Source: Candidatus Altarchaeales archaeon ex4484_2 (GTDB lineage: Archaea; Altiarchaeota; Altiarchaeia; IMC4; QMZM01). From it: DNA of 37,860 nt. The translations under genes were made by a program, and so were the position numbers. Shown piece by piece: positions 1 through 37,860 of the stretch. How positions within the stretch are numbered: the first letter of the stretch is position 1; the number at the start of each line of letters is the position of its first letter. The notes beneath the pieces were generated by a model, which was not told the DNA's origin, searched no databases, and worked only from the letters and a program-made list of their open reading frames with translations. The stretch covers positions 1 to 37,860 of the forward strand of contig NJEG01000004.1 of assembly GCA_002254565.1 (NCBI GenBank), read 5' to 3'.

Positions 1-2
1 TC

Positions 3-2900
3 GACAACAACGTAGTTGAGGGTGAAATAATAATCTCATCAATAGAGCCAATTCTACTCGTAGATGATGATGGGGGAGACTCATATGAAAGTTATTATGA
101 AGCTGCATTGAGGAACGAGAGCATACCCTACAAGAGATGGGATGTTGAAATTGGAGGCTCCCCCACTCACGCAGACCTCTCAAGCTACCCGATAACGATA
201 TGGTATACAGGAAATGAATCAGTAAACACATTAAACTCCACAGACCAAAGCAGTCTACAGAACTACCTCAACGACGGCAACCGCCTGTTTGTAACAGGAC
301 AATACATCGGCGAAGAGATAGGAAGCACAAGCTTTTATCAGAATTACTTGCATGCAACATACGTGCCTGCAAACAATGGAACCCACACTCTACAAGAGGA
401 TTCAGATGACCCCATAAGCCAAAGAATAGTTGAAATATCAAACACTGGTGGAGGAGATGATGGAGCAAACAATCAGGTATGGCTTAGAAGCATAGCTCCT
501 AACCTACCCTATGGTTCTGAAGTCTTCTATTACATACCCTCCGGGATAGCGGCCATAAAAGCAGATACGGGAACGTATAAAGTAGTGTATTTCGCCTTCG
601 GGTTTGAGGCAGTGAGCACCTCCGAAGACAGAGACACCCTAATGAACCGAACCTACCGCTGGCTGAATCCTGTAGGTCCGGAGGTGAACCTTGTTTCGCC
701 TGCAGACGGATGTAGAAATAAAAGCGTTAACATCACTTTCATCTGTAATGCCTCAGACCCGCTGGGGCTCTTAAATGCAAGCTTCTACTCGAATTTGAGT
801 GGAAATTGGAGTGACGGCACAGCATACTCTATAAGTGGAAAAACATATCAAATTTCCATTAATGAAACCAATATTTCAGACGGCAGCTACAAATGGAACT
901 GCCTCTTCTGCGACAATATGTCAGAAAACTGCGAGTTTGCACCCGCAAACTACACTTTCACCGTGGACACCCTACTGTCCATCAACATCATCTCCCCGGT
1001 AAACACAACCTATGGTAACAGCTCAGTCGCCCTGAACGTCTCAACCAACGAAGACGCCAACTGCAGTTATTCACTAAACGGCGCCGCCAACAAACCACTC
1101 TACAATATGAGCAACTCTGGCTCTGCCACAATAAACGGAATAGAAGGCAGAAATAATGTAACAGTATACTGCATAGACGTTGCAGGAAATATTAACTCAT
1201 CCACCGCACAATTCCGGATAGATGAAGACCCGCCAAGCATAGTAGTATACTCACCCGCTCCAGGTCCAACCGATAATCAATCGATCACATTCAATTGGAG
1301 CGTAACAGACAACATAGACACCCACATAGACTGTAACCTCACCATAAACGGGGTTGTTAATAAAAGCGTTAACATGCTAAATGGCACCTCACACAACCTC
1401 ACCCTTGATTTCATAGACGGAGTCTACAGCTGGAACCTGACCTGCTGGGATAATGCCTTTAACATAAACACCAGCGCAACCCGGCAACTCAAGATAGACA
1501 CAAGACCACCGAACATAACATCATACAGCATAAACCCACAGATAGTAATCAACGGCAGCCAGGTGGAGATAAACATGAACTCAACAGACAATAACCCAGA
1601 CAATAAATGGATTAACATAACACACAACCCTTCCTGGACCAACACACCACCCTGTAACTTCACCGCAAACCAGTCAGGCAGATACAACGTAACATTCCAC
1701 GCCAACGACACACTAGGACATGAATCCAACATATCAAGTTATTTCATAGCAGCCCCCTCACTGGAATTCAATACCACTATAAGAGACCGAAACCGGAGCG
1801 GACTAAACAGCACACTAACCATATACTATGGAAACAACATCATACAATCCAACAACTCACTGGATGGGAACTTCAGCCTGCAGGTACCAGACCACGTGTT
1901 TGATTTAATGATCCAGGGACTCAATAACTCCCTGACGGTGCTGCTGAGAGACATAAACCTCAGCGCAGACAACAACCGAAACCTTAGCTTGGACCGAATA
2001 GAAGGATACCTTGGCTTCCTTAGAGTGTATGCCATAGGATCACAGTATAATGTAAGCAACGCAACACTCAACATAAGTTATAATGAAACACAATGCAATG
2101 AAGACCATCTAGGAGTCTACAAGTGCAGCAACTGGAACTTCTCCGGCAGAGTGTGTGTTAGCATCTGGATTGATGTATCAGGTAATGCCACACAGGACCC
2201 CAACCTCGACCTCTTCACCGTCGAAGTTCATGAGTTCTCAGCCTACGCCATAAAACAGGAACCCTACTGCGGAGACGGAAACAAAGACGATGGAGAACAA
2301 TGCGATGGCTCAGATTTCGGCGGAGTGAGCTGCAAAAGCTACGGGTTCGATAAGGGAACGCTGAGCTGCACGGCATCATGCACCATCTCCACAGGCAACT
2401 GCGACTACAACACAGGAGGAGGAGGAGGCTCATCTGGTGGAAGCAGCTCAGGACGCGGTGGGGGAGCGCTCACCGTACAGGCGGAAAGCTGCTTCGATGG
2501 ATTACTGAACCAAAACGAGGAAGGCATAGACTGCGGGGGACCGTGCCAGCCCTGTGCCAGCTGCACGGACGGGATACTTAACCAGGGAGAGCAGGGAATA
2601 GACTGCGGAGGGCCGTGCCCGCCCTGCGAAACAGCAACAACCACCTCAACGACAAAAACAACCACCTCAACGCAAACAACCGCAACAAGCACCAGCGCAA
2701 CCACAACACTGGAAGGCACCAGCATCCAGGAAATCACAACCAGCACCCTCACAGAAGAAAATAATGGAGGGGACATGAAACAGTTACTGATTGCCTTAAA
2801 CATAATACTCCTATTGATTGCTGCCGCACTATACATCCACCACGAAAAAAACAAACCCGGTGGAATCAGCCTAAGGGAAAAAATAATGAGAAAGGGATAG
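3..2900 (+). CDS. Large cell-surface protein with Ig-like repeats, Cys-rich modules, Thr-rich stalk and C-terminal membrane anchor (5' partial)
   Basis: The reading frame is open from base 3, so the true N-terminus lies outside the window; a TTG at 108 is not a credible start. The visible N-terminal part (ILLVDDDGG...YYEAAL...WDV) resembles a domain often appended to secreted peptidases, but no catalytic motif is visible here. Next come several beta-rich Ig-like repeats with the pattern VYSPAPGPTDNQSITFNWSV and CxDNxxN. Then comes a CGDGNKDDGEQCDG disulfide module, a Gly/Ser hinge, and two tandem CxDGxxNQxExGIDCGGPCxPC repeats. A Thr-rich stretch and one membrane helix (QLLIALNIILLLIAAALYI) with a basic tail end the protein. 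I count about fifty N-x-S/T sequons, which suggests heavy N-glycosylation. It is probably an exported adhesin or envelope protein. The stop is one base from that of the convergent propeller gene. Confidence 0.85.
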   Translation, partial: DNNVVEGEIIISSIEPILLVDDDGGDSYESYYEAALRNESIPYKRWDVEIGGSPTHADLSSYPITIWYTGNESVNTLNSTDQSSLQNYLNDGNRLFVTGQYIGEEIGSTSFYQNYLHATYVPANNGTHTLQEDSDDPISQRIVEISNTGGGDDGANNQVWLRSIAPNLPYGSEVFYYIPSGIAAIKADTGTYKVVYFAFGFEAVSTSEDRDTLMNRTYRWLNPVGPEVNLVSPADGCRNKSVNITFICNASDPLGLLNASFYSNLSGNWSDGTAYSISGKTYQISINETNISDGSYKWNCLFCDNMSENCEFAPANYTFTVDTLLSINIISPVNTTYGNSSVALNVSTNEDANCSYSLNGAANKPLYNMSNSGSATINGIEGRNNVTVYCIDVAGNINSSTAQFRIDEDPPSIVVYSPAPGPTDNQSITFNWSVTDNIDTHIDCNLTINGVVNKSVNMLNGTSHNLTLDFIDGVYSWNLTCWDNAFNINTSATRQLKIDTRPPNITSYSINPQIVINGSQVEINMNSTDNNPDNKWINITHNPSWTNTPPCNFTANQSGRYNVTFHANDTLGHESNISSYFIAAPSLEFNTTIRDRNRSGLNSTLTIYYGNNIIQSNNSLDGNFSLQVPDHVFDLMIQGLNNSLTVLLRDINLSADNNRNLSLDRIEGYLGFLRVYAIGSQYNVSNATLNISYNETQCNEDHLGVYKCSNWNFSGRVCVSIWIDVSGNATQDPNLDLFTVEVHEFSAYAIKQEPYCGDGNKDDGEQCDGSDFGGVSCKSYGFDKGTLSCTASCTISTGNCDYNTGGGGGSSGGSSSGRGGGALTVQAESCFDGLLNQNEEGIDCGGPCQPCASCTDGILNQGEQGIDCGGPCPPCETATTTSTTKTTTSTQTTATSTSATTTLEGTSIQEITTSTLTEENNGGDMKQLLIALNIILLLIAAALYIHHEKNKPGGISLREKIMRKG

Positions 2901-2901
2901 T

Positions 2902-4428
2902 CTAGCTACCTCTTCCCTTAACGATAATGACGGCAACGGCAGCAATCACTAATACCGCTAACACCAGCAGAATCAATAGGTTATCGCCGCCGGATGGTGC
3001 ACTCGACTGACAGGGTAATGTTGTTGACGGATTTGATGCTGTATCCCCTAAAGTGGATGAGGTAACTGTTAATGTCGTCGAGGTTGATGTTGTCGTGGAA
3101 GGCTTGATTTTTGCTGTGATATCCTCCAACAGTTTCTCACATTTTGTGGGATTCTCTTCGCACTCACCCACCCCAAAAGAGTTCTTTATATCCAACGCCT
3201 CCTCGATACACTCCAGGGCCTCATCGTATTCCCCCTTCTGGAACAGGTCTCCAGCATCAGAGCACAGCATGTAAGACTTCTCCCTGGATATATAGATCAT
3301 CCGGGGCTTGAACAGGTAGAGGGTATTATCTAAGGCCCCAACAAGGAGGTCGTTTAATCCATCCCCCTCCAGGTCACTGACCCTCAGCTGGCTGACCCTC
3401 ATGTAGGGCTTGTATTCCCACTGTTTGTTGCCCTCCACATCAAAAACATTAACTACATCAGAGCCCGCTATTATCTCCAGGTTACCGTCCAGGTCAAGAT
3501 CTCCTGTGGTCACATCATTCGTCTGCCTGACAGAATCCCGGGACCAGAGGATTTCACCCTCATTATCCAAGAGATATACCTTCTCGAATGCCCCGACAAC
3601 AACCTCATTTTTGCCGTCGTTGTCCACGTCAGAGACCTTAACCGCTTCAGATACACATTCAGGGTTGAAATTCCATAGAAGGTTTCCTTCGCCATCTAAT
3701 GCATACACTGATGAAGTTGATGATACAACGAAATCCGAAACCCCATCATTGTCTAAGTCACCCACCTCTAGATCAGTGGCCTCACCGTCTACCTTGTAAC
3801 TCCAAAGGACTACGCCTTCGCTGTCGAACATTTTAACTGATTTACCGGCTGCTACTATAATCTCAGAGCTTCCATCAGAGTTGAAGTCAGCCATAGAGAA
3901 ATCAGGCGGATGCGTTCCTCCAACGGTCTGCTGCCATATAACCTTAGAGTTCCTGTTCAAAACAAGAAGGTCGCTTGTCCTGATTGACTGGGAAGCGATT
4001 ATGATATCCACGAATCCGTCGCCGTCTAAGTCCCCGCTAGATATTCTGCGTATGTTGTTTTGTGTGATGTACTTGAACAACAGACTACCATTGGTTTTGG
4101 TGACATAAATGGTTCGGCCCCCTCCAAACAACAGCTCAGGTACTCCATCATTATCTAAGTCAGCTGCGTGAACCGCCTCCACACCCACAATAGTCTGGAT
4201 ATTCCAAACCATAGAGCCCGTGTGATTTATTAGGTATCCGAATCCGTCGTTGTAGAATCCTGCAACAATCTCCTTGAAGCCGTCGCCGTCAACATCCAGG
4301 ACCAGCATGTCCACGTTCCCGCCCTTGGCGAGATACCGCCAGTCAAGGGTTATGTAATCCTTATAGAATGCGCATACAGTTGATGTTAGGAGGATAACTC
4401 CTATTAAAGCAATAAATCCCTTTTTCAT
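2902..4428 (-). CDS. Membrane-anchored FG-GAP/VCBS beta-propeller surface protein
   Basis: This 508-residue protein has a signal peptide (MKKGFIALIGVILLTSTVCA) and then eight Asp-rich repeats of about 43 residues (DVDGDGFKEIV, DLDNDGVPELL, DLDGDGFVDII, DFNSDGSSEII, DLDNDGVSDFV, DVDNDGKNEVV, DLDLDGNLEII, DLEGDGLNDLL) at roughly residues 45, 90, 133, 181, 224, 267, 310 and 352. This is the integrin-alpha-like calcium-binding propeller pattern. Each repeat pairs with a PQQ-like strand such as xxWxY or LLW. A TPR-like helical segment with several Cys (GDLFQKGEYDEALECIEEAL) follows, then a Thr/Ser stalk and a C-terminal membrane helix. The architecture indicates an externally displayed, membrane-tethered propeller, with ligand unknown. 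It is divergent from fumarase alpha with only 29 bases between the two starts. Confidence 0.9.
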   Translation of the reverse strand: MKKGFIALIGVILLTSTVCAFYKDYITLDWRYLAKGGNVDMLVLDVDGDGFKEIVAGFYNDGFGYLINHTGSMVWNIQTIVGVEAVHAADLDNDGVPELLFGGGRTIYVTKTNGSLLFKYITQNNIRRISSGDLDGDGFVDIIIASQSIRTSDLLVLNRNSKVIWQQTVGGTHPPDFSMADFNSDGSSEIIVAAGKSVKMFDSEGVVLWSYKVDGEATDLEVGDLDNDGVSDFVVSSTSSVYALDGEGNLLWNFNPECVSEAVKVSDVDNDGKNEVVVGAFEKVYLLDNEGEILWSRDSVRQTNDVTTGDLDLDGNLEIIAGSDVVNVFDVEGNKQWEYKPYMRVSQLRVSDLEGDGLNDLLVGALDNTLYLFKPRMIYISREKSYMLCSDAGDLFQKGEYDEALECIEEALDIKNSFGVGECEENPTKCEKLLEDITAKIKPSTTTSTSTTLTVTSSTLGDTASNPSTTLPCQSSAPSGGDNLLILLVLAVLVIAAVAVIIVKGRGS

Positions 4429-4432
4429 AATA

Positions 4433-4442
4433 CTAATATAGA
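4433..4442 (+). promoter_or_regulatory. TATA-like element for fumarase alpha (likely leaderless transcript)
   Basis: The sequence CTAATATAGA begins about 25 bases before the ATG at 4458. In archaea transcription usually starts about 22-27 bases downstream of the TATA box, so the transcript would start at or near the ATG. The whole divergent spacer is 29 bases, so this AT-rich block may also serve the opposite gene. Assigned by position and composition only. Confidence 0.45.
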
Positions 4443-4457
4443 ATATCTACATTAAAT

Positions 4458-5294
4458 ATGGATGGAGAGATACTATCTGAGGCTCTTTTCGAGCTGATAA
4501 GGAGGGCAGTGGTTGATTTACCTGGGGATGTTGAGTTAGCGCTTAGGGAAGCCAGAGATAACGAGAAAAATGAGAGAGCAAAAACCATTTTAGGTAGTAT
4601 ACTGGAGAATGTTGAGTTAGCTAGGAGGGAGTCCACGCCAATCTGCCAGGATACGGGGGTTTTGGTTTTCTACGTGAGATATGGTACGGTCTTGGATAAG
4701 AAGCTTGTGGATGAGTCCATAATCAAGGCGGTTCAGAAAGCAACCGGGGAGAATCTTTTGAGGCCTAACATAGTACACCCCCTGACCCGGGTAAACAGCA
4801 ACGATAATACTGGAGTGGAGGCTCCCATAGTATACTATGAGCGCGTTAAGGGAATGGATTACCTTGAGGTAACAGTTCTGCCCAAAGGAGCTGGTTCCGA
4901 GAACACCTCAACGCTTGGGATGCTGGACCCTGCCAGGGGCGTTGAGGGTGTGGAGGATTTCATAGTGGATTCTATAAAGAAGGCTGGCGGGAAGCCATGC
5001 CCACCCACTGTGGTGGGAGTGGGTATCGGGGGTTCATCAGATAAGGCTATGTATCTTGCCAAGAAAGCCCTGTTGAGGGATATCGGCTCCCGTAACCCGG
5101 ATAAGGAATACAGCGACCTTGAGAAGAGACTCTATGGGAGAATTAACGAACTCGGAATCGGACCCATGGGAGTTGGAGGAGACACCACATGCCTGGCAGT
5201 CCACGTGGAGGATGCCGACTGCCATACGGCCTCGCTGCCTGTTGCAGTCAACCCCCAGTGCTGGGCTGCTAGGAAGGCAGAAGCCAGAGTATAG
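4458..5294 (+). CDS. fumA: Fumarate hydratase class I, alpha subunit (N-terminal domain)
   Basis: This 278-residue subunit belongs to the two-subunit class I [4Fe-4S] fumarase, which interconverts fumarate and malate. It has the three family cysteine contexts: CQDTGVLVFYVRYG near residue 61, CPPTVVGVGIGG near residue 177, and GGDTTCLAVHVEDADCHTAS near the end. The length is normal for the stand-alone alpha subunit. The partner beta subunit is not adjacent but lies on the same strand from 9397, after four opposite-strand genes. L(+)-tartrate dehydratase alpha is the main alternative because the two share the fold. The neighbouring flavin/Fe-S redox genes do not settle the substrate, but fumarase is the default call in archaea. 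Confidence 0.9.
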   Translation: MDGEILSEALFELIRRAVVDLPGDVELALREARDNEKNERAKTILGSILENVELARRESTPICQDTGVLVFYVRYGTVLDKKLVDESIIKAVQKATGENLLRPNIVHPLTRVNSNDNTGVEAPIVYYERVKGMDYLEVTVLPKGAGSENTSTLGMLDPARGVEGVEDFIVDSIKKAGGKPCPPTVVGVGIGGSSDKAMYLAKKALLRDIGSRNPDKEYSDLEKRLYGRINELGIGPMGVGGDTTCLAVHVEDADCHTASLPVAVNPQCWAARKAEARV

Positions 5295-5312
5295 AAGGAG
5301 GAGATAATGTTT

Positions 5313-6245
5313 CTATGAATTCCTCTTCTTTTTTGCTTTCGTTATTATCTCATCAAGTTTATCGAAGGTGTAGTTATCCCACCTCTTCCACTTGGTGGGG
5401 CCGTTTTTCTCATATCCCTCAAGGACCATGGGCTTCTTCCCTGAGTCCTCAGCAGCCGTCAGGACATTCTTCCCCAGCTCCTCAGCCCTCTTGTAGACTT
5501 CATAATAGATTTCCCTGAACCTGTAGTCCCTCAGGAGGTGGTGGTCCAGGATATATTTCTCGCAGTTTGTTTTCTCCAGAATCAATATCATATTCTCCAG
5601 TGCAGACTTCAGGTCCTCATGGGAGGCCACATAACCCAGTAGATAAGAGGGGAATCCGTCCATCACCAGGATATCAGGGCGTTGCTCTATTATTGCCTCA
5701 GCCTGTTCCCTCATACAAACGCCGCTTAAATCGGATGTGTATAGGAAGCGTTTATCGTTGTCTGTGATCTCCACCATCAGGACATAACCCAATTTTGTGT
5801 TTTTTTTGCCGTGCCACATGGCCTCAGACAGCCAGACGATGGTCTCGCTGCCTATGATAAAAAGGTGGTCATCCCCGTAGCCTATTCCATCAATCTCCCC
5901 GGCTATGTATTTCATCAACTCAGCCCCCCTCTGGCGTTGGCTCTTGTTTATGTTCTTCACAGGATCCTTCACGATAAGCTTCTTATCCCGGTAGAAGTCT
6001 ATATCCAAAAGATAGTGGTCGTAGTGGTAGTGTGAGATAAGAATGAACTCGCTCCTCTGGCAGGACTTTCTTATCCTGTTGTGGTATCGCTCCACCAGCT
6101 TCTCCTTTCTCTCCTCGGGCAGGGGAAAGGAGCCGGTTTCTATAGCGACCCCGGGGTCTATTGTTAATATGGTGTCCTTAGTCTTCACTTGGGTGCACAT
6201 GCTCTTAACACCGAAGGAGTCATACGCGATATACTTGACTTTCAT
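5313..6245 (-). CDS. UPF0282 family metallo-beta-lactamase-fold hydrolase
   Basis: This 310-residue protein has a metallo-beta-lactamase core. The metal motif is SHYHYDHY (HxHxDH) near residue 92. It is followed by an ExMWHGKK segment, TSDLSGV, a DILVMDGFPSYLLGY block and ILDHHLLRDYRFRE. This arrangement matches the archaeal UPF0282 family (MJ1629-like), whose substrate is not established. It is soluble, with no signal peptide. It precedes the DUF1667/FAD operon on the same strand by a short gap but is read after it, so it could be the last gene of that transcript (28-base gap). The family assignment is confident; I give no reaction. Confidence 0.88.
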   Translation of the reverse strand: MKVKYIAYDSFGVKSMCTQVKTKDTILTIDPGVAIETGSFPLPEERKEKLVERYHNRIRKSCQRSEFILISHYHYDHYLLDIDFYRDKKLIVKDPVKNINKSQRQRGAELMKYIAGEIDGIGYGDDHLFIIGSETIVWLSEAMWHGKKNTKLGYVLMVEITDNDKRFLYTSDLSGVCMREQAEAIIEQRPDILVMDGFPSYLLGYVASHEDLKSALENMILILEKTNCEKYILDHHLLRDYRFREIYYEVYKRAEELGKNVLTAAEDSGKKPMVLEGYEKNGPTKWKRWDNYTFDKLDEIITKAKKKRNS

Positions 6246-6273
6246 ACAATTATAGATTAAGAGAAACCTTTAA

Positions 6274-6660
6274 TTAATTGTTTTCCTTTTCATCCGATAA
6301 AACGTTTTTTGTGGCTACAATCTCAACCCCGGTACCGGCTACATTCTCAACCAGGATGTCACCGGCCTTAACCGGAGCCTTAACCCGCACCCCGGCGAGG
6401 GCGTCCATGACGTCCATAATCCGTTCCCTGGGAATCTCTTTTGCAGACTTAACGCTCACCAAGGGAATCACCCCACCAGACACCTCTATTGTGGAGGCTA
6501 TGTTTCTCTCGGGAGACAAAAGCTCCTTCCGCACATAATCAATGCCTCTAGGGCACAGGTTTCCCTGAATGCTTTTTATTTCATCCCCGTCCAGGTGCAC
6601 CTCCATCTCACAGCTGTTCGGGCACACGATACAGACCAGCTTCTCCACCCTCTCACTCAT
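6274..6660 (-). CDS. DUF1667 Fe-S protein, small subunit of GlpA-like redox complex
   Basis: This 128-residue protein starts MSERVEKLVCIVCPNSCEME and has a CxxCxxxC...C arrangement (CIVCPNSC and CPRG) typical of DUF1667, probably binding an Fe-S cluster. A C-terminal half rich in Val/Ile has the run VRVKAPVKAGDILVENVAGTG. It overlaps the end of the upstream FAD gene by eight bases, so translation is probably coupled. DUF1667 proteins are known to occur with a GlpA-like FAD/BFD protein and an FAD-NAD(P) oxidoreductase, as here, and are thought to be the third component of that dehydrogenase. The role as electron-transfer subunit is inferred. Confidence 0.85.
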   Translation of the reverse strand: MSERVEKLVCIVCPNSCEMEVHLDGDEIKSIQGNLCPRGIDYVRKELLSPERNIASTIEVSGGVIPLVSVKSAKEIPRERIMDVMDALAGVRVKAPVKAGDILVENVAGTGVEIVATKNVLSDEKENN

Positions 6661-7894
6661 CTTCCAAGGAAACCTCCAAATCCATTACACCATCCAAGTT
6701 AATGTCCCCCAGACTCAATTTTATCATCTCAGCAGGGTTAACCCTCGCCAGGGGAACCTCCCCCAGCACCTTTTTTCCTCTGTAGACAATCTTCTTATTT
6801 CTACCGGGACAGTTAACCCGCAGAAACAATTCAGCATTAGATTGGTGACTTATCCTGTTTGGCACAACGTATCTCACACCGGAACCCGGTTTAACCCTGA
6901 CACAGCATTCACTCCACCCGACTCCCTTCACGTATTCAGCTGCCTTGGAGCCGGCATTCTCCGCCTCCACAGTAACCCAGTCCACCAAATCATGCACCTG
7001 CAACACATTACCGCAGGCGAAAACACCAGCAAGAGAGGTCTGCATGTTCTCGTCCACCAGAGGCCCCCCGGTGAGAGGATTCAATACAATACCCGCACCC
7101 CGGGAAAGCTCGTTTTCCGGAATCAAGCCAACAGACAGGAGAAGCGTGTCACAACCAATCTCTCTTTCCGTCCCCTTAACCGGGTTCCAGCCATCATCCA
7201 CCTCCGCTATGCTAACAGACTCCACCCTCCCCAAACCCTTAATCCCGGTGACAGTATGCCCCAGATAGAGGGGTATGTCATAGTCCACAAGACACTGCCT
7301 GACATTCCTGGGCAACCCGGAGCTGTAGGGCAACACCTCAACCACCCCGTGGACTCTAGCCCCCTCCAGGGCCAGCCTCCTGGCCATAATCAACCCGATA
7401 TCCCCTGAGCCGAGTATGAGCACATCCTTTCCCACCATATAATTTTGGAGGTTGATGAAGTTCTGGGCGCATCCTGCGGTATAGATGCCAGCCGGTCTGC
7501 TGCCGGGTACGGCAATATTCCCCCTCGTCCGCTCCCTGCAGCCCATAGCCAGAACCACCGCCCCAGCTTTTAGATTCATCAAACCAGCAGGTGATGCTAC
7601 CAGAACCCTCCTATCCGGCGAGAGATTTAAGACCATGCTGTCGGTTAAATACTTTATCCCGGAATCAAGTATTTTGTTAATATATCTCTGGGCGTATTCC
7701 GGACCCGTTAAGGCTTCACCAAATACCTCTATCCCGAAACCTTCATGGATGCACTGATCCAGTATCCCCCCCAGTCGGTGATTCCTCTCCACTATAAGGA
7801 TATCTTCCACACCCTTCTCTTTCGCCGCTAACGCAGCAGCTAAACCTGCAGGCCCTCCTCCGATGACAACCAAATCAACCCTTCTGGTCTTCAT
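6653..7894 (-). CDS. FAD/NAD(P)-dependent oxidoreductase, middle subunit of GlpA-like redox complex
   Basis: This 413-residue protein has an N-terminal FAD Rossmann motif (VVIGGGPAGLAAALAAKEKG). A second nucleotide-binding motif follows (DVLILGSGDIGLIMARRLALEG), then the closing FAD motif (TSLAGVFACGNVLQVHDLVD). The redox CxxC of disulfide reductases is absent, so it is of the NoxA/HcnB-like pyridine nucleotide oxidoreductase type. An ATGA overlap with the preceding GlpA-like gene and an eight-base overlap with DUF1667 make a three-gene translational unit. The C-terminal tail has a few Cys (GWSECCVRV). It probably passes electrons from the flavin dehydrogenase subunit to NAD(P) or another carrier; the direction is not known. 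Confidence 0.85.
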   Translation of the reverse strand: MKTRRVDLVVIGGGPAGLAAALAAKEKGVEDILIVERNHRLGGILDQCIHEGFGIEVFGEALTGPEYAQRYINKILDSGIKYLTDSMVLNLSPDRRVLVASPAGLMNLKAGAVVLAMGCRERTRGNIAVPGSRPAGIYTAGCAQNFINLQNYMVGKDVLILGSGDIGLIMARRLALEGARVHGVVEVLPYSSGLPRNVRQCLVDYDIPLYLGHTVTGIKGLGRVESVSIAEVDDGWNPVKGTEREIGCDTLLLSVGLIPENELSRGAGIVLNPLTGGPLVDENMQTSLAGVFACGNVLQVHDLVDWVTVEAENAGSKAAEYVKGVGWSECCVRVKPGSGVRYVVPNRISHQSNAELFLRVNCPGRNKKIVYRGKKVLGEVPLARVNPAEMIKLSLGDINLDGVMDLEVSLEDE

Positions 7895-9351
7895 TTATTC
7901 CTCCGCAGGTCCTTGGTCCCGCCCACGAACATCCCTGAACCAAAACAAGAGAGCCGTATATTCTTCACTCCCTTTTCCTCATCCATCAACTCAACAATCT
8001 TCGGCCAGCAGAAGCCACCCTGGCACCGCCCCATAGAAGCCCTGCACCTGACCTTCACGGCATTCATGCTCCTAGCCCCCAGCGGATTATTTAAGGCGTC
8101 AAGGACTTCCTTCCTGGTTACTGTCTCGCACCTGCATACTATCTCCCCGTAACCAGGGTCCTTCCCTATCAGGGAGGCCTTTTCCTCATCAGATAGGGAG
8201 CTGAACCTCACAGGACCCTTACGTAAGGGATTAAAGTCCTTCTTTGGCCTTAACTCCTCTCTCCCACATATGAGATTTATAACCCGCTCTGCTATGGCCG
8301 GCGCAGCAGTCAAGCCCGGGCTCTCAATGCCCACCAGGTTGATGAAACCTTCATATTCCTCTCTCACAACGAAATCAGCCGTCTCCCCACTCCCCTCAGG
8401 AACCAGCTTCGGTCTTATGCCAGAAAAGCTGCGAATGAAATCCCCCCTCTTAAGAGAGGGAAGCATCTCACTGGCCTCAACGTAAAGCTGCTCCATAACA
8501 TCAGGTGTATTGCAGACGTCACAGACCTCCTGGATGTAGTCTGCAGAGGGCCCGAGCATTATATTACCGTCTACTGTTGGGGTCAGATGAACACCCAAGC
8601 CACCTGAGTCCTTCGGTGGTACTGGATAAACAAGCGTATTCAATAGATCCCCCACTCTCTTGTCCAAGATATGGTATTCACCCCTGCAGGGATAGATACG
8701 GTATCCGTCCACGCCAGCCATTGCCGATACCCGATCAGCATACAATCCCGCGCAGTTAATCAAGTACCTTGTTTCATAGACTCCTCCAGAAGTCTCCACC
8801 CCAAAAGACCCTTCCCCGGGATTGACTCCGGTAACCTGCGTGTTAAGCTTTATCTCTGCATCGTTCATTAATGCGTTCTCCGCTAACCCAATCGTCAGCT
8901 GGAATGGGTCCACTATGCCTGATGTCGGTGAATACAATGCCTTAACGGCCCCGATGTTGGGCTGTATTTTTTTTATCTCCTCCCTTCCAATAATCTTAAG
9001 CCCCCGGGTGCCGTTACGCTCCCCTCGCGCCCTGAGTTCCTCCAGGTAGGGTATCTCATCCTCCTTTTTCGCCACAACCAGTTTACCGGTCCGTATGTAT
9101 TCAGCACCAACCTCCTTGCAGAGGGTGGGGATCCTCTTATGGCCTTCAATGTTCAACTCAGCCTTCAGGGTATCTTGGGGGATATAGAATCCAGCGTGGA
9201 CTACTCCGGAATTCCTGCCTGAGGTTCCCATAGCAACATCGCATTCTTTTTCCAGAAGCAAAACCTTCGCATCGTACCTGGATAGCTCTCTGGCTATGCA
9301 ACAGCCGACCACTCCACCACCGACTATCAGGTAATCATATAAGCCGTCCAT
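7891..9351 (-). CDS. GlpA-like FAD-dependent dehydrogenase with C-terminal BFD [2Fe-2S] domain
   Basis: The preferred start is the ATG at 9351 (MDGLYDYLIVGGGVVGCCIA), which places the FAD motif at the N-terminus; an in-frame extension to 9405 adds only unconserved residues and overlaps the divergent gene. The body is a DAO-type flavin dehydrogenase (GTSGRNSGVVHAGFY, IVDPFQLTIGLAENA, GIESPGLTAAPAIAERV). The C-terminal part carries CxC...CxxxxCxxxxC-type cysteines (CRCETV, RCRASMGRCQGGFC) of a BFD-like [2Fe-2S] domain. With the two downstream genes it matches the GlpA/FAD-NAD/DUF1667 set. Glycerol-3-phosphate is the usual guess, but a 2-hydroxyacid (L-2-hydroxyglutarate oxidase-like) is also possible. 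No glycerol kinase or transporter is in the window. Confidence 0.85.
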   Translation of the reverse strand: MDGLYDYLIVGGGVVGCCIARELSRYDAKVLLLEKECDVAMGTSGRNSGVVHAGFYIPQDTLKAELNIEGHKRIPTLCKEVGAEYIRTGKLVVAKKEDEIPYLEELRARGERNGTRGLKIIGREEIKKIQPNIGAVKALYSPTSGIVDPFQLTIGLAENALMNDAEIKLNTQVTGVNPGEGSFGVETSGGVYETRYLINCAGLYADRVSAMAGVDGYRIYPCRGEYHILDKRVGDLLNTLVYPVPPKDSGGLGVHLTPTVDGNIMLGPSADYIQEVCDVCNTPDVMEQLYVEASEMLPSLKRGDFIRSFSGIRPKLVPEGSGETADFVVREEYEGFINLVGIESPGLTAAPAIAERVINLICGREELRPKKDFNPLRKGPVRFSSLSDEEKASLIGKDPGYGEIVCRCETVTRKEVLDALNNPLGARSMNAVKVRCRASMGRCQGGFCWPKIVELMDEEKGVKNIRLSCFGSGMFVGGTKDLRRNK

Positions 9352-9360
9352 TTTAGGGAG

Positions 9361-9372
9361 ATAATATATTAA
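9361..9372 (+). promoter_or_regulatory. AT-rich divergent promoter between GlpA-like gene and fumarase beta
   Basis: ATAATATATTAA lies in the 45-base gap between the ATG at 9351 (minus) and the ATG at 9397 (plus). It is about 27-35 bases upstream of fumarase beta, a suitable TATA position for a leaderless or short-leader transcript. The near-symmetrical sequence could support initiation in both directions. Inferred from position. Confidence 0.4.
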
Positions 9373-9396
9373 GACTGAAAGAGAATAAATTCCTTG

Positions 9397-9912
9397 ATGA
9401 TCCACCTTAAAACACCCTTAAAGAGAGGGGATATCGAACACCTGACTGCGGGAGAATTCATTTATTTATCCGGTACCGTGGTTACCGGCAGGGACAGCGC
9501 TCACCAGCGCGCCCTGGAGGAGAAAAGGTTCCCGGTTAATCTGGAGGATGGGGTGTTGTTTCATTCAGGACCGATAGCTAAAAAGACTGCGAACGGGTGG
9601 GATATTGTCGCTATTGGACCAACAACCAGCTCCAGAATGAATTCCATGGCAGAGGAGTTCATGGACAGATTTGGGGTAAAGGTTGTGATAGGGAAGGGGG
9701 GTATGAACCCAGAAATCTTCAGGGGGAGAGGGATCTATTTGGCCATGACCGGTGGATGCGCTGCCCTGGGAGCCAGATCCGTTAAAAAGGTTAAAGAGGT
9801 TCACTGGCTTGATCTCGGGATGGCTGAGGCTGTGTGGGTGCTAAAGGTTGAGAAACTAGGCCCCCTCCTGGTGGGAATAGACTATGAGGGAAACAGCCTC
9901 TACCCTTCCTAA
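9397..9912 (+). CDS. fumB: Fumarate hydratase class I, beta subunit (C-terminal domain)
   Basis: About 171 residues, the usual size of the swivelling beta subunit. Diagnostic segments are LTAGEFIYLSGTVVTGRDSAH, ALEEKRFP, GPIAKK, GPTTSSRMNSMAEEF, IGKGGM and the TGGCAALGA loop, which belong to the fumarase/tartrate dehydratase C-terminal domain. The frame also allows a TTG at 9394, but the adjacent ATG at 9397 is the better start. It needs the alpha subunit at 4458; the pair is separated by a block of four opposite-strand genes, unlike the usual tandem arrangement. The next gene downstream, trpS, is probably transcribed separately. Confidence 0.9.
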   Translation: MIHLKTPLKRGDIEHLTAGEFIYLSGTVVTGRDSAHQRALEEKRFPVNLEDGVLFHSGPIAKKTANGWDIVAIGPTTSSRMNSMAEEFMDRFGVKVVIGKGGMNPEIFRGRGIYLAMTGGCAALGARSVKKVKEVHWLDLGMAEAVWVLKVEKLGPLLVGIDYEGNSLYPS

Positions 9913-9989
9913 TTGGAAGTATACCTGCCATCTGGTTTAAAAAAAGCAGGCGCCTATTTTTAATTCCTTACTTGTTATTATTTAAGGTT

Positions 9990-11093
9990 ATGACTTCTAA
10001 GGCGAAAATAGATCCCTGGGGTTCGCTGGATATCGAAGACTACCGGAAGCTCTTCGATGAGTTTGGCATAGAATCATTTGCGAAATACAAGCACACGCTC
10101 TCGGATAACAGGTATGTGAGACGGGATATAATATTCGGTCATCGGGACTTCGGCAGAATAATGAAGGCCATAGAGAAAAGAGAGCCCTTTGTGATGATGA
10201 CTGGCTTGATGCCCTCCGGAAGATTCCATTTCGGCCACAAGATGGTGGCTGACCAGATAATTTACTATCAGCAGCTTGGAGCGCAGGTATACGTGTGCTC
10301 GGCTGATTTAGAGGCCTACACAATGAGGGGGATGGACCTGCCTAAGGCCAGGGAGATAGCAGTCAACGAATACCTTCCGAGTTACGTGGCCCTGGGGTTG
10401 GATTTGGATAAAACAAACTTTTGGTTCCAGACAGATTATGTAGTTCCCTATTATAGATTCAGGGACCTGCTATCCAAGAAGGTAACCCTGAACGAGCTGA
10501 AGGGTATTTACGGGAAACTATCCCCCGGGAAGATACTATCTGTTCTGGCGCAGAGCGCGGACATACTCCACCCCCAGCTGGAAGAGTTTAACGGACCCAT
10601 ACCTACTGTCGTCCCGGTGGGAGCGGACCAGGACCCTCACATAAGGCTTACCAGGGATTTATCCGGCAGATTCCAGCTGGAATACAATTTCATCCCGCCC
10701 TCATCAACATACCATAAATTCATGAGAGGCCTGCAGGGTGGGAAGATGAGCTCCTCCGAGCCTAAATCGTCTATCGCATTATCCGATAAACCCAAGGATG
10801 CCATGAGAAAGATTATGGCAGCTAAGACGGGTGGCAGACCCACGGTAGAGGAGCATAGAAAGAAAGGCGGCAGGCCAGAGGAATGCACCGTATACGATTT
10901 ATTACTCTACCATCTAGTTGAGGATGACAAGGAATTAAAAGATATATACACCAGCTGCAGGTCGGGGGCTTTGATTTGCGGGGAATGTAAGGCGAAGTGC
11001 GGTGAGTTAATGGCTAAATTCCTTGACAAACACCATAAAAGGATGAGTAAAGCCCAAAATAAGGTCAAAACATATCTTGACAAGAGAAACTAG
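9990..11093 (+). CDS. trpS: Tryptophanyl-tRNA synthetase
   Basis: The start is taken as the ATG at 9990 (MTSKAKIDPWGSLDI), giving 367 residues; an upstream TTG at 9972 adds six unconserved residues. Class I signatures are present: the HIGH-like box in PSGRFHFGHKMV and the KMSKS-like box in GGKMSSSEPKSSIAL. The motif VPVGADQDPHIRLTRD is characteristic of archaeal/eukaryotic-type TrpRS. A short C-terminal part with four Cys (ICGECKAKCGEL) is plausible as a zinc knuckle. It charges tRNA-Trp in the cytosol. Its stop codon overlaps the stop of the convergent PH-SHOCT gene by two bases. Confidence 0.96.
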   Translation: MTSKAKIDPWGSLDIEDYRKLFDEFGIESFAKYKHTLSDNRYVRRDIIFGHRDFGRIMKAIEKREPFVMMTGLMPSGRFHFGHKMVADQIIYYQQLGAQVYVCSADLEAYTMRGMDLPKAREIAVNEYLPSYVALGLDLDKTNFWFQTDYVVPYYRFRDLLSKKVTLNELKGIYGKLSPGKILSVLAQSADILHPQLEEFNGPIPTVVPVGADQDPHIRLTRDLSGRFQLEYNFIPPSSTYHKFMRGLQGGKMSSSEPKSSIALSDKPKDAMRKIMAAKTGGRPTVEEHRKKGGRPEECTVYDLLLYHLVEDDKELKDIYTSCRSGALICGECKAKCGELMAKFLDKHHKRMSKAQNKVKTYLDKRN

Positions 11094-11617
11094 TCAAATC
11101 CTAAATCCTTTCTTATCTGATGGTATTCCTCCCGGTTTATCTCGCCTCTTGCGTATCTCTCCCTGAGAATCTTAAGTGGAGCATCCTTAGCGTCTTGGGT
11201 TTCCGAAACATCCTCCTTTTTTTTCTCTTCCCCATATCCCTCGAATCGGCCGTCTATTCCCTGCTGGATAATGCCTGATATCTTCTTTGCTGTTTCGTTG
11301 GGTATGCTCCTCAGCTGCAGGTTGTGGGAGAAAAACCTCATCTTTATGTTTATTGTGGAGTTGAAGAATCCCTTTTTTATGGTGACATTGCCCATATCCT
11401 CGTACCGGTAGTCCCGCATGTTTTTCATATAGGATAGAACTTGAGGTCTCCGTATTATTACCCTCTCAGAGGTTACGAATATCTCGTCAGGGCCGATGGG
11501 CTGCTCTATGCGGGCCTGCCTCACCCCATAAAACACCTCCTCACCGGGAATCAGCATATCCTTAATGTCTTTTGCAATTGATATATCAACCCCGCTCAAT
11601 ACACTCTCAAGAGACAT
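11090..11617 (-). CDS. PH-like domain protein with C-terminal SHOCT motif
   Basis: This 175-residue soluble protein has an N-terminal to central bacterial-type PH domain (DEIFVTSERVIIRRP, YRYEDMGNVTIKKGFFNSTI, FFSHNLQLRSIPNETAKKI). A charged Lys/Glu linker follows (GEEKKKEDVSETQDAKD). The end is a SHOCT motif (ILRERYARGEINREEYHQIR), a short helical oligomerisation module. This domain pair is common in archaea and bacteria and its function is not defined; roles at the membrane or in protein-protein interaction are usually proposed. It is divergent from hdrA, with a shared AT-rich promoter region, so co-regulation is possible but not shown. Confidence 0.82.
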   Translation of the reverse strand: MSLESVLSGVDISIAKDIKDMLIPGEEVFYGVRQARIEQPIGPDEIFVTSERVIIRRPQVLSYMKNMRDYRYEDMGNVTIKKGFFNSTINIKMRFFSHNLQLRSIPNETAKKISGIIQQGIDGRFEGYGEEKKKEDVSETQDAKDAPLKILRERYARGEINREEYHQIRKDLGFD

Positions 11618-11645
11618 ATAATCTACCAGTTAATTATTCTGTTAG

Positions 11646-11657
11646 AATATAAATATC
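11646..11657. promoter_or_regulatory. Bidirectional TATA-like region between PH-SHOCT gene and hdrA
   Basis: AATATAAATATC is AT-rich and nearly self-complementary, and lies in the 72-base gap between divergent starts at 11617 and 11690. It is 29 bases from the minus-strand start and 33-44 bases from the plus-strand ATG, both reasonable for archaeal TATA boxes. No operator repeat is obvious. Confidence 0.45.
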
Positions 11658-11689
11658 TCTTACTTCCTAATCTCTTTAAACCCTAAAAA

Positions 11690-13663
11690 ATGGGCTTGGT
11701 TAAAAAGAGACATCCCCGGATTGGTGTCTACGTCTGTCACTGTGGACAGAACATAAGTTCTGTAGTAAACGTTTCTGAGGTTAGAGAATACGCTGAATCA
11801 CTGCCCAATGTTGTCCTGGCAAGAGAGAACAAGTATACATGCAGCGACCTGGGGCAGAGTTCTATAGCGAAGGATATAAAAAAGCATGAACTCGAAAGGG
11901 TTGTTGTAGCCTCCTGCTCCCCTAGACTGCATGAGATAGCGTTCAGGGAAGTTCTTGACTCCAGCGGACTGAACCCCTATCTATTCGAGATGGTTAACAT
12001 AAGGGAGCAGTGTTCCTGGGTTCACCCAAAGGATAAGAAGAGGGCGACAGAGAAGGCCAAGGATTTGGTGCGGGCTGCTGTTGCCAGGTCCATGCTGCTT
12101 GAGCCGGTGGAGAAGATTAAAAAAAACGTAACCAAGGCTGTTCTGGTAATCGGGGGGGGTATTGCAGGAATAACATCAGCCCTGTATCTGGCCAGGGCAG
12201 GAATCAAGACCTACCTGGTGGAGAAGGAAGCCAGCATAGGAGGGCACATGGCCCAACTGGACAAGACTTATCCCACACTGGATTGCTCTCTTTGCATATT
12301 GTCGCCTAGGATGGTGGACGTGAAAAATGAACCCAACATCGAATTGCTCTCATACTCTGATGTGGTGAACGTGGAGGGCTATGTGGGAAATTTCATAGTC
12401 AGGGTTAGAAAAAATCCAAGGTACGTGGACGCGGAAAAGTGCATCAGCTGTGGAGCATGCGCTGAGGTCTGCCCTGTAAAGGTGGTGGATGAATTCAACC
12501 AGGGGATGACCCATAGGAAGGCGATTCACTTACAATTCCCTCAGGCGGTTCCAAACACCTACCTCATAGACAGAGTAAACTGCCTTCACTTCAAGACTGG
12601 AGCATGTCAACTATGCGCTAAGAAATGCGACAACAATGCCATAGACTTCAGCCAGAAGGAGGAGTTTCTGGATATAGACGTCGGCTCCATAGTCATAGCC
12701 ACCGGGTTCCAGTTGTTTGATGCGAAAAGAAAAAAGGAATACGGTTACGGCAGATTCGACAACGTTTTAACCAACCTCGATTTCGAGAGAATCCTGAGCG
12801 CTGACGGCCCCACGAGAGGTAAGATCAAAAGGCCTGCTGACAGCAAAAAACCAGATTCTATCGCATTCATACAGTGCGTGGGCTCAAGAGACGAGAACTT
12901 CAACGCCTACTGTTCGACAATCTGCTGCATGACCTCGCTGAAGCATGCCATGCAGGTCAAGGAAAAAAACCCCGGAACCGAGGTATACATATACTTCAAC
13001 GACATCAGGACAAGCGGTAAAGACCTTGAGGAATTCTACAAGAGAGGTAGGATTAGGGGGATATATTTTATCAGGGGATTACCCCCTGAGGTATTTGAGG
13101 ATCCTGAGACGGGGAAGCTTATCCTGCGCTCTGAGGATCTGAACATGAGCCAGATACTGGAAAAAAGAGTGGATATGGTTGTTCTGGCAGCTGGTATAGA
13201 GCCCTCACCCTCTGCAGAGAAAATAATCAGGAGACTCCACCTGAACCAGAGCCCGGACGGGTTTATCATGGAAGCCCACCCAAAGCTGAGACCGGTAGAC
13301 ACCAATATAGCGGGTGTTTACATAGCAGGATGTGCACAGTTCCCGAAGGGCATTCCTGAGGTAGTAGCCCAGGCGGGTGCTGCTGCTATGGCCTCAACTG
13401 AGGTTGTCTTGAAGGATGAAATCCCAATAGAAGAGACAACAGCATTCGTCGATGAGGGGAAATGCAGCGGATGCGGTATCTGCGTGAATGTGTGCCCGTA
13501 TGAAGCAATCAAGTTGGCTGATGAGGGCATTGTTGAGATAAACGAGATACTCTGCAAGGGATGTGGCTCCTGCGCCGTTGCCTGTCCTTCTTCAGCTATA
13601 CAGCAGACTCATTTTTTGGATTCACAAATCAAGGCCCAGATTAAGGCACTTTTAGTGAGTTGA
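11690..13663 (+). CDS. hdrA: Heterodisulfide reductase-like flavin subunit HdrA
   Basis: This 657-residue protein is a standard-length HdrA, the FAD subunit at which electron bifurcation or confurcation occurs in Hdr complexes. The N-terminus has the Cys motif VYVCHCGQNI. The FAD Rossmann motif is VLVIGGGIAGITSALYLARAG, followed by the HdrA hallmark GGHMAQLDKTYPTLDCSLCI. Ferredoxin-like cluster motifs are CISCGACAEVCP, CQLCAKKCDNNAI, CSGCGICVNVCPYEA and CKGCGSCAVACPSS. It is the first gene of a tight run with mvhD and Flox-like genes. HdrB and HdrC (the catalytic and electron-wire subunits) are not in the window, so this is not evidence of methanogenesis. The partner disulfide or acceptor is unknown. 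Confidence 0.95.
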   Translation: MGLVKKRHPRIGVYVCHCGQNISSVVNVSEVREYAESLPNVVLARENKYTCSDLGQSSIAKDIKKHELERVVVASCSPRLHEIAFREVLDSSGLNPYLFEMVNIREQCSWVHPKDKKRATEKAKDLVRAAVARSMLLEPVEKIKKNVTKAVLVIGGGIAGITSALYLARAGIKTYLVEKEASIGGHMAQLDKTYPTLDCSLCILSPRMVDVKNEPNIELLSYSDVVNVEGYVGNFIVRVRKNPRYVDAEKCISCGACAEVCPVKVVDEFNQGMTHRKAIHLQFPQAVPNTYLIDRVNCLHFKTGACQLCAKKCDNNAIDFSQKEEFLDIDVGSIVIATGFQLFDAKRKKEYGYGRFDNVLTNLDFERILSADGPTRGKIKRPADSKKPDSIAFIQCVGSRDENFNAYCSTICCMTSLKHAMQVKEKNPGTEVYIYFNDIRTSGKDLEEFYKRGRIRGIYFIRGLPPEVFEDPETGKLILRSEDLNMSQILEKRVDMVVLAAGIEPSPSAEKIIRRLHLNQSPDGFIMEAHPKLRPVDTNIAGVYIAGCAQFPKGIPEVVAQAGAAAMASTEVVLKDEIPIEETTAFVDEGKCSGCGICVNVCPYEAIKLADEGIVEINEILCKGCGSCAVACPSSAIQQTHFLDSQIKAQIKALLVS

Positions 13664-13664
13664 T

Positions 13665-14111
13665 ATGGAAGCGAAAAATAAGAAGGATGGGTTTGAGCCC
13701 CGGATTGTCGGGTTCCTGTGTAACTGGTGCTCTTACGCTGGAGCAGACCTGGCGGGCACCTCCAGGATAGAGTATCCCCCAAATCTGAGAGCTGTCAGGG
13801 TTATGTGCTCCTCCAGAGTCAACCCACTTTTTGTGTTGAAGGCATTCCAGGAGGGGGCTGACGGCGTCTTCATAGGAGGGTGTCACCCACAGGACTGTCA
13901 CTATATGGAGGGTAACTACTACGCTAGGAGAAGGTTCATGCTCCTAAAGCGGTTGATTGAGTACATGGGAATCAACCCCGGAAGGCTTAGGGTTGAGTGG
14001 GTGTCCGCATCCGAGGGAGACAGATTCGCCAAGATAGTAAGGGAGTTCACCGGTGATTTAAAGAGGCTTGGCCCACTGGATTTAAGGGAGAGGGTGTGTG
14101 ATGGGATCTGA
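13665..14111 (+). CDS. mvhD: MvhD/FloxD-type Fe-S electron-transfer subunit
   Basis: This 148-residue protein has the MvhD pattern: FLCNWCSYAGADLAGTSR, VRVMCSSRV, ALQ-like FVLKAFQEGADGVFIGGCH and QDCHY, with conserved Cys at each site for a [2Fe-2S] cluster. MvhD couples an electron donor module to HdrA. Here the donor module would be the NAD(P)-type proteins downstream rather than a hydrogenase, because no hydrogenase subunit occurs in the window. The ATG is one base after the hdrA stop and the end overlaps the next gene, so the two are translationally linked. FloxD is the equivalent name in the Flox system. Confidence 0.92.
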   Translation: MEAKNKKDGFEPRIVGFLCNWCSYAGADLAGTSRIEYPPNLRAVRVMCSSRVNPLFVLKAFQEGADGVFIGGCHPQDCHYMEGNYYARRRFMLLKRLIEYMGINPGRLRVEWVSASEGDRFAKIVREFTGDLKRLGPLDLRERVCDGI

Positions 14112-14952
14112 TACAGAGAATGCTTTAAAAAGGGAGGCCAGGAATCTCCTAAAGAAGGGAGACGTTGATTTAGTCCTTGGATACTGTATGGAAGGAGATA
14201 ATGTGATTCCCTGCTTTATCTCATCTCCAGGGGAGGTGGACGGGCTTGTGTGGAATAACCGGTGTAAGAATAATCTGGCAGTGTATTTACGGGAGTTGGA
14301 GGGTAGGGTTGCTGTTGTAGCCAAGGGCTGTGATTCCAGGGCGATTGTTGAGCTGCTTAAGGCTAAGCAGGTGGAAAGGGAGGATTTGATTATTTTGGGG
14401 GTGTCATGTAGGGGGATGGTGGATAAAGAGGGTGAAGAGTATGGAAGCTGCAGGGTTTGCTTGCACAGGAATCCAGTAGTATATGACCTCTTTGTAGGGG
14501 AGAAAGTCAGCGAGAGGGAGGAGAGGGATGTGGATGAATTAGAGTCATTATCCCTTAGAGAGAGGCTTGAGTTCTGGAGTAAACAGTTCAGAAAGTGCAT
14601 CAACTGCTTGGCCTGCAGGAACGTGTGCCCCATGTGTTTCTGCGAAGAGTGTGTCCTGGAGAAAAAAGACCCTGAGTGGATTACCAGGGCAGGGGATGCA
14701 AGCAATCTGTTTCTTTTACATGCAATTAAGGCAACGCATATGGCGGGCAGGTGTGTTGAGTGCGGGGAATGTGAGAGAGCATGTCCGGTAGATATTCCAT
14801 TGATGCACCTTTACTCCAGGGTATGCCGGGATGTGGAGGAGCTTTTTGGTGTTGAATCCGGGATGAATCTGGAGGATAAGCCACCTCTAGCTGCCTTTGA
14901 TTTAGAGCGGGATGCTATGCTGGAGGAGAATGAAAAAAATAAGAGAGGATGA
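14101..14952 (+). CDS. FloxC/FrhB-like 4Fe-4S dicluster protein
   Basis: The ATG at 14101 is preferred over the GTG three bases upstream; it overlaps mvhD by 11 bases. The N-terminal half resembles the FrhB/FdhB (F420 hydrogenase beta) fold in pieces such as VVAKGCDSRAIVELLKAKQV and ILGVSCRGMV, with extra Cys. The C-terminal half has two ferredoxin-type clusters, CINCLACRNVCPMCFCEEC near residue 165 and CVECGECERACPVDIPL near residue 217. It occupies the FloxC position between an MvhD-like and a HydB-like gene. It probably relays electrons between the flavin module and HdrA; whether it binds F420 cannot be told from sequence. Confidence 0.82.
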   Translation: MGSDTENALKREARNLLKKGDVDLVLGYCMEGDNVIPCFISSPGEVDGLVWNNRCKNNLAVYLRELEGRVAVVAKGCDSRAIVELLKAKQVEREDLIILGVSCRGMVDKEGEEYGSCRVCLHRNPVVYDLFVGEKVSEREERDVDELESLSLRERLEFWSKQFRKCINCLACRNVCPMCFCEECVLEKKDPEWITRAGDASNLFLLHAIKATHMAGRCVECGECERACPVDIPLMHLYSRVCRDVEELFGVESGMNLEDKPPLAAFDLERDAMLEENEKNKRG

Positions 14953-15925
14953 TGTAATAAAACTCTTGAACGAGTTAAGGAAGAAATATGAGGTAATCGC
15001 TCCCGTAAAGCTGGACGGGAGGGTCTACTTCAAGACCTTGGGAGAGGGTGATGTGCTCACCCTGGACTACGTTAACTCGGTTGTTTCCCCGAAGGATTTT
15101 TTCCTGCCCCAAAAGGAGAGGATTCTGGAGTTCAGCGAATCCGGTGGGGAGGTTACTGTGGAAGACGAGCTCAGCTCTAAAAAGAGGGTTTTTTTCGGCA
15201 TCAGGCCCTGTGACGTAAACGCCCTCCTGATTCTTGATTCAGTGGCCAGGGAGGGGTTCGAGGACCCCTACTACCTGGGAAGGAGGGATAATACCCTATT
15301 GATTTCACTGGAGTGTGTTGAGCCGGGGGATGATTGCTTTTGTTCTGTATTCAACACAGGACCTTCACTGGATGAGGGTGCTGATTTAGTCTTTACTGAC
15401 ATCGGCGATTTTTATCTGGTTAAATCCTTGACTGATGAGGGTGAAAGGCTGGTCTCAGGATCTGAATTTTTCAGGAAGGCAACAGGAGGGGATGAGGAAA
15501 CAGCTGGGAAAAAGAGGAAGGAATGTGTTAAGGGGATGGAGAGCCTTGATTTAAGGAATTTCTCAGTTGATGAGGAGGTGGTGAAAGAGAAGGCAAAAAG
15601 GTGTCTCTACTGCTACAGCTGCACATTTATCTGCCCGACATGCTATTGTTTTGATGTAGTGGACCGGATGGATTTATATTCCAGGAATGGTGAGAGAATG
15701 CGGTTCTGGGATTCCTGCATGAACCCGTCCTTTACCGAGATGGCCGGTAACTTCAACCCGAGAGACGGTATGGTGGGAAGGTTTATGAACCGCATAAACC
15801 ATAAACTAAGATACATGCGGGATAGGTATGGAGTCTACGGCTGCGTAGGATGCGGCCGCTGTATTAGAAACTGCCCTGCAGGGATTAGCATGCTGGAGAT
15901 TCTCAGGGAGGGTGTGAGAAAATGA
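14930..15925 (+). CDS. HydB/FloxB-like 4Fe-4S electron-transfer protein (sulfhydrogenase beta-type)
   Basis: The ATG at 14930 (MKKIREDDVIKLLNE) is preferred because it follows a GGAGGAG ribosome-binding site; the upstream in-frame ATG at 14912 lacks one. The gene overlaps the previous one by 23 bases. Motifs of the sulfhydrogenase beta/FloxB family are FFGIRPCDVNALLILD, YYLGRRDNTLLISLECVEPG and CFCSVFNTGP. Two clusters follow, RCLYCYSCTFICPTCYCFDV and CVGCGRCIRNCPAGI. It should transfer electrons from the FAD/NAD(P) subunit encoded next into the Hdr module. The length of 331 residues is typical. Confidence 0.87.
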   Translation: MKKIREDDVIKLLNELRKKYEVIAPVKLDGRVYFKTLGEGDVLTLDYVNSVVSPKDFFLPQKERILEFSESGGEVTVEDELSSKKRVFFGIRPCDVNALLILDSVAREGFEDPYYLGRRDNTLLISLECVEPGDDCFCSVFNTGPSLDEGADLVFTDIGDFYLVKSLTDEGERLVSGSEFFRKATGGDEETAGKKRKECVKGMESLDLRNFSVDEEVVKEKAKRCLYCYSCTFICPTCYCFDVVDRMDLYSRNGERMRFWDSCMNPSFTEMAGNFNPRDGMVGRFMNRINHKLRYMRDRYGVYGCVGCGRCIRNCPAGISMLEILREGVRK

Positions 15926-16728
15926 GCAACCAGTATATCCCCCAGACGGTGGAAATACTCGGGATTTTAGAGGAGAGCAGGGATGTGAAGACACTGAGGT
16001 TGGATGTACGGAATTTGAGGCATGAGCCGGGGCAGTTCATGGAGTTGTCTGTTTTTGGCTACGGGGAGATACCGGTATCCATAAGCTCCAGCCCCACGCT
16101 AGAAGACTACATTGATTTGAGCGTGAAGAACGTGGGCAGCGTTACCTCAGTAGTTCATGAAGCAGAGCCGGGGGATACTGTTGGGGTCAGGGGACCATAC
16201 GGTAGGGGCTTTCCCGTCAGGGAGGTGGGTGGACGCGACCTGCTTTTCATCGGTGGGGGTATTGGTTTAGCCCCCCTAAGGTCATTTATAGACTACATAA
16301 GGGATGAGAGAGACGGCTTTGGGGATGTTTCCATACTCTACGGGGCCAGAACCGCTGATGATATGGTCTTCAGGCAGGAATTCGATGACTGGCGCAGCAT
16401 GTTTGATTTGCATTTGATTGCTGATGTGGAGTCTGAGGGATGGTATGGGAGGGTGGGCTTCGTTAACGAGCTCCTGGCAGATGTGTCCCCGGACATCAAA
16501 AACACTTATGCTGTGGTATGCGGCCCCTCCATAATGATGAAGTCTGTGGTGAAGGGCTTGAAGGATATGCAGTTCCCTGATGAACAGATTATTTTATCCT
16601 TCGAAAGAAGGATGAAATGCGGCATAGGGAAATGCGGCCACTGTAATATAGGAGACAGGTATGTATGTGTTGATGGGCCTGTTTTCAGCTACGATAAAGT
16701 GAGGGGTTACCGGGAAATCTGGGGTTGA
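15922..16728 (+). CDS. HydG/FloxA-like FAD- and NAD(P)-binding reductase subunit
   Basis: This 268-residue ferredoxin-NADP reductase-type protein begins in an ATGA overlap with the floxB-like stop. It has the FAD-binding barrel (HEPGQFMELSVFGYGEIPVSISS), a pyrophosphate loop (VGVRGPYGRGFPV), the NAD(P) motif LLFIGGGIGLAPLRSFIDY and YAVVCGPSIMM. A C-terminal Cys cluster CGIGKCGHCNIGDRYVC would bind [2Fe-2S]. This is the NAD(P)-interacting component of sulfhydrogenase gamma/FloxA. It is the most downstream electron module of the HdrA run, so NAD(P)H is the probable donor or acceptor for the whole complex. Confidence 0.9.
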   Translation: MSNQYIPQTVEILGILEESRDVKTLRLDVRNLRHEPGQFMELSVFGYGEIPVSISSSPTLEDYIDLSVKNVGSVTSVVHEAEPGDTVGVRGPYGRGFPVREVGGRDLLFIGGGIGLAPLRSFIDYIRDERDGFGDVSILYGARTADDMVFRQEFDDWRSMFDLHLIADVESEGWYGRVGFVNELLADVSPDIKNTYAVVCGPSIMMKSVVKGLKDMQFPDEQIILSFERRMKCGIGKCGHCNIGDRYVCVDGPVFSYDKVRGYREIWG

Positions 16729-16733
16729 GCTGA

Positions 16734-17306
16734 ATGGACGAAAAGGATATTGTTGTAGTATCGGGTTTGCCTAGAAGCGGCACATCCATGCTTATGAAGA
16801 TGATTGAGGCTGGTGGAATCAAACCCTTAACTGACAGGGAGAAAGGAGCTGATATAGACAACCCACAGGGCTATTATGAGTTTGAGCGGGTTAAGGGATT
16901 ACCAGAGGATGTTAGCTGGCTGGATGACGCGAGAGGTAAAGCTGTTAAGGTTCTGGCTGAGCTGGTGAAGCACCTGCCTGATGAATACCACTACAGGGTT
17001 ATTTTCATGCAGAGACGGATTCCGGAGATTATCGAGTCCCAGAAGAAGATGCTTGTTAGACGTGGGGAGGACCCTGAAAAGGTCTCTGACGAGGAGATGA
17101 TGTTGCTATTGGGGAAATACCTGAAGTTGATGATGTCTTACATCAGGGGTAAAGACAATATGGAGGTCTTGTTTGTGAGCTATAATGATGTTATATCGCA
17201 CCCTGGAAGGGAGGTAAAGGCTATTAATGAATTCCTTGGTGGGTTTTTGGATGAAAAGAGTATGGTTTCGGTAGTAGATGAGGGCCTGTATCGGAACAGG
17301 GTTTAG
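16734..17306 (+). CDS. Sulfotransferase family protein (PAPS-type P-loop)
   Basis: This 190-residue protein has the 5'-phosphosulfate-binding P-loop VVSGLPRSGTSMLMKMI at the N-terminus and a possible 3'-phosphate-binding strand and loop (VLFVSYNDVISHP) near residue 145, followed by a helix EVKAINEFLGG. It is short relative to many sulfotransferases, and the acceptor-binding region is reduced. It starts five bases after the floxA-like stop and ends two bases before a CysQ-type phosphatase, which would remove the PAP by-product. The acceptor is unknown; a polysaccharide, lipid or protein is possible. The P-loop assignment is solid, the PAPS dependence is inferred from family and context. Confidence 0.78.
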   Translation: MDEKDIVVVSGLPRSGTSMLMKMIEAGGIKPLTDREKGADIDNPQGYYEFERVKGLPEDVSWLDDARGKAVKVLAELVKHLPDEYHYRVIFMQRRIPEIIESQKKMLVRRGEDPEKVSDEEMMLLLGKYLKLMMSYIRGKDNMEVLFVSYNDVISHPGREVKAINEFLGGFLDEKSMVSVVDEGLYRNRV

Positions 17307-17308
17307 TC

Positions 17309-18097
17309 ATGGATTATTCCAACGAGTTGGAAGCGGTCTTGGATCTGGTTTCTGAGGCTGGTGAAAGGATTACGGAGGTATATGGGAGTGATTTCTCCGT
17401 AGACTATAAGGAGGATGATAGCCCCGTCACCCGGGCGGATTTGTTGTCTGAGGAAATCCTGCTGGAGGGTTTGGAGAGTTTTGGTTACGGTTTTCTATCG
17501 GAGGAGTCTGGCTTCTTGGGTTCAGGTAACGGAAGGTGTTGGGTGATTGACCCCCTTGATGGAACAAGGGATTTCGTTGAGGGAACAGATGATTTCTCTA
17601 TCCTGGTTGGTTTGTTGGATGGGGACAGACCTGTTTTGGGTGTCGTGCATGCGCCCTGCTTGGGAAAAAGCTGGTATGCGCTCAGGGGCAGAGGAGCCTT
17701 CGTGGACAGGAAACCTATTAAGGTCTCTGATGTCAGCGAACTGGATAGATGGAGGATGCTGGTCAGCAGGTTTCATCTACGGGATGAGGATAAACAGGTT
17801 GCCAAGTCTCTTGGGGTATCCTCGTTCAGGGAGTCCGGCAGCATAGGCATCAAGTATTGCTTGATTGCTTCAGGGGAAGCAGAGTTGTGCGTGTACACAA
17901 CCTCCAGGCTTGGCTTCTGGGATTGCTGCGCCCCCCAGGTTATCCTGAAGGAGGCTGGTGGTCTTGTTTTTGACGTTCACGGTAATCCAGTGGTTTACGA
18001 CCTTGATTCAGAGCCCTGGAGGATGGAGCACGGCTTCATCGGCTGCAACGGCAGACACAGGAAAGAGATACTTGAAGCGGTGGAGAATGCTCTGTAG
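17309..18097 (+). CDS. cysQ: Inositol monophosphatase-superfamily phosphatase, CysQ/PAP phosphatase-like
   Basis: This 262-residue protein has the superfamily metal sites: DDSPVTRADLLSEE, FLSEESG, the signature VIDPLDGTRDFVEG, and the late GFWDCCAPQVILKEAGG motif (WD...G). The sequence DFSILVGLLDGDRPVLGVVHAP is typical of CysQ (3'(2'),5'-bisphosphate nucleotidase), which turns PAP to AMP. The immediate upstream gene is a sulfotransferase, which strengthens the PAP phosphatase reading. Inositol-1-phosphatase or fructose-1,6-bisphosphatase activity, common for archaeal members, remains possible. It is the last gene of the hdrA run; the convergent tRNA-Val follows. Confidence 0.82.
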   Translation: MDYSNELEAVLDLVSEAGERITEVYGSDFSVDYKEDDSPVTRADLLSEEILLEGLESFGYGFLSEESGFLGSGNGRCWVIDPLDGTRDFVEGTDDFSILVGLLDGDRPVLGVVHAPCLGKSWYALRGRGAFVDRKPIKVSDVSELDRWRMLVSRFHLRDEDKQVAKSLGVSSFRESGSIGIKYCLIASGEAELCVYTTSRLGFWDCCAPQVILKEAGGLVFDVHGNPVVYDLDSEPWRMEHGFIGCNGRHRKEILEAVENAL

Positions 18098-18138
18098 TTT
18101 AAAGGTCGCAGGATAGTGTTTGTAACATGATGATGAAA

Positions 18139-18212
18139 TGGGCCCGCCCGGACTTGAACCGGGGACCTTTGCCTTGTAAGGGCAACGTCATAGCCGACTA
18201 GACCACGAGCCC
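18139..18212 (-). tRNA. tRNA-Val (anticodon UAC)
   Basis: The minus strand folds as a cloverleaf. The acceptor stem is GGGCTCG with CGGGCCC (one G-U pair), the discriminator is A, and the D stem has three pairs (GTC/GAC). The anticodon stem TTGCC/GGCAA encloses the loop CTTACAA, giving anticodon TAC. The T arm is CCCGG-TTCAAGT-CCGGG. The length is 74 with the discriminator; the CCA tail is not encoded and there is no intron. It sits alone between cysQ and the Nudix gene. Confidence 0.95.
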
Positions 18213-18272
18213 TGGATGGGGTAAACAATTAGTGTGTTCCTACTTTTTGATTACGTAGATAAAAATAATAAT

Positions 18273-18677
18273 ATGTCGTTGAAGAAATACTCTGGTGAAA
18301 TCCCGCTATTGACGGTTGATGCTGTGATACTGGAAGATAACAGGATTGTGTTGGTCAGGAGGAGGAATCCCCCGTTTAAGGGTATGTGGGCTCTCCCGGG
18401 AGGTTTCGTGGACTATGGCGAGAGAGTTGAGGATGCTGTGGAAAGAGAAGCGAAGGAGGAGACAAGTTTGGTGGTGGAGCACGGGAAGCTGTTGGGCGTC
18501 TACAGCAAACAGGACAGGGATCCCAGGGGGCATACCGTGTCTGTGGTGTTCGCGTGCAGACGTGTTTCCGGGAAACTTAAGGCGTCATCTGATGCAGCTG
18601 AGGCGGGATGGTTCCCATTGGATGATCTGCCTGAGCTGGCCTTCGACCATAAAAGGATAATCGACGACATTATCTAG
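18273..18677 (+). CDS. Nudix hydrolase
   Basis: The start chosen is the ATG at 18273 (MSLKKYSGEIPLLTVDAVI), giving 134 residues; a GTG at 18234 would add 13 residues. The Nudix box is GFVDYGERVEDAVEREAKEE (Gx5Ex7REUxEE), with Ser where the usual Gly of the last box positions stands. PLLTVDAVILEDNRIVLVRRRNPPFKGMWALPGGF is the usual N-terminal context and is split here only by the box. Substrates are nucleoside diphosphate-linked compounds; ADP-ribose pyrophosphatase is the most frequent activity for this archaeal subtype, but not assigned. The end overlaps the convergent acyl-CoA synthetase alpha gene by eight bases. Confidence 0.9.
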   Translation: MSLKKYSGEIPLLTVDAVILEDNRIVLVRRRNPPFKGMWALPGGFVDYGERVEDAVEREAKEETSLVVEHGKLLGVYSKQDRDPRGHTVSVVFACRRVSGKLKASSDAAEAGWFPLDDLPELAFDHKRIIDDII

Positions 18678-20052
18678 TTTTAATGTACCCCCTGTATCCA
18701 GCGTACTCGATTAGAGCCTTCATAGCCCGGATACCCCTGCTCGGGGTGGGATAGGTTGGGATAGACATTTTCTCCATCATCCTGGTATGCACCCGCGTGA
18801 ACTCACCGCCTGTTGTGCAGACCAAAAGAGGTGTGTTTGGGAACTCAGTTCCCACGGAAATCAATACATCAACTATGTCGCTTTCAAGAGAGGATAGCTG
18901 GAGAAGCATCACAACAAAAACAGCATCCACGTTGTCATCTGCCATCACATGTTTGAGCACCTGCTCATATCGGCTGCTATCCGCATCCCCGACAAGGTCA
19001 ATCGGGTTTTTAGCCACAGCATAGGGAGGGATTACCTCCTTCACCCTCCTTAATGTTTCCTCAGATAGCTCAGCCATCTCCAGCTCGTTCTCTATAATTT
19101 CGTCAGTGGACATCACCCCAAAGCCCCCTGCATTCGTCACAACCTGGATCCGACGTCCCCTTGGAAGCGAGACATAGGAGAATGCTCGAGCTAAATCGAA
19201 TAACTCCTCTGAATTCTCTGCGACGATGACTCCAGCTTGGCGAAACATTCCATTGAAGACCTCAGATGAGCCGGCAAGTGAGGCGGTATGTGATAGGGTG
19301 GCATTAGACCCCTCCCCTGTCCTACCCCCCTTCATAGCCACAACCGGCTTCTTTTTTGTGACCTCCTTAAGGACCTTGAAAAGCCCTCTACCGTCTTTGG
19401 TTCCCTCAAGATATAATACAACAACATCCGTATTCTGGTCCCCGCCCAGGTATCTGAGGAGCTCTATCTCATCCACATCAACACGGTTCCCGATGGAAAC
19501 AAACTTTGATATCCCCATGTTGTCTGCCGCTGCCTTATCCATTATCGCCGTCCCGTAAGCACCTGACTGTGATATAAAGGAGATGTTCCCCCGGGAGGGT
19601 CTGTCTTGACGGTACACCGGAGAAAACATAGTATCTACATGAGAGTATGTATCAAACACACCTATACAGTTTGGTCCAACAAGACGCATCCCGTATTTCT
19701 CCGCAGTCTCCATAATACCAGCCTCCCTCTCACATTCCCCTATCTCGGAAAATCCTCCGGAGATTATGACTGCAGCCTTAACACCCTTTCTCCCGCACTC
19801 AGATATAGCCTGCTCCACGTATCCGGCAGGTATTATTATAACAGCCAAATCCACGGTATCGGGCACATCCAGTATGGATTTATAGCATCTTAAGCCCATA
19901 AGCTCATCCACCCCTGGATTAACAGGGTATATCCTGCCAACGAACCCTCTCACAAAGTTCTCAAGGATTATATGCCCGAACTTCCTGGGCTCTCTTGATG
20001 CACCGATTACTGCAACACTCTTCGGCTTGAATATATAATCCAGGGAGTTCAT
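18670..20052 (-). CDS. acdA: ADP-forming acetyl/acyl-CoA synthetase, alpha subunit
   Basis: This 460-residue alpha subunit has the CoA-binding domain at the N-terminus (FKPKSVAVIGASREPRKFG, YPVNPG), the GPNCIGVFD and SQSGAYGTAIMD segments of the succinyl-CoA synthetase-like ligase domain, and the phosphorylated histidine in TLSHTASLAGS. It makes ATP from ADP and phosphate while splitting an acyl-CoA, an energy-conserving step in archaeal fermentation. The beta subunit is the preceding gene, one base away. Length and domain order are normal for the separate alpha type. Acetate, branched acids or aryl acids are possible products. Confidence 0.93.
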   Translation of the reverse strand: MNSLDYIFKPKSVAVIGASREPRKFGHIILENFVRGFVGRIYPVNPGVDELMGLRCYKSILDVPDTVDLAVIIIPAGYVEQAISECGRKGVKAAVIISGGFSEIGECEREAGIMETAEKYGMRLVGPNCIGVFDTYSHVDTMFSPVYRQDRPSRGNISFISQSGAYGTAIMDKAAADNMGISKFVSIGNRVDVDEIELLRYLGGDQNTDVVVLYLEGTKDGRGLFKVLKEVTKKKPVVAMKGGRTGEGSNATLSHTASLAGSSEVFNGMFRQAGVIVAENSEELFDLARAFSYVSLPRGRRIQVVTNAGGFGVMSTDEIIENELEMAELSEETLRRVKEVIPPYAVAKNPIDLVGDADSSRYEQVLKHVMADDNVDAVFVVMLLQLSSLESDIVDVLISVGTEFPNTPLLVCTTGGEFTRVHTRMMEKMSIPTYPTPSRGIRAMKALIEYAGYRGYIKTR

Positions 20053-20053
20053 C

Positions 20054-20659
20054 CTACTTCATTATTCTCACATCAGCTGCGATAGCTGCTTTATCGTTCA
20101 CTATTAGAGGGTTTATGTCCATCTCTGAAACACCCTCTTTTTCCACAAGCCTTGAAGCGTTAAGCAGGGTTTTCAAGACCCTAGACCTTGATTTAAGAAT
20201 GGTTCCGGCTCTTGTATCATCTATAAGCTGTTCAGCATCCGCCTTTTTTATTGGGATAAGCCTGAATGCCACATCTCTTAAAGCCTCTACATGAATACCT
20301 CCCAAGCCGAAGCAGATAACTGCATCGAATTGTTCATCTATCTTTGAGCCAATCATGAATTCCTGACCATCTATCAGCTCCTGCACTATCACGCCGTCTA
20401 CTTCTTTTGTTTTCCTGGATGCGTTCCTTATGAGGAGGTTGTATTTAGCATCCAGCTCCCCTGCTGAATACACGAATTGAATGCAGCCAGCAGTTGATTT
20501 ATGCACTATTTTAGGGGAATCTATCTTCAGAACCACGGGGGTAGATAGTTTTCCGGCAGCCTCTCTGGCCTCCTTAAGGTCTTCTACGAACACATGTTTT
20601 GCTGTGGTGATGTTGTATTTTTCAAGCAGCCTGTATGCTTTATGATCCGGTATTTTCAT
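20054..20659 (-). CDS. acdB: ADP-forming acetyl/acyl-CoA synthetase, beta subunit (ATP-grasp)
   Basis: The start is taken as the ATG at 20659 (MKIPDHKAYRLLEKYNI), giving 201 residues; the in-frame extension to 20761 is unconserved and overlaps hisG. It is an ATP-grasp domain: VVLKIDSPKIVHKSTAGCI, a VDGVIVQELIDGQEFMIGS strand, FGLGGIHVEALRDVAFRLIP and EMDINPLIV. It takes the phosphate from the alpha-subunit histidine and forms ATP. Length is slightly under the usual 220-240. It is upstream of alpha in the same operon and divergent from hisG with about 50 bases between. Confidence 0.92.
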   Translation of the reverse strand: MKIPDHKAYRLLEKYNITTAKHVFVEDLKEAREAAGKLSTPVVLKIDSPKIVHKSTAGCIQFVYSAGELDAKYNLLIRNASRKTKEVDGVIVQELIDGQEFMIGSKIDEQFDAVICFGLGGIHVEALRDVAFRLIPIKKADAEQLIDDTRAGTILKSRSRVLKTLLNASRLVEKEGVSEMDINPLIVNDKAAIAADVRIMK

Positions 20660-20710
20660 TATTGCGTTTATTAATTTAGGGGAAATCGAATATAATAATT
20701 GATGTAGAAA

Positions 20711-21634
20711 ATGATTAAGTTTTACATACCAGACGGGCACCTGGAAGAGAGGACGCTGCAACTCTTCAGGAGAGCAGGGTTCGAGATAAGCATGAGCGAG
20801 AGAGGATACAATCCTGACATAGACGATCCAGAGATAGTGTTGAAACGCATCAGACCACAGGACTTCCCCTTCGTGGTCAGCTTAGGTAAGGGTGATCTGG
20901 CCGTTACCGGCTCGGATATACTGGAAGACTTCAGGCTGGGCAACCCAAAAAGAGGTGGGGAAATCAAGAAGATAATGGACTTGGGTTTCGGAGCCACCAG
21001 GCTGGTCACAGCAATATCAGAGGAGATGCTCCCGGATATTGAATCGATTAAGGACTTCAGCAGGTATTCGGAAAAGCTTGAGAGGGAGGGGAAAAAGGCT
21101 GTTGTAGCAACCGAGTACTATAACATCGCCAAAAAATACCTTCAGGATAATGGCATCAACGCCATAATAGACAAGCCGGCCGGCAAAACAGAGGCCTGGA
21201 TTATTCCACCAACGCCTGAAGCTGACCTGATTATTGAAACCATGGAGACAGGTAAAACAATAAGAGAAAACAGGTGCCGCATCATAGACGAGGTGATGGA
21301 AGCCAGCTCTGTGTTGATAGCCAACAGGAAATCCCTGCAAGATGAGAAGAAAAAAAAGAAAATCAGTGAAATAGTTGATTTATTCAGGGGAGCCTTGAAG
21401 GGTAAAGGCAAAGTCAACGTGTTCATGAACATCATGGACGACGTGAACCTCCAGCCAGTACTGGATACATTAAGCGATTACGTGGAAAAACCCACCATAA
21501 ACGATTTAAGGGGTGGGGGATATGATGTTTTCATAGTGATCGATGAGAAAGAACTGAAGTATCTGCTTCCTAAGTTAAGGAAGACGGGCGCCAGCTCTAT
21601 TGCCATATCAGATACTAGGATGCTGATTAGTTAA
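20711..21634 (+). CDS. hisG: ATP phosphoribosyltransferase, long form
   Basis: This 307-residue enzyme catalyses the first committed step of histidine synthesis (ATP + PRPP). The N-terminus (IKFYIPDGHLEERTLQLFRRAG), DLAVTGSDILED, the PRPP loop region ADLIIETMETGKTIRENR and a C-terminal regulatory domain (VNVFMNIMDDVNLQPVLDTL ... RKTGASSIAISDTRMLI) mark the long HisG type that binds histidine for feedback inhibition. It is not in a his operon here; the neighbours are acdB (divergent) and a surface protein whose stop overlaps its own. No other his gene is in the window. Confidence 0.93.
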   Translation: MIKFYIPDGHLEERTLQLFRRAGFEISMSERGYNPDIDDPEIVLKRIRPQDFPFVVSLGKGDLAVTGSDILEDFRLGNPKRGGEIKKIMDLGFGATRLVTAISEEMLPDIESIKDFSRYSEKLEREGKKAVVATEYYNIAKKYLQDNGINAIIDKPAGKTEAWIIPPTPEADLIIETMETGKTIRENRCRIIDEVMEASSVLIANRKSLQDEKKKKKISEIVDLFRGALKGKGKVNVFMNIMDDVNLQPVLDTLSDYVEKPTINDLRGGGYDVFIVIDEKELKYLLPKLRKTGASSIAISDTRMLIS

Positions 21635-22599
21635 TTGCCCGCAAATTCCCCCGTACAGGATTCCCTAACAGCAGCATCTGTTATGCTACCGCATAGGTTT
21701 ATGTTTCTCTGGATCATGCTCAGCTCGTAGAAACATTGATCCCTCCAGTCCAGGTCCCCGGCAAGGTTACATAATGCTGGATCCAGCAGGTGTACAGCTA
21801 ATTCCTTGATGCAGATGCTCTCCCACTCACCTGAGGTGATCAGGTCACATACGGAGATGTTGTTGTTGTTTCTGGCTACCTGCGTGTAACAATACCACCG
21901 CCAATCTTCCTCCTCCAGGTTGCATTCACCAACGAGGGTCTTGTTTTCTGTTGTGGTCTTGTAACAGGATAACTTCATCTGGTAGTTCATCACATGTCTG
22001 CAGAGGTCAGCTTCCAGTTTCTCTAACGCGATGGCAGCGTAGCATTCATCTTTCTTGCGCTGGAACATCAGCCGGGAGCAGATGGACTCATTAAGGCGCT
22101 TTACGGCCATATTCTTCATGCACTCATCTATCAACACATCCTGGTTTATGTAGGAGCAAATGGATATGTTATCTTTATTCATGGCCAGGTCGTTGTAGCA
22201 GCCGTATATGTTCTCGGATAAATGGATTCCACGGCATATCTCTTCATCATCTAGGAGGATCGCTACATTCCAAAGGCACTCATCCTTCCATTTAGTGCTT
22301 ATTATTTCTCTGCAGTATTCAGGGTCTCTCTCCCTAACCCCCTCATCCTTGAAGCATTCATCCCTCAGCTGCTCGTCTATTATATCATAGCATACCACCC
22401 AGGGTATGGTAATCCCGGTCGATGATGTTGTCCTGGTTGTTGAAGAGGATGTGTTTGTTGTTGAGGTGGTGGTTGATGACGTGGTTGTTGTTGAAGTAGT
22501 AGTAGTAGTAGTAGTTGTGGTTGTGCTCTTCCCGTCATCTATGCAGCAGGGGCAGGTGAATAATGCCGCCAGCGTTATCAGCATGAATATTTTTTTCAT
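21631..22599 (-). CDS. Exported Thr-rich protein with about nine Cys-paired ~26-residue repeats
   Basis: This 322-residue protein has a signal sequence (KIFMLITLAALFTCPCC); whether a Cys is lipidated is uncertain because the box LFTC is not a good lipobox. A run of about 40 Thr/Ser follows. The rest is about nine consecutive units of roughly 26 residues, each with a first Cys after W/R-x-E/D (KDECLW, IDECMK, KDECYA, RDQCFY) and a second Cys near the end (EEIC, ISIC, ESIC, ADLC, ISVC, PALC, INLC). The even spacing suggests a superhelical array of disulfide-linked helix pairs. I know no defined family for it. A GGGAGGTG ribosome-binding site lies about nine bases upstream of the ATG. Confidence 0.85.
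   Translation of the reverse strand: MKKIFMLITLAALFTCPCCIDDGKSTTTTTTTTTTSTTTTSSTTTSTTNTSSSTTRTTSSTGITIPWVVCYDIIDEQLRDECFKDEGVRERDPEYCREIISTKWKDECLWNVAILLDDEEICRGIHLSENIYGCYNDLAMNKDNISICSYINQDVLIDECMKNMAVKRLNESICSRLMFQRKKDECYAAIALEKLEADLCRHVMNYQMKLSCYKTTTENKTLVGECNLEEEDWRWYCYTQVARNNNNISVCDLITSGEWESICIKELAVHLLDPALCNLAGDLDWRDQCFYELSMIQRNINLCGSITDAAVRESCTGEFAGN
22495..22515 (-). repeat. (ACT)7 trinucleotide run encoding the Thr stalk
   Basis: Seven tandem AGT units on the plus strand read as ACT (Thr) codons in the surface-protein gene. It sits in a longer ACN-rich stretch. Such runs are prone to slippage, which would change stalk length without changing frame. Seen directly. Confidence 0.9.
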
Positions 22600-22839
22600 C
22601 TATGGAAAAACACCTCCCTTATTTGTTGTGAACATATTCTTTTTGCCTCATTATCTTATTTTTTGGAAGTTATTCCTTAAAATCTGATTAGGGGAATGAA
22701 GTTCTGTGTTTTTTTTTGTTTCCGTCATAGGTTCAGCTCTTAGCAGGATATTCATTTATGCATCCCCCCCTTGGGGGGGTTGATCGTTTATCTCATCCCC
22801 CGCACATCATGTTCCATTAGAGTATATGAAAGCATATGT
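22600..22839. other. Gene-free spacer before the dockerin-like remnant
   Basis: This 240-base stretch has no reading frame I would call a gene. It contains the leader of the Cys-repeat protein (minus strand), a poly-T run near 22709, and the C7-TT-G7 inverted repeat at 22764. Together with the remnant that follows it forms the longest gene-free region in the window, about 430 bases up to 23030. Confidence 0.6.
22764..22779. repeat. C7-TT-G7 inverted repeat
   Basis: Seven C, two T and seven G in succession can form a very GC-rich hairpin (six pairs with a CTTG loop). It lies in the gene-free spacer upstream of the Cys-repeat surface protein. It may act as a transcription stop for the remnant on the minus strand, or be a G-rich structural element. 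No T-run immediately follows on either strand, so terminator function is uncertain. Confidence 0.55.
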
Positions 22840-23015
22840 TTATCGGGTATAGATTCCTCCACTAAACCAGATATCCCTCGCCTCTAAAACCTCTGCTTTG
22901 TTGACTCCGTCGCTAGCCTTCCATCTTCCAGTATACTCCACCAGCTTGGGCATATCGATTACGCCGTCATCGTTGATGTCGCCTTATGACCACCAACACT
23001 GAAGGAGATAATCAA
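22840..23015 (-). pseudogene. Truncated dockerin-like C-terminal tail, copy 1 (frameshifted)
   Basis: On the minus strand this reads SVGGHKA, then after a missing base INDDGVIDMPKLVEYTG, RWKASDGV and DIWFSGGIY before a TAA. It matches residue for residue the tail of the SGNH/dockerin pseudogene ending at 23775 (SVDGHKADLNDDGLIN, RWKASDGV, DIWFSGGVY). One base is lost at the GHKA-D position, so no single frame spans it. Homology ends a few bases before the acylphosphatase stop. The NDDGxI calcium-loop pattern is dockerin-like. It is a remnant of a duplicated secreted gene, not a working gene. Confidence 0.8.
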
Positions 23016-23030
23016 AAAAAAAACCGTATT

Positions 23031-23666
23031 CTATTTTTTCTCAGCTAGCTTTATGACCGCATCAATCAATTTTTCCATTGATTTCCTCGACTCAATCCGC
23101 TCCTCCTTGATCTCATTGAAGATTTTCTCCATGCTCTCAGCAATCAACCCATACTTCGCGTCAACCACATCAAAACGCTTAATAGTATCCTCATGAAATG
23201 ATCTTAGATTAACGGACAGATCATTATGGATGTTATCCAGTTTCCCAGATAATACCTCAGTAGTCTTATCCTGCTTATCCAGCATCTGATTCTGCTTGCT
23301 CGATAGATCCCTGAATCCACCTCTTGCAACCTCAATCAACTCCTTTAGATGAACAACAGCACTATCCAGCCTTTCATCAGTCTCCTCTGGCTTCACAGCC
23401 TTCGTGAAACCAGAGTAAATTTTATCTACATCAACAAAGGATTCAACAGAGACATCAACAACATTAATCAATGCATTCCTGATATTGATTTCTTCCGTGA
23501 ACTCTTTTATCACCCCCTCTTCCCCCTGCGCAATAATTCTAACGGACCCATCTTTAAGGTTCTCAATCAATCCCTTAATGCCGAGACTACTGGCAATCTC
23601 CATAACCTTGGCCCGATATCCAACCCTCTGGACGTCTCCTTTAACAATAATCTCCGCTGTTTTCAT
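23031..23666 (-). CDS. Acylphosphatase-domain protein with long C-terminal coiled coil
   Basis: This 211-residue protein begins with an acylphosphatase domain: IVKGDVQRVGYRAKVMEIA has the catalytic Arg in the phosphate loop (the usual VQGVxFR becomes VQRVGYR), and IENLKDGSVRIIAQG holds the catalytic Asn. After about residue 95 the chain is charged and helical (LKELIEVARGGFRDLSSKQN, SMEKIFNEIKEERIESRKSM), predicted as coiled coil. Archaeal acylphosphatase proteins with such tails are known, with no settled role. It hydrolyses acyl phosphates if active. It sits between two copies of a dockerin-like tail. Confidence 0.87.
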   Translation of the reverse strand: MKTAEIIVKGDVQRVGYRAKVMEIASSLGIKGLIENLKDGSVRIIAQGEEGVIKEFTEEINIRNALINVVDVSVESFVDVDKIYSGFTKAVKPEETDERLDSAVVHLKELIEVARGGFRDLSSKQNQMLDKQDKTTEVLSGKLDNIHNDLSVNLRSFHEDTIKRFDVVDAKYGLIAESMEKIFNEIKEERIESRKSMEKLIDAVIKLAEKK

Positions 23667-23774
23667 AATACAGTCATATATAGCCGTTATATCTATAAAA
23701 TACTGTGTTCTTCAGCGCTGACAAAACATATCGTGAGCAGATTCCATGAAGGCTTTCAGCCTGTCAAATTCAAA

Positions 23775-24921
23775 TCAGTACACCCCACCACTAAACCAGA
23801 TATCCCTTGCATCAAGCACCTCTGTTTTGGTGACTCCGTCACTGGCCTTCCATCTATCAATGAATGCCATCAGCTCGGGTATGTTGATTAATCCATCATC
23901 GTTGAGGTCCGCCTTATGCCCGTCTACTGAGACTGTTATTGGATAACCCTCACTCACGGTTCTGTTTTCATCAACCACAAAAAGATGCGCTGTGCCGTTT
24001 GGGAAAGAGCCTTGGTTGACAGTGAAGGTTATTGAATCATTCGACCATGCTATCGGGATCTGGATTTCACAATGCCTTCTTCTGGATTCATTTTAGGTAC
24101 TCTCATCACATAACTCAACCCGGGCCCAGGTATTATCCACAAAGACATCGTCAAAGTATGTATACCAGTCAACGTTTACTGTATGATTATTTTGCCAGTC
24201 AGTAGCCCAGTTAGCATCCTCTCTTCGGGGAGATGTTCCATCAGAGTCATAGTCGCAGTTATTATCCGCAAAATAATCCGCGTAATTCACATTCTGGTCA
24301 GGGTCATATTTTTCAATATCCGCGAAATCAGATAATACCCTATCCTGACCTTGAGCAACCCAATCTCTTATCGCAGTATTGTTGTTAAACCAGGGATCTC
24401 CTGTTGTATACCCCTCCAAGTGCCAGGTCATATAAATAAAGGTAACATTAGGGTACTCGTTTTCTAGATCCCTCATATTATCAAGATAATAGGTTTGTAG
24501 GTTAACATCATTAACCTGACCATACCACGACCACACTATAACATTAACGTCGCTGTGATCTGCTGTCCCTGCTCCAGGATCTAAACCATTAAGGTAGTTT
24601 CTTGTTTCATCATCCCACCCAACATAACCGCAATCATGATCCAACCATCCATCCCCGTAACTGGCACCTTCCTCTAAATCCAGCGCCCAGCCAGAACCGC
24701 CATTGTTCCATGCAAAAAGCTTTTGGGGATAACCTAAATTATTCATGAAAGCATTTAATCAGGTCATGCCAGAGGTTATTTGACTGCCATGGGAGGTGCG
24801 ACCCTAACCTACATGAAAATCTAGCAACTGCGATGTGATTAACGACCAAACCTGCACTCACACTCCCACCTAAAAAAATCAAAATCCCAGAAACAACCAG
24901 CATCAAACTTCTTTGTTTCAT
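23775..24921 (-). pseudogene. Broken gene for a secreted SGNH-hydrolase/dockerin-like protein (signal peptide intact, frameshift and three in-frame stops)
   Basis: One long minus-strand frame reads FHVG-stop-GRTSHGSQITSGMT-stop-LNAFMNNL, then ALDLEEGASYGDGW, NVIVWSWYGQV, NVTFIYMTWHLEG and VLSDFADIEKYDPDQN, then RVELCDEST-stop-NESRRRHCEIQIPIAW and SITFTVNQGSF, ending in a dockerin-like tail (DLNDDGLINIPELM). The stops are TAG at 24804, TGA at 24759 and TAA at 24093. The signal peptide (MKQRSLMLVVSGILIFLGG..) lies in another frame from 24921, so a frameshift and loss of about 15-20 codons separates it from the catalytic Ser motif SHGSQ. The active-site His segment expected after VDWY is missing. 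The start overlaps the prsW stop as ATGA, so it was the last gene of the mscS-prsW operon. Family assignment comes from motif memory; decay is seen directly. Confidence 0.82.
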
Positions 24922-25856
24922 TTTACGTTCGGAAGGTCGTCTAATACGGGACCCAGCTTCTTTCTCACATCCATTATATCGTTTCTTGTCTTCTTTATTC
25001 TAGCCATAGTATCCTCTATCTCCTCATTATAGGGTTCCCTGCGGTGTTTTTTCTCGAAGGCCAGCCGCGTCTCTAGCTCGAAGAGCCTGTTGAGCAGGGA
25101 GAGCTTCTCCCTGCCGTGCTTCCTTGATATCTTTCTTGACGCTTTTTTTCTCTTGAGGTAGTGGGGGGTTATATTATATTCCCCCAGGGTTATAAAACCA
25201 TTCTCCAGCTCCGGGAGAAGCTCACGCCTTATAGAGCTTGACTCCTGTTCTAATACGATGAACATCACAAGTAGCAGTACTGTGACTCCAGCTAACACGA
25301 GAGAGAAATTCAGTATGATAAACAGGGGGCTTATGTATTGCATAAATAAGGCGCTTAGGTTGAAAAGGGAGTGCAGGCCTATTGCAGCAACCAGGGTCAG
25401 GGGGATTATGAAAGACCCCAGATGCCAGTCTCTTCTAAACCTGGTTGTTTTCACAAACCCCAGACCAGCACCTACTATGGCAGTGAAAACCCCATGCGCC
25501 ATGGAGGTTATCATAATCCTAGATATTATGGTGAAAAGCCATGCAGCTGCTCCCGTCGAAAAATATACTGTGAAGAAGCTTAGCATATTCTCTGATGCGG
25601 AGAACCCGAAGCCAACTATTGCCCCATACACTATGCCGTCCGTGACATTGTCGAAGTCGTAGTAGAAAAACAACAGAAACAGTAAAAGCGCCTTAGACAC
25701 CTCCTCGACGGCGGGAGCCAGGGTAAAGGATAAAATTGATATTGTCTCCTCTTCTGAGTGTATGAGCAGGGTGAGGGGTTGATTTATCAGTAACTCCAGA
25801 ACCACTGCGATAACAAAGCTCCCCAGGGCGCCCCAGAGGAAAGCTAGCAGTATCAT
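24918..25856 (-). CDS. prsW: PrsW-family intramembrane protease (annotated frame begins at an internal Met)
   Basis: This frame of 312 residues is a multi-pass membrane protein with the PrsW metalloprotease motifs: APAVEEVSKALLLF (EExxK), GFSASENMLSF, a MAHGVFTAIVGAGLG segment and AIGLHSLFNLSALF. A cytoplasmic charged, helical tail follows (about residues 205-312). PrsW proteins cut membrane-bound anti-sigma factors in bacteria; in archaea the substrate is unknown. The Met at 25856 is inside the conserved N-terminal segment: in the same frame upstream lies FVWWLERYEREPIS and a membrane helix, with no usable start codon. The true start is probably the ATG at 25980 with a one-base homopolymer frameshift (see the next feature). 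Confidence 0.85.
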   Translation of the reverse strand: MILLAFLWGALGSFVIAVVLELLINQPLTLLIHSEEETISILSFTLAPAVEEVSKALLLFLLFFYYDFDNVTDGIVYGAIVGFGFSASENMLSFFTVYFSTGAAAWLFTIISRIMITSMAHGVFTAIVGAGLGFVKTTRFRRDWHLGSFIIPLTLVAAIGLHSLFNLSALFMQYISPLFIILNFSLVLAGVTVLLLVMFIVLEQESSSIRRELLPELENGFITLGEYNITPHYLKRKKASRKISRKHGREKLSLLNRLFELETRLAFEKKHRREPYNEEIEDTMARIKKTRNDIMDVRKKLGPVLDDLPNVK

Positions 25857-25980
25857 GGATATGGGCTCTCTCTCGTATCTCTCGAGCCACCAAACGAAGG
25901 CCGCATATAAAAGAAGAGGAGCGTATGCTGCTATTAGAGAGAGGAAGATTACTATAATATCAAAGAACCCCCTTTTTCAT
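25857..25980 (-). other. Out-of-frame N-terminus of prsW: ATGA-coupled start followed by A5G5 homopolymer frameshift
   Basis: The mscS stop TGA and an ATG overlap as ATGA at 25977-25980. From that ATG the frame reads MKKGVL-stop. Removing one G from the run AAAAAGGGGG would give MKKGFFDIIVIFLSLIAAYA, a membrane helix that runs straight into the prsW frame (VWWLERYEREPIS). The conserved first helix therefore exists but is one base out of frame. It is either a sequencing or assembly error, a real mutation, or slippage at a classic slippery homopolymer. Confidence 0.75.
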
Positions 25981-27083
25981 CCATTTTCTTCCTTTAGGTA
26001 GATTGTACGGCAGGGGTAGGGTATCTCAATATCCTCCTGGGCGAATCTCTTGTATACTGCGGTGTTTATGTCATCTACTGCCTTCAACCTGTCCTTGAAG
26101 GAGTTAACCCAAAAGATGAGGAGGAAGTTTATGGAGGAGTCAGCGAACTCTCTGAAGTATACCACAGGCTTGGGTTCGTTCATCACGTAATCTGATTTTG
26201 TGGCGACCTCCAGTATTATCTCCTTCACCTTCGAGGGGTTTGAACCGTAGGCCACCCCGAAGGTCACCCGCACCTTTATCTGCATGTTGGGAAGGGAGTA
26301 GTTTGTCACGTCCTTTGACACAATCTCGGAGTTGGGTATTATGACGTATGTGTGGTCGAGGGTTTCTATTTTAGTGCTCCTCAACCCTATATCCACCACA
26401 GCCCCCAGGTTGTCTCCTGATTTTATCCGGTCACCTTTCGCAAACGGCCTGTCCAATAGTATGAAGAACCCGGCCAGGAGGTTGGATATTGTGTCCTTTG
26501 ATGCGAATCCTATAGCGAATCCGGCGATTCCGAGACCGGCTATCATGGGGGTTATTTCTATGCCATATAGGTCTAGTATAATCATGAGTCCCATGACATA
26601 TACGATGAAACGCACCAGCTTGGAGAGGAAGGGTATTGCTTCATCGTCTATGCTGGTTTCCGTCTGCTTAGCCAGGCGTTTCCCAAAGTCGTTCAGGATA
26701 ACCACGATTATATCTGCCATAGCCAGGGATACGACAATAACAAGAAGGGTTGTTATGATCTGGAATATAACGTCTGTTGGCTTGAAGAATATGGTTAATG
26801 CTATCTGGAATCCCAGCAGGAGTATTATGTAATATATTGGTTTGTGTATGGATGCTAATATCTTATCGTCCAGCTCTGATTTAGTCATGGACACTAGTCT
26901 CTGGATGTATCGGTCTAGCAGGTAGTTTACTACCCTGGCCGTAAGAATCGAGGCCAGTATTACCAGGATAAAGAGTATGATGTTGTTTTCCAGGGAGCTT
27001 CCTCCAAGAGAAAATTGTGTCATAAAATCATCCAAGAACGTGTTGATTGGAGTTTCCGTGAGGTTTCCTGTCTGGTTTGCCAT
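25977..27083 (-). CDS. mscS: Small-conductance mechanosensitive channel, MscS family
   Basis: This 368-residue membrane protein has four or five predicted helices in the first half. The pore helix is Gly/Ala-rich (GLGIAGFAIGFASKDTISNL), followed by the MscS beta domain hallmark FFILLDRPFAKGDRIKSG, DIGLRSTKIETLDHTYVIIPN and a C-terminal alpha/beta domain. It releases solutes under hypo-osmotic shock. The N-terminus carries NQTGNLT sequons, consistent with an external start. It is the first gene of the mscS-prsW-secreted protein chain. The promoter region is shared with the divergent winged-helix gene and contains repeated CATGATT-type elements. Confidence 0.93.
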   Translation of the reverse strand: MANQTGNLTETPINTFLDDFMTQFSLGGSSLENNIILFILVILASILTARVVNYLLDRYIQRLVSMTKSELDDKILASIHKPIYYIILLLGFQIALTIFFKPTDVIFQIITTLLVIVVSLAMADIIVVILNDFGKRLAKQTETSIDDEAIPFLSKLVRFIVYVMGLMIILDLYGIEITPMIAGLGIAGFAIGFASKDTISNLLAGFFILLDRPFAKGDRIKSGDNLGAVVDIGLRSTKIETLDHTYVIIPNSEIVSKDVTNYSLPNMQIKVRVTFGVAYGSNPSKVKEIILEVATKSDYVMNEPKPVVYFREFADSSINFLLIFWVNSFKDRLKAVDDINTAVYKRFAQEDIEIPYPCRTIYLKEENG

Positions 27084-27195
27084 GTTAATCTATAGGCAGG
27101 ATTGAAATAAATCATAACATCCATGATTTTTTCATGGATTCTATGAGAGACATTCATGCATTGTTTGTGTTTCTGTTGTGATTGTTCATGGGATG

Positions 27196-27205
27196 AATCA
27201 TGATT
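27196..27205. promoter_or_regulatory. AATCATGATT palindrome, candidate operator
   Basis: A perfect ten-base palindrome about 25 bases upstream of the TATA box of the winged-helix gene. Related elements occur at CCATGATT (27121), TTCATGG (27131), ATTCATGCATT (27152), GTCATGAC (27238) and CTCATGAAC (27259). The repeated core TCATGA suggests a regulator-binding array serving both divergent promoters. Confidence 0.5.
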
Positions 27206-27228
27206 TCTGTCTCAAAAACCCAACAATA

Positions 27229-27245
27229 TTTATATAAGTCATGAC
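27229..27245 (+). promoter_or_regulatory. TATA box with overlapping GTCATGAC palindrome (winged-helix gene promoter)
   Basis: TTTATATAAG at 27229-27238 is a good archaeal TATA box, and transcription would start near 27255. The perfect palindrome GTCATGAC at 27238-27245 overlaps its 3' end, a position where a bound regulator would block TBP or polymerase. Autoregulation by the encoded winged-helix protein is a reasonable inference. Confidence 0.6.
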
Positions 27246-27288
27246 TAAATCATAATACTCATGAACTTACGAGTTGGTATCATACACA

Positions 27289-27780
27289 ATGAAAGACCCG
27301 CTGACAGAATACGAAAAGGAATTCGAGGAACTCGTCGGAGACACACTACATGAGCCATATGAAACACTCGACCCCCTAACTGTCGGTAGAATGCTCTTCG
27401 CCCTCGCAGAAGAGAGGAAAAGCACAAACCTGGTGATGAAGAGCATCAACGGGAAATTCGACCACATCACAAACAGATTCGATAAATTCGAATCCCTCAT
27501 AATAAAGCTGGACACGATATCAAAACAACTGAATGAACTGAACGAGAAGCTTGAGTCACAGGACATAGACCCTAAAACAATAATGAACATATCAGAGCGG
27601 GACGAGGAAATCCTTGATTTCGTGAAGAAACATGCTAGGGTGTGCGCTGACGACATACAAAAGGAGTTCAAATACAGAGGAAGAAACGCTGCAAGCGCCC
27701 GACTAAGCAAATTATTCGGCAGAAGCATACTGGAGAAAGAATACGTAGGAAGGAAAGTGTTTTATAAACTAAAGTCCTGA
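27289..27780 (+). CDS. Coiled-coil protein with C-terminal winged-helix DNA-binding domain
   Basis: The ATG at 27289 (MKDPLTEYEKEFEELVGD) is preferred; a TTG at 27274 would add five residues. The protein has 163 residues. The N-terminal half is helical and charged (TNLVMKSINGKFDHITNRF, LDTISKQLNELNEKLESQ), a likely dimerisation coiled coil. The C-terminal 70 residues have a winged-helix pattern: SERDEEILDFVKKHARVCAD, IQKEFKYRGRNAASARLSKL (recognition helix) and LEKEYVGRKVFYKL (wing). The family is unassigned; a transcription regulator is the natural reading. The promoter has palindromic TCATGA elements, and it is divergent from mscS. A strong hairpin follows the stop. Confidence 0.8.
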   Translation: MKDPLTEYEKEFEELVGDTLHEPYETLDPLTVGRMLFALAEERKSTNLVMKSINGKFDHITNRFDKFESLIIKLDTISKQLNELNEKLESQDIDPKTIMNISERDEEILDFVKKHARVCADDIQKEFKYRGRNAASARLSKLFGRSILEKEYVGRKVFYKLKS

Positions 27781-27796
27781 CATTCAGCCAACCACC

Positions 27797-27831
27797 CCAC
27801 CCACAACCCTGCCAAAAAAGGTTGTGGGTGG
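27797..27831 (+). terminator. Intrinsic-terminator-like hairpin after the winged-helix gene
   Basis: CCACCCACAACC at 27797-27808 and GGTTGTGGGTGG at 27820-27831 are perfect 12-base inverted repeats with an 11-base loop, followed by a T-rich tract (TTTACTCTTATTTT). It starts 17 bases after the stop codon. This would end the upstream transcript and isolate the next gene. Confidence 0.75.
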
Positions 27832-27852
27832 TTTACTCTTATTTTAAACAAA

Positions 27853-28182
27853 ATGTTTTTCGAAGAACTTATTGTCTCAGCAAACCTTATAGAGATCATT
27901 GCGGGAGCAATCATATTCTATATAATCCCCTACCTTCTCTTAATGCTCTTAATTGACTATCAGAAAGAAAAAAAAGGCTCCGTCTACACCTACGCGCCGG
28001 TTATATCGTTCATCACCCTGATCATTATACACGTCATCTGGGCTATATTAACAGCCACCTTGGTAAACGAGTTCATGAGAAGGATGCAGTTAACCATAAC
28101 AGTTTTACCTTTATGCTGGATTATCTCGGAATTAATCAGGCACAAGAAATTCAATAAATCGATAATACAGTCCCTAGAGTAG
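27853..28182 (+). CDS. Small membrane protein of unknown function (about three helices)
   Basis: This 109-residue protein has three hydrophobic segments: IIAGAIIFYIIPYLLLMLLI near residue 14, PVISFITLIIIHVIWAILTA near residue 48, and QLTITVLPLCWIISELI near residue 76. Basic residues follow each segment. I do not recognise a family. It comes right after the terminator hairpin and its end overlaps the convergent ftsY by nine bases. The frame has no competing gene on the other strand and composition like its neighbours, so I take it as real. Confidence 0.65.
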   Translation: MFFEELIVSANLIEIIAGAIIFYIIPYLLLMLLIDYQKEKKGSVYTYAPVISFITLIIIHVIWAILTATLVNEFMRRMQLTITVLPLCWIISELIRHKKFNKSIIQSLE

Positions 28183-29139
28183 CTGGCGGATAAACCATTC
28201 TTTATCGAACTCCCTTAGGTCATCATATCCCTGGCCTATTCCGACGAATATCACAGGCTTCCTTATCTCAGCTATTATGGATATGGCAGAACCGCCTTTC
28301 GCGTCAGCGTCCATTTTGGTCAGTATAACAGCATCTATCCCAACAGCGTTATGAAATCGCCTGGCCTGGTCTACAGCATCATTCCCGGTCAGGGAGTCCC
28401 CTACAAAAACCCTGAGGTCTGGGTTGTTAACCCTGCAGATTTTCTTTAACTCATTCATCAGGTTGACATTCGTCTGCATCCTGCCTGCGGTGTCAGCCAG
28501 GACCACGTCGATTTTTTTCGCCCTGGCATGCTCCACAGCATCATAGAAGACGGCGGCGGCGTCAGCGCCCTTCTGGTGCTTGATAACCTTCAGCCCAAGA
28601 TTGCTGGCATGTTTCTCTATCTGCTCTATTGCCCCGGCCCTGAAGGTGTCTCCCGCAGCCAAAACCACCGAGAGATTGTTCTCCATCAGATAATGAGCTA
28701 CCTTAGCAATGGTCGTGGTCTTCCCGGTGCCGTTAACCCCCAGGAACATGATCTTGTAGGGTTTCTCCGAGTTCCTGATATCCTGCAGCAGGTGAACCTC
28801 TTTTTCAGGGGTTAATGCATCAGCCAGAACCTCTCTTATGGAGTTCCTCACATGCTTTTCCAGATTGTTTTTTTCTACATCCCCTTCAAGAATCTTAATC
28901 TTCAGGGATTCCGTTATGTGGTCGGCGGTTTCAACGGCCACGTCGCTTTGTATCAAACCGATATGTAGTTCCCATAGAATATCCTCAACATCTTTCTCAG
29001 TAAGCCTTACCCAGGAGGACACGATACCCTTGATGCGGGTGCTCGTAGAAAGCCTGATCCCTTTTTCCTCCCCAGCTGCAGCCTTGGCTCCGGTTTTTCC
29101 TACAAAAGAATCCAGTTTGTTTTTGAGGGACTGGAACAT
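28174..29139 (-). CDS. ftsY: Signal recognition particle receptor FtsY
   Basis: The start is placed at the ATG at 29139 (MFQSLKNKLDSFVGK), the normal FtsY beginning, after a GGGAA site; a GTG at 29166 would add nine residues and overlap pfdA. It is an SRP-type GTPase NG domain: LGVNGTGKTTTIAKVAHYL (P-loop), DTFRAGAIEQIEKHA, LADTAGRMQTNVNLMNELKK, LTKMDADAKGGSAISI and GIGQGYDDLREFDKEWFI. Membrane-bound SRP receptor that pairs with SRP54 for co-translational targeting. It is the last gene of the thrS-rpiA-pfdA-ftsY operon. Confidence 0.96.
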   Translation of the reverse strand: MFQSLKNKLDSFVGKTGAKAAAGEEKGIRLSTSTRIKGIVSSWVRLTEKDVEDILWELHIGLIQSDVAVETADHITESLKIKILEGDVEKNNLEKHVRNSIREVLADALTPEKEVHLLQDIRNSEKPYKIMFLGVNGTGKTTTIAKVAHYLMENNLSVVLAAGDTFRAGAIEQIEKHASNLGLKVIKHQKGADAAAVFYDAVEHARAKKIDVVLADTAGRMQTNVNLMNELKKICRVNNPDLRVFVGDSLTGNDAVDQARRFHNAVGIDAVILTKMDADAKGGSAISIIAEIRKPVIFVGIGQGYDDLREFDKEWFIRQLL

Positions 29140-29158
29140 TTTATTCCCTTTGAGCACA

Positions 29159-29596
29159 TCACTCACCGGACCGCTCTTGAATCTGCTTTACCAGCATCTC
29201 GTATCTCTGGTTGAGTTTGTTATTCTTCTCTGCTATGCTGTCGCTGATTTCCTGCAGTTTCCTGCCATCCTCTGTAATCTTTATTCTCCTATCATGGATC
29301 ACTTTCTTAGCCTCATCAAAGGATTCCTCCATTGATACATTAGCTCCTATCCCAAGCACGAGCTTTTTGTTTTCCTTTAATTCCGCCCGTACATAGGATC
29401 CTGAGCCCAGGGGGACTAGTAGTTCATCCCCTACCTCTGCCTTGCTCACCTGTTCTATGGCCTCAATGGTCTGTCCCATCTCCAGACGGGCTTCCTCGAG
29501 GATGGTTCTCTGCGAGGCTATGGTCTCCAGCTGTCTCTTGTAGCTCTCGGCCTCAACCATCACCCTCTGCAGCTCCTCACGCAAGTCTTTGTTCAT
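29159..29596 (-). CDS. pfdA: Prefoldin alpha subunit
   Basis: This 145-residue protein has the prefoldin alpha layout: N-terminal coiled coil (LREELQRVMVEAESYKRQLE), a central pair of beta hairpins (VGDELLVPLGSGSYVRAEL and KKLVLGIGANVSMEESFDEA), and a C-terminal coiled coil (LQEISDSIAEKNNKLNQRYE). Prefoldin is a hexameric (two alpha, four beta) chaperone that hands unfolded proteins to the thermosome. The start overlaps the rpiA stop by four bases and the end overlaps the extended ftsY frame, a common archaeal pfdA-ftsY order. Confidence 0.93.
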   Translation of the reverse strand: MNKDLREELQRVMVEAESYKRQLETIASQRTILEEARLEMGQTIEAIEQVSKAEVGDELLVPLGSGSYVRAELKENKKLVLGIGANVSMEESFDEAKKVIHDRRIKITEDGRKLQEISDSIAEKNNKLNQRYEMLVKQIQERSGE

Positions 29597-30255
29597 TTTT
29601 CAATAATCTCGTGTTTTTCACCCCTACCTACTATCACCCGCTCAGGTCTCCTCCTTGAGAAGATGCCGTTCTCTAAAACCCCGGGTATGGAGTTTATCCG
29701 GTCCTCAAGCGATAACGGATCATCTATATAAAACTTGGTATCAAAGATTAAATTACCGTTGTCTGTCTCAAAGCTTCCCCTTAACCTTGGATCCCCCCCG
29801 ATCCGGTGAAGCTGGTTGGCTACCAGGCGTTTACCGAAGCCCAGGAACTCAACCGCGACGGGAAATCCACCTATCTTTTCCACCATCTTGCTTTCATCAA
29901 CCACCACGATAAACTTCTTGGATGCTGAAGCGATAATCTTCTCCCTGGTATGCGCCCCACCACCACCCTTTATCAGATTGAAGTCTTCATCCACTTCATC
30001 TGCGCCGTCAATGCATAAATCAATATCAGAGTACTCCTTAAGAGATGATAGTTTTATTCCTAGAGATGACGCTAGTTCCTCTGTTGACTTGGAGGTTGGT
30101 AAGGCAACAACATCCAATCCCTCCTCTTTTATCCTCTTGGCTATAGCTTCAAGAGCGTATTTTACAGTCGATCCGGTGCCTAATCCCAGGACCATCCCGT
30201 CCTCCACAAACAATGCGCTTGCCTCCCCGGCAGTCTTCTTTGATTCCTCGTTCAT
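29593..30255 (-). CDS. rpiA: Ribose-5-phosphate isomerase A
   Basis: This 220-residue enzyme interconverts ribose-5-phosphate and ribulose-5-phosphate. The family motifs are VLGLGTGSTVKYALEAI (phosphate loop), LSSLKEYSDIDLCIDGADEV, KGGGGAHTREKIIASASKKF and VVVDESKMVEKIGGFPVAVE. GlyGly-type catalytic Asp, Glu and Lys contexts are intact and the length is normal. It sits in the middle of the operon with four-base overlaps at both ends. Confidence 0.95.
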   Translation of the reverse strand: MNEESKKTAGEASALFVEDGMVLGLGTGSTVKYALEAIAKRIKEEGLDVVALPTSKSTEELASSLGIKLSSLKEYSDIDLCIDGADEVDEDFNLIKGGGGAHTREKIIASASKKFIVVVDESKMVEKIGGFPVAVEFLGFGKRLVANQLHRIGGDPRLRGSFETDNGNLIFDTKFYIDDPLSLEDRINSIPGVLENGIFSRRRPERVIVGRGEKHEIIEK

Positions 30256-30542
30256 TTTAGCGACTTCAAAACAGATAACTCCTTTAGTATATATCCTCCA
30301 GTGCCGTTGTTTTTCCTCACGCCCTTATCTCTTTCCAGCCGGGAGATTATGGAAATCAGGATTGAGGCCTGAGGCCGAAGATCATCCCTGCTGGTGTTAT
30401 CCCAAAGGTGGAGTTTGGTTTCAATAAATCCTCTCCGGTCCAGGAGGCCACCTATCTCCCTCAGGTAGAGTGAATTAAACCGGGTTTTCATAAATCTCCT
30501 GTCTTCCCGGATGTCAGTCCATATGTCATCCAAATCAATCAT
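30252..30542 (-). CDS. Conserved-context small protein of unknown function
   Basis: This 96-residue, mostly helical basic protein (IWTDIREDRRFMKTRFNSLY, LISIISRLERDKGVRKNNG) has no recognised motif, no signal peptide and no membrane helix. It lies three bases after thrS and overlaps rpiA by four bases, so it is almost certainly translated. The tight operon makes a housekeeping role possible, such as tRNA or ribosome-linked function, but I infer none. Confidence 0.7.
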   Translation of the reverse strand: MIDLDDIWTDIREDRRFMKTRFNSLYLREIGGLLDRRGFIETKLHLWDNTSRDDLRPQASILISIISRLERDKGVRKNNGTGGYILKELSVLKSLK

Positions 30543-30545
30543 TTT

Positions 30546-32399
30546 TCACACAAACCTCGGTCTCGTAGAAAGTTTCCTGGATAACGGGAGGGGCTTGAAT
30601 GGCTCATCTCCGATCTCCCCCCTAACTTCATTTATCAGCTCGTCCAGGGACTGTTCCACCTGCTCGTTTCTCTCCCTCACCCGTATAGTGTATTTACCTG
30701 ACTCAGCCTCCTTCGCCCCTAGGACGATAATCAGGGGAATCCACTCCTTCTCAGCTTCCCTGATTTTTTTGCCAACGCTCTCGTTTCTGTCGTCTATGTC
30801 AACCCTCAGGTTGTTTTTCTCAAGCCTATCAGCCAGGTCGTTCGCCAAATCCATGAACTCGTCGGATAGGGGGAGAAGCCTTACCTGTGTTGGTGAAAGC
30901 CACAGGGGTAGCATGGGTTTCTTTCCTTTCCTGCTGTCCAGGTAGGCTTTTTCCAGCAGCGCGTAAACGTCCCTGTCTATGCTCCCCGAAAGAGAAGCGT
31001 GCAGCATGAGGGGGTGTCTTTTCTTTCCCTCCTCGTCTGTGTAGCTTATATCAAATCTCTCGGTGTTTTCGATGTCTATCTGCACGGTAGATAGTGCTGA
31101 TGCCTTACCCAAGGCATCCACTATATTGAATTCGAATTTCATCACGAAATAAAAGGGTCGCTCATCCCATAACTCCACAAGAGCGGGTTTGCCCACCGCC
31201 TTCACCAGCTCATCTGCGAAATCCTTGTTTTCCTCATAGAAGTCCCTCACAAACCTGATGCCAACCTCGTAATCCAGGCCAAGGGATTCCATCCACTCAA
31301 GAGAGAGCTTGTATTGGACCAGGAACTCCTTTTTGGCCTGCTTCATGTCCATCACCAGGGTGTGCATGTCCGGCATAGTGAAGGCCCTAAGCCTCCTGAG
31401 CCCGGCCAGCTCCCCTCTTTGCTCATGGCGGAAGCTGTAGTGGGATAACTCGTAGAGTTTAAGCGGGAGGTTTTTGTAGGAGATGACCATGTCCTTCTTT
31501 ATTAGGTATTGCCCGAAGCATGCGGCGAACCGCAGGAAATACTCCCTGTCCCCTGATTTCAGGCGATATTGTCTTGCAGGGAACCTGTCGAGGTACTTGG
31601 ATAGCTGTGGATGGCTTATGTCATACATTATTGGAGTCTCCACCTGCATACCCCCATAATCTGAGACCATGGAGGATACCTTCTCCTCCAGAAGCCTTTT
31701 TATCAGGGAGCCCTTCGGATACCACCTCAGGTTGCCAGGGTCACTTCCCGGCTCATAATCCGCTATCTCGTGCTCCCGCATGTATTTCACGTGAGGAGGT
31801 TCCAGTTCAACCGCTCTGGTGCCTGAAATCTCGTAGTCCGTGAATTTCTTCAGGTTCTTGTGTTCCCTGAAGTTAAAATCATCCACCTTCACCAGGTTGC
31901 CGTCCAGATCAAGGATGTACCAGTAGGATTTTAGTTTCTCTTCAGCCGCCAAGGCCTTCGATTCCTTATCCTCCCTCTCATCCTCTGGCAGTATAGTCCT
32001 TGACAGCTCTGATAGGGGATGTCCCTTGCATCTTAACTCGAAGCTTTTATACCAGCCGAATGGAGCCTTAACTACCTTGTAGTCCTTATGCAGCTCCCCG
32101 TATGTTCCGTCGATTATTTTTTTTGCAACAGCGGGTGAGCTGAGGTTGCTGGATAAATGAGCGTAGGGGTATAATACGATAGATTCCGCGTTCACCTTCT
32201 GGTATAAACTCTTCACCTCAGAAACCAGTTGCTTGATAACAGATTCCGGGTTTCTCTCATCAGGTTTCTCTGAGGCGATGAAGACCACAAGGACGTTATC
32301 TGCTTCGCCCTTTTTTTCCTCAATCTCCTCCGCCGTCTTCAGGGCCTTTTTCCTGGCCTCAAACCTCAGATAATCAGAGTGTATAAGAAGAGTGCGCAT
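30546..32399 (-). CDS. thrS: Threonyl-tRNA synthetase, archaeal type with N-terminal D-aminoacyl-like editing domain
   Basis: The ATG at 32399 (MRTLLIHSDYLRFEARKKAL) matches the usual archaeal N-terminus; an in-frame ATG at 32453 is an upstream extension overlapping the promoter area. The editing domain spans about residues 1-150 (VLYPYAHLSSNLSSPAVAKK), then the class II core with RFAACFGQYLI and motif 2 SFRHEQRGELAGLRRLRAFT, and motif 3 near HASLSGSIDRDVYALLEKAY. The anticodon-binding domain starts about WLSPTQVRLLPLSDEFMDLA. Length of 617 residues is normal for archaea. First gene of the thrS-96aa-rpiA-pfdA-ftsY operon. Confidence 0.96.
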   Translation of the reverse strand: MRTLLIHSDYLRFEARKKALKTAEEIEEKKGEADNVLVVFIASEKPDERNPESVIKQLVSEVKSLYQKVNAESIVLYPYAHLSSNLSSPAVAKKIIDGTYGELHKDYKVVKAPFGWYKSFELRCKGHPLSELSRTILPEDEREDKESKALAAEEKLKSYWYILDLDGNLVKVDDFNFREHKNLKKFTDYEISGTRAVELEPPHVKYMREHEIADYEPGSDPGNLRWYPKGSLIKRLLEEKVSSMVSDYGGMQVETPIMYDISHPQLSKYLDRFPARQYRLKSGDREYFLRFAACFGQYLIKKDMVISYKNLPLKLYELSHYSFRHEQRGELAGLRRLRAFTMPDMHTLVMDMKQAKKEFLVQYKLSLEWMESLGLDYEVGIRFVRDFYEENKDFADELVKAVGKPALVELWDERPFYFVMKFEFNIVDALGKASALSTVQIDIENTERFDISYTDEEGKKRHPLMLHASLSGSIDRDVYALLEKAYLDSRKGKKPMLPLWLSPTQVRLLPLSDEFMDLANDLADRLEKNNLRVDIDDRNESVGKKIREAEKEWIPLIIVLGAKEAESGKYTIRVRERNEQVEQSLDELINEVRGEIGDEPFKPLPLSRKLSTRPRFV

Positions 32400-32429
32400 A
32401 AGATAAGAATTAGAATAGGGAAATAAATG

Positions 32430-32465
32430 TAATATATTCTTTTTTTGTTTCAAATCTAATTAGAT
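32430..32465 (+). promoter_or_regulatory. TATA box and ATCTAATTAGAT palindrome upstream of G1PDH
   Basis: TAATATATT at 32430-32438 is about 33-40 bases upstream of the ATG at 32471. A perfect 12-base palindrome, ATCTAATTAGAT at 32454-32465, lies at the expected transcription start. Its position makes it a candidate repressor site for the archaeal lipid genes. The region is shared with divergent thrS. Confidence 0.5.
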
Positions 32466-32470
32466 TAGAT

Positions 32471-33478
32471 ATGAAAGATATCGAATTGCCCATGAGGGTC
32501 ATTGTAGGAGATGGGGCGATTGATAAAACAAAAAGCTTGTTCACGGAACTTGGGCTTAAAGGGAAATCTTTGGTTTTATCAGATGGGAACACCTACCAGG
32601 TGGCTGGCGAAAAAATAGCAGCAGATTTAGGCTCCGAATCCCTGGTGTTGGGGGATTCAATGGGTGAGGGTATCGAATCAGCTATCAGGGAGATTAAGAA
32701 GACGGGCATTGATTTCGTTGTCGGTGTTGGTGGGGGCTCCGTTATTGACTCAGCTAAGGTGTGCGCTTTTAAGACAGGAATTCCGTACGCCTCCATACCC
32801 ACCTCAGCAGCCCATGACGGGATCACTTCACCTCAGGCGAGCATACCAGGTGACAAACCTGTTTCTATGAGGGTTCACAGTCCACTGGCTATTATAGCAG
32901 ACACTGAGGTGATAAGGAAGGCCCCCTACAGGCTGCTGGCCTCCGGCTGCGCTGACTCCGTATCCAACTACACTGCCGTGCTTGACTGGGAGCTGGCTAA
33001 AAAAGAGATAGGTGAGTACTATGGAGACTATGCTGCTTCCCTGTCCATGATGAGCGCTAAGATTGTGATGAAGAACGCCAGGAAGATAAGGGATGATGTC
33101 AGCATTCTGGTGGAGGCCCTCATAAGCTCGGGTGTTGCTATGGGGATAGCGGGCTCCTCCAGACCTTGTTCGGGAGCTGAGCACCAGTTCAGCCACGCTA
33201 TGGATTTATTGTGCCCGGGCAGTTCACTGCACGGTGAACAATGTGGCGTTGGCACTATAATGATGGCATACCTGCATGGTTCCGACTGGGAAAAAATCAG
33301 GGATGTTCTGCAGGTGATTGGAGCCCCAACAACAGCAAAGGATTTAGGCGTGGATGATAAATGTATTATCGAGGCCTTGATGAAAGCGCATGAGATAAGA
33401 GACAGGTACAGTATATTAAGGGATGGCCTCTCCAGGATGGAAGCAATGGATTTAGCTGAAAAAACAAGGGTTATCTGA
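32471..33478 (+). CDS. egsA: sn-Glycerol-1-phosphate dehydrogenase (NAD(P))
   Basis: This 335-residue iron-alcohol-dehydrogenase-like enzyme makes the G1P backbone of archaeal lipids. It has the nucleotide motif VVGVGGGSVIDSAKVCAF, the family segment SIPTSAAHDGITSPQASIPG, and metal-binding contexts SGCADSVSNYTAVLDW (Asp), GAEHQFSHAMDL (His) and LHGEQCGVGTIMMAYLHG (His). Its length is normal. It is immediately followed by GGGP synthase, so the two first lipid steps are coupled in one operon. It is divergent from thrS. Confidence 0.95.
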   Translation: MKDIELPMRVIVGDGAIDKTKSLFTELGLKGKSLVLSDGNTYQVAGEKIAADLGSESLVLGDSMGEGIESAIREIKKTGIDFVVGVGGGSVIDSAKVCAFKTGIPYASIPTSAAHDGITSPQASIPGDKPVSMRVHSPLAIIADTEVIRKAPYRLLASGCADSVSNYTAVLDWELAKKEIGEYYGDYAASLSMMSAKIVMKNARKIRDDVSILVEALISSGVAMGIAGSSRPCSGAEHQFSHAMDLLCPGSSLHGEQCGVGTIMMAYLHGSDWEKIRDVLQVIGAPTTAKDLGVDDKCIIEALMKAHEIRDRYSILRDGLSRMEAMDLAEKTRVI

Positions 33479-33484
33479 TTGAGA

Positions 33485-34240
33485 ATGTCTGTTATTGATA
33501 GAATGCTGGAGGATAAAAAAAAGTTGCATTTCACCTTGATTGATCCGGAGAACCAGTCTCCTGTGGAAGCAACCGAGTTAGCAGGAAGGTGTCAGGACAT
33601 GGGCACCGATGCTATAATGGTAGGGGGCTCCACGGTAAAAGGGGGAGTTATGGATGAGATCACAAGACTCATTAAAAAAGCAGTTACTGTTCCAGTCATA
33701 ATATTCCCCAACAATGCGGAGGCTATCACAGCATACGCAGACTACATTTTCTTCATGAGCCTTTTGAACTCCAGGAAAAGCGACTACCTCATAGGGGAGC
33801 AGGTTAGGGGAGCCAGGAAGGTGGAGATGTACGGAATAGAGCCCATATCCCTGGGTTATATTGTTGTCAGCACGGGCAAAAAGAAAACAACCGTTGAGGA
33901 GGTAGCAGACCTCTACAGGATAGAACCCAATGACGTGGAGAAGGTCATCGATTACGCTCTGGCAGCCCAGTATATGGGCATGGAGTGTGTATACCTTGAG
34001 GCGGGCTCGGGAGCAAGCAAGCCCGTGCCTGGGGAGATGATAGAGAAGGTGAAGAGAAGAATTGATATACCCCTGATTATTGGCGGGGGAATAAGGGATG
34101 GTGAGACCGCTAAGAATTTAGCTGATGCAGGAGCGGATGTTATTGTCACAGGCACCGCAGCTGAAGAAAATCTGGAAATGGTCAAGGAAATCATTGGAGG
34201 GATACATATGAGCCAGCTCACACCCTTCATAGGGAAGTGA
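33485..34240 (+). CDS. Geranylgeranylglyceryl phosphate synthase
   Basis: The ATG at 33485 (MSVIDRMLEDKKKLHFTLID) is preferred; a TTG at 33479 directly after the egsA stop is also possible. This TIM-barrel prenyltransferase joins geranylgeranyl diphosphate to G1P, the first ether bond of archaeal lipids. Motifs are FTLIDPENQSP, DAIMVGGSTVKGG, YLEAGSGASKPVP, IGGGIRDGETAKNLADAGAD and VTGTAAEEN. A separate HPr or PcrB-type activity is unlikely given the egsA neighbour. The 3' end overlaps the convergent nuclease gene by 14 bases. Confidence 0.94.
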   Translation: MSVIDRMLEDKKKLHFTLIDPENQSPVEATELAGRCQDMGTDAIMVGGSTVKGGVMDEITRLIKKAVTVPVIIFPNNAEAITAYADYIFFMSLLNSRKSDYLIGEQVRGARKVEMYGIEPISLGYIVVSTGKKKTTVEEVADLYRIEPNDVEKVIDYALAAQYMGMECVYLEAGSGASKPVPGEMIEKVKRRIDIPLIIGGGIRDGETAKNLADAGADVIVTGTAAEENLEMVKEIIGGIHMSQLTPFIGK

Positions 34241-35213
34241 ACATTGAGAGGCTGGTTTGTTTCTCTGTCTCGTCGCATAGGTGGGAGTATCCGCAGTATC
34301 TCCTCCTGCCGGGGTTACATATACAACCGGTTGCTTTCAAGCCATCCCTTCGCCGGAAGAGTGTTTCCTTAACGTGACCGAATCTTTTTGTTATATCATC
34401 AAGGTCGGCGTCTATTTTACAGTACAGGGGCTCCTCTTCCAGAAAGGGTTTGTTGAATAATACCGGCATAGTGAACCCACCATTGTAATGGTTGTCTTCC
34501 AGGTGTTTCTCGCTTTTTATGGTGAGGTTCTCGACGGCATGTTCCAGCTGTGAGACATACTCTGCCGCTGTTGTTTTTGCCGGCTGAAGGTTTCTCTTTC
34601 GCAGCTCAAGATAGCAGTTGATTGATATCTTATCCTGTGGGAGGCTTTCATCCACCCGGAGGGTGTACTCCAGTATATCCTCTATGATTCTTTTTTGCAC
34701 GTGGAGCTGGTAGACGTCTCCGGCAAAAATGTAGGGAGTACCGTCTTCGCTGATTCTCCTCATCCGGGTCTTCCTCTCTATTATATCAATCGTGAGGCAT
34801 CCGTTGTTGTGGAAGAACAATACATCAGGGTAGCCCCATATCCTCTCGGTGGGTGAGAAATAGGGCAGCTCCGTTAACACGGTGCTTTTGTCGAGTACGC
34901 TGGTGTTATGTAGGGAGTCTAATATCCAGTATATGTTGTAGACCGCTGCCTGGGAGGGTTCAACATCCCTTTTCTCGGTGACATCCAGCTTCTCGTGTAT
35001 CTGGGATCCTGTCACACCTTCAGGTGTCTTGATTTTCTTCTCCCTGAGACCCTTGGATAGATAGTAGAGGTATGCCGGGCAGTACATGCTGTTCTTGATT
35101 TTTGAGATAGAGTAGTAGTCCCAGACCCTCAGGTTCCTGAATCTCTCGCTGAGCTGTTTAACTAGATTCTGGCTTACAGGGAGGTCATCTGATTCCTGGA
35201 GGGGAGATTTCAT
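34227..35213 (-). CDS. Cas4-like PD-(D/E)XK nuclease with four-Cys Fe-S site
   Basis: This 328-residue soluble protein has a first Cys in SKIKNSMYCPAYLYYLS, a helix motif VTGSQIHEKL, the nuclease core GYPDVLFFHNNGCLTIDIIE (Asp) and ERKTRM (E-x-K), plus a Gln-containing helix DVYQLHVQKRIIEDIL. A C-terminal CICNPGRRRYCGYSHLC cluster (CxCx7Cx5C) supplies more Cys, so with the N-terminal Cys a [4Fe-4S] site is likely. This is the Cas4/AddB-like layout, used in DNA end processing. No CRISPR array or cas gene is in the window, so a repair or stand-alone function is more likely. Confidence 0.78.
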   Translation of the reverse strand: MKSPLQESDDLPVSQNLVKQLSERFRNLRVWDYYSISKIKNSMYCPAYLYYLSKGLREKKIKTPEGVTGSQIHEKLDVTEKRDVEPSQAAVYNIYWILDSLHNTSVLDKSTVLTELPYFSPTERIWGYPDVLFFHNNGCLTIDIIERKTRMRRISEDGTPYIFAGDVYQLHVQKRIIEDILEYTLRVDESLPQDKISINCYLELRKRNLQPAKTTAAEYVSQLEHAVENLTIKSEKHLEDNHYNGGFTMPVLFNKPFLEEEPLYCKIDADLDDITKRFGHVKETLFRRRDGLKATGCICNPGRRRYCGYSHLCDETEKQTSLSMFTSL

Positions 35214-35280
35214 GATTATATCATTTAGTGAACAATAAATGAAATACTTATTGCATGCTTGGGGGGGAAGATATTTATCG

Positions 35281-36174
35281 TTAATTGATTTCTCCGATGG
35301 CTTCGTTTGGGGGGGTGTTTTCCTCCAGCATCCATGAATCGCTTCCTTGCTCGGAGAATAGGGCTCTGATGATTTTGTTGTTCTCTGGTTGTATGTCTAC
35401 GTCTTTCAGCGGGGTCTTGAGTTCGATGAAGTTGAGGTTGTATGCTATGGAGTCTGGTTGCTCGTAGGAGGGGGTGCATGTATCGAAGTCCATCGTCAGC
35501 GAGTCTGTGGATTCATCATATTTTGATGTGTAGTAGCTGATGAAGTATTCTAGCTTGGTTCCCTCGGGAAGGTCTGTGAGGTATCCGTTTCCGGACACAT
35601 GCAGTCTTCCTCCATCTGCCTGAACCCCTGACCAGATGTCTATCATACTATCGAATCCTGTGGTTTTCGAGGGGTAGGCTTCTCCGCCGGAATCTCTGTT
35701 GTTGTCTGTATCCAGGTAGATTGTGCCGATGATCTTTGATTTCTCTTTGTTGGCTTGGAAGTAGTAGTCCAGGTTTTCGGCGAATTCTATATGGATGAAT
35801 AAATTTTCTTTGTCGACGGCGAATTTTATGTTTTTTACGTCGAACTCGTGGATGGTTTCTCCGGCATAATCGGTTGTCGCCACATCCCCTTCTGTGTCTT
35901 CAATAAAGACTGGAATGCTGAGCCAGTCGTCTGCTCTCCCGTCTATGTTGATTGTGTTGGTGGCGGGTATGTTTTTTGTTTCTTTTGTTGGGTTGGTGGT
36001 TTCGGTGGTTGATACGGTGGTTTCGGTGGAGGTTGTTGCTGTGGTTGCCGGGGCCTCGGTTGTCGTAGCTTGAGTGGTTTGCGGGGTATTCGCTTGTCTT
36101 TCAGTGCATCCGGTTAACAGGATCAGGGTTATTAGGGTGGCGGCCGCTAAAGCGGGAACTATATTTTTTTCCAT
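35281..36174 (-). CDS. Lipoprotein with Thr-rich linker and carbohydrate-binding/DOMON-like beta domain
   Basis: This 297-residue protein has a lipoprotein signal with a good lipobox (ITLILLTGC). It then has a Thr-rich linker (TTQATTTEAPATTATTST and on) to about residue 70. The body begins with the IDGRADDWLSIPVFIED motif typical of CBM9/DOMON-like sugar- or ligand-binding beta sandwiches, continuing KNIKFAVDKENLFIHIEFAE and GTIYLDTDNNRDSGGEAYPS. It is probably anchored to the outer face of the membrane. Ligand unknown. Adjacent to another Cys-rich membrane protein on the same strand, 74 bases apart. Confidence 0.8.
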   Translation of the reverse strand: MEKNIVPALAAATLITLILLTGCTERQANTPQTTQATTTEAPATTATTSTETTVSTTETTNPTKETKNIPATNTINIDGRADDWLSIPVFIEDTEGDVATTDYAGETIHEFDVKNIKFAVDKENLFIHIEFAENLDYYFQANKEKSKIIGTIYLDTDNNRDSGGEAYPSKTTGFDSMIDIWSGVQADGGRLHVSGNGYLTDLPEGTKLEYFISYYTSKYDESTDSLTMDFDTCTPSYEQPDSIAYNLNFIELKTPLKDVDIQPENNKIIRALFSEQGSDSWMLEENTPPNEAIGEIN

Positions 36175-36248
36175 TATGTATTTCCTCTAATAATTTGTGT
36201 TTTATTCAGGTGGTTTCTTTGTTCAGTATTTTTGTTTATTTATTTGTT

Positions 36249-37832
36249 TCATTTATCCGGGCACTCACCCTCTGGGAAATAGCTGCAGAATTCATCCCTG
36301 AGTCTTAAATCCCTCCAGCCCCATCCTGAATCACAGGTGCTCCCGACCATTATTAATCCGTTGGACATCTTGTATAGGTCTATTCTCCATTCACTGTTTT
36401 CTTTGGTGAAAAATATGGGGTTCTCGATTTTATGGCTGTATGGGGTGAGGTAGAGTACGGCGGTATCCTGTTTTGTGTGTATTTCAAAGTCTCTTCCCGC
36501 ATAGCATTTTACTTCATCTGCCATGTTGGAGCAGGTGTAGTGCACTATCTCTTTCGATTTCTCGGTGATTATGGACTTGGATAGATTTATGTCACAGTTT
36601 TTTCCTGCATTAAGGTAGGTGTTAAACAGATTTATTATTTTTTCTTTTTCGTTTGTTGTTGAACCTGTAAATCTCGTATCTACACATTTGTTGCTCCGGC
36701 ATTTAATGTCTTCCTGCTCGGGGGGATGTGGGCATGAATATAGGCAGATAAGGCATTTATTTTGATATTCCTGTATCTTTTCCTCAACTGCAGATAAAGC
36801 CTCTCCATCATTAAATAGTTTACTTCTAACCAGATAGCATCCGAAGGGACATACTAGTGGGGTGGATTCATCCAGAACACAATCACTGTCAGATTCGCAG
36901 TATTTGATTTCTTCAATTAATTCATTGATTTCTTCTTCTAATTTATTGCATCTGGTTGTTTCAACGCAGGTGTTGTTTACACAGAGGCAATCAGGAGCGA
37001 TATGTTCTTTAGCCATTAAACATTCATCTGCACATTCTTTTATTTCAGCATCTTTGTTGACGCAATGGTATTGGCAGTCGCACTGCGAAAAATGGGCTAC
37101 GCAGTCGCTGTCTTTTTCACAGTCACCGGCTTTAGGTGGATTGTTTTTTATCGTGAATTCGTTGGAGTGGGATTTCAGCCATTCTTCATATAGGCCATCT
37201 TGTATTGCCCAGTACACCTTGAACCTGTATCTTCCATCCGGAATCTTCCGGCAGTCATCTCCCACCTGATTCCAGATGTATTCCCGAGTCTCGCCGGGGG
37301 AAAGACGAGTCTGGGCTTTTTTACAGAAAGCGCTGCAGGGGCAATCTATGTCATCATCTATTTCCTTCCACAGTAATTCATTGTAATGTTCAAGCCTGAT
37401 TACATGGAATTCTATTTTCTCGTCTAAATTGTTTCTAACAATCAGAGTAATGTTCTCCCCCCTATTGTATTCTGTTTTGTCTGTGGCGATTGTTGTCTTA
37501 TCCTGTTTTCTGTGGTTTAATTCTGTGCTGCATATTCCGTTCCTGCAGGAGCAGTTTGTCGGCAGCAGGCATTTGAGGTGGGTGGCGCATATCCCTTCAG
37601 CAAGCCGGAGTTCATCTGATCCTTTCTTGTTAAGGCATTCTCCGCAACCGGTGGGGAGGCAGTCGTAGTCTGCGGAGCAGGACCTGTATTCCGTGCTTGA
37701 GTTATCTGCTAGTTCATCGAATATGGTGGTGCAGTAGGTAGACTGAAGCAGAAACCATCCGCCAACCAGGAGAAGGGTTAATGTGATGCAGATGATTGCT
37801 GCCCCGATAAAGATTTTTGTTTTCAGGTTCAT
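36249..37832 (-). CDS. Membrane-anchored extracellular Cys-rich protein with three CxxDxDC modules
   Basis: This 527-residue protein has a signal anchor helix (KIFIGAAIICITLTLLLVGG). The external part carries three C-x4-DC modules: CSADYDC at residues 52-58, CEKDSDC at 238-244 and CESDSDC at 312-318, each with more Cys that would form disulfides. Between the first two is an Ig-like beta domain (DKTEYNRGENITLIVRNNLD ... LSPGETREYIWNQ) like BsuPI-type inhibitors. The C-terminal domain (EKIINLFNTYLNAGKNCDIN ... FFTKENSEWRIDLYK) resembles an NTF2-like fold by pattern. The whole is unassigned; likely an envelope protein. There are over 40 Cys. Confidence 0.8.
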   Translation of the reverse strand: MNLKTKIFIGAAIICITLTLLLVGGWFLLQSTYCTTIFDELADNSSTEYRSCSADYDCLPTGCGECLNKKGSDELRLAEGICATHLKCLLPTNCSCRNGICSTELNHRKQDKTTIATDKTEYNRGENITLIVRNNLDEKIEFHVIRLEHYNELLWKEIDDDIDCPCSAFCKKAQTRLSPGETREYIWNQVGDDCRKIPDGRYRFKVYWAIQDGLYEEWLKSHSNEFTIKNNPPKAGDCEKDSDCVAHFSQCDCQYHCVNKDAEIKECADECLMAKEHIAPDCLCVNNTCVETTRCNKLEEEINELIEEIKYCESDSDCVLDESTPLVCPFGCYLVRSKLFNDGEALSAVEEKIQEYQNKCLICLYSCPHPPEQEDIKCRSNKCVDTRFTGSTTNEKEKIINLFNTYLNAGKNCDINLSKSIITEKSKEIVHYTCSNMADEVKCYAGRDFEIHTKQDTAVLYLTPYSHKIENPIFFTKENSEWRIDLYKMSNGLIMVGSTCDSGWGWRDLRLRDEFCSYFPEGECPDK

Positions 37833-37860
37833 TTTTTACTTGAACATATGTCTTTATTTT

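Follow-up and report, generated by a model that had tools for sequence, protein, structure and literature searches.

A sulfotransferase gene paired with a CysQ-like phosphatase gene in an Altarchaeales archaeon and its probable part in sulfation

What might an archaeon do with a sulfotransferase encoded next to a CysQ-like phosphatase? The question arises from a window of 37,860 nucleotides – the whole stretch of DNA analysed, contig NJEG01000004.1 – of Candidatus Altarchaeales archaeon ex4484_2, in which the two genes follow a redox operon. The answer that we favour, and hold as a whole to be probable, is that the first gene encodes a cytosolic PAPS-dependent sulfotransferase (ST) and the second a CysQ-like 3′-phosphatase that would turn the released PAP into AMP and phosphate, lifting both product inhibition and PAP toxicity. 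PAPS would be made by a sat–APS kinase operon elsewhere in the genome, and the acceptor sugar would be sulfated before export. The archaeon can probably put sulfate groups on something; from the data below we infer PAPS as donor, PAP as the phosphatase substrate and a glycan as acceptor. Several points count against this explanation: the phosphatase scores below the TIGR01331 cut-off; the ST match to PF00685 is weak, no NCBIfam model covers it, and its PDB fold matches reach TM-scores of only about 0.5-0.6; sat is internally deleted in this genome, and neither sat nor APS kinase was found in G001; and PAPS synthesis lies outside the operon of the pair.

The pair and its neighbours

The relevant features of the window are as follows.

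11690..16728, plus strand: upstream redox operon (HdrA2-like, FlpD/MvhD, Fe-S protein, HydB/AsrA-like, HydG/AsrB-like)
16734..17306, plus strand: ST open reading frame, 190 aa, ATG start, small single-domain family (Pfam, AlphaFold/Foldseek)
16758..16787, plus strand: predicted 5′-phosphosulfate-binding loop VSGLPRSGTS, ST residues 9-18 (alignment of 33 relatives)
17013..17039, plus strand: predicted 3′-phosphate-binding motif R94...S102 (RRIPEIIES) of the ST (alignment of 33 relatives)
17309..18097, plus strand: open reading frame of the putative CysQ-like PAP phosphatase (FIG/IMPase superfamily), 262 aa, ATG start (Pfam, NCBIfam, tree and AU tests)
17549..17566, plus strand: metal-binding DPLDGT motif, phosphatase residues 81-86, followed by RDF as in the CysQ-type DGTxEF/DGTxDF
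17765..17776, plus strand: SRFH motif, phosphatase residues 153-156 (alignment)
18139..18212, minus strand: tRNA-Val (TAC), immediately 3′ of the pair, the operon boundary

The initial annotation described a P-loop sulfotransferase two bases from a CysQ-type phosphatase. Both reading frames are indeed there, 2 bp apart, and Pfam, the phosphatase tree and the motifs agree with the description. An AsrB/HydG-like gene, ending at 16728, precedes the ST. Conservation of the pair, a point raised at the outset, holds in both congeneric genomes: gene order is kept, and identities (ST/phosphatase) are 83%/83% in G001 and 72%/64% in G002, where the start of the phosphatase overlaps the end of the ST by 4 bp. 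Comparison with G001 gives dN/dS values (NG86) of about 0.28 for the ST and 0.25 for the phosphatase, indicating that both are real genes under purifying selection. The order of the redox operon is also identical in G001 and G002, as far as their contigs extend; the genus has thus kept the pair as part of a wider synteny, which gives no independent evidence for pairing. The reported attachment of the pair to the redox operon stands as an adjacency conserved within the genus, and a functional link does not follow from it. In a further archaeon (G157; L142:251-6974) the ST likewise has HdrA- and HdrC-like redox genes as neighbours, a resemblance to the window that may be coincidence.

Source of PAPS

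The proposal calls for a supply of PAPS, and the initial annotation had accordingly suggested a search for ATP sulfurylase and APS kinase genes. Both are present: on another contig of the genome (C40), sat and an APS kinase gene lie behind a gene for a small CopG-like protein, so that genes for PAPS synthesis are not lacking. The description of the pair as a self-contained sulfation unit nonetheless fails, because PAPS synthesis is encoded on that other contig and because sat, found in a single copy, carries an internal deletion. Relative to G002, this copy (L003:7930-8927) is missing codons 81-137 (57 codons) and is frame-shifted, reflecting either a real loss or an assembly error; no second copy was found in the MAG, which is 83% complete.

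The state of sat invites the view that the sulfation pathway is decaying, the pair persisting while PAPS is no longer made. Consistent with this, neither sat nor an APS kinase gene was found in G001 (75% complete). We nevertheless think decay unlikely: the CopG–sat–APS kinase operon is intact in G002 (L122), with a Sat of 378 aa; the APS kinase of the genome under study is itself intact; the ST and phosphatase are under purifying selection; and assembly error, or sequence missing from incomplete MAGs, would account equally well for the observations.

Evidence that the ST and PAPS synthesis belong together comes from their distribution. A bona fide APS kinase is found in 4 of 24 genomes of the order, all four with the ST; counted by genus, each occurs in 3 of 18, the APS kinase only in ST-bearing genera (Fisher p=0.0012). 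We claim this co-occurrence for APS kinase only, since a tie between the ST and ATP sulfurylase alone is contradicted by two genomes (G010 and G023) that have CysDN without a detected ST or APS kinase. Gene order points the same way: G007 carries CopG, sat, ST, TauE permease and apk in a row, and at the locus L066 a sat–apk fusion lies directly 5′ of the ST.

The CopG-like protein, termed a putative CopG regulator in earlier work (PMC8268124), is 70-80 aa long, ends in ...RLRALGYLD and precedes sat or cysD in many archaea. It has no Pfam match and no strong NCBIfam match. By reading, 17 of the 23 genomes that have its gene carry it next to, or in the vicinity of, sat, cysD or APS kinase; examples are L003 about 8900-9126 (contig C40 of the present genome, minus strand), L122:4542-4778, L123, L141:4366-4587, L121:60-287 and L053:168-407.

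Identity of the two enzymes

Assignment of the first gene rests on family, motifs and predicted fold. The protein passes the Pfam cut-offs of PF00685 (E=4.8e-10; 39.7 bits, cut-off 22) and PF13469 (E=2.4e-8; 34.9 bits, cut-off 27), and matched no NCBIfam model. Among 33 aligned relatives, residues V9, S10, G11, R14, S15, G16, T17 and S18 of the loop are invariant or nearly so, as are R94, E98 and S102; from general knowledge of sulfotransferases we take the loop to bind PAPS, and the spacing of 8 between R94 and S102 is that of the 3′-PB motif of SULTs. An AlphaFold model (pLDDT 90.4) finds its best Foldseek matches in PAP-bound TPST2 and TPST1, an olefin-synthase ST and 3-OST (3-O-sulfotransferases), with probability 1.00, E-values down to 2e-6 and TM of about 0.5-0.6; on this model the first gene is predicted to have a sulfotransferase fold. 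The common fold and both PAPS-binding motifs are thus shared with the PAPS-dependent sulfotransferases of PF00685/PF13469 (cytosolic SULTs, tyrosylprotein sulfotransferases), from which the present protein differs in being only ~190 aa long and in belonging to a small family of its own that also has members in Chloroflexota and other bacteria. Our analysis found no characterised member of this family.

Could the first gene encode some other P-loop enzyme, the pair acting on another nucleotide or phosphoester? The weak Pfam scores allow it, the canonical KTH catalytic histidine was not seen in the alignment of 33 relatives, and bacterial relatives are fused to TPR and type I phosphodiesterase domains rather than to known glycan enzymes. 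We give this reading little credence, given that the best-matching folds are PAP-bound sulfotransferases and that in several lineages family members adjoin sat, APS kinase and PAP phosphatase genes or lie in their midst. An alternative catalytic residue may be the invariant D34, which lies 20 residues past the loop arginine, a spacing that we take to be that of the catalytic Glu in tyrosylprotein sulfotransferases.

In the fusions just mentioned, from Halobeggiatoa, Thioploca and a Bacteroidia MAG (L083:3679-6555, L084:652-3435, L087:3016-5562), a type I phosphodiesterase-like domain precedes the ST domain; L083 comprises phosphodiesterase, TPR and ST, as confirmed by Pfam. Phosphodiesterase-like genes also adjoin the ST at L062, L066, L072 and L079.

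The ST family is scarce in archaea (7 of 394 archaeal genomes), and its other members are found in Chloroflexota, Acidobacteriota, Planctomycetota and others. Identities of 50-58% to Chloroflexota relatives versus 34-40% to the archaeal G022 and G007, together with a tree in which the seven archaeal STs do not form one clade (p=0.027), initially suggested horizontal gain from Chloroflexota. Once the long-branched G157 is left out, however, a single archaeal origin is not rejected and fits better (p=0.69), and we therefore do not claim such a transfer.

The second gene belongs to the broad Inositol_P family (PF00459; E=5.9e-53), and its best NCBIfam model is TIGR01331 (CysQ). Its score of 165.9 bits falls below the equivalog cut-off of 228.8, for which reason we call the protein CysQ-like and not a CysQ equivalog: the label CysQ-type given at the outset holds by tree and motif and falls short by this measure. 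Membership of so broad a family would also suit a phosphatase with a housekeeping role, acting on inositol phosphate, fructose bisphosphate or histidinol phosphate, whose place after the ST is due to chance; it is, moreover, the only family member found with the phosphatase query in its own MAG, and its best PDB sequence match is HisN of M. tuberculosis. Phylogeny argues to the contrary. A tree of 35 sequences sets it within the clade of CysQ and HAL2 (support 99/96), closest to CysQ (91/87), and AU tests reject its grouping with the archaeal FBPase/IMPases of MJ0109 and AF2372 type (p=0.0004), with IMPases from its own archaeal family (p=0.001) and with HisN (p=0.013), excluding the placement inside the inositol or fructose bisphosphatase group that had been named at the outset as a refuting outcome. 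The CysQ-type DGTxDF and SRxH motifs are both present; SRFH has its counterpart in the SRSH of CysQ proteins (for example B. thetaiotaomicron CysQ, 3b8b), and the IMPases found in this archaeal family lack the motif. With unrelated PAP phosphatases adjoining the same ST family elsewhere, as set out below, we consider a housekeeping role improbable.

The metal-binding catalytic residues of the phosphatase are intact: E65, E66, D81, D84, G85, T86 and D205 are invariant in an alignment of 14 sequences. The protein therefore shares its clade, metal-binding residues, DGTxD/EF and SRxH with the CysQ/HAL2 3′(2′),5′-bisphosphate nucleotidases (TIGR01331, TIGR01330), while forming a divergent sister lineage, with identities to CysQ proteins of about 31-35% and a score under the TIGR01331 cut-off. 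Outside the genus, the proteins most closely related to it (family f10) are encoded divergently beside APS kinase.

One of the main lines of evidence for a functional pair is that the ST family adjoins a PAP phosphatase in five lineages, the phosphatases being of three enzyme types: CysQ-like/CysQ, HAL2 and DHH. In the genus under study the CysQ-like gene is downstream of the ST; in G022 a CysQ gene that passes TIGR01331 (290.7 bits) is divergent from it; in a Chloroflexota locus (L068) a HAL2 gene passing TIGR01330 (311.7 bits) is 5 bp upstream; in an Anaerolineales locus (L073) a truncated, divergent gene of HAL2 type scores 263.4 bits against a cut-off of 267.05; and in the archaeon G109 a DHH-type gene lies within an operon of RHH, sat, DHH, ST, apk and sulfate symporter genes. 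The 33 ST loci were gathered by similarity to the ST, their neighbours playing no part in the choice, and at least five PAP phosphatase neighbours among them would arise by chance with p < 1e-6, a rough estimate that assumes genomes of 1500-3000 genes with one to three PAP phosphatases each. That unrelated PAP phosphatases interchange beside the ST strengthens the inference that the neighbour removes PAP. Together with the genes for PAPS synthesis and the phosphatase phylogeny, this recurrence bears out the original reading of ST and PAP phosphatase as partners.

PAP hydrolysis by DHH-type enzymes has been demonstrated for two archaea, Pyrococcus yayanosii and Methanothermococcus thermolithotrophicus (PyapApase and MtPAPP; PMC8268124, PMC10322725). 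The CysQ-like phosphatase presumably carries out the same reaction at the same place in the pathway, with an unrelated fold. No convincing DHH-type PAP phosphatase was found in G000 (the genome under study), G001 or G002 – one weak, partial match in G002 had an E-value of 2.4e-4 – in contrast to the ST-bearing G007 and G109, which have one; the two types look as if one replaces the other.

Reduction, surface glycans and the use of PAPS

PAPS may also feed sulfate reduction. Profile searches of G000, G001 and G002 found no PAPS reductase (PF01507) and no siroheme sulfite reductase (PF01077), although the latter search recovered the enzyme from 11 of the 14 genomes used as controls, M. jannaschii among them; AprA was not found in the three genomes either. 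The MAGs are incomplete (83%, 75% and 60%, respectively), so that each absence is weak alone; together they make assimilatory reduction unlikely. Elsewhere, strong PF01507 matches in G010, G017, G020, G022 and G023 were at first candidates for PAPS reductases and proved, from neighbours and sequence, to be mostly CysD beside CysN; the PF01507-type protein of G005, the one scanned, is CysD/CysH-like. That the HdrA/AsrAB-like operon supplies electrons for reducing PAPS to sulfite in assimilation, the phosphatase clearing PAP, is very improbable – even though this neighbouring operon encodes AsrA/AsrB-like electron-transfer proteins and a methanogen has a pathway of this kind, in which the PAPS reductase is unusual (PMC10322725) – in view of these absences and of a paired gene that encodes a sulfotransferase.

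Sulfation by the ST remains our preferred explanation, and a sugar belonging to a surface glycan or to its lipid-linked precursor is the most likely acceptor. A polysaccharide flippase gene adjoins sat–apk in both G000 and G002; UDP-sugar dehydrogenase genes adjoin the ST in G022 and in a Chloroflexota locus (L067), and are found close to the ST within the clusters of G109 and L066; and sulfated N-glycans are known from archaea such as Halobacterium salinarum (PMC11625862). It is from these observations that a glycan emerges as our best guess. The suggested tie to Thr-rich surface proteins is at most hinted at by a Thr-rich surface-protein gene beside sat–apk in G000 and G002. Within the window, 21631-22599 (minus strand) encodes a putative lipoprotein rich in Thr and Ser, the body of which is cysteine-rich and repeat-like; G001 and G002 have homologues in the corresponding neighbourhood.

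Archaeal sulfation is better described than the initial annotation allowed. Besides sulfated glycans (PMC11625862), sulfate-activation clusters have been published from Pyrococcus yayanosii (PYCH_17520-17560) and Aciduliprofundum boonei (Aboo_0230-0235), comprising CopG, sat, PAP phosphatase, phosphodiesterase and apk, with a sulfotransferase gene adjacent in other archaea (PMC8268124). The genus studied here has in common with them a CopG-like regulator grouped with ATP sulfurylase and APS kinase – in L003 with sat internally deleted, in L122 of G002 intact – as well as a PAP phosphatase. It differs in that the phosphatase is CysQ-like, of the FIG superfamily, rather than DHH, and goes with the ST behind a redox operon rather than with sat–apk. 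An AP-superfamily-like gene, read from sequence, lies near sat–apk in G002 (L122:529-2082) and G007; contig C40 stops short of the corresponding position. We take G109 (L141) probably to be A. boonei, since its gene order fits Aboo_0230-0235; a homologous ST lies inside its operon. A search of the literature on sulfotransferases with Chloroflexi or Altiarchaeales found nothing. The novel elements of the present case are the CysQ-like replacement, the fact that this phosphatase is paired with the ST apart from sat–apk, and the recurrent pairing of the ST with unrelated PAP phosphatases.

A C-terminal tail, L-x-x-L-G-Y-(L/M/I), is common to three unrelated folds in these neighbourhoods: the CopG-like protein (beside a bacterial ST at L079:5718-5930), CysD (L098, L102, L104, L110, L057) and the AP-superfamily phosphodiesterase (L062:8064-9692, L066:6825-7823, L074:3086-4996). 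It is possibly a shared docking tail. One could go further and imagine the ST family, CopG-like protein, CysD and type I phosphodiesterase as a single sulfation machine conserved across Archaea and Bacteria and joined by this tail (L-x-x-L-G-Y-L/M), with the CysQ-like enzyme replacing DHH for PAP removal in this genus; we offer this as a doubtful, speculative idea.

Several archaea have genes for sulfate activation and no route to sulfide; the use of their PAPS has been stated to be unknown, and a non-canonical sulfotransferase suggested (PMC10322725). The present locus and its relatives in G007, G022 and G109 supply concrete sulfotransferase candidates together with a matching PAP phosphatase, and so make the question of archaeal PAPS use testable. 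They further show that the PAP phosphatases employed by archaeal sulfation units are interchangeable and unrelated to one another.
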